Source of the DNA: Lentilactobacillus sp. SPB1-3
Lineage (GTDB): Bacteria > Bacillota > Bacilli > Lactobacillales > Lactobacillaceae
Direction: 5' to 3'
NCBI RefSeq assembly: GCF_026913205.2
Contig: NZ_CP168151.1
Coordinates: 1,054,001-1,118,000, forward strand
Length of the DNA stretch: 64,000 bases
Below are positions 1 through 64,000 of the stretch, piece after piece (within the stretch, counting starts at the first letter, position 1; every line of letters starts with the position of its first letter). Under the pieces are notes generated by a model. The model did not search any database. It was not told where the DNA came from and saw only the letters and a program-made list of their open reading frames with translations. The translations under genes and the position numbers were made by a program.

Positions 1-917
1 GCAGTATTTCTGGTGAAGTAAGGACTAACTTTAGTAACAAAGTGACTGTTTTCCATTCTGTGTTGAGCAAACTGCACGTGACAAGTGCCTGTAATACCTA
101 GAGCATCCATAATTCGAAACGTTGCAGTTCGTAAACGTTGATACTCTTCGTTTAATAACGTTTGAGTAGGAGCAAATATAATCGAATCACCAGAGTGAAT
201 TCCGATGGGATCCATATCTTCCAATCCAGATACTAAAACTTTGTTTCCTTGTGCGTCACGAATACCAACCATTTCGATTTCTTTGTATCCCACAATACTT
301 TGCTCAATAGAGCAGCGTTTAATATAAGTTCTCTTAAAACTCACCTCAAGCGCTTCTTCTAGTTCCTCTGTATTATTACAAATGAACCGACTTGTATCGT
401 GGTTAGGAGAAATCGGCTTAACGATGACTGGGAAATCAACTTTGCGAACAAAATCGATGGCTTCGTCTTCATTGGCAACAATCACAGATTCAATTGTTCG
501 TTCATTGATTTGAGTTAATGTCCGTTTTAATTCGACGTTTTCTACGACCTTAGACAAGTTGGTATCTCGGACCCCGACCAAAGAAACATTATTTTCAGCC
601 AAAACACCACTTTCAGATAACTGCCAAGCGATTTGCATCGCTTTTAGGCCACCATTGGTGGGCATGATTGCATCTGGATGTTCCCGCTCAATAATATTTA
701 CCACGTTGGTGAAATTAACTTCTAGTACGAATACGTCAGCTGCCTGAATCTCTTCAGCCATGACTGAAAACGGATTGTTATCGATCAGTAAAATTTTGGC
801 ACCTGTTTTACGCAATGCCGATAGTCGTTCTAGTCCAGACGCATCAAATTCATTTTCGATGCCAACATTGGTTGGTCCACTGCCGATAATCAAAACTTTT
901 TTAATATCTAGAGGCAT
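1..917 (-). CDS. carB: Carbamoyl phosphate synthase large-chain paralog, degenerate (3' part cut by window edge)
   Basis: The first 305 codons of a CarB-like protein are visible; the rest lies beyond base 1. Overall colinearity with CarB is clear: an N-terminal IIGSGP motif, a PTNGG segment, and SGLEDMDPIGIHSGDSI followed by APTQTL. In active CarB the first ATP-grasp unit makes carboxyphosphate. Here the region matching the glycine-rich loop (RPSFTMGGSGGG in E. coli) reads KPISPNHDTSR (residues 167-177). The metal and ATP cluster IEMNPR reads TKVSPY (295-300). The EDRRRF arginine segment reads ENVELKR. The frame is open and the start ATG overlaps the end of carA by 17 bases, suggesting translational coupling. 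I infer that the first ATP site is dead; the second half cannot be judged here. Confidence 0.85.
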   Translation of the reverse strand, partial: MPLDIKKVLIIGSGPTNVGIENEFDASGLERLSALRKTGAKILLIDNNPFSVMAEEIQAADVFVLEVNFTNVVNIIEREHPDAIMPTNGGLKAMQIAWQLSESGVLAENNVSLVGVRDTNLSKVVENVELKRTLTQINERTIESVIVANEDEAIDFVRKVDFPVIVKPISPNHDTSRFICNNTEELEEALEVSFKRTYIKRCSIEQSIVGYKEIEMVGIRDAQGNKVLVSGLEDMDPIGIHSGDSIIFAPTQTLLNEEYQRLRTATFRIMDALGITGTCHVQFAQHRMENSHFVTKVSPYFTRNT

Positions 918-1992
918 TGTTTTCCCTTCTTCTGGCCATGATTTCTATAAAGTCATCGAATAAGTCAACACTATCTTTAGGTCCTGGCGCTCCATCAGGT
1001 GAAAATTGAACTGAAAACGCAGGATAATCTCGATGTCTTAATCCTTGAACCGTGCCATTAATTAAATCAATGTGCGTAATATAGAGGTTGTCATGATCGA
1101 TGGATTGCGAATCGACAACATATCCTTGTTCTTGACCTGAATAAAAAATTTCATTAGTAATAATTTCTCTAATTGGATGGTTACTACCGTGATGCTCAAT
1201 CGGTAACTTTTCGACATTAGCACCATTCGCCATGGCAAAGAGTTCATGACCCAAACCAATCGCAAACATAGGAACAGTTTGTTGAACTTCACGAATCATA
1301 TCCAAAACAGAATCCGGTAAACTAGCAGGATTACCAGGCCCAGTGGATAAAACAACTCCGTCTGGATCTAGGTCTAGAATTCGCTCACTTGAAAAATCTG
1401 CTGGAACAACCGTAATGTTACAATTTCTCTTCGATAATTCTCGAAGAATACCACTTTTCAATCCAAAGTCGACAACGATGACATTGTCACCATCACCAGG
1501 ATTTGCATATGGTCTGGCGGTAGCAACTTGAGATACCTGTTGATTAGTTAAGACGGTTGCATGTAACTGATCAAAAGCATGTTCGTCATCAACGTCGACA
1601 ATACTGGCCTTCATATTTCCAAACCTATGTAGATGATGAACTAATTCACGGGTATCAATATCATAGAGGCCCGGAATCTTATGCAATTTTAAATAACGAT
1701 CAAGCGAAATACGCTTGAATTGATCTGTTGTTAAGTTTTCATATTCCCGTACTATCACACCTTTAGCAGTTGGTAATACGGATTCATATGCGTTTTGAGC
1801 CAAACCAGTATTTCCAATCGACGGCTGGGTAAATACAATAATTTGGTTATGATAAATTTGATTAGAAATTATTTCCTGGTAGCCATTCATCGTTGAATTA
1901 ACAACAATTTCACCGGTCGTTGTAGAAGCCGCACCGAATGCTTTGCCACGGTATGACGTGCCATCTTCAAGAATCAAATATCTATCTGCCAT
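901..1992 (-). CDS. carA: Carbamoyl phosphate synthase small-chain paralog without glutaminase triad
   Basis: 363 residues, the usual CarA length, with the CarA-type N-terminal domain (LEDGTSYRGKAFG, then TMNGYQEI) and a C-terminal class I glutamine amidotransferase fold (VVDFGLKSGILREL, LSTGPGNP). The nucleophile elbow, normally G-I-C-L-G-H-Q, reads AIGLGHE, so the catalytic Cys is Gly246. The HPE pair that completes the triad reads S331-P-D333. All three catalytic residues are therefore replaced and ammonia release from glutamine is not expected. SD AGGTG precedes the ATG. It lies 21 bases after pyrR and overlaps carB. Probably a paralog retained for a non-catalytic role; a true CPS, if present, would be elsewhere in the genome. 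Confidence 0.9.
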   Translation of the reverse strand: MADRYLILEDGTSYRGKAFGAASTTTGEIVVNSTMNGYQEIISNQIYHNQIIVFTQPSIGNTGLAQNAYESVLPTAKGVIVREYENLTTDQFKRISLDRYLKLHKIPGLYDIDTRELVHHLHRFGNMKASIVDVDDEHAFDQLHATVLTNQQVSQVATARPYANPGDGDNVIVVDFGLKSGILRELSKRNCNITVVPADFSSERILDLDPDGVVLSTGPGNPASLPDSVLDMIREVQQTVPMFAIGLGHELFAMANGANVEKLPIEHHGSNHPIREIITNEIFYSGQEQGYVVDSQSIDHDNLYITHIDLINGTVQGLRHRDYPAFSVQFSPDGAPGPKDSVDLFDDFIEIMARRRENNASRY

Positions 1993-2013
1993 ACCACACC
2001 TCGTTTGTAATAA

Positions 2014-2559
<546 letters not shown>

Positions 2560-2606
2560 TTAAAAAGTAAGTTCTAATTCAGAATAATTTATATTAAAGA
2601 TTTATG

Positions 2607-3512
2607 TCACATCGGGATTTCGGTTGCGGCCAATTTTTTGAGTTGTTTCTCAAAAAAATCAGGAAGAGGTGCTGAAAAAATCATCAACTCGCCAGTTTTC
2701 GGATGCTCAAATCCTAACTCCTGTGCATGTAAAAATTGCCCATGATCACCGACAACTTTCTTCGGCCCATACAGTGGGTCACCTAATAATGGATGTCCAA
2801 TATACTTCAAGTGTACCCTAATTTGATGAGTTCGTCCCGTCTCTAATCGACATTCGATCAAAGTGTATTTTTCAAATCGTTTAATCACTGAAAAATGAGT
2901 AATCGCTGGTCGACCATCATCCACTATAGCTTGCTTTTTCCGATCACTCTTTGATCGACCGATTGGGGCATTGATGACACCCTGGTCCTCTTTAATTGTT
3001 CCATAGACTAATGCAACATATTTTCGTAAATTCTTTTGCTCTTTCAGTTGAGCTGACAGTTCAGCATGAGCTTGATCATTTTTAGCTACCATTAACAGTC
3101 CTGAAGTATCTTTATCGATTCTATGAACAATTCCTGGTCTAAATTCGCCATTGATCGTCGACAATGGGCTGTGAGCTAATAAGCCATTAACCAGAGTGTG
3201 ATTTTCATGTCCAGCTGATGGATGCACTACCATTCCAGAAGGTTTGTTGACCACAATAACGTCACTATCTTCATATACGATATCCAGGTCCATTTTCTCT
3301 GGTATTAGATCAATTTCTTGAGGTTCTTCGTTAACGATAGTTATTTTATCGCCAGCAGACACTTTATATTTAGGTTTCACCACCGCTTCATTAACCGAAA
3401 CGCTACCTTCATCACTCAATTTTTTTGCTCGTGACCTAGAAATACTTGGTTCTATCTCAGCGATGACTTTATCAATTCGCCCAGTTTGATCAGTTACTTG
3501 TAATTTTATCAT
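2607..3512 (-). CDS. rluD: RluD-family 23S rRNA pseudouridine synthase
   Basis: 301 residues. An N-terminal S4 RNA-binding domain (RAKKLSDEGSVSVN at about 28-41) is followed by the RluA/RluD catalytic domain. The signature HRIDKDTSGLLMVAKN (about 131-146) contains the catalytic Asp, and GRTHQIRVH follows at about 227-235. The family isomerises uridines in large-subunit rRNA. It starts only 3 bases after the lspA stop, as in the common lspA-rluD-pyrR order of Firmicutes (ylyB in Bacillus). The exact target uridines cannot be told from sequence. Confidence 0.92.
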   Translation of the reverse strand: MIKLQVTDQTGRIDKVIAEIEPSISRSRAKKLSDEGSVSVNEAVVKPKYKVSAGDKITIVNEEPQEIDLIPEKMDLDIVYEDSDVIVVNKPSGMVVHPSAGHENHTLVNGLLAHSPLSTINGEFRPGIVHRIDKDTSGLLMVAKNDQAHAELSAQLKEQKNLRKYVALVYGTIKEDQGVINAPIGRSKSDRKKQAIVDDGRPAITHFSVIKRFEKYTLIECRLETGRTHQIRVHLKYIGHPLLGDPLYGPKKVVGDHGQFLHAQELGFEHPKTGELMIFSAPLPDFFEKQLKKLAATEIPM

Positions 3513-3515
3513 TAA

Positions 3516-3953
3516 TTAATCCCTTACAATCTTAATCGCAAGAATAATAATTCCAACGGTTAAAAACATATCTGCACAGTTAAAAATCGGAAAGTTGATA
3601 AAATCCAATTGGAACATATCAACTACATATCCATTTAAAATTCTGTCTATTAAATTACCTAAAGTTCCAGCTAATAGCAAAGTTAAACTAATCTGGTAGA
3701 CCGTCTGTCCTTTAAATTTGAACAAATAATAAATTATGAATGCGGCAGCAACAAGAGCAATTACCACAAACAGCCATCTCTGACCTGTCAACATACTCCA
3801 TGCAGCACCGTCATTGTTTAATCGTGTGATAGAAAAAACACCACTGATTACGGAGTTGACCTGACCAAGTTGCAAGTGACTTACGACCTGACTTTTTACT
3901 ATCTGATCAATTCCGATTAGTAAAGCACTAATCAATACATATATAAATGGCAT
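3516..3953 (-). CDS. lspA: Lipoprotein signal peptidase (signal peptidase II)
   Basis: 145 residues with four hydrophobic segments. The conserved blocks are DQIVK near residue 16, TRLNNDGAAWSML, GNLIDRI and FNCADMFLTVG; the two aspartates of the last two blocks are the catalytic pair of this aspartyl protease. It removes signal peptides from prolipoproteins after lipid attachment, in the cytoplasmic membrane. It sits 11 bases after fhs and 3 bases before rluD, so it is co-transcribed. Confidence 0.95.
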   Translation of the reverse strand: MPFIYVLISALLIGIDQIVKSQVVSHLQLGQVNSVISGVFSITRLNNDGAAWSMLTGQRWLFVVIALVAAAFIIYYLFKFKGQTVYQISLTLLLAGTLGNLIDRILNGYVVDMFQLDFINFPIFNCADMFLTVGIIILAIKIVRD

Positions 3954-3964
3954 AATATTCCTCT

Positions 3965-5623
3965 CTAGAACAATCCTGTAATTTTGCCATTTTCATCAAT
4001 ATCCATATTCAAAGCAGCTGGATGAGTTGGCAAACCAGGCATAGTCAATACTTTTCCAGTCAAGGCAACAATAAAGCCCGCTCCTGAACGAATCAATAAG
4101 TCAGAAACATGAATGGTAAAGTCTGTGGGAGCGCCCAACACTTTAGGATCATCAGTGAATGAATATTGAGTTTTAGCCATACATACAGGTAATTTGTCAT
4201 AACCCATTTTCTTGATTTTCTTTAGCTGAGTTTTAGCCTTGCTAGACAATTCTACATGGGCCCCACCATAAATCTTGGTGACAATTTTATCCATTTTAGA
4301 TTCGATACTGTCGTCCGCTTCGTAAACTGGAGTAAAATCTTTTGATTCGTTGACTGCAGAAAGAACTCCCTTGGCTAAATCGATAGCGCCTTTACCACCC
4401 TTGGCAAAGTTTTCAGAAATATAGGTCGATAATCCCAAATTATCTTTAATTAACTTGGTCAATAATTCAACTTCAGCGTCGGTATCCGTATTAAATTTAT
4501 TGATAGTAACAACAACTGGTACATTAAATCTACACATTGATCTAACATGACGGTATAAATTAGCAGCTCCCTCTTCAAGAGCTTGTAGATTCTCTGTAGT
4601 TAACTCGTTTTTGTCCATGCCACCATTTAGCTTTAAAGCTCTAATCGTAGCTACAACTACAACACAATCTGGTGTCTTACCCAGTTTAGGAGTAACGATA
4701 TCCATGAATTTTTCAGCACCTAAATCAGAACCAAAACCGGCTTCGGTCAATGCAATATCTCCATAATGCATTGCGGCTTTGGTTGCTAAAATACTGTTAC
4801 AACCATGGGCGATGTTAGCAAATGGTCCTCCATGAATAAAAGCTGGAGTATGTTCAATTGTTTGAACCAAATTTGGTTTGATTGCGTCTTTTAGTAGTAA
4901 TGTTAGTGCCCCTTGAACCTTTAAATCGCGAACATAAATTGGTTCACGATCATATGTATAACCAATTAAAATATTAGCAATTCTTTCTTTTAAATCGATG
5001 AGGTCCGTTGATAAACAAAGAATGGCCATCAACTCACTAGCAACTGTGATATCAAAACCATCTTGGCGAGGAACTCCTGAAGTACGTCCGCCTAGTCCAA
5101 CAACAGTTTGTCTTAATTCACGGTCATTAACGTCTAGTACCCGTTTCCACTCGATTTGTCTAGGATCGATATTTAATTCATTACCATGATGAATATGGTT
5201 ATCGATCAATGCAGCTAGTGTATTATGCGCCTCAGTAAGTGCGTGAAAATCACCAGTAAAGTGAAGATTGATATCCTCCATAGGAACGACTTGAGAATAT
5301 CCACCACCAGTGGCTCCACCCTTCATACCCATGACTGGTCCAAGAGAAGGCTCTCTTAGAGCCAACACAGGATTTGCACCAAGTTCAGTCAATGCATCAC
5401 CTAGACCGACGGTTAAAGTTGTTTTTCCTTCTCCGGCAGCTGTCGGATTGATTGAAGTAACAAGCACCAATTTACCTTGATTATCATCAACGTTTTTTAA
5501 AGAAACTTTGGCTTTATAATGGCCGTATGGTTCTAAATCTTGGTTTTCAATACCGATTTTCTTTGCAATTTCACTAATTGGTTGTAATTCTGCATTTTGG
5601 GAAATCTCTACATCACTTTTCAA
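3965..5623 (-). CDS. fhs: Formate-tetrahydrofolate ligase
   Basis: 552 residues from a TTG start chosen because GGAGG lies 7 bases upstream; an ATG 33 bases further upstream has no SD and would overlap the preceding gene. The ATP loop [10 protein letters not shown] (about 60-69) and [18 protein letters not shown] mark the family. The enzyme makes 10-formyl-tetrahydrofolate from formate, ATP and tetrahydrofolate, feeding purine synthesis and initiator tRNA formylation. It follows the ebsA-like gene by one base. Confidence 0.96.
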
Positions 5624-5624
5624 A

Positions 5625-6029
5625 TTAATTCCTCCTCTTGTTTTGCGCCTCAGCAATTAAACTGCTGATTTCAATTACTGAATTAGAAGGTAAAATAAAA
5701 CTATATATTTTACCCTGGGCAACAAATCCTAACTGGTATTTATTTGTTTGCACATTGGTAATTTCATCTAAATCAGCGACTAACCACTTGGGATTAATGA
5801 TTCGTCCCACGACTAAGGTGCCATCTTCAATGGAAATCTTGCGAAAATGAATTTCTGACCAACTAATGAAGGCAAACATAACGAAACAGGCTAATGTAAT
5901 CCATTGAAAATGAGTGATCTCTAACCAAATAATTACTCCGATAAAAAATACTGCTAACGTCCAACTCCAACAGATAATACTGCTTAATGGGTTGGGCTGA
6001 TATAAAAATCGTCTTTTTTGCGTTATCAT
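5625..6029 (-). CDS. ebsA: EbsA-like small membrane protein
   Basis: 134 residues: a short basic N-terminus, two hydrophobic helices (about 17-38 and 41-57), then a soluble domain rich in beta-type residues ([16 protein letters not shown] and onward). Size, topology and its place beside an RNase H-like gene resemble the EbsA family of lactobacilli and enterococci, but I recognise it by pattern only. SD AGGAG precedes the ATG. Its end carries the SD of fhs. Function is not established; a PH-like domain protein of another family is possible. Confidence 0.6.
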
Positions 6030-6064
6030 GTTTTTAAAACTCCTTAGGAAGTGAGACCTTATTA

Positions 6065-6457
6065 ATGATTAAACTATATACTGATGCTGCAGTAAACAGA
6101 AAATACCAAAAAAGTGCTGCAGGAATCTTAATTATTAAAAATTCTAAACAAATTCAACTATCGAAGCCGTTGTCTACAACTGATAATCACGAAGCAGAAT
6201 TTCAGGCAGCTTTACTTGGATTCCAACAAATTAGTCAAACTAATGAATCAGAAATTATCTTTTTTTATACGGATAGCAAAATAGTCGCTGAGGCCATTGA
6301 TAAACAATATGCTAAACATTATCAAACATATGTTGATCAAATAATTGAGATTCAATCAACCATTGGCACCGTAATTACTGAATGGATTCCAGATAAAGAA
6401 AATAAAGGAGCCCATAATTTAGCATTACAGGCTCTTCATCATTTGGAACGAATATAG
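6065..6457 (+). CDS. RNase HI-like protein (RVT_3 type)
   Basis: 130 residues of ribonuclease H fold. Acidic residues line up with the family: Asp7 in LYTDAA, Glu in HEAEFQA (about 45) and Asp in FYTDSK (about 69). The fourth position, usually Asp in an AD-x-LA motif, reads AHNLA. No N-terminal hybrid-binding domain is present. Such YpdQ/YpeP-type proteins are thought to cleave RNA in RNA-DNA hybrids, but activity is not assured with the altered last site. It is divergent from ebsA with 35 bases between them, and its last 19 bases overlap the 3' end of the convergent oxidoreductase gene. Confidence 0.8.
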   Translation: MIKLYTDAAVNRKYQKSAAGILIIKNSKQIQLSKPLSTTDNHEAEFQAALLGFQQISQTNESEIIFFYTDSKIVAEAIDKQYAKHYQTYVDQIIEIQSTIGTVITEWIPDKENKGAHNLALQALHHLERI

Positions 6458-7545
6458 GTATCGACTGGTTTTGTAAATAATTCTAAAGCTTGTGGCGCCG
6501 TTTGGAAAATAATCCAATCGGCAATTTTTTTGCCAATGATCGGTCCAGTTGTAAGTCCTGATGAACCTAACCCACCAGCCACAAAGACATTTAGCTTTGG
6601 CGTTAATTTGCCAAAGAATGGGGCAAAATCAGATGTATACCCTCTTGTTCCAACCCGAATTGCAACCTGAGTTGCTGAATTCAATTCTGGAATGAACTTA
6701 CTGCCACTCTCAGTTAGTTCCTCAATTTCGTTTTCAGTTGGCTCTAAATCAAATCCTTGATCATTTTCATGAGTGGCACCAATAGTAACAATACCATCTT
6801 TGAATGGAATAATATCATTTTCAGATTCCGGCATCATAACTGGTAAACGATCAGTATTTTTATCAGTAAGTCGAAAATCGACTAATTGTCCCTTTTGAGG
6901 TCGGATATCAACTTCATATCCCAGAGGTGTCAACAATTCTTTCAAAAATGCTCCAGGAGCCAACACCAAATAATCAAATTTTGATCTCTCATCGCCAAGA
7001 ATGACTTCGTTATTATTTGAAATTTTCACTCGGTGCTTAACTGTGGTCATTCCGTTACCTTCAGCTGCCGAAATCAAGTGATTTACTAGCTTTTGACCAT
7101 TAATTTTAGCGCCACCAGATACGTAAATTCCTGATTCGTCACAATTTACGATTGGCATGATCGCTTCAATTTCGTCTGCAGTTAATTTTTTGACAGTGCC
7201 GATGGCTTTGGTATCTTGCAATCGACTCATCGCCAAATTGTATAAATCGTCGACGGCCGCATCATCTTTTCGAGTAACAATGGTTCCCGTTTGCTCGTAA
7301 ATATTTTCATCCAAATTAGCATCGTCAACTAATTGTTCATAGAACTCGGCACCAGCAGAAGCTAAATTATACCACCGTTTATTTCTTCTTTTTGACAACC
7401 ATGGTGAAATAATTCCAGATGCCGCCTTGGTTGCTTGGCCATGTGAATCATCAAATAGTGTGACCTGCAAATCAGAATCTTGTGCTAAATAGTATGCAGC
7501 GGTGGCACCAATAATTCCACCACCAATAACAGCAACTGTTCTCAT
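6439..7545 (-). CDS. FAD-dependent amino-acid oxidase family protein (DAO family)
   Basis: 368 residues. The N-terminal dinucleotide-binding motif VIGGGIIGATAAYYLA (about 5-20) and the late VAGGLGSSGLTTGPIIG segment are typical of the D-amino acid / glycine oxidase family. The substrate cannot be read from the sequence; D-amino acids, glycine or sarcosine are possible. SD AGGAGG is present. It follows the RlmL-like methyltransferase by 9 bases, so the two are likely co-transcribed. Confidence 0.85.
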   Translation of the reverse strand: MRTVAVIGGGIIGATAAYYLAQDSDLQVTLFDDSHGQATKAASGIISPWLSKRRNKRWYNLASAGAEFYEQLVDDANLDENIYEQTGTIVTRKDDAAVDDLYNLAMSRLQDTKAIGTVKKLTADEIEAIMPIVNCDESGIYVSGGAKINGQKLVNHLISAAEGNGMTTVKHRVKISNNNEVILGDERSKFDYLVLAPGAFLKELLTPLGYEVDIRPQKGQLVDFRLTDKNTDRLPVMMPESENDIIPFKDGIVTIGATHENDQGFDLEPTENEIEELTESGSKFIPELNSATQVAIRVGTRGYTSDFAPFFGKLTPKLNVFVAGGLGSSGLTTGPIIGKKIADWIIFQTAPQALELFTKPVDTYIRSK

Positions 7546-7554
7546 AGCGGCCTC

Positions 7555-8691
7555 CTATTTACGATTGTGGTTTCTTTGTGCCCAAAATTGGAAATAATCC
7601 GTTCTTAAGGCACCGTTGTATAATTTACGTTTTTTGGTAGCCTTTTGACCATAATACTTTTCAAAGTCCAAATCAGAAGTGATGATATATTTTGACCAAT
7701 CGGTTAATGGGGCAAATGCTTGGCCCATTTGACGGTAAAGCTGGTGAACTTGTTCTTGTTCACTCATACGTTCACCATAAGGTGGGTTGGCAACCATTAC
7801 TCCACCAGTTAAATCAGTTTTAAAATCAGCAATGGCAACTTGTTTAAATTGAATGTCTTGGGTCAAACCAACTTCACGAGCATTAGTTTTAGCGATTTCG
7901 ATCATTGAGCCATCAATATCAGAAGCATGAATTTCTAACGGTGTGTCATAATCAGCTAAATCATCAGCTCGATCACGTTCATTTTCAATGATACTCTTAT
8001 CCATAAAACCAAATTGTTCAAATGCAAAATCTCGATTGAAGCCAGGAGCAAGATTTCTACCAATTAGTGCGGCTTCAATTGGTAATGTACCTGAACCACA
8101 GAATGGATCCCAAAAGGGCATGTCTTTGTGCCAATTAGTTAAGAGAATCAATGCGGCAGCCAAATTTTCTTTTAATGGCGCAGTTCCTTTTTCAACTCTG
8201 TATCCACGTTTAAACAAGGATGATCCAGTAGTATCCAATGTCAAAATGACATGATCTTTGTTAATTGCGACTTCTAATGGATACTTGGCGCCAGTTTCTG
8301 GCAATCTCGTAGTTCGATGATACACATTAGAAAGTGAGGTTACGATGGCTTTCTTAGTGATAGCTTGGACATCTGGCACACTGTGTAACGTTGACTTTTG
8401 AGATTTTCCTTCAACAGGAAATGCTGCGTCCATTGGTAAATAGTTTTCCCAAGGAATAGTAGCAGTTTGATCAAATAGTTCAGTAAAAGATTTTGCTTCA
8501 AACTCATCCACGATGATTTTGACACGATCTGCCACTCTCAACCAAAGATTAGTTCTGACGATATCAGTTTCATCTCCACTGAACCTTACTCGACCATTTT
8601 CGGTCTGAACAGTATAGCCCATATCCTTAAGCTCATTCGCCACAAGTGATTCAACACCGGCAGCACACGTTGCAATTAAATTAAATTTCAT
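7555..8691 (-). CDS. RlmL-like 23S rRNA guanine-N2 methyltransferase (YpsC type)
   Basis: 378 residues. An N-terminal ferredoxin-like and THUMP RNA-binding part (about 1-155) is followed by a Rossmann SAM-dependent methyltransferase with PFWDPFCGSGTLPIEAALI and the catalytic NPPYGERM motif typical of base-amino methylation. The location just downstream of rnpB and gpsB matches B. subtilis ypsC. It corresponds to the N-terminal half of E. coli RlmL, expected to make m2G in 23S rRNA. The SD is weak (GGGATAG). Confidence 0.9.
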   Translation of the reverse strand: MKFNLIATCAAGVESLVANELKDMGYTVQTENGRVRFSGDETDIVRTNLWLRVADRVKIIVDEFEAKSFTELFDQTATIPWENYLPMDAAFPVEGKSQKSTLHSVPDVQAITKKAIVTSLSNVYHRTTRLPETGAKYPLEVAINKDHVILTLDTTGSSLFKRGYRVEKGTAPLKENLAAALILLTNWHKDMPFWDPFCGSGTLPIEAALIGRNLAPGFNRDFAFEQFGFMDKSIIENERDRADDLADYDTPLEIHASDIDGSMIEIAKTNAREVGLTQDIQFKQVAIADFKTDLTGGVMVANPPYGERMSEQEQVHQLYRQMGQAFAPLTDWSKYIITSDLDFEKYYGQKATKKRKLYNGALRTDYFQFWAQRNHNRK

Positions 8692-8739
8692 ATATATCTA
8701 TCCCGATTCTTTTTTTAATTATTTTTAGGTAATAAAAAA

Positions 8740-8757
8740 GTGGGAGCAAGCTCCCAC
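8740..8757 (-). terminator. Rho-independent terminator of rnpB
   Basis: On the minus strand GTGGGAG, a CTTG loop and CTCCCAC are followed by TTTTTTATT. It lies immediately downstream of the RNase P RNA and ends that transcript before the RlmL-like gene. Confidence 0.9.
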
Positions 8758-8767
8758 AAATTCCTGA

Positions 8768-9158
8768 ATGGTGTAAATCCCTGTAAGCCATGTTTTGTGC
8801 TTATCAATTCCCCAGGACAGGAACGACAAGTAGTAATCATCTATCTCGAAAGCAATAAAGCTTTCCCCCCACACTTGGTTTGTTTTCCGTGTGTGAAGCT
8901 CCCCTACCAAAGTTTGGGTTTCCCGCTCGAGGGGTTTACCGCGTTCCAACAATTAAGTTTCCCTAATTACTCGTCTCTGTGGCACCTTAAGGATCGCTAG
9001 CATAGTCTGACGACCTTAGCCTTAAATCCGCCGTAACTCGTTAGAGTCCCCCGGCTTATTTTTTCACCGAGCACGAACACTACAGGCATTGCAGCCTGTG
9101 CGAGCATGGACTTTCCTCAGCTATCATAAAGATAGCCGCAATTACTCAGGATTTACAC
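8768..9158 (-). ncRNA. rnpB: RNase P RNA, Bacillus-type (class B)
   Basis: The RNA subunit of ribonuclease P matures tRNA 5' ends. Minus-strand signatures include GAGGAAAGTCCATGCTCGC near the 5' end, GTAGTGTTCGTGC, AACGCGGTAAACCCCTCGAG, GGAAACCCAAA and, near the 3' end, ACAAAACATGGCTTACAG. Terminal segments TGGTGTAAATCC and GGATTTACACCA pair as helix P1. The position between gpsB and the ypsC homolog is conserved in Firmicutes. Ends are estimated from P1, the upstream TATAAT and the downstream terminator. Open frames across it (for example 8725-8952) are not genes. Confidence 0.97.
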
Positions 9159-9161
9159 CAT

Positions 9162-9185
9162 ATTATATTAGAGTCTATGAGACTC
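9162..9185 (-). promoter_or_regulatory. rnpB -10 region with an overlapping inverted repeat
   Basis: TATAAT (9162-9167, minus) starts directly after the gpsB stop codon, placing a start site at about 9155-9157, which agrees with helix P1. A perfect inverted repeat GAGTCT-CAT-AGACTC (9171-9185) fills much of the spacer inside the gpsB coding end. No good -35 box is visible. Confidence 0.5.
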
Positions 9186-9554
9186 GTTTGTATTGTTACC
9201 ACTATCAAGTTGTGAACCAAAAACTCTTCTTTCAAGATTTGAAAGACGTTTTAAAATGTCCATGTTTGTTGCACTAGACATTGCTTGGGTTGCAGCAGGT
9301 CTTGTAACCTGACTAGCACCGGCAGAAATTCCACCTTGATTAGCAGAAAGTGATACTTGTTTATTTAATTCATCTACTTGAATCCGCAATTTCTCATTCT
9401 GATCTGTTAAATCAGAAATCTGCTTGCTATATGATTCATAATCTTTGATGATGTTATCTAAAAAAGCATCAACATCGTTAGGATCATATCCACGCATCTT
9501 TTGGCGAAATTCTTTTTGTAAAATATCCTTTGGAGTATAGTTAATATTTTCCAT
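9168..9554 (-). CDS. gpsB: Cell division protein GpsB (DivIVA-like)
   Basis: 128 residues. The start is the ATG of MENINYTPKDIL, with SD GAGGTG upstream; an 18-residue N-terminal extension in the open frame has no homology. The N-terminal DivIVA-type domain contains KEFRQKMRGYDPNDVDAFLD, followed by a coiled coil (about 35-70), a linker rich in Ala, Ser and Thr, and a short C-terminal helix (LKRLSNLERRVFGS). GpsB links PBP1 recycling to division and septal-lateral switching. Neighbours fit: ypsA upstream, rnpB downstream and PBP1A across the divergent promoter. Confidence 0.95.
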   Translation of the reverse strand: MENINYTPKDILQKEFRQKMRGYDPNDVDAFLDNIIKDYESYSKQISDLTDQNEKLRIQVDELNKQVSLSANQGGISAGASQVTRPAATQAMSSATNMDILKRLSNLERRVFGSQLDSGNNTNESHRL

Positions 9555-9611
9555 CTTTTCGGAACACCTCATCAATACTTTGCAACAAACTATAGATAAT
9601 GATACCACACG

Positions 9612-10184
9612 TCATTCGTCTTGAAAACCATTATTTAAACTTTCAAAGTATTCGTCCGCCGAATTTTGAAGGTCATCAAAGCTAATCATTTTTAATGGGT
9701 ATGGATGTTTGTCTGCAAATTCTTTTATCCTATTATAATCGTACTGCGTTTTTCCAGGATTGTCTAAATCATAAACCAATAAAGCACTATCTGTGTGGCT
9801 AATCATGAATTCTTGGTAATTTTTTAATTGTTTGGGTGATTGATACGGCAAATTACTTACTTCGGCAGTAAAGTCAGCCATGAGCTTGGTTTGATTATAC
9901 ATTGCTTGATTTACCTCATTCCAATTACTACCAAACTCTTTAAATGGCAAAATCATTGCCGTTCTAAACTCTCCTGGATATTCTTCTTTCAATTCATTTG
10001 CTGCTTGGATGGTCCATTGTTCAATACCCATTTGACCACCAGTGATGATCCAGTCCACTCCAGATTCAATGGCAGTAATGATCTCCTGTTTTAAAACATA
10101 GTCGATCACTTCTTTTTTCTTGTCTTTATTATCAAAGATTCCTAATTCGTAGCCTCGATAACCGGTTACCCATAATCTGCTCAA
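9612..10184 (-). CDS. ypsA: YpsA family protein (DUF1273, SLOG superfamily)
   Basis: 190 residues starting at TTG with AGGTG upstream. The N-terminal WVTGYRGYELGIF and the later DWIITGGQMGIEQWTIQAA are the nucleotide-binding signatures of this SLOG-like Rossmann family. B. subtilis and S. aureus YpsA influence cell division and shape and are often next to gpsB, as here (57-base gap). The biochemical activity is not known. Confidence 0.9.
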   Translation of the reverse strand: MSRLWVTGYRGYELGIFDNKDKKKEVIDYVLKQEIITAIESGVDWIITGGQMGIEQWTIQAANELKEEYPGEFRTAMILPFKEFGSNWNEVNQAMYNQTKLMADFTAEVSNLPYQSPKQLKNYQEFMISHTDSALLVYDLDNPGKTQYDYNRIKEFADKHPYPLKMISFDDLQNSADEYFESLNNGFQDE

Positions 10185-10208
10185 GTTATCACCTAAATCT
10201 ATAATTAT

Positions 10209-10237
10209 TTCAAAAATTTTTTCTCTATTGGTATAAT
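10209..10237 (+). promoter_or_regulatory. Promoter of recU-pbp1A
   Basis: TTCAAA (10209-10214), a 17-base spacer, then TATAAT (10232-10237) preceded by TGG, an extended -10. It reads towards recU, 69 bases before the start codon. Confidence 0.7.
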
Positions 10238-10305
10238 ATCATTATTAATGTGATATTTTCAGATATATCATATAATGATGTATTATTGGAAGGGATGCTT
10301 TATCA

Positions 10306-10908
10306 ATGACGGTTAATTATCCAAGTGGCAAACCATTTGCTGCTTACAATTTAAACAAAAACGCTTTGAAACATCGACCTACTGACTTCTCAAATCGTGG
10401 AATGACGCTTGAAGATGAGCTTAATAAAAGCAACCAATATTACTTACGAAATAATATTGCTGTAATCCACAAAAAGCCGACTCCTATCCAGATTGTTTCA
10501 GTTGACTATCCCAAACGAAGTGCAGCCAAGATTAAAGAAGCTTATTTTCGTAAAGCATCCACCACTGATTACAACGGTGTTTATCGTGGAAAATATATTG
10601 ACTTTGATGCAAAAGAGACTCAAAATAAAACATCATTTCCATTAAAGAACTTCCATGAACACCAAATAGAACATCTCAGGATGTGCCTTAAACAAGATGG
10701 AATTTGTTTCGCTATTATTAAATTTGTGTATAATCAATCCGTTTTCGTTTTAAAGGCCTCCGATTTAATCCATTTTTGGGATTTACAAGCATCCGGCGGA
10801 AGAAAATCAATTCCAAAGGAAACAATCGACCAAATTGGTTATGAAGTTAAGTACGGCATTAATCCTTTAATTCCTTACTTAGATGCTGTAAATCAAATAA
10901 TGGAATAA
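10306..10908 (+). CDS. recU: Holliday junction resolvase RecU
   Basis: 200 residues, normal length. Visible family features are SNRGMTLEDELNKSNQYY near the N-terminus, the YNGVYRGKYIDFDAKET nuclease segment (acidic residues plus Lys) and the basic ASGGRKSIPKETI stretch near the C-terminus. RecU resolves four-way junctions in recombination and chromosome segregation in Firmicutes. The SD GGAAGGG lies 11 bases upstream. It is the first gene of an operon with PBP1A, a conserved pairing. Confidence 0.95.
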   Translation: MTVNYPSGKPFAAYNLNKNALKHRPTDFSNRGMTLEDELNKSNQYYLRNNIAVIHKKPTPIQIVSVDYPKRSAAKIKEAYFRKASTTDYNGVYRGKYIDFDAKETQNKTSFPLKNFHEHQIEHLRMCLKQDGICFAIIKFVYNQSVFVLKASDLIHFWDLQASGGRKSIPKETIDQIGYEVKYGINPLIPYLDAVNQIME

Positions 10909-10930
10909 CTTTTTTATTAAGGAGAAACTT

Positions 10931-13330
10931 ATGTCACAGAACAATCCGCAACACAAAAGTCCTAGCAGAAGATCCCAGCCGAAGAAAAAACGGTCATGGC
11001 TTCGTCGGACAATCAAGATAGTTATCTGGGCTATCGTAATTTTATTTGTTTTGGGCGCTGGGTTATTCACCTACTACGCTGCAACTGCACCAAAATTAAC
11101 TGGCGCAGAATTATCTAGTGATAATTCAACAAAAATATATGATGCTAACAATCAAGTTATTTCCCGATTAGGTAGTCAAAATCGTGATTACGTAACCGCG
11201 AAAAACATTCCCAATACATTAAAACGGGCTGTTGTTTCAATTGAAGATCGTCGCTTCTATAAGCATCACGGAGTCGATCCCATCCGAATCATGGGAGCAG
11301 CTTTCGCCAATGTCACTGGCTCATCATTGGGCCTTCAAGGCGGAAGTACTTTAACTCAACAACTTGTTAAATTATCAGTATTTTCAACTGCTGCATCCGA
11401 TCGAACAATGAAGCGTAAGGCACAAGAAGCTTGGCTAGCCATTCAAGTTGAAAATAAATACTCAAAAGATAAAATTCTAGAATTCTATATTAATAAAGTT
11501 TATATGGGTAATGGTGTTTATGGTATGCAAACTGCTGCCGAATACTATTTCAATAAACCACTATCAAGATTGACGCTTCCTCAACTGGCAATGCTTGCTG
11601 GAATGCCCCAATCACCTACCCTATATAATCCTTACAAATACCCTAAGTACGCTACTGAAAGAAGAAATGAAGTTCTAACTGCGATGGTTAAGAACAAGGC
11701 CATCACAAGTGCTCAGGGACAACAAGCTGAAGCAACCAGCGTCAAAACCGGACTTGCTACAACTCATAATAAGACTTCTACCAGTGAACGATTAAGTAAA
11801 TATACAGACGCTTATTTAAAGCAAACATTGCTTGAACTTAATAAACTAGGATACAAAACTAACAGTGGTTTGAAAGTTTATACTAACTTAGATTTGAACG
11901 CCCAAAAGAAGCTTTACAACGTGTCAAACAATGATCCTTCTATCATTTATCCAAGCAAGAGATTTCAAGTTGGTGCAACTTTAGTAGATTCAAATAACGG
12001 TAAGGTTGTCGCCATGCAAGGAGCCCGGAAAACTAATGTCTCATTTGGATTAAACCGAGCCGTTCAAACTGATCGTTCATCTGGTTCAACGGCCAAGCCA
12101 ATAATGGATTATGGTCCAGCTATTCAATATCTTAAGTACCCTACCTACCAACCAGTAAAAGATACACCGTATGTTTACCCAGGTAGTGATAAATCAGTAA
12201 TGGACTTTGATAATAAATATCAAGGAACCATCACCATGCGAAAAGCATTGGTAGAATCTAGAAATATTCCGGCACTAAGAACTCTAGAAAATGTTGGTGT
12301 TCCAAAAGCTCAAGGATTTTTGAAGAATCTTGGTATGTCATTTGATAAGGAACTTGAACTACAAAACGGAATTGGTTTATATGTATCATCAGAGCAACTT
12401 GCCGCTGCATATGCTGCATTTGCTAACGGTGGTGTTTACCACAAGCCATACCTAATTAATAAAATCGTTCAATCTGATGGCCAAACTAAGACATTTAAAT
12501 CTAAAGGTAAGCGAGCAATGTCTCCGGCAACTGCCTTCATGATTACAGATATGCTGAAAGGTGTTATGGATTCAGAAAGTGGTTCTGGTACCGCAGCTAA
12601 AGTTGACGGTCTTTATGAAGCCGGTAAAACAGGTACTACTCAGTACCCTGACGACTTCATCAACAAAGTCCCTGCAGATTCGTCAATGGATTCATGGTTC
12701 TCTGGTTACACTAAGAACTACTCACTAGCTATTTGGACGGGTTATGATAGGCAATTCTCGGCTAATTCATACATTACCGAGCCCGAGACGACAATAGCTC
12801 AACAAATCTATAAGAACGTTATGGGATACGTTTCTGAAGACAAGCCAAACACAGACTGGACTCAACCTTCAGACGTTGGTTCAAATGGAAGTGACAATTA
12901 TTATGTTGCCGGTTATCCTGGTACGCAACCGGATAACAGTTCTAACCAGACAACCAGTGGCTTTACGATTGACAAGAGTGCTAGCTCTGAAACCGATTCT
13001 GTCAACGGAACCGTGACATCACCAAGAAACGATGGCGAAACATCTACTTCAGGTACTACATCTGGTTCTGACAGCGGTGCATCTCAATCAGGAACTACCA
13101 CTCAGCAACCTTCAGGTGGTTCTGGAAATGGTGACGATGATAATTCAGATTCTTCTTCAGATAACACTTCTAGTGATACTAATAAAGATTCATCAACTGG
13201 AACTACTAGCGATTCTTCAAATGGTAATAGTTCTAATGATAATCAAGATAATAACAACAATGACAATCCGGACACGACTAATCAAAACAATGCTAAAGCC
13301 AATAACGCAACAGCAGATAGTGTTCAATAA
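10931..13330 (+). CDS. pbp1A: Class A penicillin-binding protein 1A (transglycosylase-transpeptidase)
   Basis: 799 residues. The cytoplasmic N-terminus is strongly basic; one membrane helix (about 34-56) follows. The glycosyltransferase domain has SIEDRRFYKHHGVDPIRI and GGSTLTQQLVKL (about 100-155). The transpeptidase domain has the catalytic serine in SSGSTAKP (about 384-391) and the EAGKTGTTQ motif (about 562-570). The last roughly 130 residues are almost only Ser, Thr, Gly, Asn, Asp and Gln, probably a flexible wall-spanning tail. It polymerises and cross-links peptidoglycan outside the membrane. SD AAGGAG; 22 bases after recU. Confidence 0.96.
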   Translation: MSQNNPQHKSPSRRSQPKKKRSWLRRTIKIVIWAIVILFVLGAGLFTYYAATAPKLTGAELSSDNSTKIYDANNQVISRLGSQNRDYVTAKNIPNTLKRAVVSIEDRRFYKHHGVDPIRIMGAAFANVTGSSLGLQGGSTLTQQLVKLSVFSTAASDRTMKRKAQEAWLAIQVENKYSKDKILEFYINKVYMGNGVYGMQTAAEYYFNKPLSRLTLPQLAMLAGMPQSPTLYNPYKYPKYATERRNEVLTAMVKNKAITSAQGQQAEATSVKTGLATTHNKTSTSERLSKYTDAYLKQTLLELNKLGYKTNSGLKVYTNLDLNAQKKLYNVSNNDPSIIYPSKRFQVGATLVDSNNGKVVAMQGARKTNVSFGLNRAVQTDRSSGSTAKPIMDYGPAIQYLKYPTYQPVKDTPYVYPGSDKSVMDFDNKYQGTITMRKALVESRNIPALRTLENVGVPKAQGFLKNLGMSFDKELELQNGIGLYVSSEQLAAAYAAFANGGVYHKPYLINKIVQSDGQTKTFKSKGKRAMSPATAFMITDMLKGVMDSESGSGTAAKVDGLYEAGKTGTTQYPDDFINKVPADSSMDSWFSGYTKNYSLAIWTGYDRQFSANSYITEPETTIAQQIYKNVMGYVSEDKPNTDWTQPSDVGSNGSDNYYVAGYPGTQPDNSSNQTTSGFTIDKSASSETDSVNGTVTSPRNDGETSTSGTTSGSDSGASQSGTTTQQPSGGSGNGDDDNSDSSSDNTSSDTNKDSSTGTTSDSSNGNSSNDNQDNNNNDNPDTTNQNNAKANNATADSVQ

Positions 13331-13339
13331 TTAAACAAT

Positions 13340-13378
13340 AAAAAGAGAGCTAGGATTAAAAATCCTAGCTCTCTTTTT
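13340..13378. terminator. Bidirectional terminator between pbp1A and dnaD
   Basis: A long perfect hairpin, AAAAGAGAGCTAGGATT and AATCCTAGCTCTCTTTT around a short A loop, is flanked by T runs on both strands. It serves the convergent pbp1A and dnaD transcripts and overlaps the dnaD stop codon. Confidence 0.93.
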
Positions 13379-14090
13379 ATTTATTTAAATCAATAAACGG
13401 AATTTCAGGCCCATTATAATCTTGATCATTATGGCGGTTATCATTACCAGTCTCGCGATTATTCAAATAATTCTGAATTTGCGTCACTGATTTGAGATTC
13501 AGCTTATCCCAATTCAACATGATCCGATCCATATACTTTAAATTATAAACTTGGTTTAAAACCGCTTCTTTTAATGCCAAAGTGATTATCTCAACGGGAT
13601 AACGATCAATATCTAACCAACCACTGATTGTCTCCATTTCAATTGGTGATAGAGTTCTGCCGAACTCCTTTTCAATGGTGGTAAACAATTCAGATCGACC
13701 ATTATCATCGGCAACTGGACGAGAAGATTCAACAGCAACTTCATCGTCTATGCTGACTTGCTGGTTAATTAGACTTAATAGCTTTTGATACATCGGTGAA
13801 AAATCATAAGCATCAACTCGATCATTGCCACGAGTGACAGTGGTTATCAGCGCATTTTTATGTTCAATCAGGCTATGAAACAATTGATAGATTTTATCTT
13901 TAGAAAAACCGGTCTGTGCTGCTAATTTATCAGCATCAGGCATCGGAATCACTAATTCATTATCTCGCTTAATCAAAACATAAATCAGCAACTCGTCATT
14001 AGAGACACCCAGCTTAGGATAATTGATGAGCAACAAATTATTGACGCTCGTGGCGCCCTTGAACAGATTGTTTGGATTATTATCAGTCAA
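13377..14090 (-). CDS. dnaD: DnaD-type replication initiation protein
   Basis: 237 residues from a TTG start; GAGGTG lies 6 bases upstream, whereas the GTG three codons earlier overlaps the SD itself. The N-terminal winged-helix region (about 15-105) is followed by the DnaD C-terminal domain with EKEFGRTLSPIEMETISGWLD and ALKEAVLNQVYNLKYMDRIMLNW. The protein remodels DNA and helps load helicase at origins and restart sites. It is the last gene of the ypmB-aspB-asnS-dnaD group, as in Bacillus. Confidence 0.93.
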   Translation of the reverse strand: MTDNNPNNLFKGATSVNNLLLINYPKLGVSNDELLIYVLIKRDNELVIPMPDADKLAAQTGFSKDKIYQLFHSLIEHKNALITTVTRGNDRVDAYDFSPMYQKLLSLINQQVSIDDEVAVESSRPVADDNGRSELFTTIEKEFGRTLSPIEMETISGWLDIDRYPVEIITLALKEAVLNQVYNLKYMDRIMLNWDKLNLKSVTQIQNYLNNRETGNDNRHNDQDYNGPEIPFIDLNK

Positions 14091-14132
14091 AGAAATCACC
14101 TCAATTCATCTATTAAGCACCAAATTAATGAT

Positions 14133-15428
14133 TTATGGGTAAATACGGTTTAACAATCTTGGGAATGGAATTGCCTCACGAACGTGGTCCTCACCTGTAA
14201 TCCAAGTGATAGCTCGTTCAAGTCCCAATCCAAATCCTGAATGAGGAACACTACCATATTTTCTTAAATCTAAGTACCATGAGTATTCTTCTGGATCAAG
14301 CCCAGCCTGTTTAACTTGGTCTAGTAAGTAATCATAATCGACGGCACGTTCTGAACCACCGATAATTTCACCATAACCTTCTGGGGCTAACAAGTCAGCA
14401 CAAATGACAACATCATCACGAGTTGGATGTGGCTTCATGTAGAATGGCTTAATTGCCTTTGGATAATTCATTACGAAAACAGGTTGTTCAAATTGGTCAG
14501 CCAAGAAAGTCTCTTCAGGAGAACCAAAATCCACGCCCCATTTAACATCAAAATCATTTTTTTGCAAAATTTCGATGGCTTCATCGTAACTGATTCGTGG
14601 GTAAGGTAATTTAGTATATTTTTTAAGTTGGTCAATATCACGTCCAAGTGTTTCTAAATCAGTTGCACAATGGTCGATAACATTTTGAACTAAGAACGCA
14701 ATGTATTGTTCTTGAATTTCCAAACTTTCATCTTGATGCATGAATGCCATTTCTGGTTCAATCATCCAGAATTCAATCAAATGACGTCTAGTCTTTGATT
14801 TTTCGGCTCTAAAAGTTGGTCCGAATGTAAATACCTTACCAAAGGCCATAGCCCCTGCTTCAGCGTATAATTGGCCACTTTGAGATAAGTAAGCATCTCG
14901 ATCAAAATATTCAGTATGGAATAAATCAGTAGTTCCTTCTGGGGCACTACCAGTCAAGATTGGTGAATCAACTTTAGTAAATCCTTCACGGTTAAAGAAT
15001 TCGTATGTGGCACGAATTACTTCATTTCTAACTCTCATAATTGCATGAGGTCTACTTGAACGTAACCACAAGTGACGATGATCCATTAAGAAATCAATTC
15101 CGTGTTCCTTAGGAGTAATTGGGTAGTCATTTGATTCAGACACAACTTCAATATCTTCAACTTCCAGTTCATAACCGAATTTTGAACGTGCGTCTTCATG
15201 AACAACTCCAGTAACCCATAAGCTAGATTCTTGACGAATCTCCTTAGCTAATTCAAAAATTTCTGGAGCAACCTTGCTCTTAACAACTACTCCTTGAAAA
15301 AATGCCGTTCCATCACGCAATTGTAAAAACGCAATTTTCCCGCTTGATCGTTTATTAGTCAACCACACGCCAATTTTGACTCTTTCGTCAACGTACTTGG
15401 GTGCGTCAATCATATTGATTTCTTTCAC
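14133..15428 (-). CDS. asnS: Asparaginyl-tRNA synthetase
   Basis: 431 residues, usual length, from a GTG with GGAGG upstream. It has an N-terminal OB-fold anticodon-binding domain ([24 protein letters not shown]) and a class II catalytic core with motif 2 [24 protein letters not shown] and motif 3 [15 protein letters not shown]. It charges tRNA-Asn with asparagine. No T-box leader is present: only 17 bases separate it from aspB. Confidence 0.97.
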
Positions 15429-15445
15429 GATTTTTCCTCCAACAA

Positions 15446-16630
15446 TTATTTAGTAAAACTTTGCATGTACTCGTTAATTCGAGATACCGCCTCAATAAGA
15501 TTATCAAGACTTGCGGCATAACTCAACCTAAGATATCCAGGCAACCCAAATGCAGCTCCGTCCACAGTGGCAACATGAGCTTCATCAAGTAACTTTTCGA
15601 CCAGTTCGCTAGAGGAACTTAAGCCAGCGATTCTAACTGCTTCCTCAACATTTGGGAACATATAAAAGGCACCCTGTGGTTTAACTGCCATATTGAATCC
15701 AGGCACATCTTGCAGTAATGGATAAATTTTATTCAAACGGTCTTCAAAAGCTAATCTCATCTGTTCAACGACACTTTGGTCACCAGTTAGGGCTGCAATA
15801 GATGCGTATTGACTAACAGCTGCAGGATTACTAGTAGAATGTGACAAAATCGCATTAACTTTACTGATAATTTCTGGGGCAGCTGCGATATATCCAATTC
15901 GCCAGCCAGTCATAGAATAAGACTTGGAAAGACCATTCACCAAAATTGTTTGAGCAACGATATTATCATCTAGTTGAATCAATGATGTAAACTCAGCTCC
16001 GTTATAAACAAGGCTGCCATATATATCATCTGCAATGATCATGATGTTATGCATGATTGCCCAGTTACCAATGGCTGTTAATTCTTCCTTGGTATATATC
16101 GTACCCGTTGGATTTTGTGGTGAATTAATAATCAATAATCTGGTGTTCTTAGTAACTGCTTCATTCAAAGTTTCTTCAGTGATTTTGAACTCATCATTTG
16201 TCGAAACCATGACAGGATTTGCTCCTGCTAGAACAATTTGTTGTTCGTAACTGACCCATCCCGGTTTGGGGATCAATACTTCATCCCCTTCATCCACTAA
16301 TACCTGCATCAATGTGTACAGTGCCATTTTGGCACCATTAGTCACACTAATGTTATCAGGAGAATAGAAGACATCAAAGTCTGCCTTGATTCGTTGAGAA
16401 ATGGCATCCTTCAGTGCAGATAAGCCACTGGCTGGAGTGTAAAAGCTAGCTTTACCAGAATTTATGGCCTCTATCGCTGCCTGATCAATTGAATCAGGTG
16501 TTTGAAAATCTGGTTCCCCGATACCTAAATTAATGACATCGATTCCATCCGCAATCATCTGCTTAGCTTTATTGGAAACTTTCACAGTTGCTGATGGCTT
16601 AACTGCCAGTGAACGTTTAGAGAATTTCAT
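15446..16630 (-). CDS. aspB: Aspartate aminotransferase (class I PLP-dependent)
   Basis: 394 residues of fold-type I aminotransferase. The PLP lysine lies in [19 protein letters not shown] (about 230-248), with NSPQNPTG (about 169-176) and YAASL near the end. The enzyme interconverts aspartate and 2-oxoglutarate with oxaloacetate and glutamate. Placement before asnS, which uses the asparagine branch of aspartate metabolism, matches B. subtilis. SD AAAGGGGG precedes the ATG. Confidence 0.9.
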
Positions 16631-16644
16631 ATCAAATGCCCCCT

Positions 16645-17151
16645 TTAAATGTTTTGAATTAGTTGTTTAATTGTGCCTGTTTTGTAGTTTAGCGTGGCAA
16701 AACATAGTTTATTTTGCTTGTTCATATAACTGACGATCCAATAAGGTTTTGATTGAATCAACGTAATTGCAACACTGTTGATTTTCTTAGGATGTTGACG
16801 CTGCTGAATAAGTGTTTTAATTTGATTGGCACTCATCCCCGCCTTTTGGTCAACTACCGTTACCTTGCCACCTTTTTTGGCAATCACGGCATAAATAGCT
16901 TTACCACGATTATCATTTCCAGCAACCGTATAGTAAGTTTGTTTACCGAGATTTTCGCTATAAAATCCAGTAACCTTCCCCATCTTGGCTGAATTTTGCG
17001 CAATTTCAATCGCTTCAGTTTTAGCATTAGCAATTGGTGATTCTGCCTGATGAAAAACAATAAAGCCGCTGAATAGTATAACTACCACAACGATTGCAGT
17101 AATAATCCAGATTCTGCGGTTAGACTTCTTCATTCTTCGTTGACGTTGCAT
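16645..17151 (-). CDS. ypmB: YpmB-like membrane-anchored protein (DUF5590)
   Basis: 168 residues. A very basic N-terminus precedes one membrane helix (about 13-34), then an extracytoplasmic region with two PepSY-like repeats around NAKTEAIEIAQNSAK and YAVIAKKGGKVTVVDQKAG. This is the usual neighbour of aspB. Function is unknown; the topology suggests a small extracellular binding or inhibitor domain. Confidence 0.82.
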   Translation of the reverse strand: MQRQRRMKKSNRRIWIITAIVVVVILFSGFIVFHQAESPIANAKTEAIEIAQNSAKMGKVTGFYSENLGKQTYYTVAGNDNRGKAIYAVIAKKGGKVTVVDQKAGMSANQIKTLIQQRQHPKKINSVAITLIQSKPYWIVSYMNKQNKLCFATLNYKTGTIKQLIQNI

Positions 17152-17220
17152 AATCTTACTCCCATCACTTTTTGGATATTCTCATAGTATATCAAATATT
17201 TACCAACCGATTTTTTCCAA

Positions 17221-20034
17221 CTAACGTTTTTCATAAAAACTTAGCATTCTTAAAATCGATTCATCTAAACTACCAGTTTCCACAGGAATGGTGCTATCCA
17301 TATTAGCCATCATGATGGTCCCGTAGTGTTTAGAAACAATACGAGAATCCAAGACGAATACTGTCCCAACATCATCCTTAGTCCGCAATAGTCTGCCAAT
17401 TCCTTGTCTCATCTTTAACGTCGCGTTTGGCAAACTGATGGAATAAAAAGGATTTTGCTTGTTTGCACGTGCCCGTTGGTACAATGCACTATTGTATGGG
17501 TCAGTTGGCACATCGAATGGTAACTGAGCGATTATTAGGGTTTCCAATAAATCTCCTGGGAAATCAACTCCTGACCAAAAAGTCCCTGTACCCAGCAATA
17601 TCGCTGGCTCTTGTTGGCCAAAGGTCCGACTGATTTTGTTAGCAGTTCCGTTGACTCCTTGCGCCAAAACATTATGGTTCTCAGTAAAACCATCTTCGGC
17701 CATAAAATGATAAGTTTTTCTAATTGCCTCTAGCGAATTAAACAACACCATCGTTTGTCTAGGAGAGTTTTTATATATTCTCTGAATTGAATTTCCTAAG
17801 TATTTAAAATACTCATCACTATTTACTTGTTTGTCATCAGCAAAGTTATTTACTAAGAACATTTTCGCGTTAGTCGTATCTTTAAAATCATTTTTCAAAC
17901 GTTTTGATACTGTTTCACTCCGGTCTAAACCTAGAGTATCAAAAATATACTTAGCTTTTCTGGAAGAAAATATGGTGGCACCGGTAAATGTCGGCTGAAT
18001 AAAGTGGTCATAAACCGTATTTTGTAAATAACGATTAGTTTCAAATAGTGCCCAATTAAAAGCTAAACTCTCGTAATTTGAAATGTCTTTTACTGTGATC
18101 CAGAAGACTTGCTCGTCAAAATGATTGATATATAAATTGATCATCACAGCCAAATCACTGAGTCCTGTAATCAATTTGGTTAACTGATTTAGCCAATTGT
18201 CTATCATTTGCTTATCCGACTCTGCTGTGGTTTGGCTATTTACCTTTAATTCTCTTTGGAGTTTTTTACTGAGCTTACCAAGTTTTTTTATCTGTGGTTC
18301 GATCTCATTTTTTAAATTGGTCAATAAGTCTAAGTACCCGGTGCGATTATGAGCATCAATATTAACACTTAGCTCAGTATTAGCGCGTTTATAACTTGCG
18401 TTAGCAATGACTTGACTAAAAATCGTCGAAAATGTTTCATTAACGCTAGCTCTAGTTGAACTTAAGAGCCAGACGATTTTTTGTTTTAAATTATTTAGTG
18501 TCTGGTTATTATTAAATAACTCGTCAGTCAAAGAATATCTCAATCCCATGGATGAGCGATCAAAATCAGCTAATAAGTTACCTAACACGATTCTCTGTTT
18601 ATTCTCGGTACGGACAACATCGAGAAATTGATGAGTTTCATCAATACATAGATATGGCTTTTCCGTCATCTTAGCAAATGACTGCCAATTAGATAACAAG
18701 TAATTATGATTCACAATTAAGAAATTAGCGCGCTTGGAATTTTGAATGTTAAATCTAAGAAAATCATCTTCATAGAATGGATTGCTTTTACTCAATTCAT
18801 GAATGCTGCGATGATTGATTGACTCTAACAATGAATTTTGTTCGCCATTTAGATGTAGTTCATCCAAATCGCCGGTCTTAGTCATCGTTAACCAAATCAA
18901 AATTTGGGCCTTTAAAAACACATTATGCGGATGAGCTTCAGCGTTATATAGTAATTGCTTAAATCTACTAAGGTCAATATAGTGACTGCTTCCCTTCATA
19001 ATGACCGTTGAAGTTTTAAACGGCAGACTTTCATTGATCATTGGAATTGTCTGATCTTTTAACTGCTGTTGTAAATAATTCGTCGCTGTACTAATAACCA
19101 CTTGACGATCCCCAGCCAGATATGCAAAAGGCAGACAGTAACCTAAACTTTTTCCAATACCGGTTGGAGCCTCAATAATCAGATTCTTAGGCTCTCTGTG
19201 ACTACTTTCAGCATAATTGTTGTAGATCATGTTCATCATCGTGTTTTGCTGAGGACGAGATTCCATGTTATCTGGCAAAAGTTTCTTTTTTTGTCGCTTA
19301 TTTTTAGGAAATTCAAATTCAGAATGTTGAACGCTCTTCTCAATTAATTCTTTATTTCTAAGAACTAGTCCATCAACGATGTGTAAATAATCCGCCAATT
19401 TGGGAGCAGTTGCTTGAGAACGATTTTTACTATCTCTCTGTTGTAAGACCATTAACGTATCTAGAGGCAGTTTCGGATTTAGACGAACAATCTGTGACAA
19501 AGTCATCGCTGGTAATGCTTGCAGTTGTTTAAATAGCACGATCAACAATCTGGCTGTTGCATAAGCATCCCCATTTGCTGAATGCGGATGATCATGAAAA
19601 ATATTAAAATATTTACTCATATCTGATAGTCGGTAGCTAGTTAGTGTGGGTAATAACAACTGGCTTAACGTAACGGTATCAATTGCAGTTAAGTCTAACT
19701 CGGGATAGCCCACCCGTTGAAATTCACTATTTAAAAACGGAAAATCAAAATTAACGTTATGCGCCACAAAAATAGTACCGCTAAGTAGCTTATAGATTGT
19801 CCCCGCTAAAGAATCAAAAGACTGTGCCGTGTTGACCCTAGTTTGATCAATTCCAGTTAACTGAGTAATTCTGGGCGACAGAGTTTGCTGCGGATTGACG
19901 TCCGTTGTAAATTCATTGATTATTTGATTGTCTTGAACCTGGTAACAACTAAACTGAATAATCCTGTCGTCACTATTCGGGTCCGTCCCAGTCGTCTCAA
20001 TATCGACGACCGAATATATCGAATGATTGTCCAT
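17221..20034 (-). CDS. dinG: DinG-type protein: DEDD exonuclease fused to superfamily 2 helicase
   Basis: 937 residues. The N-terminal DnaQ-like exonuclease domain has VVDIETTGTDP, HNVNFDFPFLNSEF and HSANGDAYATARLL (about 10-165). The helicase part has Walker A EAPTGIGKS, a DETH box (CIDETHQFLD) and a C-terminal QGIGRLLRTKDD motif. Firmicute DinG of this architecture is a single-strand exonuclease, and its helicase activity is uncertain. No FeS cysteine cluster is seen. Start: ATG preceded by GGTGA; a GTG three codons upstream is possible. It lies 69 bases before ypmB. Confidence 0.93.
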   Translation of the reverse strand: MDNHSIYSVVDIETTGTDPNSDDRIIQFSCYQVQDNQIINEFTTDVNPQQTLSPRITQLTGIDQTRVNTAQSFDSLAGTIYKLLSGTIFVAHNVNFDFPFLNSEFQRVGYPELDLTAIDTVTLSQLLLPTLTSYRLSDMSKYFNIFHDHPHSANGDAYATARLLIVLFKQLQALPAMTLSQIVRLNPKLPLDTLMVLQQRDSKNRSQATAPKLADYLHIVDGLVLRNKELIEKSVQHSEFEFPKNKRQKKKLLPDNMESRPQQNTMMNMIYNNYAESSHREPKNLIIEAPTGIGKSLGYCLPFAYLAGDRQVVISTATNYLQQQLKDQTIPMINESLPFKTSTVIMKGSSHYIDLSRFKQLLYNAEAHPHNVFLKAQILIWLTMTKTGDLDELHLNGEQNSLLESINHRSIHELSKSNPFYEDDFLRFNIQNSKRANFLIVNHNYLLSNWQSFAKMTEKPYLCIDETHQFLDVVRTENKQRIVLGNLLADFDRSSMGLRYSLTDELFNNNQTLNNLKQKIVWLLSSTRASVNETFSTIFSQVIANASYKRANTELSVNIDAHNRTGYLDLLTNLKNEIEPQIKKLGKLSKKLQRELKVNSQTTAESDKQMIDNWLNQLTKLITGLSDLAVMINLYINHFDEQVFWITVKDISNYESLAFNWALFETNRYLQNTVYDHFIQPTFTGATIFSSRKAKYIFDTLGLDRSETVSKRLKNDFKDTTNAKMFLVNNFADDKQVNSDEYFKYLGNSIQRIYKNSPRQTMVLFNSLEAIRKTYHFMAEDGFTENHNVLAQGVNGTANKISRTFGQQEPAILLGTGTFWSGVDFPGDLLETLIIAQLPFDVPTDPYNSALYQRARANKQNPFYSISLPNATLKMRQGIGRLLRTKDDVGTVFVLDSRIVSKHYGTIMMANMDSTIPVETGSLDESILRMLSFYEKR

Positions 20035-20170
20035 TAAATTCACCGTTACTTTTATTTTCGCTTATTTACTAAAGTCTATAATACTACATTCTTAGCTTCA
20101 TTAGCTAGTCTACATAAGTTGTTACGAAACATTAAAGTCTCCTGTGATTCACAAAAACTGCTGCGTTTTA

Positions 20171-20179
20171 TGCTAGAAT
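20171..20179 (+). promoter_or_regulatory. Extended -10 promoter of the mevalonate operon
   Basis: TGC followed by TAGAAT (20174-20179), 28 bases before the mvk start, with no strong -35. An overlapping alternative is TATACT at 20180-20185. Confidence 0.45.
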
Positions 20180-20206
20180 TATACTGTTTGAAAGTGAGCG
20201 ATTATA

Positions 20207-21181
20207 TTGAAAACAACAGTCTCAGCAAATAGTTTTGCTAAAATAATTTTATTTGGTGAGCATAGCGTAGTCTATGGTCACCCTGCTATTGCGCTCCCGC
20301 TTTATTCTGTCAATGTCACGGCTACCATAATTCCAGCCGAATCTGGTCAGTGGATTCGTAGTCGTTATTTTGACGGCCAAATTGCCCAACTTGGCGAAAA
20401 TTTGCTAGGGATTAAGCGATTAATAGCTTGGATCTTAACCGATCTAAACCAAACTAGTTCTTCATTTACGATTCAAATTGAGAGTAAGATTCCTGCCGAA
20501 CGAGGGATGGGATCGTCAGCAGCTACCGCGGTCGCAATTACTAGAGCATTATATAAATATTTTGATAAGACCATCACTAGGGACACTCTATTACAGATTG
20601 CCAACGTCGAAGAACAGGTAACTCATGGCAATCCTAGTGGTATTGATACTGCTACAGTCAGTTCTGAATATCCTATCTGGTTTGTTAAACATCAAGAAAA
20701 TGAACAAATCGCATTTAATCTAACTTCTGACTATCTAGTAATAGCCGATAGTGGCATCAAAGGAAAAACGTCTGAAGCGGTCAACTTGATTGCGGATAAT
20801 TTGATTACCGATGCCAACGAAATGCAACCATTGATCGATGATCTTGGTAAAATTGCTCTACAAGGTAAAACCGCATTACAACAGGCTGATTCTAAACTAG
20901 TTGGCCATCTTATGACTACTAGCCACCATCATTTACAACAATTGGGTGTTAGTACACCAACTCTAGACAAATTTGTTGACCTAGCAATTGCCAATGGCGC
21001 CTATGGTGCTAAATTAACTGGCAGTGGCATGGGCGGCTGTATGATTGCCCTGGTCGATTCTAATAAACAAGCGCATGAACTAGCTTCTGTTTTACAAGAT
21101 GCTGGGGCAACTTCTACTTGGATTCAATCTTTTAAAAATTACGGTCACACTACGGGGGATTCAGATGACAACATCAGTTGA
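20207..21181 (+). CDS. mvk: Mevalonate kinase
   Basis: 324 residues from a TTG with a weak SD (GTGAG). GHMP-kinase motifs are present: KIILFGEHSVVYGHPAIALPL at the N-terminus, IPAERGMGSSAATAVAI as the ATP loop (about 98-114) and KLTGSGMGGCMIAL near residue 270. It phosphorylates mevalonate, the first step of the lower mevalonate pathway to isoprenoids such as undecaprenyl phosphate. First gene of mvk-mvaD-pmk-fni. Confidence 0.95.
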   Translation: MKTTVSANSFAKIILFGEHSVVYGHPAIALPLYSVNVTATIIPAESGQWIRSRYFDGQIAQLGENLLGIKRLIAWILTDLNQTSSSFTIQIESKIPAERGMGSSAATAVAITRALYKYFDKTITRDTLLQIANVEEQVTHGNPSGIDTATVSSEYPIWFVKHQENEQIAFNLTSDYLVIADSGIKGKTSEAVNLIADNLITDANEMQPLIDDLGKIALQGKTALQQADSKLVGHLMTTSHHHLQQLGVSTPTLDKFVDLAIANGAYGAKLTGSGMGGCMIALVDSNKQAHELASVLQDAGATSTWIQSFKNYGHTTGDSDDNIS

Positions 21182-22151
21182 TAATACCGCCAGTGCAATT
21201 GCACATACTAACATTGCACTTATCAAATATTGGGGAAAAGCTAACGAAAAGTTAACCATCCCCTATACCGGTAGCATTTCATTAACTCTAGATAAATTCT
21301 ATACTAAGACTAAGGTCACATTTGATTCCCAACTACATGCCGATAAATTATTTGTTAATGGTACCGAGCAAACTAACCTGAAAAAAGCTGCCAGAGTGTT
21401 AAACCGAGTTAGGCAGCTTGCTGATACTAACAGTTTTGCAAAAATTGAATCTGAAAATTTTGTACCGACATCAGCCGGGTTTGCTTCATCTGCCTCTGCA
21501 TTTGCGGCATTAGCTGGTGCTAGCGCAGCAGCAGCTGGATTAGAATTGGATAAACCGGCTTTATCCAGATTAGCTCGTTTAGGCTCTGGATCGGCTAGTC
21601 GATCAATCTTTGGTGATTTTGTCGAATGGTTACCCGGTGATAACGATGAGAATTCATTTGCTCAACCTTTAGAGAACGTGACGCTGACCGATATCGCCGT
21701 GGTTGCTGTGAAAGTTAACGCTCATCAAAAGACTATTTCCAGTAGTGAAGGCATGAAATCATCAGCACAGACTTCCCCTTACTACGCTGAATGGCAAAAC
21801 GTGGTCAACCGCGATATAGTTAATTTGAAACATGCTTTAACTACGAATAATTTTTCTTTATTCGGTCAAATTAGTGAAGCAAACGCCATGCGGATGCACG
21901 CCTTAACGTTAAGCTCATTACCTCCATTCACCTACTTTGAACCTGGAACCTTAGAAGTGATAAATGAAGTCCAAGATTTACGAGCTCAAGGCATCGAATG
22001 CTACTACACGATTGATGCCGGTCCTAATGTTAAGATATTAACTCAAACAGCTAACATCCCTTTGATCAAAGACCAATTATCTAAGCAATTCAGTCCCACT
22101 AAAATCTCCGTGGCCCATCCTGGACCTGGAATCGAAGTAATAAAACATTGA
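21165..22151 (+). CDS. mvaD: Diphosphomevalonate decarboxylase
   Basis: 328 residues. The ATG follows GGGGGAT and overlaps the end of mvk by 17 bases. Markers are HTNIALIKYWGKANEKLTIPYTGSIS, SAGFASSASAFAALAGA and YYTIDAGPNVKIL, all typical of this GHMP enzyme. It converts diphosphomevalonate to isopentenyl diphosphate with ATP use. The overlap with both neighbours points to translational coupling. Confidence 0.96.
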   Translation: MTTSVDNTASAIAHTNIALIKYWGKANEKLTIPYTGSISLTLDKFYTKTKVTFDSQLHADKLFVNGTEQTNLKKAARVLNRVRQLADTNSFAKIESENFVPTSAGFASSASAFAALAGASAAAAGLELDKPALSRLARLGSGSASRSIFGDFVEWLPGDNDENSFAQPLENVTLTDIAVVAVKVNAHQKTISSSEGMKSSAQTSPYYAEWQNVVNRDIVNLKHALTTNNFSLFGQISEANAMRMHALTLSSLPPFTYFEPGTLEVINEVQDLRAQGIECYYTIDAGPNVKILTQTANIPLIKDQLSKQFSPTKISVAHPGPGIEVIKH

Positions 22152-22165
22152 AAGGAATTGATGGT

Positions 22166-23248
22166 TTGATTACAGCAAAAGCTCCAGGAAAACTATACAT
22201 CGCCGGTGAATACGCCATTGTGGAACCCGGTTACCCATCGATTATTGTCGCACTTGATCAGTTTGTAACCATTCAAATTGAACGCAGTGAAGGATTTGGT
22301 AAGATCGTTTCTCACCAATATCAGGATGGTGCTATTAGATGGCGTAGAAATGGTTCCCAAATGGTAATCGATAATCGAGATAACACATTTAGTTATATTC
22401 TCTCAGCTATTTCTTTAACTGAGGAGTATGCCCAACTTTTAGGAAAAAATATGGCTGTTTATGATTTATTCGTAAATAGCCAACTGGACAGTCCAAGCGG
22501 TCGCAAATATGGTCTCGGTTCTTCTGCAGCAGTCACTGTTGCGACTATCAAGGCACTTTGCCAATTCTATGGTCTACCACTCACCAAAACCAAACTATTT
22601 AAATTAGCAGCTATCGCCCACTTAGAAGTTCAAGGTAACGGTTCATTGGGAGACATCGCCGCCAGTGTGTATGGTGGTTGGATCGAATACCGTTCATTTA
22701 ATCGAGACTGGCTCTTAGCCATGCGTAATACATCAGACTTAGATGCAATTATTAATCAACCATGGCCTGAATTAAAAATTACCGAACTTACCCCGCCCGA
22801 TGATCTGAAACTAATTATCGGCTGGACCGGAACACCAGCTTCAACTTCACACTTAGTCGACAAGGTAACCATTAAAAAGAGTCGTAACTACAAAGCTTAC
22901 TCAGAATTCTTAAATGCTAGTAAACAATGTATTGAAGATCTGCTGATTGGATTTAATAATGGTGACGTTCAACAAATTGCGGCTGGTATCAAAGAAAACC
23001 GCCGAATTCTCAATTCACTTGCTGAATTTACTGAGGTGCAAATTGAAACCCCAATGTTAAAGCAAATGTGCGATATTGCCGTTGAAAATGGTGCCGCTGC
23101 CAAATCTTCTGGTGCAGGTGGTGGTGATTGCGGTATCGTAATCATTGATCGAAATTTACCAACCGATAATCTAATTAATGAGTGGCGAAACATTGATATT
23201 ACTCCGTTACCATTAACGGTACATGAAATTACTGATCTTAGTTTTTAG
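22166..23248 (+). CDS. pmk: Phosphomevalonate kinase
   Basis: 360 residues. A TTG at 22166 is preferred because AAAGGA lies 9 bases upstream and the protein then begins LITAKAPGKLYIAGEYAIVE, as in homologs; an earlier TTG overlapping the mvaD stop has no SD. Other motifs: KYGLGSSAAVTVATI and KSSGAGGGDCGIVI. It makes diphosphomevalonate, the substrate of mvaD. Confidence 0.94.
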   Translation: MITAKAPGKLYIAGEYAIVEPGYPSIIVALDQFVTIQIERSEGFGKIVSHQYQDGAIRWRRNGSQMVIDNRDNTFSYILSAISLTEEYAQLLGKNMAVYDLFVNSQLDSPSGRKYGLGSSAAVTVATIKALCQFYGLPLTKTKLFKLAAIAHLEVQGNGSLGDIAASVYGGWIEYRSFNRDWLLAMRNTSDLDAIINQPWPELKITELTPPDDLKLIIGWTGTPASTSHLVDKVTIKKSRNYKAYSEFLNASKQCIEDLLIGFNNGDVQQIAAGIKENRRILNSLAEFTEVQIETPMLKQMCDIAVENGAAAKSSGAGGGDCGIVIIDRNLPTDNLINEWRNIDITPLPLTVHEITDLSF

Positions 23249-23259
23249 GAGGAGATATA

Positions 23260-24300
23260 ATGGTTTCACAACAATCACATCGTAAAGATGAACATTTATC
23301 ACTCGCAGAACATTTTTACTCAGACAACACAAATAATTTCTCAGGTGTCCGCCTAATTCCAACATCATTACCTAAATATGGAATAAAAGACATTGATATT
23401 AGTACCAAGCTTGAGCAAATCAATTTTAAAGTACCTTTTTATATCAATGCCATCACTGGTGGTAGTGAACAATCTCAAAAGATCAATGCTCGAATAGCCA
23501 ATATTGCTAAGCAAACTGGCTTAGCAATGTCAGTTGGTTCGCAAAGCATCGCAATTAATGATCCTGATCAAGTACCATCTTTCACCGTTGTTAGAGACAT
23601 TAATCCTGAAGGTATCGTCATGGCTAACATTGGTGCCAACCACAACGCTGCTGATGCTCAAAAAGCGGTTGACATGTTGCACGCTGATATTCTTGAGGTG
23701 CATATTAACCCTACCCAAGAATTAGTTATGCCTGAAGGCGATCGTGAATTTCACTTCATCGAAAACATCAAAGACATGATTGTCAATGTCTCCGTACCAG
23801 TCATCGTTAAAGAAGTCGGTTTTGGCATGAGTCAGCAAACTATGACTGAGTTGGCAAATTTAGGTGTCAAAACCGTTGATGTCAGTGGTTCTGGTGGCAC
23901 TAACTTTGCTAAAATCGAGAATTTCCGCCGGCCAAACAAAGATATGGACTATTTGTCCGCATGGGGACTTTCAACTATTGAATCATTAATTGAGGCCGCC
24001 CCCATCAATTTAGAAATGAACGTGATCGCATCTGGTGGCGTCAAAACGCCGCTAGACATCGCCAAGTGTTTTGCTCTGGGGGCCGATCTTGTTGGAATGT
24101 CTGGTCAAGTGCTTCACTTACTACTCAGTAATCACGATGATCAAGATGTAATCGATCAAATCAATGATTGGATTTATGGTTTAAAGGCCATTATGGTGTT
24201 AACCAATTCCAAAACGATCAGTGATCTTAAAAAAGCTGATAAGATTTTTGATTCTGAATTACTTAATTTTCAAAATCAAAGAAATAGTGGTTTGTATTAA
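23260..24300 (+). CDS. fni: Isopentenyl-diphosphate isomerase, type 2 (FMN-dependent)
   Basis: 346 residues. Features are RKDEHLSLAEHFY at the N-terminus, YINAITGGSEQS, VKEVGFGMS (active-site region) and VDVSGSGGTNFAKIEN with ASGGV for FMN phosphate binding. It interconverts IPP and DMAPP, completing the pathway encoded by this operon. SD AGGAGG, 11 bases after pmk. Confidence 0.96.
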   Translation: MVSQQSHRKDEHLSLAEHFYSDNTNNFSGVRLIPTSLPKYGIKDIDISTKLEQINFKVPFYINAITGGSEQSQKINARIANIAKQTGLAMSVGSQSIAINDPDQVPSFTVVRDINPEGIVMANIGANHNAADAQKAVDMLHADILEVHINPTQELVMPEGDREFHFIENIKDMIVNVSVPVIVKEVGFGMSQQTMTELANLGVKTVDVSGSGGTNFAKIENFRRPNKDMDYLSAWGLSTIESLIEAAPINLEMNVIASGGVKTPLDIAKCFALGADLVGMSGQVLHLLLSNHDDQDVIDQINDWIYGLKAIMVLTNSKTISDLKKADKIFDSELLNFQNQRNSGLY

Positions 24301-24314
24301 TCATTTTAAAAATA

Positions 24315-24347
24315 AAAAAGCGTTACGACAATTGTCGTAACGCTTTT
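24315..24347. terminator. Bidirectional terminator between fni and rsmF
   Basis: The perfect inverted repeat AAAAGCGTTACGACAA / TTGTCGTAACGCTTTT, with A and T tracts at the two sides, ends the convergent mevalonate operon and rsmF transcripts. Confidence 0.92.
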
Positions 24348-24350
24348 AAT

Positions 24351-25718
24351 TTACTCAGCCTTAAATCTTAATCCTTTAGGATAGAAGTTTTTAACTGTCT
24401 GACCAACTAACTTACCAAATCCAACTGGTAAACCAGCAAAGACTAGTTGGTACCAGCCCTTACTTAATTGTTGATCAATAGAAAATACATCCCCATGCAC
24501 GTAGTCAGCCCACTGTTGGTGAGTAATTGGTAATTGCTGAGAGTTTTCTTCAGCAGTCAACGCCAATCCCAGGGCAAAACTTGGTTCAAAACGGCCTTTT
24601 TTAAACTCTCCAAGTGGCATTCCAATTCTGACAACTTTAACTTTACTCAAGTCAGGTAAATCATAATTACTAGCGAATAACAGATTTTTATAAACAACTA
24701 AACCGTCAAAATTTGCAGTAATGTGATTATCGGATAGGAATGTATTATATAAGTTTAATTCATCTTTACTAGGACGAACCAAATTCTTATTCTTCCAGAA
24801 AGACTTGACCTTAGAGGTGGTATCGCCGTTGCCTTTTACCAGCTTAGCAATAAAATGACCTTCTCCAGCGAAATGAAATGGGAACAAGCGGACACAATCC
24901 TTAAGACTTGGATCACCATTTCCCCACTCAGGACGACCATCATCCATTCCTGAGAACTTTTTGATTGGCTCGATGGTCAAATCAAAGTTTTCAAGCAGCC
25001 AGGAAATAATTTCTTCGTCTTCTTCTGGAGCGAATGTACAAGTTGAATAGATTAACTGACCACCTGGTTTAATAACCTTGTATGCCTCAGTTAGTATGTC
25101 TCGTTGGCGCTTGGTACATTGTTCAGGATAGTCCAAACTCCAATAATCCATTGCAGCAGGATCTTTTCTAAACATTCCTTCTCCTGAGCATGGTGCATCA
25201 ACTAAGACCTTGTCGAAATATTCAGGAAAAGTTTGAGCAATCTTCTCTGGCGTCGTATTAGTAATGACCGCATTTCTCAAAGAAAAACGCTCGACGTTTT
25301 CAGCCAATACGCTGGCACGCTTGCTATTAATTTCATTGGCAACTAATATACCCTGATTGCGCATAAAACTTCCCAAATGGGTTGTTTTGCCCCCTGGAGC
25401 GGCACATAGATCCAATACCCGTTCTCCTGGGTTTGGATGTGCTACTTCGCCAACAAACATGGCGCTGGGTTCTTGACTGTATACCAAACCTGCTTGATGG
25501 GAGACTGACTTACCGTCAACTTTGCCAAAGTAACCAAATTCGCTGTGTTCAGCTGGACTATCTGTGTCGACAATTTCTGAGTAATCGACGTTTTCTTTTA
25601 ATGGATTGATACGAAAACCATGACGGGACTCGCGGTCAAACCCATCAAAAAATTGTTTGGCTTCGGTTTCCCCTAATAGTGTCGTGTATTTTTGTTTAAA
25701 ATCTGCTGGTAATTCCAA
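24351..25718 (-). CDS. rsmF: RsmF-type rRNA cytosine-C5 methyltransferase
   Basis: 455 residues. The NOL1/NOP2/Sun catalytic domain has DLCAAPGGKTTHLGSF (SAM site, about 105-120), VDAPCSGEGMFRKDP (about 173-187) and YSTCTFAPEEDEE with the catalytic Cys. A C-terminal PUA-like RNA-binding region follows. It methylates 16S rRNA cytosine(s). SD AAAGGAG. It is divergent from the HAD gene. Confidence 0.93.
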   Translation of the reverse strand: MELPADFKQKYTTLLGETEAKQFFDGFDRESRHGFRINPLKENVDYSEIVDTDSPAEHSEFGYFGKVDGKSVSHQAGLVYSQEPSAMFVGEVAHPNPGERVLDLCAAPGGKTTHLGSFMRNQGILVANEINSKRASVLAENVERFSLRNAVITNTTPEKIAQTFPEYFDKVLVDAPCSGEGMFRKDPAAMDYWSLDYPEQCTKRQRDILTEAYKVIKPGGQLIYSTCTFAPEEDEEIISWLLENFDLTIEPIKKFSGMDDGRPEWGNGDPSLKDCVRLFPFHFAGEGHFIAKLVKGNGDTTSKVKSFWKNKNLVRPSKDELNLYNTFLSDNHITANFDGLVVYKNLLFASNYDLPDLSKVKVVRIGMPLGEFKKGRFEPSFALGLALTAEENSQQLPITHQQWADYVHGDVFSIDQQLSKGWYQLVFAGLPVGFGKLVGQTVKNFYPKGLRFKAE

Positions 25719-25760
25719 TGTGTACGGCTCCTTTAAAAATTTAAATATCGTTCAGACCAA

Positions 25761-25789
25761 TTGACCCGTACCATAATTTACGTTAGTAT
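25761..25789 (+). promoter_or_regulatory. Promoter of the HAD phosphatase gene
   Basis: TTGACC (25761-25766), 17 bases, TAGTAT (25784-25789). The small palindrome CGTTA-GTAT-TAACG (25781-25794) straddles the -10. The predicted start site is close to 25796, so the leader holds little more than the SD. Confidence 0.75.
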
Positions 25790-25810
25790 TAACGCCATAT
25801 GGACTAAGGA

Positions 25811-26638
25811 GTGATACTTATCGCAAAAAAATTAATCGCCCTTGACTTAGACGGGACGACCCTAAACGACAAGCCAGAAATATCAGAAATGACCAAACAA
25901 GCAATTAAAGCCGCTCAACAAGACGGCTATATCGTCAGCATTGTGACTGGCCGGCCAAATCGAATTTCTGAAAATTTTTATGATGACTTATCATTGAATA
26001 CCCCAATGATCAACTTTAATGGTAACTTGGGTATTTTACCACATAATCGTTGGGAACTGGAATATCAGTATACCATTGAAAAAGATATTGTCATGGATCT
26101 TTTGGAACAAAGTAAACAATTGGGAATCAATTTGTTGGCCGTTGAAGGCCGCAACATGTTCCTTGCCAACCACGGGGCTAAAAGTAACCTTGGCTTCTTC
26201 CCTAGCGTAATCAAATCAGATGAAATCTTGAATCAACATACACTGACTGATAATCCCATCAGTATCACGGTCGAATTACAACCGGATGCTAAACAAGCTT
26301 TTATTGACTATACCGAAACAAAATTTGGGGATGCCGTTGATGTTGCCCCTTGGGGTGGACCGCATCCAATCGTGGAAGTGACAACTAAAGGAATCAAGAA
26401 GTCTACGGGATTAAAAGTACTTGCTGATTATTTTGGTGTCAGTCAAAAGGACATCTACGCATTTGGTGACGAGGCTAACGATTTATCGATGATCAGTTAC
26501 GCCGGCCATGGAATCGCTATGAAAAATGCCATTCCAAGTATCAAAGATATTGCTACTGATGTGACTGATTACACCAATGATCAAAACGGAGTCGCTAAAT
26601 ATCTTCGTGACCATATGGACATTGCCGTTGGGTTATAA
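25811..26638 (+). CDS. Cof-type HAD phosphatase
   Basis: About 272-275 residues. HAD motif I is LDLDGTTLND, motif II VTGRP, and motif III/IV AFGDEANDLSMISYAG, with a type IIB cap between. Such enzymes dephosphorylate sugar phosphates or cofactors; the substrate is not readable. The start is odd: the SD AAGGAG (25806-25811) overlaps the only near-cognate codon, a GTG at 25811, and an in-frame stop lies just before. A well-spaced start would be ATC at 25820, giving (M)AKKLIALDLDG. The coordinate given is the GTG, as the outer limit. Confidence 0.9.
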   Translation: MILIAKKLIALDLDGTTLNDKPEISEMTKQAIKAAQQDGYIVSIVTGRPNRISENFYDDLSLNTPMINFNGNLGILPHNRWELEYQYTIEKDIVMDLLEQSKQLGINLLAVEGRNMFLANHGAKSNLGFFPSVIKSDEILNQHTLTDNPISITVELQPDAKQAFIDYTETKFGDAVDVAPWGGPHPIVEVTTKGIKKSTGLKVLADYFGVSQKDIYAFGDEANDLSMISYAGHGIAMKNAIPSIKDIATDVTDYTNDQNGVAKYLRDHMDIAVGL

Positions 26639-26652
26639 TTTTAAACACTATT

Positions 26653-26690
26653 AAAAAGCCAAGATAAAGTTACCTTTATCTTGGCTTTTT
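26653..26690. terminator. Bidirectional terminator between HAD gene and glpK
   Basis: AAAAAGCCAAGATAAAG / CTTTATCTTGGCTTTTT with a short TTAC loop, T tracts on both strands, between convergent genes. Confidence 0.92.
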
Positions 26691-26695
26691 GTATA

Positions 26696-28204
<1,509 letters not shown>

Positions 28205-28245
28205 TTATCTCCGTTTCAATCATTTATTTACTCGAGTTACACTCC

Positions 28246-28265
28246 CACCATTATACAATATGGTG
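28246..28265 (-). promoter_or_regulatory. glpK promoter -10 within a palindrome
   Basis: TATAAT (28250-28255, minus) lies inside the inverted repeat CACCAT-8 bases-ATGGTG (28246-28265). The arrangement looks like an operator covering the -10, but the regulator is unknown and the -35 is weak. Confidence 0.5.
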
Positions 28266-28294
28266 ACCGGTTAGACCATTTCTATACAAAAAAA

Positions 28295-28310
28295 GACCCG
28301 TTTCCGGGTC
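28295..28310 (-). terminator. Terminator of the tautomerase gene
   Basis: GACCCG-GAAA-CGGGTC followed by TTTTTTT on the minus strand, just after the tautomerase stop and upstream of the glpK promoter. Confidence 0.9.
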
Positions 28311-28318
28311 AAATTTTA

Positions 28319-28507
28319 TTACTTTTCATCACTTTTTAAAACGCCACCGACACTGTAACGGTTAGGTTGCATTTCATTTAAAATAATGTGAACGTGTTCT
28401 GCAGGTGCTCCAGTGTTCTTAACAACTGCACTGGTAACATCTTCGATAAGTCCCTTTAATTGATCCTGACTTCTTCCTGCAATTAAATCAATATTTACGA
28501 TTGGCAT
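28319..28507 (-). CDS. 4-oxalocrotonate tautomerase family protein
   Basis: 62 residues, typical of the family. The N-terminus is Met-Pro-Ile-Val, leaving the catalytic proline after Met removal, and Arg12 is in AGRSQDQ. These small tautomerases act on keto-enol compounds; the physiological substrate in lactobacilli is unknown. SD GGAGG. Monocistronic between its own promoter and terminator. Confidence 0.92.
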   Translation of the reverse strand: MPIVNIDLIAGRSQDQLKGLIEDVTSAVVKNTGAPAEHVHIILNEMQPNRYSVGGVLKSDEK

Positions 28508-28540
28508 ATGCGCGAATCCTCCATTTGTGAATTTAAAAAG

Positions 28541-28569
28541 ATTATACTGTAATTGTGGGAGCTTAACAA
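28541..28569 (-). promoter_or_regulatory. Promoter of the tautomerase gene
   Basis: On the minus strand TTGTTA (28564-28569), 17 bases, TATAAT (28541-28546), 34 bases from the start codon. Confidence 0.75.
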
Positions 28570-28606
28570 CCTAGCCTGTCAAAAACGCCCAATAATCCGA
28601 AATTGA

Positions 28607-28615
28607 TGTTACAAT
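28607..28615 (+). promoter_or_regulatory. Extended -10 promoter of the dipeptidase gene
   Basis: TGT followed by TACAAT (28610-28615), 27 bases before the ATG, without a clear -35. Confidence 0.45.
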
Positions 28616-28642
28616 ACCTGTATTAAAAAATTGGAGGTTCTC

Positions 28643-30073
28643 ATGAAACCAATTAGAAATTATTCAGCATGTACCAGCATGATAGTTGGTAAAAAAGCCA
28701 GCATGGACGGTTCGATCATGATTGCTAGAAATGAAGACAGTAAGACTTCATGGCCTAAGAATTATGTAGTCCATCCGGAACAAACATTTACTGAAGCACC
28801 CGTTTTTAAATCAAATGACAATGGTTTTGAATTAACACTAGAGACCAGTCAAGCAAAATACACTGCTACTCCAGAATGGACAACGAAATATGGTCTATTT
28901 GAAGAAAATGGCTTTAATCAATATGGTGTGGCCATGAGTGCCACTGAAAGTACGTATACAAATGACCGCATCCTTTCAGTTGATCCACTTATTAAAGAAG
29001 GTATCGGTGAAGAAGCGATGATTACGGTAACTTTGCCATATGTTAAAACTGCCCGTGAAGGTATCCAAAGATTAGGCAAAATTATCGAAGAATTTGGTAC
29101 TGATGAATCAAATGGTATTCTATTTGCTGACCACGATGAAGCTTGGTATATGGAAACTGGTGGCGGACATAATTGGGTTGCCATGAGAATTCCTGACGAC
29201 GCTTATGTGGTGATATCTAACCAAATGGCTGTTCAAGATATTGATTTTAATGATTCAGACAACTTTATGTGGTCAGAAAACATCCAATCATTCGTGGCTG
29301 ACAATCACTTAAATCCAGATTTAGAAGGAAAAACTTTTAATTTCAGAAAAATTTTTGGGACTGCTGATCTATCAGACACTTATTACAACACTCCAAGAGT
29401 TTGGTATGGTGTCAAAATGTTTTCACCAGATGAACATCACGAACCAACTGACCAAGATATTCCATTCATTCACCATGCTAACCGTAAATTAAGTGCCTAT
29501 GACGTGCAGGACTTTCTTAGTTCTCACTACCAAGGAACTGAATTTGATCCCATTGGTGAAGGTGATGATGCCAGCAAGCATCGATTCCGACCAGTTAGTG
29601 TAGCCAAGACTCAAGAAGCACATATTTTACAAATTCGACCCGACATGCCAGTTGAAGCTAATATTCAGTGGTTATTAATGGGTGTCGGCGCACAAAGCGT
29701 ATTCGTGCCGTTCTACGCTGGTGCCAATGACACACCGGTCACTTATAAGGACACTCCTGGAGAATTTGATCCAAGCAAAGCTTACTGGGTTTACAAGCAA
29801 GCTGGTGTTTTAGTTGATCCACACTACCTTGAATTAGGTGGCTTCTTAAGCGAAACACAACAAAACTTACGGATTGAATTCAATCAAAACATCATGGCGG
29901 CCGATAAAAAAATCAGGTCGTTGTCCGGAAAAGAGCTAACTGACTTTGTTACTGAAATTAACGCCAAGAATGCTCAAGCTGGTATTGATGGTTACAACAA
30001 ATTAATTAGCAAGTTGATTACTAACTCAACCAACTTTTCACCAATCAACTACAAGCAAGATCTTAACTTATAA
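28643..30073 (+). CDS. pepD: C69 family dipeptidase (PepD type)
   Basis: 476 residues from the ATG with GGAGG upstream. The N-terminal segment YSACTSMIVGKKASMDGSIMIARNED contains the catalytic Cys of this Ntn-hydrolase family. Also visible are the EEAMITVTLPYVKTAREG and WYMETGGGHNWVA segments of lactobacillal PepD. It hydrolyses a broad range of dipeptides in the cytoplasm, supplying amino acids to an auxotrophic host. Monocistronic, with its own terminator. Confidence 0.93.
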   Translation: MKPIRNYSACTSMIVGKKASMDGSIMIARNEDSKTSWPKNYVVHPEQTFTEAPVFKSNDNGFELTLETSQAKYTATPEWTTKYGLFEENGFNQYGVAMSATESTYTNDRILSVDPLIKEGIGEEAMITVTLPYVKTAREGIQRLGKIIEEFGTDESNGILFADHDEAWYMETGGGHNWVAMRIPDDAYVVISNQMAVQDIDFNDSDNFMWSENIQSFVADNHLNPDLEGKTFNFRKIFGTADLSDTYYNTPRVWYGVKMFSPDEHHEPTDQDIPFIHHANRKLSAYDVQDFLSSHYQGTEFDPIGEGDDASKHRFRPVSVAKTQEAHILQIRPDMPVEANIQWLLMGVGAQSVFVPFYAGANDTPVTYKDTPGEFDPSKAYWVYKQAGVLVDPHYLELGGFLSETQQNLRIEFNQNIMAADKKIRSLSGKELTDFVTEINAKNAQAGIDGYNKLISKLITNSTNFSPINYKQDLNL

Positions 30074-30085
30074 TCTTGTCAAATC

Positions 30086-30122
30086 AAAAAGCGCTGAAGA
30101 ATTAAATTCTTCGGCGCTTTTT
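30086..30122. terminator. Terminator between pepD and topA
   Basis: AAAGCGCTGAAGAATT / AATTCTTCGGCGCTTT hairpin (one wobble) followed by a T run on the plus strand, with A residues on the other side, so it can serve both convergent genes. Confidence 0.9.
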
Positions 30123-30136
30123 TTGTAAGTAATAAT

Positions 30137-32245
30137 TTATTTTTGAGCTTCCTCTTCGTAATCACCATTAGGACATACTACTTGAACTCCGCCCTTAACC
30201 TTCTTTTCAACTAAGAAGTGGCCATCCTTTGGACAGTCACGACCAATTGGCTTATCCCATGAGACAAAGTCACAATCTGGGAATCGTGAACAACCATAGA
30301 AAATTCGGTTCTTCTTTGATTTACGTTCAATAACTTGACCTTGATGACATTTAGGACAAATTACACCGATTTCTTTAACGATTGGTTTAGTGTTTCGACA
30401 ATCTGGGAATCGTGAACAGGCGTAGAACTTACCATAACGTCCCATCTTGATAACCATCGGCGCACCACAGATATCACAATCGAATCCTGCAGGTTCATCT
30501 TTGATTTGAATTTTTTCCATTTTCTCAGTAGCTGAGTCAACTTCTTCAGAAAATGGCTTGTAGAATGAATCAACGACTTTGACCCAATCTTCAATTCCAT
30601 CTTCGACCTTATCCAAATCTCCTTCAAGATTAGCCGTGAAATCAACGTTAACCACATCAGGGAAATACTTCACGATAATGTCATTAACGATTTCACCAAG
30701 CTCGGTTGGCTCAAATCTTCTACCAACTAACTTAACGTAATAACGTTTTTGAATAGTTTCAAGGGTTGGTGAATAAGTTGATGGTCGGCCAACACCATTT
30801 TCTTCAAGTGTCTTGATCAAAGTAGCTTCACTGTATCTTGCAGGTGGCTGAGTGAAATGTTGGTCTGGGTTAGTATTAGCTAACTTAACCTCATCTCCTT
30901 CATCTAGGTCAGGTAAGATATTGTCTTTTTCTTTACCGTCACCATAGACCTTCAAGAAACCATCAAACTTCATTTTTGAACCATTGGCTTTGAAAATAAC
31001 GTCATTTTGTTCAATAGTGACAGCCATAGTATCCATTACAGCAGGTGTCATTTGACTGGCCATAAATCGTGACCAAATTAATTGATACAACTTGAATTGA
31101 TCATTGTTCAAATATTCTTTCAAACTTTGAGGAGTTCTGAATACTGAAGTTGGTCGAATAGCTTCATGGGCATCTTGAGCCCCTTCAGGCATTTTACCCT
31201 TAATTGGTTTAGTAGCCGCATATTCAGCTCCGTACTTTTCATGAATAAAAGTAGACGCTTCATGCTTAGCAATAGCGGAAATTCTAGTTGAATCAGTACG
31301 CATGTACGTAATCAAACCTTGACTTCCTTCTTTACCAATGTTGATTCCTTCATATAATTGCTGAGCTGCCATCATTGTCCGTCTAGTTCTGAAGTTCAAC
31401 TTACGGTTAGCTTCCTGTTGTAGCGTACTGGTGGTGAATGGTGCTTGTGGTTGGCGCTTACGCTCTTTACGGGTAACTTTAGTGATGTCAAAGGGTGCGT
31501 CCTTATCAATTTGTCCCAGAATCTTCTCTACGGCTTCATTGTTAGGTAATTCTTTCTTCTTACCTTTCACACCATAAAAACTGGCAGCAAATTGTGCACG
31601 GCCTTTTTTAAACTTAGAATCGATAGTCCAATATTCTTGTGGTTCAAAGTTTTCAATTTCTCGTTCTCGCTGAATGATCAACCAAAGAGCGATAGACTGA
31701 ACTCGGCCAGCACTAAGGCCCTTCTTAACTTTTTGCCATAATAAAGGCGAAATCGAATAACCCACTAATCGGTCAAGAATTCTTCGAGCCTGTTGTGCGT
31801 CAACCAAATTCATATCGATGCCACGAGGATTCTTAAATGATTCCTTAACGGCATCTTTAGTGATTTCATTGAAGACTACTCGGTTTTTATCATCAGGATC
31901 TAAATCAAGAACATGAGATAGATGCCAAGCAATTGATTCACCTTCACGATCCGGATCGGCTGCCAGATAGACTTTTTTAGCTTTCTTAGCGGCTGATTTT
32001 AGTTCTTTGATCGTATCACCCTTACCACGAATCGAAATGTAATGGGGATCATAGTCATTTTCGATATCGACCCCCATTTTACTTTTTGGTAAGTCACGAA
32101 CGTGTCCTTTACTTGCGACTACTTTATAAGAACGACCTAAGTACTTTTCAATGGTCTTAGCTTTCGCAGGTGATTCGACAATCACCAAGTTTTTCTGAGG
32201 AGCTTTTCGTTTGGTTTTAGACTTTGTTTTTGTCTTTGTTGCCAT
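30137..32245 (-). CDS. topA: DNA topoisomerase I
   Basis: 702 residues; the ATG of MATKTK is chosen for its AAAGGAG. A Lys-rich N-terminal leader precedes the TOPRIM domain ([18 protein letters not shown] to [15 protein letters not shown]). The catalytic tyrosine is in [14 protein letters not shown]. Two or three C-terminal zinc-binding modules follow: CDICGAPMV...CSRFPDC, CPKCHQG...CSRFPDC and a degenerate CPKDG...CPNGD. It relaxes negative supercoils. It has its own promoter despite following dprA. Confidence 0.97.
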
Positions 32246-32316
32246 AATTTCTCCTTTCAAATATTTGATATTATTTTTAAATTATTATTGGGTTTTATTA
32301 TTCACAAATCTTCAAT

Positions 32317-32345
32317 ATCATATTGCACTTGGATATATGTGTCAA
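32317..32345 (-). promoter_or_regulatory. Promoter of topA
   Basis: Consensus TTGACA (32340-32345) overlapping the dprA stop codon, 17 bases, TATGAT (32317-32322), on the minus strand. It gives topA expression independent of the upstream operon. Confidence 0.8.
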
Positions 32346-33208
32346 TATAATAACTCTTCTATAATATGATTTGCGTTTAGAACAGGTTTTGCTCCAGCCA
32401 ATATCAGTTCATTGGTGCCAACGGATAATGGCGAAGTGATTGGCCCAGGAACGGCAAAAACATCACGGTTATTTTGCAGTGCCAAATTAGCAGTAATCAA
32501 ACTGCCAGAATGGTTTTTAGCCTCGGTAACTAACACTCCTTGGCAAAGTCCAGCGATGATCCGATTACGTTCCGGAAAATGATGCTTTCTGGGACCAACA
32601 TTGCTCATATATTCACTTAAAATCAGATGATGCGCCCCAATATATTTCTGGAGCGGTAGGTTTTCACTTGGATAGAATTTTGCAAGTCCTGTACCAATTA
32701 CCGCAATCGTTTTGCCACCATTAGCGATTGTTAGCCGATGAATTACTGTATCGACACCCTTGGCAAGGCCTGACACCATCGTGACGTCTTTTAAAACTAA
32801 TTCCGGAACTAATTGGTTAAGGACGACTTGCGAATAATTAGTCGGCAATCTACTACCAACAACTCCTAACATCCTACTTTGTAATAATTGTAAGTTACCT
32901 TGATAGAATAGTCCAATCGGTGGCAAATATGATTCTCTTAGTTGTTCAGGATAACGTTCATCATTTATAGCTAACCAATAATTTTCTGTCAGCTCTGGTG
33001 AAAAATTCTTTTTTTGAATTTCAAATGAATCAATAAATTTATCCTTACTTTTGCCAGTTATGCCAACCAACTTAGCAATAGAATCACCATTTAAAGCCGA
33101 TAATTCAGACTTACTAAATTGTTTAACTAATTGATAAAGTTCCACCTGCTTCTTTAAACTAATGCCTTCACTAGTTTTAATCAAAAATAAAAAATCATTT
33201 AATCGCAT
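32342..33208 (-). CDS. dprA: DNA-processing protein DprA
   Basis: 288 residues. The Rossmann core contains LGVVGSRLPTNYSQ, SGLAKGVDTVIHRLTI and the PERNRIIAGLCQGVLVTEA segment typical of DprA/Smf. It binds incoming single-stranded DNA and loads RecA in natural transformation. The presence in a conserved rnhB-dprA-topA row does not by itself show competence. SD AAAGGTG. Confidence 0.94.
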   Translation of the reverse strand: MRLNDFLFLIKTSEGISLKKQVELYQLVKQFSKSELSALNGDSIAKLVGITGKSKDKFIDSFEIQKKNFSPELTENYWLAINDERYPEQLRESYLPPIGLFYQGNLQLLQSRMLGVVGSRLPTNYSQVVLNQLVPELVLKDVTMVSGLAKGVDTVIHRLTIANGGKTIAVIGTGLAKFYPSENLPLQKYIGAHHLILSEYMSNVGPRKHHFPERNRIIAGLCQGVLVTEAKNHSGSLITANLALQNNRDVFAVPGPITSPLSVGTNELILAGAKPVLNANHIIEELLY

Positions 33209-33244
33209 ATTATCACCTTTTTAGATAATAGATACGAAAATGAT

Positions 33245-34009
33245 TTAAAACATCTCCGAAACTGGTGAAAAACTTCGCCGGTGAATAGGTGTCGCACCAT
33301 ACTTTCTTAATGCATCCAAGTGGACTTTCGTACCGTAGCCGGCATTATGTTCAAAATCATACTCTGGATATTGCTTGGCATAATCCAACATTAATTCGTC
33401 ACGATACACCTTAGCTATGATACTAGCAGCAGAAACACTAATACTTTGAGCATCCGCCTTAACCATGTCTAACTGTGGCGTATTTACTGGCACATTCATC
33501 GCATCAACAATTAACTGATCAGGCTGGGGAGATAAATCTTGAACAGCTAACTTCATGGCCTGCCTTGCTGATTCATAAATGTTGATCCGATCAATCGTCT
33601 GACTATCCACCACACCAAAGCCAAATGCGACGGCTTCCTGCTTAATTAGTGGGGCTAACATCTCGCGCTTTTTTTGACTTAACTGCTTAGAATCGTTGAC
33701 TTCAACTAAATCAAAATCACTCGGCAAGATAACAGCTGCTGCCACTACTGGGCCTGCCAATGGTCCCCGGCCAACTTCATCCACTCCGGCCACAAACTCT
33801 ATGCCTTGTTGCCAGAGTTGTCTTTCAAATTTAAATCGCTTCTCGAATGCCACTAATTGTTGTTCGGATTTTTCAATCCGACTCTGAGTGCGCTTGATCA
33901 ACTGGATAACACCTTTACGTTCATCATGACTCAACTGTGCAAACACTGGATCATCCAGGGCGGTAACTTCTGCCAATTGTTTAGAAATCTCTTTAATCGT
34001 TAGTGTCAT
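33245..34009 (-). CDS. rnhB: Ribonuclease HII
   Basis: 254 residues. Catalytic motif [20 protein letters not shown] (about 72-91), then [12 protein letters not shown] and the late [15 protein letters not shown]. It removes ribonucleotides from DNA and RNA primers. Of two adjacent ATGs the second is better spaced from GAGG. The start overlaps the rbgA end by 17 bases. Confidence 0.96.
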
Positions 34010-34865
34010 CATTAGCCTCTAAATCAGCTACGCTATCTAATGTAAACCCGCCTAATTTACCCGCACGAGCATCTAAAATAATGCGATCACTTGCTCTTAA
34101 ATAATCGTCTCTCATTCCAACATTCTGGGTAATTTTTAGCAGCATATCAACATCTGATAACTCAAAATCATCTTTAGTTAGTCGATAACGGTTCATTAAG
34201 CCTTCAGGCATAGTTTCTCTGAATCTATTAATGGCATACAACGCGATATCATCAGATGAAAAGGCATTTTCTTTGATAGCTCCCGTCAGTGCAAGTTTAT
34301 TAGCCACCTCTTGAGTGTCAAATTTAGGCCATAAAATTCCGGGAGTATCTAGTAATTCAAGCTTATCGCTAGACTTTAGCCACTGTTGTCCCTTAGTAAC
34401 CCCTGGACGATTACCGACTTGAGCTGCCCGACGATTAACCAATCTATTAAGAACCGTTGATTTTCCAACGTTAGGCACACCAACGCTAATGGCACGAATT
34501 GGTCGACTCTTCATTCCCTTAGCTTCTTCTCGAGCTAATTTATCTTTTAAGATAGGATTTACTTTATCCAAGACAGCGTTAGGACCAAACTTCGTCTTGG
34601 CATCGACAGCCATTGCTGGTTGATTAATTGATGCAAAGTATTGTAGCCATTCCCTAACTCTAGTCTCGTCCGCCAAATCCCGCTTTGTCATGATATATAG
34701 ATGTGGCTTATCACCACTAATTCTCTTAACCTCAGGGTTCATTGACGTTAATGGAATTCGAGCGTCTAAAATTTCAAACACCACGTCCACTAAGGTGATA
34801 TTTTCTTCAAATTGTCTGATGGCCTTAGCCATATGTCCTGGAAACCATTGTATGTTAACAGCCAT
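33993..34865 (-). CDS. rbgA: Ribosome biogenesis GTPase RbgA (YlqF)
   Basis: 290 residues with a circularly permuted GTPase order: G4 TKRDLAD (about 59) before G1 [12 protein letters not shown] (about 129) and G3 DTPGILWP. The N-terminus [13 protein letters not shown]-like ([10 protein letters not shown]) is diagnostic. It assists late 50S subunit assembly. SD GGAGG. It is next to rnhB, as in B. subtilis. Confidence 0.96.
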
Positions 34866-34879
34866 TGTTAACCTCCGTA

Positions 34880-35095
34880 TTATTGTTCATTATATTCGTT
34901 AAATGCTTTATCAAAGATTTCCATACTAGGTAAATAGCCAGCATTTTCCTCTAAATACTTTGATATTTCTTCAAAATCCTTAGACTGCTTGGGAAATGAT
35001 TGATCATAAAAAGCATTGTTTGCGAATTCGGCAACTTCGTCATTGCTACCTGGATGACGCTTTGTCATTAAGAATTCATAGAATGTTCTTCTCAT
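34880..35095 (-). CDS. yozE: YozE family protein (UPF0346)
   Basis: 71 residues, typical length, with RRTFYEFLMTKRHP, NAFYDQSFPKQSKDFEEISKYLE and the SMEIFDKAFNEY end. The small helical SAM-like fold has no known function. The SD is weak (GGGGCAG). It lies between ypmS and rbgA in the same operon. Confidence 0.9.
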   Translation of the reverse strand: MRRTFYEFLMTKRHPGSNDEVAEFANNAFYDQSFPKQSKDFEEISKYLEENAGYLPSMEIFDKAFNEYNEQ

Positions 35096-35115
35096 TTGTT
35101 AACTGCCCCATTTCA

Positions 35116-35712
35116 TTACTGTGCTGGTAACAAGATTTTAAATTTAAACTTACCAGCACCAGCCATATCAACTTTCGTTGCTTTAAAGTTCAGCCCATTT
35201 TTACCATTTAAGTTGGTAGTATTCAAATATACTTGCTCAGTAGCGGGATTGATAGTGACCCAACTTGGAAAGTGATAACTTTGCTTAACATATAGCAAGA
35301 CTAGCCTCAATGGCAAAGATTGTCTACCAATCGATAATTTTTTAGCTTTCAATTCAACGTTACCATTGTTGGTAACACTTGGTGTGAATTCTAAAGCATA
35401 TGGGACGTCAGAACCTAATAATTTGAATTTCCCATAAACGATTCCACTATCTTTTTGAAGTTGAAACCGGTATTTAACGTTGCTAGCCTGTTGTTTTTGT
35501 AAATCGCCAAGATACACATCCGCTAATTCATTTATCTGGTTCTTATTCAGGGTCAAATCTATTCCTTGTCTGCTGGAATACTGGTTCGTGGGCTCTTTAG
35601 TATTGCCCGAAAACATCATCACTACCACGACAATCATACCAGCAACTATCAATCCAATTAAAGTAAAGAATGCCACCTTATAAGGTTTACGTGTTTTTTG
35701 AGTTCTTTTCAT
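35116..35712 (-). CDS. ypmS: YpmS-like membrane-anchored protein (DUF2140)
   Basis: 198 residues: basic N-terminus, one membrane helix (about 13-34), then an extracytoplasmic beta-rich domain (LTLNKNQINELADVYL onward). It is usually paired with ypmR, as here: ypmR stops 1 base before the ypmS start codon. A role in the cell envelope is inferred; no biochemical function is known. Confidence 0.88.
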   Translation of the reverse strand: MKRTQKTRKPYKVAFFTLIGLIVAGMIVVVVMMFSGNTKEPTNQYSSRQGIDLTLNKNQINELADVYLGDLQKQQASNVKYRFQLQKDSGIVYGKFKLLGSDVPYALEFTPSVTNNGNVELKAKKLSIGRQSLPLRLVLLYVKQSYHFPSWVTINPATEQVYLNTTNLNGKNGLNFKATKVDMAGAGKFKFKILLPAQ

Positions 35713-35713
35713 G

Positions 35714-36625
35714 TTATCTCCTTAATTCCGCAATCTGAGTGCTCATAACTTTATACAATTTATCAGTCATAATTTCATAACCATGTTTGTTAGGATGGAA
35801 ATGATCCGTTGTTGAAATCAAATCATTTTGATTTGATCCATTACCGCCAAACAAGGCCAATATTTCTGCATCACTCAATTTGCCGGAAAAATCCATTTTG
35901 CTGCCAGCCTGTTTTTCGAGGCGATTCTGTTGTGATCTGCTTTGATACTGACCGTCAGAAATCTCTTTGTCGATTGACACAAAATAAGCATTATTTTGAT
36001 TTTTAATAACATTTTGAGTAACTTTATTCGTATCACTCACGGCTTGTCCGATTAATTTAACTTGTGGCAAATATACGTAAACCGGATTATATATGCCAAA
36101 AACAAAAATTTTTGCATCAGGATTTTGTCGGCGAACATCACCAATTAACTTTTGCACTCTACTAGAATAATCAGTTTCAAAAGTTTTTAGACGCGATTTC
36201 ATGGTCACATTGTTACTGAGCATGGCATTTTTTCTTAAGAATTGCATCAAATCATTGCCACCAAAAGTCATAACAATGACGTTTGACTGTTTTAGATTCT
36301 TTTGTAATCGCTGCTTTTTGTTAACTCTGGCATCAATCTGGGTGCTGGTCTCACCAGCAATTCCGAAATTAGCCGTCGTTACTTTAATGTCTGGATGATT
36401 CGATTTAATTTTTTTATTGATCATATATACATACCCGCCCCGATTATTCGGGTCACCAACTCCTTGAGTTAATGAATCACCAACGGCAGTTATGTTCACA
36501 GGTTGGGGCCGTCGTTTAGCCACATGTTTCGTTGTTGAAAGATGCTGGTACCCAAACCAACCACCAAAACCAATAATCACAATTAAAATCAGTGCTATCA
36601 CTGAATATTTAGCTTTATTTTTCAT
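35714..36625 (-). CDS. ypmR: Membrane-anchored SGNH/GDSL hydrolase (YpmR-like)
   Basis: 303 residues. An N-terminal helix (about 8-27) anchors an extracellular SGNH domain: block I AVGDSLTQGVGD with the nucleophile Ser, block III VMTFGGNDLM, and block V DHFHPNKHGYEIM with catalytic Asp and His. It probably acts on an acyl ester of the envelope or on exogenous lipid; the substrate is not known. SD AAGGGA. Confidence 0.92.
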   Translation of the reverse strand: MKNKAKYSVIALILIVIIGFGGWFGYQHLSTTKHVAKRRPQPVNITAVGDSLTQGVGDPNNRGGYVYMINKKIKSNHPDIKVTTANFGIAGETSTQIDARVNKKQRLQKNLKQSNVIVMTFGGNDLMQFLRKNAMLSNNVTMKSRLKTFETDYSSRVQKLIGDVRRQNPDAKIFVFGIYNPVYVYLPQVKLIGQAVSDTNKVTQNVIKNQNNAYFVSIDKEISDGQYQSRSQQNRLEKQAGSKMDFSGKLSDAEILALFGGNGSNQNDLISTTDHFHPNKHGYEIMTDKLYKVMSTQIAELRR

Positions 36626-36676
36626 GAGCGTCCCTTAATTTACAAAAAACTTTAACTTTACCAATAACAAAACAAA

Positions 36677-36708
36677 GACTGGTACAAAACATCCGTTTTG
36701 TATCAGTC
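36677..36708 (-). terminator. Terminator of the thyA-dfrA-degV group
   Basis: GACTGATACAAAAC-GGAT-GTTTTGTACCAGTC (one wobble) followed by a T-rich stretch on the minus strand, 13 bases after the degV stop. Confidence 0.85.
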
Positions 36709-36721
36709 TCACAACCATTTT

Positions 36722-37567
36722 CTAGTAGTCTTCTAGATAGAATAATGCAAAAGCACCTTCGCCAGCATGAGTAGTAATTACTGGTGAAGTAACCCGATAA
36801 AGAAACGGAACATCAGCAAATGTTTGTTTTACCTTATCAGCAACTTCTGAAATAAAATCTGTTGAGTTGACGTATGAAATGTTAACAGCCTGAATTGGAC
36901 CGTTTTCCTTAATTTCGTCAATTGCATTGTTAAAGTATTTCTTCATGGATTTCATACCACGAAGTTTAGAAACAACTTTTAAGTCGCCATCATAGACTGA
37001 GAGGACGATTTTAATATTCAACAAGTTTGAAATGGCACCAACAAATGGATGTAGACGGCCACCCTTAACAATGTTATCAAGGTTCATCACACCCATATAC
37101 ATCTTAGTGTGAATTCGAACCTTTTCTAACTCAGTTAAGATTTCATCGACAGTGTTTCCAGCCTTGGCCATTTCCCCGGCTTTGACAACTTGGAAACCAA
37201 GTCCGCGATCGGTATTACCACTGTCAATAACAGTAACATCAGCAGACGATAATGTGGCTGCTTGGCGAGCTGCGTTAACGGTCCCACTTAAGCCTTCCAT
37301 CATGTTGATACTAAGCACTTTACTGCCGTCTTTACCTAATTCATTAAAAGCGTCAACAAATCGACCAACTGGTGGCTGACTAGTCTTTGGCAAGTTATCA
37401 GCCGTAATCATTTGTTTAACGAATTCTTCTCTAGTAATCGTTTCACCATCAACATAGACAGTTTCATCGATCATAACTGTTAGTGGAATTACTGTGATTC
37501 CTAAATCATTAATTTCTTCTTCGCTTAATTGTGCAGATGAATCTGTAACAATTTTAACGTTTGCCAT
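36722..37567 (-). CDS. DegV family fatty-acid binding protein
   Basis: 281 residues starting at MANVKIVTDSSAQL; a 24-residue upstream extension in the open frame is hydrophobic but lies before the SD and over the promoter. The DegV markers are VTDSSAQLS, SQPPVGRF and GMEGLSGTVNAAR-like sequence (MMEGLSGTVNAAR). Such proteins present fatty acids to the FakA kinase. No fakA is adjacent. Confidence 0.92.
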   Translation of the reverse strand: MANVKIVTDSSAQLSEEEINDLGITVIPLTVMIDETVYVDGETITREEFVKQMITADNLPKTSQPPVGRFVDAFNELGKDGSKVLSINMMEGLSGTVNAARQAATLSSADVTVIDSGNTDRGLGFQVVKAGEMAKAGNTVDEILTELEKVRIHTKMYMGVMNLDNIVKGGRLHPFVGAISNLLNIKIVLSVYDGDLKVVSKLRGMKSMKKYFNNAIDEIKENGPIQAVNISYVNSTDFISEVADKVKQTFADVPFLYRVTSPVITTHAGEGAFALFYLEDY

Positions 37568-37610
37568 ATTTAGCCACTCGTTTCCTTTTAAAAATAAAAT
37601 ACCAATTGTT

Positions 37611-37619
37611 ATTATAGCA
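37611..37619 (-). promoter_or_regulatory. Extended -10 promoter of degV
   Basis: Perfect TGC-TATAAT on the minus strand (37611-37619), 44 bases before the start codon, giving degV a promoter in addition to read-through from dfrA. Confidence 0.6.
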
Positions 37620-37653
37620 AAAAACCACCGATGACGCATGATGATTTCTTGAC

Positions 37654-38142
37654 TTAATCGACACGATCATAGATTTCAAAAGTATGCGGATACTTATTTT
37701 TTTCATCAACTATTCCTGGAGTTTCAGCAACTAATTTAAAATGTGAATAGTCAACTGCAGGCATACTTGTATCACCTGAAAATTCCGCATCGATTTTAGT
37801 TCGATATAACCTATCAACTTGATCCATTAATTGTTTAAAAACATTCGCGCCGCCCAGCACAAAATAATTTGTTTCTGGATTGTCTGAAACTATTGATAAA
37901 AAACTGGTGATATCCGGTAAAACTTGCACGCCATCAGGAAAATCACTTTTAGATGAAATGACGTAGTTCGTCCGACCCGGTAATGGCCGATTAAAGCTGT
38001 GAAAGGTTCTTGATCCGGCAACGATTGGATGTCCCATTGTGGTCTGTTTAAAGAAATGCATGTCGTCAGGTAGATGCCAAGGCAACTTTCCCTGATTGCC
38101 GATAATACCATGACTGTCTTCAGCCCAAATAAATGATATCAT
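37654..38142 (-). CDS. dfrA: Dihydrofolate reductase
   Basis: 162 residues. FIWAEDSHGIIGNQGKLPWHLPDDMHFFKQTT carries the catalytic acidic residue in the PDDM segment. FVLGGANVFKQL is the NADPH-binding segment. It regenerates tetrahydrofolate consumed by thymidylate synthase, encoded 15 bases upstream. SD GAAGGG. Confidence 0.95.
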   Translation of the reverse strand: MISFIWAEDSHGIIGNQGKLPWHLPDDMHFFKQTTMGHPIVAGSRTFHSFNRPLPGRTNYVISSKSDFPDGVQVLPDITSFLSIVSDNPETNYFVLGGANVFKQLMDQVDRLYRTKIDAEFSGDTSMPAVDYSHFKLVAETPGIVDEKNKYPHTFEIYDRVD

Positions 38143-38157
38143 TCTACTTCTTCCCTT

Positions 38158-39108
38158 CTACACCGCAACTGGAGCTTTAATTGCTGGATATGGGTCATAA
38201 TTTTCAACTTTAATATCTTTCAACTCAAAATCATCGATATTCGTCTTATCAGGATTTAACCACAATTGAGGTGCCTGACGAGGAGTTCTTGTCAATAATT
38301 CTTTAGCTTGTTCAATATGGTTAGAGTAGATATGTGCATCCCCTAAAGTATGCACAAACTCACCAGGTTCCAAACCAGTTTCACGCGCAATTAACATAGT
38401 TAATAAAGCATAACTTGCGATATTAAATGGAACTCCAAGGAAAATATCTCCAGACCGTTGATACAACTGGCAACTAAGCTTGCCATCGGCAACATAAAAT
38501 TGAAACATTGTGTGACAAGGAGGCAATGCCATTGATGGAACATCCTCAGGATTCCATGCTGAAACAATCATCCTTCTAGAATCAGGATGAGTTTTAATTT
38601 GATTGATGACATTTTGGATCTGATCGATTGTCTCACCAGTAGAAGTTTGCCAAGCCCGCCATTGACTACCGTAAATCAAACCAAGGTCACCGTATTTTTT
38701 AGCAAAATCGTCATCATTAATGATCTGCTCACAAAACTTGTTTTTTTCGTCTTGATAGATGTCATTGAATTCAGCATCTTTCAAAGCCCGATGCGCAAAA
38801 TCAGTCATGTCTGGACCATTGTAATCATCGGAAGCTACATATTTTTCGAATGCCCACTCGTCCCAGATGTGGTTTTTGTGTTTTAACAAATATTGAATAT
38901 TAGTATCACCCTTTAAAAACCACAACAATTCACTCTTAATTAAACCAAATGGGACTTTCTTAGTTGTTAATAATGGAAACCCTTTGGATAGATCAAAACG
39001 CATTTGATAACCAAAGGTACTGAGTGTTCCAGTATTAGTCCGATCAGTTTTTTTATTTCCGTAGTCTAAAACGTAGCGAACTAAATCTAAATAAGCATCT
39101 TCAAGCAT
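38158..39108 (-). CDS. thyA: Thymidylate synthase
   Basis: 316 residues. The active-site Cys is in [14 protein letters not shown] (about 197-210), with [17 protein letters not shown] near the N-terminus and [21 protein letters not shown]. It converts dUMP to dTMP with methylene-tetrahydrofolate. The roughly 50-residue insert around [17 protein letters not shown] is normal for the longer lactobacillal/E. coli-unlike form. SD GGAGG. Confidence 0.96.
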
Positions 39109-39125
39109 AAAACAGCCTCCAATAA

Positions 39126-41024
39126 TTAATTGTCAAATTGAGAAAGATATTCCCAACGTTCCATCTTGTCGTTTATTTTACCATCAAGTTCATCATTTTG
39201 TTTCTGAAGATCTGATAATTTACCATAATCACTACCATCAACAGTGGTCATTTCCTCTTCTACCGCAGCCTTTTGGGATTCCAACTTGTCAATATCCTGC
39301 TCAATAGTAGCATATTCCTTTTTCTCCATATAAGTTAACTTGGTTTTTTCTTTAGACTCAGTTACTTTTTCTGGAGTATCTTCGAAACGTTTGGCCTTAT
39401 TACGCTTTTTGTCATCAACCCTAGTTTGTGCCAACGAGGCTAAATACTCACTAAATTGTCCTCTGTGTTCGGATACCTTACCGTTACCTTCAAATATCAA
39501 TAAGCGATCGGCAACTTTGTCCAAAAAGTATCTATCATGAGAAACCGTGATAACTGTTCCCTGAAAATGATTAATATAATTTTCGAGAACAGTTAATGTG
39601 GAAATATCTAAATCGTTAGACGGTTCATCCAACAAAAGAACGTTTGGTTGTTCCATTAACAATTTAAGTAAATACAGTCTTCTTTTTTCACCACCGGAAA
39701 GCTTACGAATCAATGTACCATGCATGAACTTCGGAAACAGAAATTCTTCAAGTAATTCAGTGACACTGATTTTTTCACCATTGTTGTTAGTCACTTGTTG
39801 ACCAACATCACTAAGATATGAAATTACTCGTTTGTCTTCATCAATAGGTTCCGTAATCTGACGATAATAAGCTAATTTAACTGTCTCTCCAATTTTGATA
39901 GTCCCAGAATCAAGTGGTAAATCACCGGCAATGGCATTCAAAAGAGAGGTTTTACCAGCTCCGTTTTCTCCAGAAATCCCAATTCGCTCGTTTCCTTGAA
40001 TCAGAATGCTGAAATCTTTTAATATCGGCTTGTTATCAATATTAAGATTAGCATCCTTGATATTGATAACTTCTTTTCCTAGCCTTGACTGTCCCAAAGA
40101 TACTGTGACATCTTCATCAACTTGTAAGTTACCCACATTATCTTTAAGTTCGTTGAAGCGATTGATTCTAGCTTGTTGCTTAGTTGAACGGGCCTTTGCC
40201 CCAGCCTTCATCCACGCCAACTCTGATTTATAAAGTTGTTGTGCTTTGTGCTCAGCTTCAATTTCTGTCTGAACCCTAGTAGCTTTTTGTTCTACATAAT
40301 CTTGATAATTACCCGTGTATTCAAAAAGCTTACCAAAAGATAATTCAAAGATTTTGGTTGCCACTTGGTCCAAGAAGTAACGATCATGAGTAACCAACAT
40401 GATGGCACCCTTATAGCCGCTTAAATACTTCTCTAACCAGTCAATTGAGTCAAAGTCCAAATGGTTAGTCGGCTCATCGAGAAGGAGCAAATCAGGTGAT
40501 TCAACGAGGACTTGGGCTAAAGCCACCCGACGCTTTTGGCCACCTGATAATTCACCGACTTTTTTATCGTAATCATTTATTTTTAACTGCGTCAAAATTG
40601 TTTTAACATCACTTTGCACATTCCAAGCGTCATCTTCATTCATTCGCGCTTCGGCTTTTTCATAGCGATTGATAATCGCTTCATCATTGGGATGAGCAGA
40701 ATATGCATCAACTGCTTGTTCATAGTTTTTAATTGTTTGATATATTTTTTGTGATCCACTAAAAACAGCTTCCATGATTGGTAAGCTATCATCTAAATCT
40801 GGATTCTGTGTCAAATAAGCGATCGAATACGCTTTGGAAGTGATGATATCTCCAGTAGAATCATTATCACGACCAGATATGGCATTTAATAATGAAGTTT
40901 TTCCTGTTCCATTAGTACCAATTAGTCCTATTCGGTCATGTTCATTGATAATGAATCCAAGATTATCAAATAAAGTTTTTTCACCATACGTTTTTGTTAA
41001 ATTCTCTACCCGCATCGTTTCCAT
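39126..41024 (-). CDS. ABC-F ATPase (Uup/YfmR-like)
   Basis: 632 residues with two nucleotide-binding domains and no membrane segments. Walker A motifs are [11 protein letters not shown] and [11 protein letters not shown]; signatures are [13 protein letters not shown] and [14 protein letters not shown] linker rich in Lys and Ala lies between (about 240-300), and the C-terminal coiled coil (about 560-630) is typical of Uup. ABC-F proteins act on the ribosome; Uup/YfmR types relieve stalling. It begins right after the cca stop, with SD AAGGAAG. Confidence 0.92.
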
Positions 41025-42239
41025 TTAATTGCTTCCTTCACCTTTAATTGATTTAGCCGCTGTTAATAATTCAACATAATTATTATTAAGCTTATTTTCG
41101 ACCACTGACTGCTCCAAATTATTTAAAACCTGTCCCAGTTGTGGACCTGGCGTTAAGACTTTGTTAGTTATCAAGTCTTTAGCAGAAATCGCTAAATCAC
41201 GTTTTGTTTTAATTTGTAATTGTTTATATTTACTTGCCAGTTTGTCCGGTTCAATTGGCAAACTTAAAATCTGCGCCAAATGATCTGCAGCAACGACCGC
41301 TGTTTCACCAGCTTTGTATAATTCTAGATTTCCTGCTTGACCTTCTGCGACCTCGTTTAATAAGAGTGCTGTCTTACTGACTTCTTCTGTTAATTGATTT
41401 GAACTTTTCCAGTTCCGCATAAATTTATTTATTCTTGCTTGATCGTACTTAAAGCCAAAGGCAAACAAGGCCCAAATTTGAATCTCGTCCAATCCCGTTA
41501 ATGGCAATTGACTTAATTGCTTTAGGGCAGTTTCTTGATCTTTAAAATCGGGAACATGTTTGGCCAAGCCCATCTCAATCATTTTGTTCAATCCAAGGTT
41601 AGGACGAACGCCCATCATCATTTTGACAAACTCTTCATGGATTCGTTCGATTGCAATTTTTTCTAACAAATGTGCGTGTCGATCAATTGCTCCTTCTGTT
41701 TCAGGCTCAATATCAAAATCAAGTTGACTTGAAAATCGAATCGCTCTCATCATTCGTAAAGCATCTTCATTAAATCGTTCATCAGGGACGCCTACTGCGC
41801 GAATCAAATGATTTTTCATATCATCTAATCCGGAGAATAAATCTGTTATCTCACCATTCTCGCTAAGTGCCAAGGCATTGATCGTAAAATCTCTTCGCTT
41901 TAGATCTTCCTCTAATGATCTGACAAATGTGACTTCATCTGGTCTCCGATAATCTTGATAAGTAGATTCAGTTCTAAACGTAGTTACTTCATAACCATTT
42001 CCATGGTCTAAAACCATTACTGTTCCATGTTGAATTCCGGTATCAACAGTTCTATCAAAAATTTGCTTAACTTCTTCTGGATACGCACTAGTTGCGATAT
42101 CAACATCATGAATTTCTCGGCCAAGGATGGTATCTCTGACCGAACCGCCAACAAAATAAGCCTCAAAACCGGCGGCTTCAATTTTTCTAAGAATTGGTAA
42201 TGCTTCTTCAAATTCAATTGGAAATTTATTTATCTTCAC
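41025..42239 (-). CDS. cca: CCA-adding tRNA nucleotidyltransferase
   Basis: About 404 residues. The class II nucleotidyltransferase head has FEAYFVGGSVRDTILGREIHDVDIATSAYPEEV with the metal-binding DVD, then RRPDEVTFVRSLEEDLKRRDFTINALAL and EDALRMMRAIRFSSQLDF. It builds or repairs the CCA end of tRNAs. Start: a GTG giving VKINKFPIEFEEALP, matching homologs, with GGATGG 8 bases upstream; an ATG four codons earlier (42251) is the alternative. Confidence 0.93.
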   Translation of the reverse strand: MKINKFPIEFEEALPILRKIEAAGFEAYFVGGSVRDTILGREIHDVDIATSAYPEEVKQIFDRTVDTGIQHGTVMVLDHGNGYEVTTFRTESTYQDYRRPDEVTFVRSLEEDLKRRDFTINALALSENGEITDLFSGLDDMKNHLIRAVGVPDERFNEDALRMMRAIRFSSQLDFDIEPETEGAIDRHAHLLEKIAIERIHEEFVKMMMGVRPNLGLNKMIEMGLAKHVPDFKDQETALKQLSQLPLTGLDEIQIWALFAFGFKYDQARINKFMRNWKSSNQLTEEVSKTALLLNEVAEGQAGNLELYKAGETAVVAADHLAQILSLPIEPDKLASKYKQLQIKTKRDLAISAKDLITNKVLTPGPQLGQVLNNLEQSVVENKLNNNYVELLTAAKSIKGEGSN

Positions 42240-42277
42240 AATAATCGCCATCCGTACATTAATTTACTCACTAAACC

Positions 42278-42286
42278 ATACTAACA
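42278..42286 (-). promoter_or_regulatory. Extended -10 promoter of cca
   Basis: TGT-TAGTAT on the minus strand (42278-42286), 39 bases before the chosen start. No good -35 is seen. Confidence 0.45.
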
Positions 42287-42308
42287 GAATGCTGTGCGAT
42301 AAAAAAGA

Positions 42309-42338
42309 TAGACAACTATATCTTTCTGCTGTTAATAT
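42309..42338 (+). promoter_or_regulatory. Promoter of the YitT-type gene
   Basis: TAGACA (42309-42314), 18 bases, TAATAT (42333-42338) preceded by TGT. An inverted repeat AAAGATA / TATCTTT (42304-42325) covers the -35. Confidence 0.55.
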
Positions 42339-42372
42339 AGAACGGCTATCGAAATTTTAAGGGGGGTCTACG

Positions 42373-43266
42373 ATGAGTAAAGTTAAAAAATTATTTCTAA
42401 ACCGGGTTTCGTTCGCCGACTTGTTGGTGATTGCGTTAGGAACTGCTTTATATTCTTTTGGAATCATCTACTTTAACCTTGCTAATAAATTAGCTGACGG
42501 CGGTGTAACTGGTATTACATTGATTTTAAAAGCGCTATTTAACTTTAATCCAGCCTATTCGACAATTATTGTCAATATTCCGCTGTTTTTAATTGGAATG
42601 AGATTTTTAGGAAAACGGGATATGTTTTACACTTTGTATGGAATTCTTGCCCTATCATTCTTCTTGTGGGTCTGGCAACAAATTCCCATTCATATCAATT
42701 TGCAGCATGATTTATTGCTTGCCTCTTTGGGAGCTGGGCTCTTTGGTGGATTCGGTTCCGGACTAGTTTACCGCTTCGGTGGAACTACTGGAGGTATCGA
42801 TATCATTGCCAGATTGTTTGAACGATTCCGTGGTATTCAAATGGGGCAATCCCTATTAGTGATCGATGTTTTGGTTCTGCTATCTTCATTGATTTACTTA
42901 GACATTCGTCAAATGGCTTATACATTGATTTATATCTATATTTTTTCACAAATCGTTAATTTCACGCAACAAGGTGCTTATACCGCTCGAGGAATTATTA
43001 TTATTAGTAACCACTCCGAAGCAATCGCAGCTTCATTAATGGAGGAACTATCTCGAGGCGTAACTTACTTGAATGCCGAGGGTGGCTATTCTCGTGATGA
43101 GAAACAAGTTATTTATACAGTTGTTTCTCCTAGCGAATTGCATGGCCTAAAGCAAATTGTCGAAGGCATTGATAAACAAGCATTTATTTCAATTATTAAT
43201 GTCCATGAGGCAATTGGTGAAGGGTTCACTTACAAACGGCCCAAAAAATTCAATCTATTTAATTAA
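42373..43266 (+). CDS. YitT family membrane protein (DUF161/DUF2179)
   Basis: 297 residues. Five or six membrane helices lie within residues 15-200, with LADGGVTGITLIL and FRFGGTTGGIDIIARL-like repeats (VYRFGGTTGGIDIIARLF). The C-terminal soluble DUF2179 domain follows (GIIIISNHSEAI to AFISIINVHEAIGEGF). The family is abundant in Firmicutes; transport of an unknown small molecule is suspected only. SD GGGGGG, single-gene unit. Confidence 0.9.
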   Translation: MSKVKKLFLNRVSFADLLVIALGTALYSFGIIYFNLANKLADGGVTGITLILKALFNFNPAYSTIIVNIPLFLIGMRFLGKRDMFYTLYGILALSFFLWVWQQIPIHINLQHDLLLASLGAGLFGGFGSGLVYRFGGTTGGIDIIARLFERFRGIQMGQSLLVIDVLVLLSSLIYLDIRQMAYTLIYIYIFSQIVNFTQQGAYTARGIIIISNHSEAIAASLMEELSRGVTYLNAEGGYSRDEKQVIYTVVSPSELHGLKQIVEGIDKQAFISIINVHEAIGEGFTYKRPKKFNLFN

Positions 43267-43275
43267 AAACATGAC

Positions 43276-43322
43276 AAAAAAGGTAATTAGATTTTCTAAA
43301 CAGAAATCTAATTACCTTTTTT
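43276..43322. terminator. Bidirectional terminator between yitT-type and TPR genes
   Basis: AAAAAGGTAATTAGATTT / AAATCTAATTACCTTTTT around a 9-base loop, T tracts on both strands, between convergent genes. Confidence 0.92.
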
Positions 43323-43332
43323 CGTATTTAAT

Positions 43333-44595
43333 CTAGTAGTCTAACTCTTCATCTAACATCGATTGCATTTCAAAGTCTTCAGGGTCTACCTTAAGATACT
43401 GTTTCAATAACTCAATTTCTTTATCACGATCACCGTTTTCTCGATAGAAGAAAATAGCATCCTTCAAGAATTTAGTATCAGTATCTAACTCACGTTCAGC
43501 AATTTGAAAATTAGTTGTGGCTCCTTTAATATCACCTTTATGACTCAATGACATTGCCAGATTGTACGACAAATGGGCATCAAACATCTCTTGATCAGCC
43601 ACTGGCTTCAACAATTCGATATTCTCATCGTCTTTACCGTTATCCACATACCAGTCTGACAAACGACTCAAAATCGAAATATCATCCGGTGCAGTCTCAC
43701 GGGCCTTAGTGAGGTATTCCCCAACTAGTTCCATTTGACCCGCCTGCTTGGCGATTTCACTAGCTTTGACCCATAGCTGTTCATTATATTGGTCATTTGC
43801 CAGTCCTTCTTGAACCGTGATTAATGCCTTATCTACTTGATTTTGTTCGACGTAGGCATCAGCCAAGTATGGATATAAAGAACTGTATTGAGGCTCATCT
43901 TCTCTAATCTCTTCGAAAACGTCAATTGCTTGTTGATATTCTTTCAAATTAAAGTATGTGAATCCTAATTCAAATTTGACGTCGGAATTCATATTAATAG
44001 TCTTGATTTGCTCAAGATAACCAACGGCTTGTTCAAACTTACCTGTCTGGGCGTAGGCAACACCTAATCGTTCAACTAGGTTTATTGCGGACATCTCAGT
44101 CACACCTGACTTGATTAAATCAATGTAATATTTGATTGCCTTTTGAAATTGGCGAGTGGAAAAATAGAATTCGGCAAGAGCCAACCATATTGCTGGCTCC
44201 TCAGGAGCTAATAATTGGGCTTCTAACAACTTTTGCTCGCTATTCTCAATAAGTCCCTGGGTTTGATACAAATCAGCTGAAACCATCAAAGAACTTACAT
44301 ATTCGTCAGAGTCTGGGCTAACAAATGATAAATACTCCAAAGCCTTATCATCATCGTCGGCATCGATTGCCAATTCTGCCAAATTAACTTTTAAAGTATC
44401 ATCATCAGGATACTTTTTTAATAATTGTTCATAAATTTCTTTTGAGTGATCAGAAAAACCATATGAATACAGTTCTTCTGCTAATGAAAATAAATATTCA
44501 TCAGTATCGTTTTTTAAGGCTAGTTTATAATTCTTTTCAAAATCATCTAATTGACCCTTCTCTAAAAAATCAAGGGCAGTTTGTGAATAATTCAT
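43333..44595 (-). CDS. Tetratricopeptide repeat protein (YpiA-like)
   Basis: 420 residues, acidic, made of about ten TPR-like helical pairs (for example PDDDTLKVNLAELAIDADDDDKALEYL and EEPAIWLALAEFYFSTRQFQKAIKYY). No signal peptide. The ATG follows AAGGAGG; a 12-residue upstream extension is not used. A cytoplasmic scaffold is likely; the partner is unknown. It sits after the HU gene, as ypiA sits near hup/aro genes in Bacillus. Confidence 0.88.
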   Translation of the reverse strand: MNYSQTALDFLEKGQLDDFEKNYKLALKNDTDEYLFSLAEELYSYGFSDHSKEIYEQLLKKYPDDDTLKVNLAELAIDADDDDKALEYLSFVSPDSDEYVSSLMVSADLYQTQGLIENSEQKLLEAQLLAPEEPAIWLALAEFYFSTRQFQKAIKYYIDLIKSGVTEMSAINLVERLGVAYAQTGKFEQAVGYLEQIKTINMNSDVKFELGFTYFNLKEYQQAIDVFEEIREDEPQYSSLYPYLADAYVEQNQVDKALITVQEGLANDQYNEQLWVKASEIAKQAGQMELVGEYLTKARETAPDDISILSRLSDWYVDNGKDDENIELLKPVADQEMFDAHLSYNLAMSLSHKGDIKGATTNFQIAERELDTDTKFLKDAIFFYRENGDRDKEIELLKQYLKVDPEDFEMQSMLDEELDY

Positions 44596-44609
44596 AATGA
44601 CCTCCTTAA

Positions 44610-44643
44610 ATAAAAAAAGCCAGTTCGACAATTGCCGATCTGA
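44610..44643 (-). terminator. Terminator of hup
   Basis: Imperfect hairpin, GTCAG and TCG pairing with CGA and CTGGC around a loop, followed by TTTTTTATTT on the minus strand, 15 bases after the hup stop and before the TPR SD. Confidence 0.75.
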
Positions 44644-44658
44644 CTTACCAGATGAACA

Positions 44659-44934
44659 CTATTTTACAGCATCCTTAAGCGCTTTACCAGGTTTGAATGC
44701 TGGTACTTTGCTTGCTGGAATTTGGATTTCTTGACCTGTTTGAGGGTTACGTCCTTTACGGGCAGCACGTTCACGTACTTCAAAGTTACCGAAACCGATC
44801 AATTGAACCTTGTCTCCCTTTGCTAAGCTAGCTTGGATAGAATCAAATACTGCATCTACAGCTGCTGTAGCGTCTTTCTTAGTTAAACCAGTTGCAGTTG
44901 CAACTGAGCTTACTAATTCTGCTTTGTTTGCCAT
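44659..44934 (-). CDS. hup: DNA-binding protein HU
   Basis: 91 residues. [30 protein letters not shown] and [22 protein letters not shown] with the DNA-clasping arm and proline ([16 protein letters not shown]). The ATG has GAGGTG 9 bases upstream; a GTG four codons earlier is inside that SD. It is a major nucleoid protein, transcribed alone from a strong promoter. Confidence 0.98.
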
Positions 44935-45043
44935 AAGTGTATTCACCTCCCTCGAAGATAGGTATGTAAAACATCACAAACTTGATTCATCAAAGAATCA
45001 GAATTGCTAAAATAACGCTGTTTCCAACATCATTTCTTGTTCA

Positions 45044-45072
45044 AAGATAGCATAAGAATACTGTCATTGCAA
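45044..45072 (-). promoter_or_regulatory. Promoter of hup
   Basis: Minus strand: TTGCAA (45067-45072), 17 bases, TATCTT (45044-45049) preceded by TGC, an extended -10. The -35 is inside the perfect palindrome CATTGCAATG (45065-45074). The resulting leader of about 100 bases contains a small GATTC/GAATC hairpin. Confidence 0.75.
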
Positions 45073-45087
45073 TGTTTTACGCCAAAA

Positions 45088-45115
45088 TTATCATAAAATA
45101 ACGATTTTTTGATAA
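45088..45115 (-). terminator. Probable terminator of der
   Basis: TTATCA-A-AAAAT-CGTT-ATTTT-A-TGATAA hairpin followed by TTTT on the minus strand, 21 bases after the der stop and just upstream of the hup -35. It is almost wholly A-T pairs, so it may be weak. Confidence 0.5.
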
Positions 45116-45136
45116 ATATACCTTCGATTTCACAAA

Positions 45137-46444
45137 TTACTTCCGGCTGCGTTTTATAAGGTGAATTGGTGTTCCAGTAAAATCAAAATGATCTCTAATT
45201 TGGTTCTCTAAGAATCTAGAATAAGAGAAATGCATCAATTCAGGATCGTTTACGAAGATAACAAATGTTGGTGGGCCAACCGCAACTTGAGTTGCGTAAT
45301 AGATTCGTAAACGCTTAGTATTAACCGTTGGTGTGGGATGAATAGCAATAGCATCCATAATGACATCGTTCAATGCTGAAGATTGAATACGACGTTCATG
45401 GTTGTCATATACTCGCTTGATCAATGTTGGTAATTGTTCAATTCGTTGTTTAGTTTTTGCTGACACGAAAATTATGGGAGCATATGCCATGTATTGGAAT
45501 TCATCTCGAATAATCTTTTCAAAGTCAGTCTGTGTATGATTATTCTTTTTCAATGTATCCCATTTGTTAACAACAACGACAATTGCCTTACCAGCTTCAT
45601 GAGCATACCCAGCAACTCGTTTATCTTGTTCACGAATTCCTTCTTCAGCATTAATAACGAAGAGAGCAACATCACTTTGGTCAATTGCACTCATTGCCCG
45701 CATGACAGAATAACGTTCAGTATTTTCATATACCTTACCACGCTTACGAATTCCGGCAGTATCAACCATAGTGAATTCAGTGCCATCAGCTTCAAAATGA
45801 GTGTCAATGGCGTCACGAGTGGTTCCAGCAATGTCAGAAACAATTACTCGATCCTCACCCAGCAATGCATTAACGATAGAAGACTTTCCAACATTAGGTC
45901 GGCCAATCAAACTAAAGCGAATATCACCGTTATCAGCTTCTCCTGACAAGTCTGGGAAGTTTTTAACGATTTCATCAAGTAAATCACCAATTCCTAATCC
46001 GTGGACTCCAGAAATTGGTAATGGATCGCCAACCCCCAAAGCATAAAAGTCGTAGATATCTTCCCGAGTTTCGGGATTGTCAGCCTTATTGACCGCTAGA
46101 ACAATCGGCTTATCACTTTGATAAAGAATTCTAGCAACCTGTTCATCATCATCAGTTAATCCGGCTTTAGCGTCCACAATAAACACAATGACGTCTGCTT
46201 CTTCAATGGCGATTTCAGCTTGACTTCTAATCTGAGCTGAGAATGGTTGATCATCAATCTGAATACCACCAGTATCAATCATTGCGAATTTAGTAGTTAG
46301 CCATTCACCATGGGCGTAAATTCTATCACGAGTTACTCCTGGAGTATCTTCGACGATTGAAATTCTTTCACCCGCAATTCGGTTAAATATTGTTGATTTT
46401 CCAACATTTGGACGACCAACAAATGCAACAGTAGGCATTTTCAT
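45137..46444 (-). CDS. der: Ribosome assembly GTPase Der (EngA)
   Basis: 435 residues with two tandem GTPase domains: G1 [12 protein letters not shown] at about 10 and [12 protein letters not shown] at about 185; G3 DTGG and DTAG; G4 NKAD and NKWD. A C-terminal KH-like domain ends in a basic tail. It is essential for 50S maturation. SD AAGGAGG. Confidence 0.97.
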
Positions 46445-46472
46445 AAAAATTCCTCCTTTCCTCTTACGAAAG

Positions 46473-46508
46473 AAAAAGATTATCCCGCAAAACGAGGATA
46501 ATCTTTTT
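46473..46508 (-). terminator. Terminator of the rpsA transcript
   Basis: AAAAAGATTATCC / GGATAATCTTTTT around a 10-base loop, between rpsA and der, with a T run on the minus strand. Confidence 0.88.
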
Positions 46509-46521
46509 TACTCGTACTTGT

Positions 46522-47751
46522 TTATTTGTTTTCTGAATCGTTAAGTTCGTTACCGATAATATCACCTAAAGTGAAACCTGATTCTTCTTCAGGAGCATTA
46601 CTTGTTGAATTGTCGCTAACGGATCTATTGTTCTTTCTGTTGTTTGAACGGTTATCATTTTCTTCACTCTTAGGAGCTTCAGTCAAAGCTTTAATTGACA
46701 ATGCCAAACGTTTTCTATCAGGATCTACATCAAGAACTTTAACCTTAACATTTTCACCTTCGCTCAAAACATCGCCTGGAGTAGCAATGTGTTCATGAGC
46801 AATTTGTGAAATATGAACTAATCCTTCAACACCTGGGAATACTTCAACGAAAGCACCAAAGTCAGTCAAACGCTTAACAGTACCATCAAGTACTTCACCA
46901 GCAGATGCCTTTTCTTCAATGTTATCCCATGGTTCTGGCAATGTTTGCTTAATTGAAAGAGAAATTCTGTTCTTGTCAAAATCAACTGAAAGAACCTTAA
47001 CTTTAACTTCTTGACCCACTTTAAGTACATCAGAAGGTTTGTTAACTCTTTCGTATGCAATTTGAGAAACATGAACTAATCCATCAATACCACCAAGATC
47101 TACAAAGGCACCAAAGTCAGTTAAACGAGCAACTTTACCTTCCACGATGTCGCCTTCATGAAGAGTAGACATTAATTTTTCACGGTTAGCAGCATTCTTA
47201 GCTTCAAGAACTGCACGATGTGAAAGAATCAAACGGTTAGTTGCAGGATCAATTTCAATAATTTCTAATTCTAATTCTTGATCCTTGTATTCGTTCAAGT
47301 TGTCGACAAAATGATCTGAGATCATTGATGCTGGGATAAATCCACGCACACCAGTATCAACAACTAAACCACCCTTAACAACTTGTGTCACTTTGGCGGT
47401 GATAGTTTCTTTGTTATTTGATTTTTCTACTAACTCATCCCAAACTTTACGAGCTTGTAGACGACGTGATGAAAGAAGGTAACTTCCGCCTTCCTTGTCA
47501 CTACCGATTCTTGAAGTGACAACTAATTGTAATTTGTCACCAATTTTAATATCTTTAACATCTTGATCAGAAGCTAGTTCACGTTGTGGAACTACTCCTT
47601 CAACACCGGCACCTTCAATGCCGACGATAAGTTGTTGGTTGTCGTCAATTGCTAAAACTTCAGCAGTAACAACATCTCCAACATTAACTTCACTCACACT
47701 ATTTAAAGCATCTAATAAATCATTATTTTCGTTATTGGCGTTTTCACTCAT
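46522..47751 (-). CDS. rpsA: S1 RNA-binding domain protein, ribosomal protein S1-like
   Basis: 409 residues from the ATG with AAGGAGG 9 bases upstream. Four S1 repeats occur at about 20-90, 105-173, 188-258 and 274-344; the last two carry GKVARLTDFGAFVDLGGIDGLVHVSQIA and GTVKRLTDFGAFVEVFPGVEGLVHISQIA. The acidic, Asn- and Ser-rich C-terminus is unstructured. In low-GC bacteria this short S1 homolog aids translation of some mRNAs. It follows cmk, as in Bacillus. Confidence 0.95.
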   Translation of the reverse strand: MSENANNENNDLLDALNSVSEVNVGDVVTAEVLAIDDNQQLIVGIEGAGVEGVVPQRELASDQDVKDIKIGDKLQLVVTSRIGSDKEGGSYLLSSRRLQARKVWDELVEKSNNKETITAKVTQVVKGGLVVDTGVRGFIPASMISDHFVDNLNEYKDQELELEIIEIDPATNRLILSHRAVLEAKNAANREKLMSTLHEGDIVEGKVARLTDFGAFVDLGGIDGLVHVSQIAYERVNKPSDVLKVGQEVKVKVLSVDFDKNRISLSIKQTLPEPWDNIEEKASAGEVLDGTVKRLTDFGAFVEVFPGVEGLVHISQIAHEHIATPGDVLSEGENVKVKVLDVDPDRKRLALSIKALTEAPKSEENDNRSNNRKNNRSVSDNSTSNAPEEESGFTLGDIIGNELNDSENK

Positions 47752-47827
47752 CAAACATTTCCTCCTTGAAACAACTCTAACCCTAAGTTTATCTTATATT
47801 GGTTATAAATGCTAGTTTAATCATCAA

Positions 47828-48511
47828 TTAGTTAGAATTGAGTTCATCTTTTATTACAGAAGCAATCTTTTCAACTACTTCTTCAATGGAAAGTGATGTG
47901 GTATCAATCTCCACTGCATCATCCGCTTTAGTTAAAGGCGAAATTTTTCTATGAGAATCTTTGTAATCACGTGCCTCTATCTCTAATTGCAATTCATCTA
48001 GAGGCGTATCGATTCCCTTTTCTATGTTTTCTTTATATCTTCGTTGAGCACGTTCTTCAACACTGGCAATCAAAAAGATCTTAACTTCAGCATCTGGAAG
48101 AACAGTAGAACCGATATCTCTACCATCCATAACAACACCGCCATTAATAGCGATTCGTTGTTGGTCAGCACTTAGTTCTTCTCTAACTGTACTAATTGCC
48201 GAAACAGCAGAAACGGAGTTGGTGACGTCTTCTTGACGAATGGCTTCGGTGATATCTTCACCATCAATGTATACGAGTTGTCCTTTGTCGCTTGGTGCAA
48301 AACTAATTTCTGAAGATCTTACGATATCAGAAATAGCAGTTTCGTTATCAAGTGAAAGACCACTTTTCAATACTTTATACGTAATTGCCCGATACATTGC
48401 TCCAGTATCTACATAAATATAACCAAATTGTTTAGCAACTAACTTAGCTACAGTACTTTTACCAGCAGATGCTGGACCATCGATTGCGACTTGTATTCCA
48501 TTCTTGTGCAT
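47828..48511 (-). CDS. cmk: Cytidylate kinase
   Basis: 227 residues. P-loop [16 protein letters not shown] (about 9-24), [14 protein letters not shown] for the CMP site and [20 protein letters not shown]. It phosphorylates CMP and dCMP. The SD is weak (AAGGATTGG, some 12 bases upstream). Conserved pairing with rpsA (76-base gap). Confidence 0.96.
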
Positions 48512-48533
48512 ATTTTAAATTTCCAATCCTTAA

Positions 48534-49262
48534 TTATTTTACCCGTAGTTTTTGACCGGGGTGTAATTGAGAGCTTGAACTCAAACCATTCATCTTCATC
48601 AACTGGTCAACAGTCAAGCCATTGTTGACGGCCACACGATATACCCCCTGCCCTGCTTGAACAGTTGCGTAGTCGCCACCAGATCCACTTGTACTGCTTG
48701 AATTAGTTCCTGAACCACTTTGTGAATCAGTAGTTGTTTGGGAATTATTTGAGTTAGTAGCAGATGCGGTACTTGAACCCGACTGACTATTTTGAGACGT
48801 TTGACCGGTGTTGTCAACATTATTGTTTGTCTGTCTAGAAGATTGGTTATTACTTGGAGAAGATGATCCACTAGTAGAATCATTGTTAGTCATCGACTGA
48901 TTATCATTTGCATTTGATGATTCTTTTGGAGCAGTCGATTTTTTGGCTACACGAGGAGTGGATTCTTTAGCTGAAGTTGATTTTTTTTTTGAATCAGATT
49001 GAGAAACCATGGACACAGAAGAAGAATTATTACTAGTCCCATCTTCTCTGCCCATCGCATTTTGTTTAACCATTCCATAAGTCAATGCAATCAATGAAAT
49101 GATAACTATTAATGCGACGACAACAATCGTAATTACATTATGGTTGCTGTTTTCCTTCCGGAGTTTCACTCTTGAAAGATTGCCATCTTCATCACGATCT
49201 TCAGAAAAGGTTTGATTCCAAGGTTCCTTTTCTTCAGATGGCTTTTCGTTTTTAAGCGCCAT
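48534..49262 (-). CDS. Membrane-anchored LysM protein with Ser/Thr/Asn-rich stalk
   Basis: 242 residues. A charged cytoplasmic head (about 1-43) has the KLRKENSNHN segment before one membrane helix (about 44-66). A low-complexity linker of Ser, Thr, Asn and Gln follows (about 73-193), and one C-terminal LysM domain (YRVAVNNGLTVDQLMKMNGL, about 205-240) binds peptidoglycan. It resembles the SAG1386/EF1546 surface-associated family placed between cmk and recQ. Function is unknown; wall anchoring is likely. SD AAAGGAGG. Confidence 0.88.
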   Translation of the reverse strand: MALKNEKPSEEKEPWNQTFSEDRDEDGNLSRVKLRKENSNHNVITIVVVALIVIISLIALTYGMVKQNAMGREDGTSNNSSSVSMVSQSDSKKKSTSAKESTPRVAKKSTAPKESSNANDNQSMTNNDSTSGSSSPSNNQSSRQTNNNVDNTGQTSQNSQSGSSTASATNSNNSQTTTDSQSGSGTNSSSTSGSGGDYATVQAGQGVYRVAVNNGLTVDQLMKMNGLSSSSQLHPGQKLRVK

Positions 49263-49322
49263 ACTTTCTCCTCCTTTAGATATCTATACTAAATTTTAGC
49301 ATTAAATATGCAAAAGCTGTAA

Positions 49323-50774
49323 TTAATTTTTTGATAAAAATAGTTGATTCACAACACTAAGCCAATCTTCTGACTGTTCATCAGCTGATACTTTTTGACT
49401 ATTAATTGAATGTTCATCCATAAATGTCTGAACATCTATCCAAAATTCATCATCGATATCACAACAAAAGCCTGGCTCAGATTCATATGTGGATTGAAAA
49501 GGTGTTAATAGTTTCTCTCTTCGACACGTTGTACTCATTATATAATCAATCATTTGAGCAAGTTCGACTTGGCGTTGAATTTTTCTTTTTTCAAATATTT
49601 GTTGAACTTCATTAAGTGGAACTTGATGACCAATATAATACTTGATGACTCGATATGACTCATCGTTAAATTCAACATCCGGATGCGCATAAGCATATTC
49701 TATCTCATTGCTTGTAGGAATAGTTTTATCCAATAGTCCTAAATGAATGAATCGGTCATCATCACTAAACAATGCCAAAGCGACTCCTTTTTCCCCGTCT
49801 CGCCCACACCGACCAATTTCTTGCATATAACTTTGCAAATTGGCAGGGATATGAAAATGAATCACGAATCGAATGTCTTGCTTATCGATGCCCATACCGA
49901 ATGCACTAGTAGCACATATCACATCAATCTGGTCATTCATGAATTGCTGTTGGACTGAATAACGATCTTCACTAGTCATACCACCATGGTAGGCTAACAC
50001 CTTCAAATTAGCGGAAGCAGCAAGCTGTTCAGCAATTTTTTCAGCCTTTACCCGACTGGAAAAATAAATGATTCCCTTACCTGATATCGTTGATAAAAAT
50101 TGCTTTACAACAGCTAATTTTTCCTTTTCATCTGCCACAACTTTTGCGGCTAAAAATATATTCGGTCTATTAACCGGTTGCGATTCGATATCAACCTCGC
50201 CATTCTCAAAACCAAGCTTGCTGATTACATCTTGTTGCACTTTATCAGTTGCTGTCGCGGTAATCATTAAGGTCAGTGGCGAATTAAGTCGTGTCCTAAT
50301 CCATCCTAAATCTTGATACTCAGGCCGAAAATCTGGTCCCCATTCTGAAACACAATGCGCTTCATCGACCACGAACAACGAAATCTCCAATTGCTTAAAA
50401 TGCTCCAGAACGTTTTGATTGGACAACATTTCTGGCGAAATATAAATATATTTATATTGAGAAATATTATTTAAAACGATTTGTTTTTCAGAAAAAGAAA
50501 GATTAGATGTTAATGCCACCACTCTTTTTTCACCAAGATATTGCATCCGTTGGACCTGATCTTGCATTAAGGATATTAACGGTGAAACAACCACCACCGT
50601 ACCAGAGTTAACTCTGCCAAATAACTGATAGATCAAAGTTTTTCCGCCACCGGTGGGAAGGATAGCAAAAACATCGTCGCCCTGTTGCAACTTGGTTAAA
50701 ACCTCTAATTGACCCGGACGAAAATCGGTAAAACCAAATTCTTCATTTAAGGTTTTTAAAAGATCAACTGGCAT
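49323..50774 (-). CDS. recQ: RecQ-family DNA helicase, short RecS-like form
   Basis: 483 residues. Motifs I ILPTGGGKTLIYQLF, II VVDEAHCVSEWGPDFRPEY and VI EIGRCGRDGEKG are intact. The zinc-binding region is reduced (TTCRREKLL and FCCDID), and no HRDC domain follows, as in Bacillus RecS. It unwinds branched DNA in recombination or repair. The ATG 8 bases after GAGGAG is preferred over an upstream GTG. It overlaps the preceding ypbB-like gene by 11 bases. Confidence 0.92.
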   Translation of the reverse strand: MPVDLLKTLNEEFGFTDFRPGQLEVLTKLQQGDDVFAILPTGGGKTLIYQLFGRVNSGTVVVVSPLISLMQDQVQRMQYLGEKRVVALTSNLSFSEKQIVLNNISQYKYIYISPEMLSNQNVLEHFKQLEISLFVVDEAHCVSEWGPDFRPEYQDLGWIRTRLNSPLTLMITATATDKVQQDVISKLGFENGEVDIESQPVNRPNIFLAAKVVADEKEKLAVVKQFLSTISGKGIIYFSSRVKAEKIAEQLAASANLKVLAYHGGMTSEDRYSVQQQFMNDQIDVICATSAFGMGIDKQDIRFVIHFHIPANLQSYMQEIGRCGRDGEKGVALALFSDDDRFIHLGLLDKTIPTSNEIEYAYAHPDVEFNDESYRVIKYYIGHQVPLNEVQQIFEKRKIQRQVELAQMIDYIMSTTCRREKLLTPFQSTYESEPGFCCDIDDEFWIDVQTFMDEHSINSQKVSADEQSEDWLSVVNQLFLSKN

Positions 50775-51810
50775 TTTCACGACTCCTCATTATTTGATAC
50801 ATTCTGAACTCAAAAAAATCGATTTGTAATTTCTGAGATAGTGACTTGTCAAACTTCCATTCAAGAATTGAATCTGGAGCGAATTCATCTAATTTATTGA
50901 TTAAAGATTTATTCAAAACACGGTCAAATAATGGCTGTGGATCTGGTAACAAAATGGCGCATTCTAATAAATGTTCTCGAATAGTTGTGACTTTGACCCT
51001 TCTCTTATCTGCAATGGCAATTAATGATGAGTTGGATCTAGAAAACATGTCCCACGTTACCAGCGCACTGTGAGAGATTCGGTCTCTTTTAACACCTCGG
51101 AACAGCAAATCCATACTTGAATTTTTCAAATCAATAAAGCCCTTAACAGCCAAACAATCTCCCATATAAAGCCATAATCTTACTTCACTTTCACTCATCG
51201 ATACTTTATTTGCAATCTGCTTAGGTGTCTGACCGAATCTTTCATGACCAATCAATGTTTGAGCATAAAAATCCGCCAATTCTTTTGACATAGTGGAAAG
51301 TACTTTTATCCAACCATCCCTCATAAGTTCAATTAAATCGGTGGCCTTGTTTTTAATGAACCACAATTTGACTAAACTATCATTCAACATGTCAATGGAT
51401 TGCGGATAATAACGATTATTTTGATAACTATATTCAGAAACTACCTGCGTTGCTAATATAATTCTTTTCTTGAATAATTCCACGTCGTACTGACCAGCTG
51501 TCTTTAAAATATCGACTTGGCCAACCGTCTGTAACAAGTCGTCTCGAGCTTGATCGCCAAGTTCAGTTAATTGGATGAAATTGTTCTCAGGCTCAATAAT
51601 TAAACCCCGTTGCTTTAAATCATTGATACTTTTATTTAAATCATCTAGCGACAATCCATGAAAAGAATCCAGATAATCTAATAGTCCGTAATTAAATCCC
51701 CAAAATAAGTTAGAAACCGTTCTTTTACCGATTAAGACGTTGAAAACAGCCTTAATTCTCCGCGGTTCAGATGACGAACAAAACAACAAAATTAGCATAT
51801 CAGTTTGCAT
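50764..51810 (-). CDS. YpbB-like helix-turn-helix protein upstream of recQ
   Basis: 348 residues. The middle contains ETLIGHERFGQTPKQIANKVSMSESEVRLWLYMGDCLAV-type sequence (TLIGHERFGQTPKQIANKVSMSE), a helix-turn-helix; a second occurs near the C-terminus. The position directly before a short recQ/recS and the overlap match B. subtilis ypbB-recS. Function is unknown, probably linked to the helicase. SD AGGAG. Confidence 0.8.
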   Translation of the reverse strand: MQTDMLILLFCSSSEPRRIKAVFNVLIGKRTVSNLFWGFNYGLLDYLDSFHGLSLDDLNKSINDLKQRGLIIEPENNFIQLTELGDQARDDLLQTVGQVDILKTAGQYDVELFKKRIILATQVVSEYSYQNNRYYPQSIDMLNDSLVKLWFIKNKATDLIELMRDGWIKVLSTMSKELADFYAQTLIGHERFGQTPKQIANKVSMSESEVRLWLYMGDCLAVKGFIDLKNSSMDLLFRGVKRDRISHSALVTWDMFSRSNSSLIAIADKRRVKVTTIREHLLECAILLPDPQPLFDRVLNKSLINKLDEFAPDSILEWKFDKSLSQKLQIDFFEFRMYQIMRSRENAS

Positions 51811-51839
51811 GATTCTCCTAAACTAACTACCTGCCATTA

Positions 51840-51910
51840 AAGACAAAGTAGTTCCGGCTAAATATTTAATAAGGATTAGCCTTCCTTCAATAACTTAACT
51901 ATCAACCGTA
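51840..51910 (-). other. ypbB-recQ leader hairpin
   Basis: The 181 bases between the ribU terminator and the ypbB-like start hold no gene. GGCTAA / TTAGCC with a 14-base loop can form in the leader mRNA. A TGT-TATCCT extended -10-like element lies further upstream, without a -35. Confidence 0.3.
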
Positions 51911-51992
51911 TTCATACTAAAAATAGGATAACATCATTCATACATGTTCATGAAGAATATTTGCATGTAATTTCCATGAGGGCAAAATAAAA

Positions 51993-52027
51993 GGCAATTC
52001 ATCACGCCTAAAACGTGTTTCCTTGCC
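51993..52027 (-). terminator. Terminator of ribU
   Basis: On the minus strand GGCAAGGAAACACG and CGTGATGAATTGCC pair with an internal mismatch and are followed by TTTTATTTT, 39 bases after the ribU stop. Confidence 0.75.
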
Positions 52028-52066
52028 AAAAATTCAATGAGACTTAATTTTGTAACTAATTTTTAT

Positions 52067-52651
52067 TTACCGACTATGCTTGAATACCGGTAACAAATAA
52101 TCCTTGAGCAGCAAAAATACAATTGATACCGTGATTCCTTTAATTATATTAAATGGCGCAACGCCATATAAAAGAATCGCATTCAATGGCATTGATAACT
52201 TTAATCCTACCAACTGCATATACATTGGTAACACGAACAGCCAGTTTAATAATGTCATCACAACTGTGATTGATAACACCATCGAGATTACTAAAGTAAG
52301 ATTCTGAACCCATTTTTTTGAATTACGGGTTAAGCTAGCAACCAATTCATAACCAATAATTAAAGTGATAGAAGACACAAAAGCGGCTGCAACACCAATT
52401 AAATTAATAACCGACGCTCCGGTTGTTACCCAATATAAAGCGGCCTTTAAACCGGCAACCACAATTCCGGAAGCAGGTCCAAAAACAACGGCAGCAATCA
52501 AAATTGGAATATCACTTAAATCAATTTTCATCCACGGAACAAACGGGATAATTGGAACCGCAATAAACATTAGAACATAAGACATTGCCGATAATACCGA
52601 CAACTGAACCGTCCTTGAAACAATCATTTGGTGCTTTGAACTATTTTCCAT
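52067..52651 (-). CDS. ribU: Riboflavin ECF transporter S component RibU
   Basis: 194 residues, five or six hydrophobic helices. The start is the ATG of MENSSKHQM with AAGGGGAG upstream. The N-terminal RTVQLSVLSAMSYVLMF and the FVPWMKIDLSDIPILIAAVVFGP segment are hallmarks of RibU S components, which bind riboflavin and work with a shared EcfAA'T energy module encoded elsewhere. The FMN riboswitch upstream confirms the substrate. Confidence 0.95.
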   Translation of the reverse strand: MENSSKHQMIVSRTVQLSVLSAMSYVLMFIAVPIIPFVPWMKIDLSDIPILIAAVVFGPASGIVVAGLKAALYWVTTGASVINLIGVAAAFVSSITLIIGYELVASLTRNSKKWVQNLTLVISMVLSITVVMTLLNWLFVLPMYMQLVGLKLSMPLNAILLYGVAPFNIIKGITVSIVFLLLKDYLLPVFKHSR

Positions 52652-52683
52652 TGTAAAAACTCCCCTTAACAATGGCAATCTTC

Positions 52684-52709
52684 AAAAAAATCCCGACACG
52701 AGTGCCAGG
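52684..52709 (-). terminator. Riboswitch-controlled terminator before ribU
   Basis: CCTGGCA-CTCG-TGTCGGG, all pairing with wobbles, followed by ATTTTTTT on the minus strand, 19 bases after the riboswitch and 33 before ribU. It is the likely off-switch when FMN is bound. Confidence 0.8.
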
Positions 52710-52727
52710 ACAATTGTATTAATACAA

Positions 52728-52841
52728 TCTTCTGCATACCAGACTATACTGTCGGCACTGGAATTACACCAGTTCAACCACATTACTGTGGGTCGCGGAC
52801 TATCACCGCCGGTCGGGAATTTAACCCTGCCCTGAAGACTA
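52728..52841 (-). promoter_or_regulatory. FMN riboswitch (RFN element)
   Basis: The conserved core is present on the minus strand: TCTTCAGGGCAGGGT, AATTCCCGACCGGCGGTGAT, AGTCCGCGACCC, ACTGGTGTAATTCCAG, CCGACAGTATAGTCTGG and GCAGAAGAT closing the P1 stem. It senses FMN and, through the adjacent terminator, represses ribU. Confidence 0.97.
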
Positions 52842-52863
52842 ACCAAATTATTTAATTAATTAA

Positions 52864-52891
52864 AATATATCAAATTCACAGCTAAAGTCAA
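52864..52891 (-). promoter_or_regulatory. Promoter of ribU
   Basis: Minus strand TTGACT (52886-52891), 16 bases, TATATT (52864-52869), starting 7 bases after the rluB stop; it feeds the riboswitch leader. Confidence 0.7.
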
Positions 52892-52897
52892 TTTAAG

Positions 52898-53620
52898 TTA
52901 CTTATCATTTGTAAGTTTTTTCAATTGTTCTACTTCATGCGGCTTCAAACGGCGATATTCACCAGGAGTAAGGCCATTTAAGTTCAAAAATCCGTAATCA
53001 GTTCTACTCAATTTTTGAACCGGATGACTAATGGCATCAAACATTTTCTTAACTTGATGATTTCTACCTTCATGAATAGTTAATGAAACAATTGATGACT
53101 TACCATCATCTCCTGGTTTAACCAAGCTTGCAGATGCTTTAGCGGTTTTCTTTCCATCAATCATGACACCATCACGCAATTGTTTAAGCTCTGGAATGGT
53201 AACAGTTCCCTTAACCTTAGCAACATAAGTCTTGTCAACTTCGTACTTAGGGTGGGTCAACTTATTGTCTAAATCACCATCGTTAGTTAACAATAATATT
53301 CCTGAAGTATCATAATCAAGACGACCAACGGGATAAATTCGATATTCGACATCATCAAAGAAGTCTAAAACCGTCTTTCTACCTTTGTCATCTGAAACCG
53401 TCGTAATAACACCACGAGGTTTGTAGAACAAATAATAAACTGGTTCTTCTTTTTGAATTTCAATGCCCTTGACCACAACAGTATCACTGGCCGATACCTT
53501 AGTACCAAGTTCTTTCACTACTACTCCATTGACCTTAACTTCGCCATTTGTAATGTACATCTCAGCTCTTCTTCTTGATGCAATACCGGCTTGAGCAATT
53601 GCTTTTTGTAATCTTTCCAT
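52898..53620 (-). CDS. rluB: RluB-type 23S rRNA pseudouridine synthase
   Basis: 240 residues. N-terminal S4 domain (LQKAIAQAGIASRRRAEMYI) and the RsuA-family catalytic segment YPVGRLDYDTSGILLLTNDGDL with the catalytic Asp. Placement after scpB is conserved. SD AGGAAA. Confidence 0.95.
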   Translation of the reverse strand: MERLQKAIAQAGIASRRRAEMYITNGEVKVNGVVVKELGTKVSASDTVVVKGIEIQKEEPVYYLFYKPRGVITTVSDDKGRKTVLDFFDDVEYRIYPVGRLDYDTSGILLLTNDGDLDNKLTHPKYEVDKTYVAKVKGTVTIPELKQLRDGVMIDGKKTAKASASLVKPGDDGKSSIVSLTIHEGRNHQVKKMFDAISHPVQKLSRTDYGFLNLNGLTPGEYRRLKPHEVEQLKKLTNDK

Positions 53621-53637
53621 TTATTAGTTTCCTACCT

Positions 53638-54216
53638 TTACTTACTATCAATTTCTCGATTAAAACGTGTCATCAATGCGTCACTTGTATCTTCAGTCAA
53701 AACTTCATCTTTCGGTAATTCTGGCAGTTCATCTTTAGACTTTAGACCAAAATAATCTAAACAATAGTTAGTAGTCCTGTATGTTTTAGGATTACCAACT
53801 TCTTTTTTTATCCCTGCCACTTCGATCAATCCTTGGTTCAATAATCGATGAATAATAGCGGAGCTGTTTACTCCCCGTATTTCATCGACTTCGATTCTAG
53901 TGATTGGTTCATTATACATAATAATAGCGATAGTTTCTAATGCGGCTTGTGATAGAACCCTAGGCTTGGCATCAACGATAAAATCAGCCACAAATTCTTC
54001 AAAATCAGTCTTGGTTTGCAAACGATAGACTTCATCACTCACAGTGATCATTAATCCTGAATTTTCATCTTTTAGTAAACTATCTTCCAATTCGGATAGA
54101 AGTTGCCGACAAGCTGGTTTTGAAAGAGAGACACTATGAGCTATTTGAGAAAGTGAAATTCCTTCGTCACCCGAAGCGTAAATCAATGCCTGCATTTTTG
54201 CAAAATCAGTTGGCAC
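53638..54216 (-). CDS. scpB: Segregation and condensation protein B
   Basis: 192 residues. A GTG nine bases after AAAGGAG is preferred; the ATG at 54225 abuts the SD. Two winged-helix domains: ALIYASGDEGISLSQIA and PRVLSQAALETIAIIMYNEPITRIEVDEIRGVNS. With ScpA it forms the Smc complex that organises the chromosome. It overlaps scpA's SD region and begins just before the scpA stop is cleared. Confidence 0.94.
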   Translation of the reverse strand: MPTDFAKMQALIYASGDEGISLSQIAHSVSLSKPACRQLLSELEDSLLKDENSGLMITVSDEVYRLQTKTDFEEFVADFIVDAKPRVLSQAALETIAIIMYNEPITRIEVDEIRGVNSSAIIHRLLNQGLIEVAGIKKEVGNPKTYRTTNYCLDYFGLKSKDELPELPKDEVLTEDTSDALMTRFNREIDSK

Positions 54217-54217
54217 A

Positions 54218-54949
54218 CTAAGCATCTCCTTTAGTTATGATTATCGGATCATTTTTCTGAATTTGAGTTAATTTAATTTCTTGATATTTCGCCATTTCTA
54301 AAATCGCCAAGAAGTCAGTAATGACTTCTTCAGGAGCAGCTGCTTGCTCTGTCAGGTCGTTAAAAGTTATCTGCTCAGAATTAGTCATTATTTGTCGAAT
54401 AGCTTCTGTTTGACTCTCAATAGTGTAACTCCATTCATGAATCACCGTCGACATTGGCTGATTATATCGCAACCGCTTCAACGCATCGACAAAGGCAGCC
54501 ATCAAATCCAATTTGTTAAACGGAGATGGTTCTTGTAACGTCTCAGGCTTAGTTCCAACAATCATTGGGGATCGAGTGTAACTCTTTCGGCGTTTAACTT
54601 CTCCTTGTCGAAAGAAATCAGCAACGTGCTTATATCTTTGATAATTCAGCAATTGATTAACCAAATCTTCTCGAGGATCTTCCTCTTCTTCATCAACATT
54701 GTCAGTAGGTGTTGGCAAAAGCATCTTCGATTTGATCATCATTAACTTAGCGGCCATCACTAAATACTCACCAACAACATTTAAATCTAACCGCTTAGCA
54801 TCATAAATATATTCCATATACTGATCAGTAATTTCGGCAATTTGAATATCATAAATATCCATCTTTGTTTGCTGAATTAAATGCAACAAGACTTCCAATG
54901 GTCCATCAAAATCTGTTAAGTGCAGTTCAGGTAAACCATTTTCCGTCAT
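54218..54949 (-). CDS. scpA: Segregation and condensation protein A
   Basis: 243 residues. Kleisin N-terminus LTDFDGPLEVLLHLIQQTKMDIYDIQIAEITDQY and AAKLMMIKSKMLLP, then an acidic linker (VDEEEEDPREDL), with a C-terminal winged-helix region. It bridges the two Smc heads. The start ATG overlaps the ribT stop as ATGA. Confidence 0.96.
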   Translation of the reverse strand: MTENGLPELHLTDFDGPLEVLLHLIQQTKMDIYDIQIAEITDQYMEYIYDAKRLDLNVVGEYLVMAAKLMMIKSKMLLPTPTDNVDEEEEDPREDLVNQLLNYQRYKHVADFFRQGEVKRRKSYTRSPMIVGTKPETLQEPSPFNKLDLMAAFVDALKRLRYNQPMSTVIHEWSYTIESQTEAIRQIMTNSEQITFNDLTEQAAAPEEVITDFLAILEMAKYQEIKLTQIQKNDPIIITKGDA

Positions 54950-55302
54950 GATTTAGTTTGCTCCCAACTCTTTAAAATATTGTGAGTACTAAGACTACCG
55001 ACAATTTGTTTTTCATTATAATAAGCGGCTAACTCATCTAACATCTGGTTGCAACTTGACTGGGTTTGGTTTTGCGGTGTCAAAATAAATTGGTGAATCA
55101 CTACTTGATCATCGTGCTCTTCAACACCTAAAAGTCCTGCCCAGTTATGAGCATCATTTTGCCAAAGTAATATTTGACGTTGATCTGACTGATCATACCA
55201 TTCCATTTCCTGAGTCACTAGATCCATATTGGAAAATTCAGTTATTAAAGAGAGTAAGCCCATCGTAATTTTTTCATAGTCCTTACGATATTGATAAAGC
55301 AT
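54946..55302 (-). CDS. ribT: RibT-like GNAT-family protein
   Basis: 118 residues resembling RibT of the Bacillus rib operon and of lactobacilli, with RKDYEKITMGLLSLI at the start and a central GNAT-like beta region (GLLGVEEHDDQVVIHQFILTP). The function is unknown; a role in riboflavin use is only guilt by association. No ribGBAH genes are here, but the RibU transporter is 2 kb downstream. SD AGGAGG. Confidence 0.85.
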   Translation of the reverse strand: MLYQYRKDYEKITMGLLSLITEFSNMDLVTQEMEWYDQSDQRQILLWQNDAHNWAGLLGVEEHDDQVVIHQFILTPQNQTQSSCNQMLDELAAYYNEKQIVGSLSTHNILKSWEQTKS

Positions 55303-55313
55303 TTTTAAACCTC

Positions 55314-56201
55314 CTAGCTTCTTGGATGATATTGTTCATAAACTTTAGCCAAATGTTTTTTAGAAACATGCGTGTAAATTTGAGTGGTGGAGATATCTGA
55401 ATGGCCCAACAATTCCTGAACGATTCTTAAATCTGCACCATTTTCTAATAAATGCGTCGCAAATGAGTGCCGCAACGTATGCACAGTAACATGGTGCTCA
55501 ATTCCAGCCAGTTTGGCATATTTTTTGATCATTTGCCAAATAGCCTGCCTGGTCAATTGATGACCGTGCGCATTCAGGAATATTGACGAGGTATTAGTCT
55601 TATCCCGTAATAAATCAGGACGAACATCATTTAAATAACGCTCCAACCATTCTTTAGCGATATCTGAAATTGGAATAATTCTTTCTTTGTTACCCTTTCC
55701 CAACGTCTGGATCAAATTCATGGGTAAATGCAGATCAACTAATTTTAAATTGATCAACTCAGATACTCGCAGACCTGTCGCGTAGAGAACCTCTAATATT
55801 GCTCGATCTCGTAAACCTAACTTTTTAGTGACATCCGGTGTCTCTAAAAGTGAATTAACTTCATCGACTGAAAGAACGTCGGGCAAAGTTTTGGCCTGCT
55901 TTGGTGCATCAATCTTAGCCATTGGATCACTGGTAATTTGATTAAATTGGTATAAATAAACAAAGAACTTCCGCAAACTAGAAACCATATGAATAATAGT
56001 ATTGCGGGATTTTTTCTGTTTTTGTAATTCTTCGAGAAGATTCAAAACATCATACTGGTCTATCTCAGCAATCTGATTCTTATTCAATGCAAAAAAATTA
56101 ACAGCTTCAGTTAAATCTTGCCGATAACTGTTAATTGTATTATCAGATAGTCCTCGCTCAACTTGTAAGTAATGCAAATAGTCTTGAACTAACTCAAGCA
56201 T
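55314..56201 (-). CDS. xerD: Tyrosine recombinase XerD
   Basis: 295 residues. N-terminal SAM-like core-binding domain (LVQDYLHYLQVERGLSDNTINSYRQDL) and catalytic domain with Arg in ATGLRVSELI, HTLRHSFATHLL, LGHSDISTTQIYTHVS supplying His, Arg, His and Tyr. It resolves chromosome dimers at dif with its partner recombinase. Chromosomal housekeeping context, so not an element integrase. Just 1 base after cvfB. Confidence 0.95.
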   Translation of the reverse strand: MLELVQDYLHYLQVERGLSDNTINSYRQDLTEAVNFFALNKNQIAEIDQYDVLNLLEELQKQKKSRNTIIHMVSSLRKFFVYLYQFNQITSDPMAKIDAPKQAKTLPDVLSVDEVNSLLETPDVTKKLGLRDRAILEVLYATGLRVSELINLKLVDLHLPMNLIQTLGKGNKERIIPISDIAKEWLERYLNDVRPDLLRDKTNTSSIFLNAHGHQLTRQAIWQMIKKYAKLAGIEHHVTVHTLRHSFATHLLENGADLRIVQELLGHSDISTTQIYTHVSKKHLAKVYEQYHPRS

Positions 56202-56202
56202 C

Positions 56203-57069
56203 TTAATCCCTGTCTTTTAAAATAATTTTGCCATCTTCTTGGCTGATCAATCTTTCTTTTAATAAATGGCCTAATGCCCGCTTAAAGGCACCCTTACTGA
56301 TACCAAAGAATGTTTTGATAGCTTCTGGATCACTTTTATCAGAATATGGTAACTCACCATCAGCGCTGTGTTGTAGAACAGCTAAAACCATAGCCGCGTC
56401 ATCGCCAATTGCTTTATAGGCTTTAGGCTTAGTTGACATATTAATTGTTTGATCACGTAATTGGCCAATAACTCGGCCTTCAATTACTTCACCTAATCTT
56501 GGTTCTTGAACCCGTTCGTCTGGATGCAAAAATACCAATTCATAATTATCAGTTATTAATCTAGTTCCAGCCATTTTCAACCTGTAAGCAGTTGCTTTAA
56601 TTGGCTTATTATTCACAACTTTTTTAGGTTGTTGGGAAATAGCTTGGAAGATTTCTTCGTCTGCTAAGTGACCCCAAATTCTGCCCTTATTATCAACACC
56701 TAAATCGATCATCAACTTATCGCCTTCTTTAGGCCATAAATTAGTCATTGTTGGTAGTTCATCCAAAGAAACTACGACGTCTTTGTTAGGTAAACCAACG
56801 TTAACAAACACTCCTAGTCCGTGATGTTGTTTAACTACTGTGGCGAATCCATAATGATCTCGTCTAATATCTGGAATTTGACGAGTGACTTGTAATTTAT
56901 GTTGTTCATTCTCATAAGTAAAGCCAGTGAACATTGATCCTAATTTCAAAGGCTTTTGGATTTCTTCTTTTGATAACATGAAGGTTGTTCCTTCAATTTG
57001 GACAAAGTAACTTTCATCATTTTCATCAGTTACCTTACCGGTTAAAACATTTGCTAATAATTCGTTCAT
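56203..57069 (-). CDS. cvfB: S1-domain RNA-binding protein CvfB
   Basis: 288 residues from MNELL with GGAG upstream. Three S1-like beta barrels (for example FATVVKQHHGLGVFVNVGLPNKDVVVSLDELP) and a C-terminal winged helix (DKSDPEAIKTFFGISKGAFKRALGHLLKERLI) define the CvfB/YitL family, which in staphylococci affects virulence and RNA turnover. First gene of the cvfB-xerD-ribT-scpA-scpB-rluB row. Confidence 0.92.
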   Translation of the reverse strand: MNELLANVLTGKVTDENDESYFVQIEGTTFMLSKEEIQKPLKLGSMFTGFTYENEQHKLQVTRQIPDIRRDHYGFATVVKQHHGLGVFVNVGLPNKDVVVSLDELPTMTNLWPKEGDKLMIDLGVDNKGRIWGHLADEEIFQAISQQPKKVVNNKPIKATAYRLKMAGTRLITDNYELVFLHPDERVQEPRLGEVIEGRVIGQLRDQTINMSTKPKAYKAIGDDAAMVLAVLQHSADGELPYSDKSDPEAIKTFFGISKGAFKRALGHLLKERLISQEDGKIILKDRD

Positions 57070-57172
57070 ATAAATCTCCATTCAAGATGTTATTCCATTT
57101 CATTTTACACGCTTTTTCATGTGAGTGCTAATTCCTTTACTCTAAAGCAATTTAGTCAAATAGGCAAACAAA

Positions 57173-57204
57173 AAAAGTGGAATGGAGAAATCTCCATTCC
57201 ACTT
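57173..57204 (-). terminator. Terminator of pyk
   Basis: AAAGTGGAATGGAGA and TCTCCATTCCACTTT around a two-base loop, followed by TTTTTGTTT on the minus strand, 20 bases after the pyk stop. Confidence 0.95.
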
Positions 57205-57224
57205 TCAAGTTTAATTAGTAGTGA

Positions 57225-58982
57225 TTAGATTGAGCTTGAGGCACCATGGTAAATTACACCACGACGTGAGTCAACTGTAATCAATTCACCATCAGAAATC
57301 TTGCTAGTAGCGTTAGCTGCGCCAACGATAACAGGAATTCCCATTGAAATACCAACAACGGCTGCGTGTGATGTTAAACCACCATTTTCAACAACAACTG
57401 CTGAAGCTTTTTCAATAGCTGGTAAGTAATCTTTATCAGTTGAGCTAGTTACTAAAATGCTTCCTTCAGTAACTTTGTTGTTAGCATCTGAAGCACTCTT
57501 AGCTAAAACAGCTTTTCCGATAACAGTCTTGTCACCAACACCTTGGCCTTGAACTAACTTTGAGCCGATCAATTGAACTCTCATCAAGTTAGTAGTACCA
57601 CTTTCACCAACTGGAACACCGGCAGTAACGATAATTAAATCGCCTTCCTTGGCTAAACCAGTTTCAACGGCTTTCTTTGATGCAAGATCAAAGATTTCGT
57701 CTGTGCTCTTAACTTCATCAACAAGTACTGGATGAACACCCCAGTTAACCATCAAACCACGACGAGTTCTCTCATCGAAAGTGATTGCTAAGATGTCTGC
57801 ATCTGGATGGTACTTAGAAATCATACGAGCAGTGTAACCTGAACGAGTAGCAGCAACGATAGTGTGGATGCCAAGTTCCTTAGCAACACGAGCAACTGAG
57901 TCACCGATTGATTCAGTAACATCACTAGCATCGAACTTAGGACGTGGAGTACCGAAGTCAGCAAAAGCATTTTCAGCCTTAACATCGATTCTTGCCATAG
58001 TAGCAACAGATTCAACTGGGTAGTCACCGTTAGCACTTTCACCAGAAAGCATAGTTGCATCAGTACCATCAAAGACAGCGTTAGCAACATCAGATGCTTC
58101 GGCACGTGTAGGACGTGGGTTTTCTTGCATTGAGTCAAGCATTTGTGTAGCAGTAATAACTGGCTTGCCTAATGCGTTACATTTTTTAATTAAAGTTTTT
58201 TGTACCAAAGGTACATTTTCAGCTGGAATTTCAACACCCATGTCTCCACGAGCAACCATCAAACCATCTGAAACCTTGATGATTTCATCAAAGTTGTTGA
58301 TACCTTCTTGTGATTCGATCTTAGGGAAGATTTGAACATGTTCCATGTGCTTTTCTTCAAGTAATTCACGGATATCCATAACATCTTGAGGTTTACGCAC
58401 GAATGAAGCAGCGATAAAGTCAATATCGTGATCCAAACCAAAACGAATATCACTTGAATCTTTTTCAGTGATACCAGGTAAGTTAATTGAAACACCTGGA
58501 GCGTTAACACCCTTACGTGATCCAAGAAGACCATCGTTTTGAGCAGTAACAACTAACTCACGGTTAGCTTCGTCTTTTTCTTCAATCAATGTGTCCAACA
58601 AACCGTCATCGAATAAAACGTGACCGCCAACATGAACATCATCAAACAATCCTGGGTAAGTAACAGCGATTTTTTCTTTAGTACCTTCAAGACTGTCATC
58701 CATTGAAATACGGAAAGTATCACCAGTATGGAATTCAAGCTTGCCGCCCTTTTCCACAGTGGTACGGATTTCAGCACCCTTGGTATCAAGCATAATTCCA
58801 ACTGTCTTACCAGTCTTCTTTTCTGCTTCATGGACATTGTTCATGCGGCCTTCATGTTCTTCATGATCACCGTGTGAAAAGTTAAATCGGAAAACGTTTG
58901 CGCCTGCTTCGATTAGTTGAGTAATTGTGTCAACGTCAGTACTTGCTGGTCCAAGCGTACTTACGATCTTAGTTTTCTTCAT
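57225..58982 (-). CDS. pyk: Pyruvate kinase with C-terminal PEP-utiliser domain
   Basis: 585 residues from MKKTKIVSTLGPAS with AAGGAGAG upstream. Barrel motifs include NFSHGDHEEH, FPKIESQEGINNFDEI and MVARGDMGVEIP, TATQMLDSM. The extra domain of about 110 residues at the end (residues about 475-585, with GGLTSHAAVVGISMGIPVIVGA) is the PEP synthase-like swivel found in Bacillus and lactobacilli. It makes pyruvate and ATP from PEP and ADP. It has its own promoter, a structured leader and a terminator; pfkA, often the partner, is absent. Confidence 0.97.
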   Translation of the reverse strand: MKKTKIVSTLGPASTDVDTITQLIEAGANVFRFNFSHGDHEEHEGRMNNVHEAEKKTGKTVGIMLDTKGAEIRTTVEKGGKLEFHTGDTFRISMDDSLEGTKEKIAVTYPGLFDDVHVGGHVLFDDGLLDTLIEEKDEANRELVVTAQNDGLLGSRKGVNAPGVSINLPGITEKDSSDIRFGLDHDIDFIAASFVRKPQDVMDIRELLEEKHMEHVQIFPKIESQEGINNFDEIIKVSDGLMVARGDMGVEIPAENVPLVQKTLIKKCNALGKPVITATQMLDSMQENPRPTRAEASDVANAVFDGTDATMLSGESANGDYPVESVATMARIDVKAENAFADFGTPRPKFDASDVTESIGDSVARVAKELGIHTIVAATRSGYTARMISKYHPDADILAITFDERTRRGLMVNWGVHPVLVDEVKSTDEIFDLASKKAVETGLAKEGDLIIVTAGVPVGESGTTNLMRVQLIGSKLVQGQGVGDKTVIGKAVLAKSASDANNKVTEGSILVTSSTDKDYLPAIEKASAVVVENGGLTSHAAVVGISMGIPVIVGAANATSKISDGELITVDSRRGVIYHGASSSI

Positions 58983-59011
58983 AAGAAATATCTCTCCTTG
59001 TTTGATGGACA

Positions 59012-59048
59012 CCCAGTCAAGTGATTATTAAAATCACCGTCGACTAGG
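59012..59048 (-). other. Long stem-loop in the pyk leader
   Basis: CCTAGTC and GACTGGG form an outer 7-pair stem, GTGATT and AATCAC an inner 6-pair stem, in the untranslated leader 29 bases before the pyk start. No T run follows, so it is not a plain terminator; it may stabilise the mRNA. Confidence 0.6.
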
Positions 59049-59071
59049 TTCCCAAATTGATTTCACAGATT

Positions 59072-59100
59072 ATTTTATCACTTTTAAACCGCAATGTCTG
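59072..59100 (-). promoter_or_regulatory. Promoter of pyk
   Basis: CAGACA (59095-59100), 17 bases, TAAAAT (59072-59077) on the minus strand, in the 209-base gap after dnaE. The leader is about 80 bases. The remaining gap sequence shows no gene remnant. Confidence 0.55.
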
Positions 59101-59191
59101 CCCATTTTTGAGGCCTCACATTCGTTAAAAAAGATAAATCTACAACTACCAACAAAGAAAAGGCTTACATGGATGAAATTGAATTATAAAT

Positions 59192-62100
59192 TCACTTATA
59201 AACCACATTATCGCTACCTAAAATATCGACTAATTTTTCCTTTATTGTATCATCACTTGGCAACCACAGTTTCGATTCTAACTTAGTTACTTTTTCAGTT
59301 TTGGCATCGTACACCACAACTGGTGACGTGTTGGCTTGGTTAGCCAACTCTTTAATAATTGCAAATACCGCGCGCTTATCTACTCCGTCATTTAAACGTA
59401 GGTACCATATTTTGGGTTGTTTGCGCTGAAATGATGATAGTGCATTAGACGCTGGAACGACGCTGTTGGCAATTAGTTCCAGTGCGTCTCGTTCTTCAAC
59501 GTTACCGTTGATCAATAAGACTAAATCCTTTTTTAGCCAAGACTGAATCTGACTGAACAACTGCGGGAAAACAGTGACAGACAAATCTCCAACCGTGTCA
59601 TTACCTGATATAAACGCCATCTGCTTGCCGGTTTTGGTTCTAATCGTCTTAACCCTAGTGACATATAGCAAGACAGAAACATTTTTCATAGACTTCGTCA
59701 GATCAGCTATAGAAGTTATAGTCACAAATTGATTTAACTTCTGAAATCTTTCTGTTGGATGGCCTGAAAGATATGCGCCCAGCAACTCGTTTTCCTTAGT
59801 TAACTTAGTAGTTAGTGGTAAATCATCTAAATGTGGCATCTTGGGTTCTAGTGCCTTAAATAAACTAAGCGAATTTCCTGAAAGATTAATAGAATCAATA
59901 AACTCTGGAGCCGCAGCAATTAACTCCGCACGATTATTAGCGAACTCATCAAAACATCCAGAATAGATCAACGCTTCTATACTATCTATCTTTCTGAATT
60001 TTTCATCGATACGGCTAATGAAATTTTGAAACGATGTGAACTTTCCGTTGACTTGCCGTTCATCCATAATAGCTCTAACAAAATCACTACGGATACCTTT
60101 GATACTACTTAATCCAAACCTGATTTGTTGATCAGTGATCACAAAGTTTCCCTGACTATCATTGATGCTAGGCGGTAATATTGTGATTTGCCGTTTTTTA
60201 GCATCAGCTATATATTGTTTGACCTTCACATCATTATTTTGAACAGATCTTAACAAGGCAGCGAAAAATTCTCCAGGGTAATGAACCTTCAAGTAGGCTA
60301 ATTCCATTGCCATCTTACTATAGGCGAATGCATGTGACTTGTTGAATCCATAGTTCGCAAATTTCTCGATGTACTCAAATGTTCTATTGGCCACAGATTC
60401 GGAATATCCTCGCTGTTTGGCACCATCAATGAAGGTAACCTTCATTTTTTCCATCTCAGCGATTTTTTTCTTACTCATAGCTCGTCGTAAGATGTCGGCC
60501 TGACCTAGTGAAAATCCTGCCAATGTACTAGCAACCAACATAACCTGCTCTTGATAAACAATGACCCCATACGTTGGCATCAAGATGTTTTTCAAAGAAT
60601 CATCAATATAATCAATAGGTTGTTGAGAATGCTTGCGGTTGACCACCTCATCAATATTATCCATTGGACCAGGACGGTACAAAGCATTAACTAAAGCAAC
60701 GTCTTCAAATGAAGTTGGAGCGATTTTTCTCAATACATTACGAATTCCATTGGATTCAAATTGAAAGATTCCGGTGGTATCTGCATCAGCGAATAACTTG
60801 ATGGTATCCGAATCATCTAATGGTATTTGTGAAGGATCGATCTTGACTCCTGAATTATCGCTAACCAAATCAAGAATGTCAGCTAAAATTGATAGATTTC
60901 TTAATCCCAGAAAATCCATCTTTAATAAACCGGAAGTTTCTACATATTCCTTGGGATACTGAGACATCAATAAACCTTCATTACCATCCTGCAACGGAAC
61001 ATGGTTTACCAACGGATCATCACTTAAAACTACCCCAGCTGCATGAGTTGAATAATGTCTTGGCAAACCTTCCAATTGGCTTGCGACTTTAAATAGTTCA
61101 GCGTTGATTGATGAATCGCTAATCAAATTTTGCAATCGTTGAGAATTAGTTTGCGCATCCCTTAACGAAATGTGTAACGCATTGGGAATTGCCTGACTCC
61201 ACTGATTCTGTTGGGTCACTGACAAGCCAAACGTCCTTCCAACATCTCTAATTGCTTGTTTCGCAGCCAAAGTCCCAAATGTTATGATTTGGCCGACCCG
61301 CTCATGACCATACTTATTACCGACATATTGAATTACCTCATCCCGCTTAGTATCCGGAATATCCAAGTCAATATCTGGCATTTGTGCCCGCTCAGGGTTT
61401 AAAAATCGTTCAAACAATAAGTCATATCGAATTGGGTCAACATCCGTAATTCTTAGTACATAAGCGACTAGAGAACCAGCAGCCGATCCTCTTCCGGGTC
61501 CGGTAATAATATTGGTTCGATGAGCAAAATTGATAACATCTTCAACGATTAAAAAGTAATCATCAAACCCCATCGAATGAATGACTTCTAATTCATGTTG
61601 TAAACGAGCGTAGTATGGTCTTGAATCCTCAATTTTGTCAGAATCGATTCTGTCTTGTAAACCTTGTTCACAAATCATTTTAAGATAGTCTTGTGAAGAT
61701 TGATTATTAGGGGTGACAAATTTAGGTAGCTTTGCATCCTGCACATCAATCGTGACATTAGCATTATTTACTAATTGCTCAAGTTCCTGTAGAGAACTCT
61801 GCAAATTCTTTTGGATAAATTGTTGTTCAACTTCTTCAGCAGGTCTTAGGAAATACTCACCACGCTTGCGACTTGCTTCAAAAACATTTTCAATTTTAGT
61901 GCCATCATCGATTGTATTTAAAACTCGACTCAAAAATAAATCTTCTGGTTTTAAATAGTCGACTTTAACATCAGCAATCATTTTGATGCCATTGTCTGCA
62001 GCCAATTTGCTCAAAGTGTCAACCACCGTTGTCGATTGGTGAAAATCAACTCCCAGCTTGATGTCATTGGCATTAACACCCATATCCCTGAAACTGGCAA

Positions 62101-62533
62101 TCAATTTCGAAACTTGTTGTTGCTGACCTTGAACTATCAGATCACTGACTTCACCTAAAGCGGGCAATACAATGACCACACCAGATAACATATCAACTAA
62201 CTGAGAGGCATTGGCATCTTCAGTTGTGTTTGCTAGCGTTGAAATCCGCAATAGATTTTGATACCCTTCATTATTAACTGCCACCAGACTTAAAGGATAA
62301 GTCTGCTCTGTTAAGATCACTCCTGGCATTTCGAGCGTCAAGCCAATGATTGGTTTCAATCCATTTTGTAAACATAAGTTATAAAAAGATGGAACAGCAT
62401 ACATAACATTCAAATCACTGATACCCAAACTTTGATAACCAAGATTCTTGGCCTGGGTAATTAGGTCAGTAAGTCGAATCGGACTTTTTAACAAGCTAAA
62501 TGCTGTTTTAATTCGAATTGGGACAAAACTCAA
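59192..62533 (-). CDS. dnaE: DNA polymerase III alpha subunit, DnaE type
   Basis: 1113 residues from a TTG with AAAGGAGG upstream. The PHP domain is degenerate in its metal ligands (IRIKTAFSLLKS), normal for Gram-positive DnaE. The polymerase core has GPGRGSAAGSLVAYVL, PDIDLDIPDTKRDEVIQYV and the NYGFNKSHAFAYSKMA fingers region; an OB-fold lies near the C-terminus (SVLLYVTRVKTIRTKTGKQMAFI). It extends primers alongside PolC at the fork. Confidence 0.97.
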   Translation of the reverse strand: MSFVPIRIKTAFSLLKSPIRLTDLITQAKNLGYQSLGISDLNVMYAVPSFYNLCLQNGLKPIIGLTLEMPGVILTEQTYPLSLVAVNNEGYQNLLRISTLANTTEDANASQLVDMLSGVVIVLPALGEVSDLIVQGQQQQVSKLIASFRDMGVNANDIKLGVDFHQSTTVVDTLSKLAADNGIKMIADVKVDYLKPEDLFLSRVLNTIDDGTKIENVFEASRKRGEYFLRPAEEVEQQFIQKNLQSSLQELEQLVNNANVTIDVQDAKLPKFVTPNNQSSQDYLKMICEQGLQDRIDSDKIEDSRPYYARLQHELEVIHSMGFDDYFLIVEDVINFAHRTNIITGPGRGSAAGSLVAYVLRITDVDPIRYDLLFERFLNPERAQMPDIDLDIPDTKRDEVIQYVGNKYGHERVGQIITFGTLAAKQAIRDVGRTFGLSVTQQNQWSQAIPNALHISLRDAQTNSQRLQNLISDSSINAELFKVASQLEGLPRHYSTHAAGVVLSDDPLVNHVPLQDGNEGLLMSQYPKEYVETSGLLKMDFLGLRNLSILADILDLVSDNSGVKIDPSQIPLDDSDTIKLFADADTTGIFQFESNGIRNVLRKIAPTSFEDVALVNALYRPGPMDNIDEVVNRKHSQQPIDYIDDSLKNILMPTYGVIVYQEQVMLVASTLAGFSLGQADILRRAMSKKKIAEMEKMKVTFIDGAKQRGYSESVANRTFEYIEKFANYGFNKSHAFAYSKMAMELAYLKVHYPGEFFAALLRSVQNNDVKVKQYIADAKKRQITILPPSINDSQGNFVITDQQIRFGLSSIKGIRSDFVRAIMDERQVNGKFTSFQNFISRIDEKFRKIDSIEALIYSGCFDEFANNRAELIAAAPEFIDSINLSGNSLSLFKALEPKMPHLDDLPLTTKLTKENELLGAYLSGHPTERFQKLNQFVTITSIADLTKSMKNVSVLLYVTRVKTIRTKTGKQMAFISGNDTVGDLSVTVFPQLFSQIQSWLKKDLVLLINGNVEERDALELIANSVVPASNALSSFQRKQPKIWYLRLNDGVDKRAVFAIIKELANQANTSPVVVYDAKTEKVTKLESKLWLPSDDTIKEKLVDILGSDNVVYK

Positions 62534-62620
62534 AGGTGACGCCTCCTTTATATTAGTTATAATTATAACAGAGGATTAATTTGCATCCCCATAGAATCTA
62601 TTTATTTTCTTAGTTAATTG

Positions 62621-62629
62621 TGCTATTAT
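62621..62629 (+). promoter_or_regulatory. Extended -10 promoter of the small membrane protein gene
   Basis: TGC-TATTAT (62621-62629), 24 bases before the ATG; the -35 is poor (TTTATT). Confidence 0.5.
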
Positions 62630-62653
62630 ACTTTTGATAGCGAGGTGGGCATG

Positions 62654-62845
62654 ATGTCAAAACTTATTATTAGCAACATTGTAGCAATTTTTTGGGCGTT
62701 CATCTTCGGTGAAGTAATTGGATATATTGCTTCTGCCCTTGAATTAATGCCATATAGTAGCCTAGAAATCGGAATTACCGCAGCAATCACTGTATTTATT
62801 GCTGTTAACGGAATTTACCTGATCAGCAAGGTTTCCGAATCCTAA
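62654..62845 (+). CDS. Small two-helix membrane protein (DUF2929/YjzD-like)
   Basis: 63 residues. Two hydrophobic helices (about 3-24 and 36-58) with a short acidic loop (SALELMPYSSLE). GAGGTG lies 6 bases before the second of two adjacent ATGs. Length and topology resemble the DUF2929 family found near dnaE or clpB in lactobacilli; the family match is by pattern only and the function is unknown. Confidence 0.7.
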   Translation: MSKLIISNIVAIFWAFIFGEVIGYIASALELMPYSSLEIGITAAITVFIAVNGIYLISKVSES

Positions 62846-62849
62846 TAAC

Positions 62850-62882
62850 AAAAAGAGTGAGTCGATTGCGACTCACTCTTTT
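62850..62882. terminator. Bidirectional terminator between the small membrane gene and clpB
   Basis: AAAAGAGTGAGTCG-ATTG-CGACTCACTCTTTT with A and T tracts on either side, serving both convergent genes. Confidence 0.93.
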
Positions 62883-62883
62883 T

Positions 62884-64000
62884 TTATGCATTTTTAGTAA
62901 CTTTAAAAGTTAGATTATCATTATCTAAATCAATTAGTACAGAACTGTCTGGGGCAATCTCATCACCAATAATCATTTTAGCAATTGGTGTCTCAACCCG
63001 ACTAGTAACAAATCTTTGCATTGGTCGAGCCCCATATTGAGGATCATAACCGTTATCTGCGATCCACTGCTTAGCAGCATCAGAAATCTTCAATGTAATT
63101 AATTGAGCACGCGTCCTTTCAGATAAGTGATCAATAATCTTTTGAACAATTTGCTTAATGTTGTCTTTGGTCAACGGAGCAAATGTAATTACGTCATCAA
63201 TTCGATTTAGAAATTCTGGTTTGAAACTTGCTTGGAGCAAAGTATTAACTTGTTCTTTAGCCTGTTCACTAACTTTACCGTCCTCGTCAGTTCCAGACAG
63301 AAGAATATCAGATCCTAAATTAGAAGTCATAATCAAAATAGTGTTTTTAAAGTTAATGGTTCTACCTTGACTATCAGTCAATCGGCCATCATCTAAGACC
63401 TGAAGTAAGATATTAAAGACATCGGGATGAGCTTTTTCAATTTCATCAAATAAAACAATCGTATATGGATTTCTTCTAACTGCTTCAGTTAGCTGCCCAC
63501 CTTCTTCGTAACCTACATAACCAGGGGCTGCACCAACCAATCTTGAAACTGACTCTTTTTCCATATATTCAGACATATCGATTCGGACCATGTGATCTTC
63601 GGAATCAAACAAGTCTTCTGCCAATGCCTTTGCCAATTCCGTCTTACCGACACCAGTTGGTCCAAGAAATAGGAATGAACCTAATGGCTTAGATGGATCA
63701 GACAATCCGGCCCGAGAACGCAAAACTGCATCTGAGACAGCCGTAACGGCTTCGTCTTGACCAATGACTCGCTGATGCAAGTTATCGGCTAATTTCAGTA
63801 ATTTTTGCCTCTCACCTTCAACCAATTTATTGACTGGAATACCAGTTTGCCGACTTACTACACCCGCAATCTCTTCGCTTGTAACAGATTCAGAAACCAG
63901 CCAATCATCGTGCTGATCATTGCTTTCCAATTCATTGATTTCTTTTTCTAGATCCGGAATCGTTCCGTGTTGTAAAACAGCTGCTTCATTTAAATCGTAA
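62884..64000 (-). CDS. clpB: ATP-dependent chaperone ClpB, C-terminal part (5' end outside window)
   Basis: 372 codons run open to base 64000. They begin with [21 protein letters not shown], the end of the coiled-coil middle domain, then the second AAA+ domain: [13 protein letters not shown], Walker [16 protein letters not shown], Walker [15 protein letters not shown], and arginine-finger region [14 protein letters not shown]. The C-terminal D2-small domain is complete. ClpB rescues aggregated proteins with DnaK. The promoter and any CtsR operator are not in view. Confidence 0.97.

Follow-up and report, generated by a model that had tools for sequence, protein, structure and literature searches.

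Pseudoenzymes and dead glutaminase domains are both known kinds of protein. The vertebrate carbamoyl phosphate synthetase (CPS) CPS1 has a dead glutaminase domain and depends on ammonia; it keeps both of its ATP-grasp sites and makes carbamoyl phosphate. In the ATCase of Pseudomonas, the pseudo-dihydroorotase PyrC' is an inactive enzyme of the pyrimidine pathway that has a structural or regulatory role and holds the active enzyme. The proteins described here resemble the heterodimeric CPS, CarAB or PyrAaAb (EC 6.3.5.5), in the fold of both subunits and in gene order. A review gives Cys-269 and His-353 of CarA as essential for glutamine hydrolysis and places the carboxyphosphate domain, the oligomerisation domain and CarA in contact with one another in E. 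coli CPS (PMC6245113). In L. plantarum, excerpts of the published work name two PyrR genes, pyrR1 (lp_2704) and pyrR2 (lp_1782), and report that PyrR2 acts in the inorganic-carbon response, which is also in the title of Bringel 2008. As far as these accounts were accessible, PyrR2 is mentioned in them without an adjacent CPS-like pair.

The locus considered here lies in Lentilactobacillus sp. SPB1-3 (NZ_CP168151.1, positions 1,054,001 to 1,118,000), and this whole stretch of 64,000 nucleotides is called the window (Table 1). We will use the term "pseudo-CPS" for the carA-carB pair at this locus and for its counterparts elsewhere. Unlike CarAB, pseudo-CPS has neither the glutaminase Cys and His nor the metal ligands of the first site, and a large part of its second ATP-grasp is gone, as is the entire effector domain. 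As in CPS1, an amidotransferase-like part has been retained without its catalytic Cys, but here the synthase subunit looks dead too, whereas in CPS1 both ATP-grasp sites survive. The likeness to PyrC' lies in the retention of an inactive pyrimidine-pathway enzyme for a structural or regulatory role; however, pseudo-CPS belongs to another family, has no evident partner that is an active enzyme, and adjoins the gene of an RNA-binding regulator. In the literature searched, which covered few subscription journals, no account was found of a bacterial CPS in which neither subunit is active. The loss of both CarAB active sites under strong selection suggests that the pair is now a sensor or a regulatory partner and not an enzyme.

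Table 1. Features of the pseudo-CPS locus, in window coordinates unless stated otherwise
Feature	Position	Strand	Remarks
Pseudo-CarB gene, 5' part (N-terminal ATP-grasp domain, metal ligands lost)	1..917	(-)	Whole gene at genome positions 1052401-1054917, 838 aa
Pseudo-CarA, 363 aa, class-I amidotransferase fold without Cys/His	901..1992	(-)	From frame, profiles, alignment and AF2 model
Ser331-Pro332-Asp333 codons, HPE/HPD motif	994..1002	(-)	His replaced; Asp is the common third residue in the order; from frame and alignment
Gly246 codon, nucleophile elbow GLGHE (Cys269 in E. coli)	1255..1257	(-)	From frame and alignment
PyrR, sole copy found in the genome	2014..2547	(-)	RNA-contact and PRPP motifs kept
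RluD-type pseudouridine synthase gene	2607..3512	(-)	Conserved neighbour, synteny marker; name inferred from sequence
LspA-type signal peptidase II gene	3516..3953	(-)	Conserved neighbour, synteny marker; name inferred from sequence

The two subunits

The gene of the small subunit is an uninterrupted frame of 363 codons that starts with ATG, 21 nt downstream of pyrR. The sequence GAGGTG stands 4 bases 5' of the start and the frame overlaps carB by 17 nt, in line with the initial annotation, which had described an open frame with a good Shine-Dalgarno sequence and coupling to carB. The protein scores above the curated CarA cut-offs (358.4 against 307.35 for TIGR01368, and 418.4 against 221 for NF009475) and aligns over nearly its full length with E. 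coli CarA (PDB 1c30; E 3.6e-75). Its AF2 model (pLDDT 86.6, pTM 0.86) has E. coli CPS (CarA) as the best PDB match, with a TM of 0.93 over the query. The genome holds a single PF00988 match, which is this protein; therefore it is the sole CarA and, in this genome, not the "paralog" that it had been called.

Relative to E. coli CarA, the active site carries the changes C269G, H353S and E355D. The elbow reads AIGLGHE, with Gly at 246, and residues 331–333 read SPD, so the alignment agrees with the initial annotation that Gly246 replaces the Cys and Ser331 the His. The same annotation counted all three catalytic residues as lost, which goes too far. Among the CarA rows of the order with Cys and His intact, the third residue is Asp in 42/44 and Glu in 2/44, and Asp333 is therefore no loss; the protein retains the acidic third residue and lacks the counterparts of Cys269 and His353. 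A sequencing error is excluded, since 76 of the 88 aligned CarA rows (the window's own included) carry Gly at position 269 and the other 12 carry Cys. The residues Ser47, Gln273 and Asn311, which we take to form the glutamine pocket, are altered as well (S47I, Q273E and N311E). Each of the three is present in 44/44 Cys/His-intact CarA rows of the order, while among the 76 Gly rows Ser47 is kept in 1, Gln273 in 4 and Asn311 in 6. Because the pocket is mostly lost in these rows, the sensing of glutamine that had been suggested for the protein is unsupported and was rejected.

Most of carB lies outside the window. Pseudo-CarB falls below the curated cut-offs (552.5 against 1027 for TIGR01369 and 529.3 against 599 for NF003671), and it does not have the pair of complete ATP-grasp sites, with their presumed metal ligands, that a working enzyme has. 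Substitutions in the first ATP-grasp affect R129, the Gly loop 175-176, E299, N301 and R303, and in this genome Lys stands at the presumed metal ligand Glu299. The second ATP-grasp lacks 93 of its 383 positions, together with the residues that we take to be its active site. No residue (0) aligns to the E. coli effector domain, 936-1073. The initial annotation had also suggested UMP sensing, but with the C-terminal effector domain absent the normal CPS site for it is gone; UMP sensing at that site is thus unsupported and was rejected for this protein. The oligomerisation domain is retained. The CarB of L. kosonis is 93% identical to that of this genome (the two CarA proteins are 98% identical), and its AF2 model (pLDDT 86.6, pTM 0.89) has E. 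coli CPS (CarB) as the best PDB match, with a TM of 0.86 over the query.

The changes recur in a set of 49 non-redundant short pseudo-CarB sequences, obtained from 68 with a 92% filter. Position 299 is basic in all 49 (Lys in 45, Arg in 4). No sequence of the set retains Arg129 or Arg303, 6 retain Asn301, and Gly175 and Gly176 survive in 2 each. On the other hand, Gly241, His243 and Ser247 are kept in all 49, Gln285 in 48, Glu215 in 46 and Arg306 in 44, and position 169 is always basic; Glu215, His243 and the basic residue at 169 presumably hold the ribose and the alpha-phosphate. This pattern of losses and retentions across the set shows that the loss is not random. CarB looks dead as well as CarA. 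The intact carboxyphosphate and carbamoyl-phosphate sites of an ammonia-dependent, CPS1-like enzyme are not present, and such an enzyme was rejected for the short-CarB group, whose second site is gutted. CarA, CarB and PyrR are made in L. rhamnosus, according to one study, in which CarB is a protein of 116 kDa (PMC9963975) and is therefore uninformative on the short form.

Distribution, phylogeny and gene neighbourhood

A CarA of the Cys-less type, 76-100% identical to that of the window, is carried by 24/24 Lentilactobacillus genomes. The survey of the family took one genome from each of 39 other Lactobacillaceae genera; 38/39 gave at least one match, 62 in total, and each was examined together with its neighbouring genes. 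A further locus of the family and 17 loci from other families of the order, where 38/52 genomes have a CarA match, complete the set. Cys-less CarA occurs in 31/39 of the other Lactobacillaceae genera, each represented by one genome, and seven of the sampled genomes have neither a Cys-less nor a His-less CarA, one of them being the genome without any match. The substitute for Cys is Gly in 35/35 non-Cys rows, 4 of which come from other families. The remaining genus, g33, has an apparent intermediate (L202:1740-6085) in which Cys is kept, Leu stands for His and the HPD motif reads LPN; its full-length CarB with changed sites adjoins rqcH.

The CarA tree was built from 113 rows (111 different) with the catalytic columns excluded; its support values stem from a fast procedure that used no bootstraps, and some of the rows sit on long branches. 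Cys-less CarA is nested among the canonical pyr-type CarA of the order. A clade of 58 unites L202 with every Cys-less row of the family save L212 (SH-aLRT 96, with several inner forks open), and 40 rows with a short CarB, the window's protein among them, likewise form a clade (SH-aLRT 100). The minimum number of changes of the Cys state on the tree is 4, which are read as losses in the main clade, family f2, family f4 and genus g22.

In the CarA of family f2 (L243:1338-5611 and L250), Gly replaces Cys and Asn replaces His; the accompanying CarB is full-length with changed active sites. The pair sits in a pyr operon with pyrC and pyrD, and in L243 also with pyrB. In both genomes the Cys-less protein is the sole CarA matched at E 1e-50, and their carbamoyl phosphate may therefore have another source. 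In family f4 (L258:2635-5492 and L259:3180-5998), the gene after a Cys-less CarA apart from the main clade encodes a CarB of half length (583 and 591 aa), and pyrR lies in the cluster. Genus g22 has an apparently separate Cys-less CarA with a 643-aa CarB, located between uraA and pyrF/pyrE (L212:2575-5656); this genome also carries a canonical set. Lactobacillus sensu stricto retains a long CarB and shows a different pattern of divergence. Its Cys-less CarA proteins (L105, L108, L109 and L111) read GLGF and NPE or NAE, their CarB has altered active sites and is 1064-1067 aa long in three and 968 aa in L105, and pyrR was not found at these four loci.

The usual gene order at Cys-less loci is lspA-rluD-pyrR-(uraA)-carA-carB. 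Neighbours were counted in stretches of up to 8.5 kb around 31 Cys-less and 31 canonical Lactobacillaceae loci. At the Cys-less loci, pyrR is directly upstream of carA in 21/31 and separated from it only by uraA in 5/31. The initial annotation had raised the question of a conserved clade beside pyrR, and both the clade of 58 and this adjacency bear it out. No pyrR was found at the remaining 5/31 of these genus-level loci, nor at 13 loci of Limosilactobacillus and Paucilactobacillus. The gene rluD is near in 29/31 Cys-less loci against 0/31 canonical ones, and an rqcH-like gene lies convergent downstream in 18/31 of the former. Genes from pyrB to pyrF show the opposite distribution, being near in 1/31 Cys-less loci (L212) and in 28/31 canonical ones. 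Pyr operons of the order usually have pyrR close to carA, so that inertia may explain some of this linkage.

Selection, PyrR and the pyrimidine pathway

dN/dS was estimated by NG86 on 16 pairs, with saturated pairs dropped. The medians are 0.012 for carA (15 pairs), 0.011 for pyrR (13) and 0.029 for carB (8), and those of the neighbouring genes are 0.029 for rluD (8 pairs), 0.053 for lspA (11) and 0.032 for rqcH (5). The constraint on carA thus matches that on pyrR, and the constraint on carB that on its neighbours. The degenerate form is neither confined to this strain nor under relaxed selection, being present in every genome of the genus and in most of the other genera with a dN/dS of ~0.01. 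The earlier proposal of selection for a non-catalytic role is upheld by the conserved clade, by this low ratio and by the persistence of the pair where the start of the pathway is gone. The pair has the retained fold, the lost catalytic residues and the purifying selection of a pseudoenzyme under selection.

Coevolution was assessed by mirror trees on 31 dereplicated loci of 64. The distances of CarA and CarB correlate beyond the species background, with a partial r of 0.86 against 0.59 for rluD-carA and 0.51 for rluD-carB. With such tight coevolution, the role of holding the partner subunit, which the initial annotation had offered as another option, is possible. For PyrR, the values of 0.27 with CarA and 0.38 with CarB do not rise above the background pairs (lspA-pyrR gives 0.34), so that in this set contact of PyrR with the pair is unsupported.

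One PyrR was found in this genome, adjoining pseudo-CarA. It scores above the curated cut-off (NF003548, 262.7 against 218) and keeps the PRPP loop and the presumed RNA-contact residues; the Tyr that it has for His22 is common to all rows but the B. subtilis reference. A match to the PyrR element RF00515 at 403398 (54.9 bits, over the cut-off of 54) precedes a uracil-permease (uraA)-like gene, and another at 165427 (50.5 bits, below the cut-off) precedes an NCS1-permease-like gene, both genes being named from their sequences. The Rfam scan gave no PyrR element over the gathering score in the window's pyrR-carA-carB operon (stretch L002). In L. selangorensis (L097), an RF00515 element of 59.7 bits stands before the pyrR of the pseudo-CPS locus. 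PyrR was found in 27/28 genome entries with pseudo-CPS (two entries being apparently one genome), and the exception is a small MAG. L. plantarum EGD-AQ4 has two PyrR proteins, one heading a pyr operon that has an RF00515 element and encodes a CarB of 1071 aa, the other in the pseudo-CPS cluster. By elimination, the latter is PyrR2 (lp_1782), which would share its locus with pseudo-CPS.

The genome shows no second CarB-like frame; its three other PF02786 matches are frames of 385-462 aa that are probably carboxylase or PurK-like. No ATCase over the TIGR00670 cut-off was found in it. A second CarA is absent from 5/24 Lentilactobacillus genomes, namely this one (G000), G011, G012, G019 and G020; none of these five has an ATCase over the cut-off, G011 being without any match. 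In the genus, 6/19 second CarA copies were read, and Cys is present in 6/6. pyrF scores over its cut-off in 23/24 genomes of the genus, including this one, where the end of the pathway is therefore kept. In near relatives the canonical genes look broken and the pseudo-CPS pair is intact. G010 has no ATCase over the cut-off and its gene looks split in two pieces, and the canonical carB of G002 (L141:8996-12063) consists of two overlapping frames of 676 and 355 aa.

Possible roles of the pair

The role that we propose, and to which we give an even chance, is that of a binding protein. Pseudo-CPS would descend from the CPS of the Lactobacillaceae pyr operon, having lost the catalytic sites and kept the fold and the CarA-CarB pairing, and would be maintained to serve pyrimidine regulation together with the co-encoded PyrR. 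CarA and CarB would still form a heterodimer, and the parts retained, the carboxyphosphate domain, the oligomerisation domain and CarA, are those in mutual contact in the E. coli enzyme. The N-terminal ATP-grasp, with Lys or Arg at 299 where the metal ligand was, may bind nucleotide and/or bicarbonate without catalysis. The bound state would then be passed to PyrR, presumably by contact, and would tune the PyrR control of permease attenuators in this genome and that of the pyr operon in L. plantarum-like species. A further-reaching version is tentative, and we hold it to be less likely than not: the whole CPS heterodimer would have become a sensor of nucleotide and bicarbonate and, as such, a co-regulator of the RNA-binding PyrR. 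It would explain how PyrR2 of L. plantarum reads inorganic carbon, and the pair would be a two-subunit pseudoenzyme sensor found widely in the Lactobacillaceae, similar pairs having evolved independently in other families of the Lactobacillales.

Pseudo-CPS could also be a conserved binding protein or scaffold unrelated to PyrR, with a neighbourhood left over from an old pyr operon. The loci that have no pyrR, 5/31 at genus level and the 13 of Limosilactobacillus and Paucilactobacillus, speak for such a role, as does the weak mirror-tree signal between PyrR and CarAB. Yet pyrB-F genes are absent from 30/31 Cys-less stretches and pyrR-carA-carB stays together in 26/31. Moreover, the other lineages that lost the Cys (f2, f4 and genus g22) have pyrR in the cluster, the f2 case being simply a pyr operon, and nearly all genome entries with pseudo-CPS have a PyrR somewhere. 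We therefore regard this explanation as rather unlikely. It is improbable that the CPS fold has gained a new enzymatic activity. The conserved residues that persist in the first ATP-grasp domain and the very strong constraint on CarA would suit a new enzyme, but the catalytic Cys and His of CarA are gone, Gly175, Gly176, Asn301 and Arg303 are lost from most or all of the 49 pseudo-CarB sequences, and the charge at position 299 is reversed in every one of them.

Pseudo-CPS could also partner the canonical CPS as its regulator or inhibitor, for example through mixed oligomers, which would account for the retained oligomerisation domain and for the many genomes with both sets. However, pseudo-CPS is kept in the 5/24 genomes of the genus that have no second CarA, which refutes this as its sole function there, and the present genome has neither another CarA nor another CarB-like frame; such a partner is quite improbable. 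Loss of the active sites and of the effector domain would, taken alone, fit a decaying relic, which together with sequencing error we consider barely credible. The same changes are found in open frames across many species, including 24/24 genomes of the genus, under strong purifying selection (dN/dS ~0.01-0.03), and the genes that look broken in near relatives are the canonical ones (carB in G002, ATCase in G010) and not the pseudo-CPS pair. On these grounds a relic was rejected.

If the binding role holds, many sequenced lactic acid bacteria carry a CPS look-alike pair that is unable to make carbamoyl phosphate. The small subunit scores high enough to be named CarA by the curated models, so pathway models based on names could call such bacteria CPS-positive. 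The pair would also offer a direct route to the response of a PyrR protein to CO2 or bicarbonate, and it would be an enzyme that lost catalytic residues several times independently and yet stayed clustered with the RNA-binding regulator of its pathway.

A THF riboswitch was also observed to the left of the window (76.8 bits; L002:5002-5102, minus strand), upstream of a frame for a small membrane protein that is probably a component of a folate transporter.
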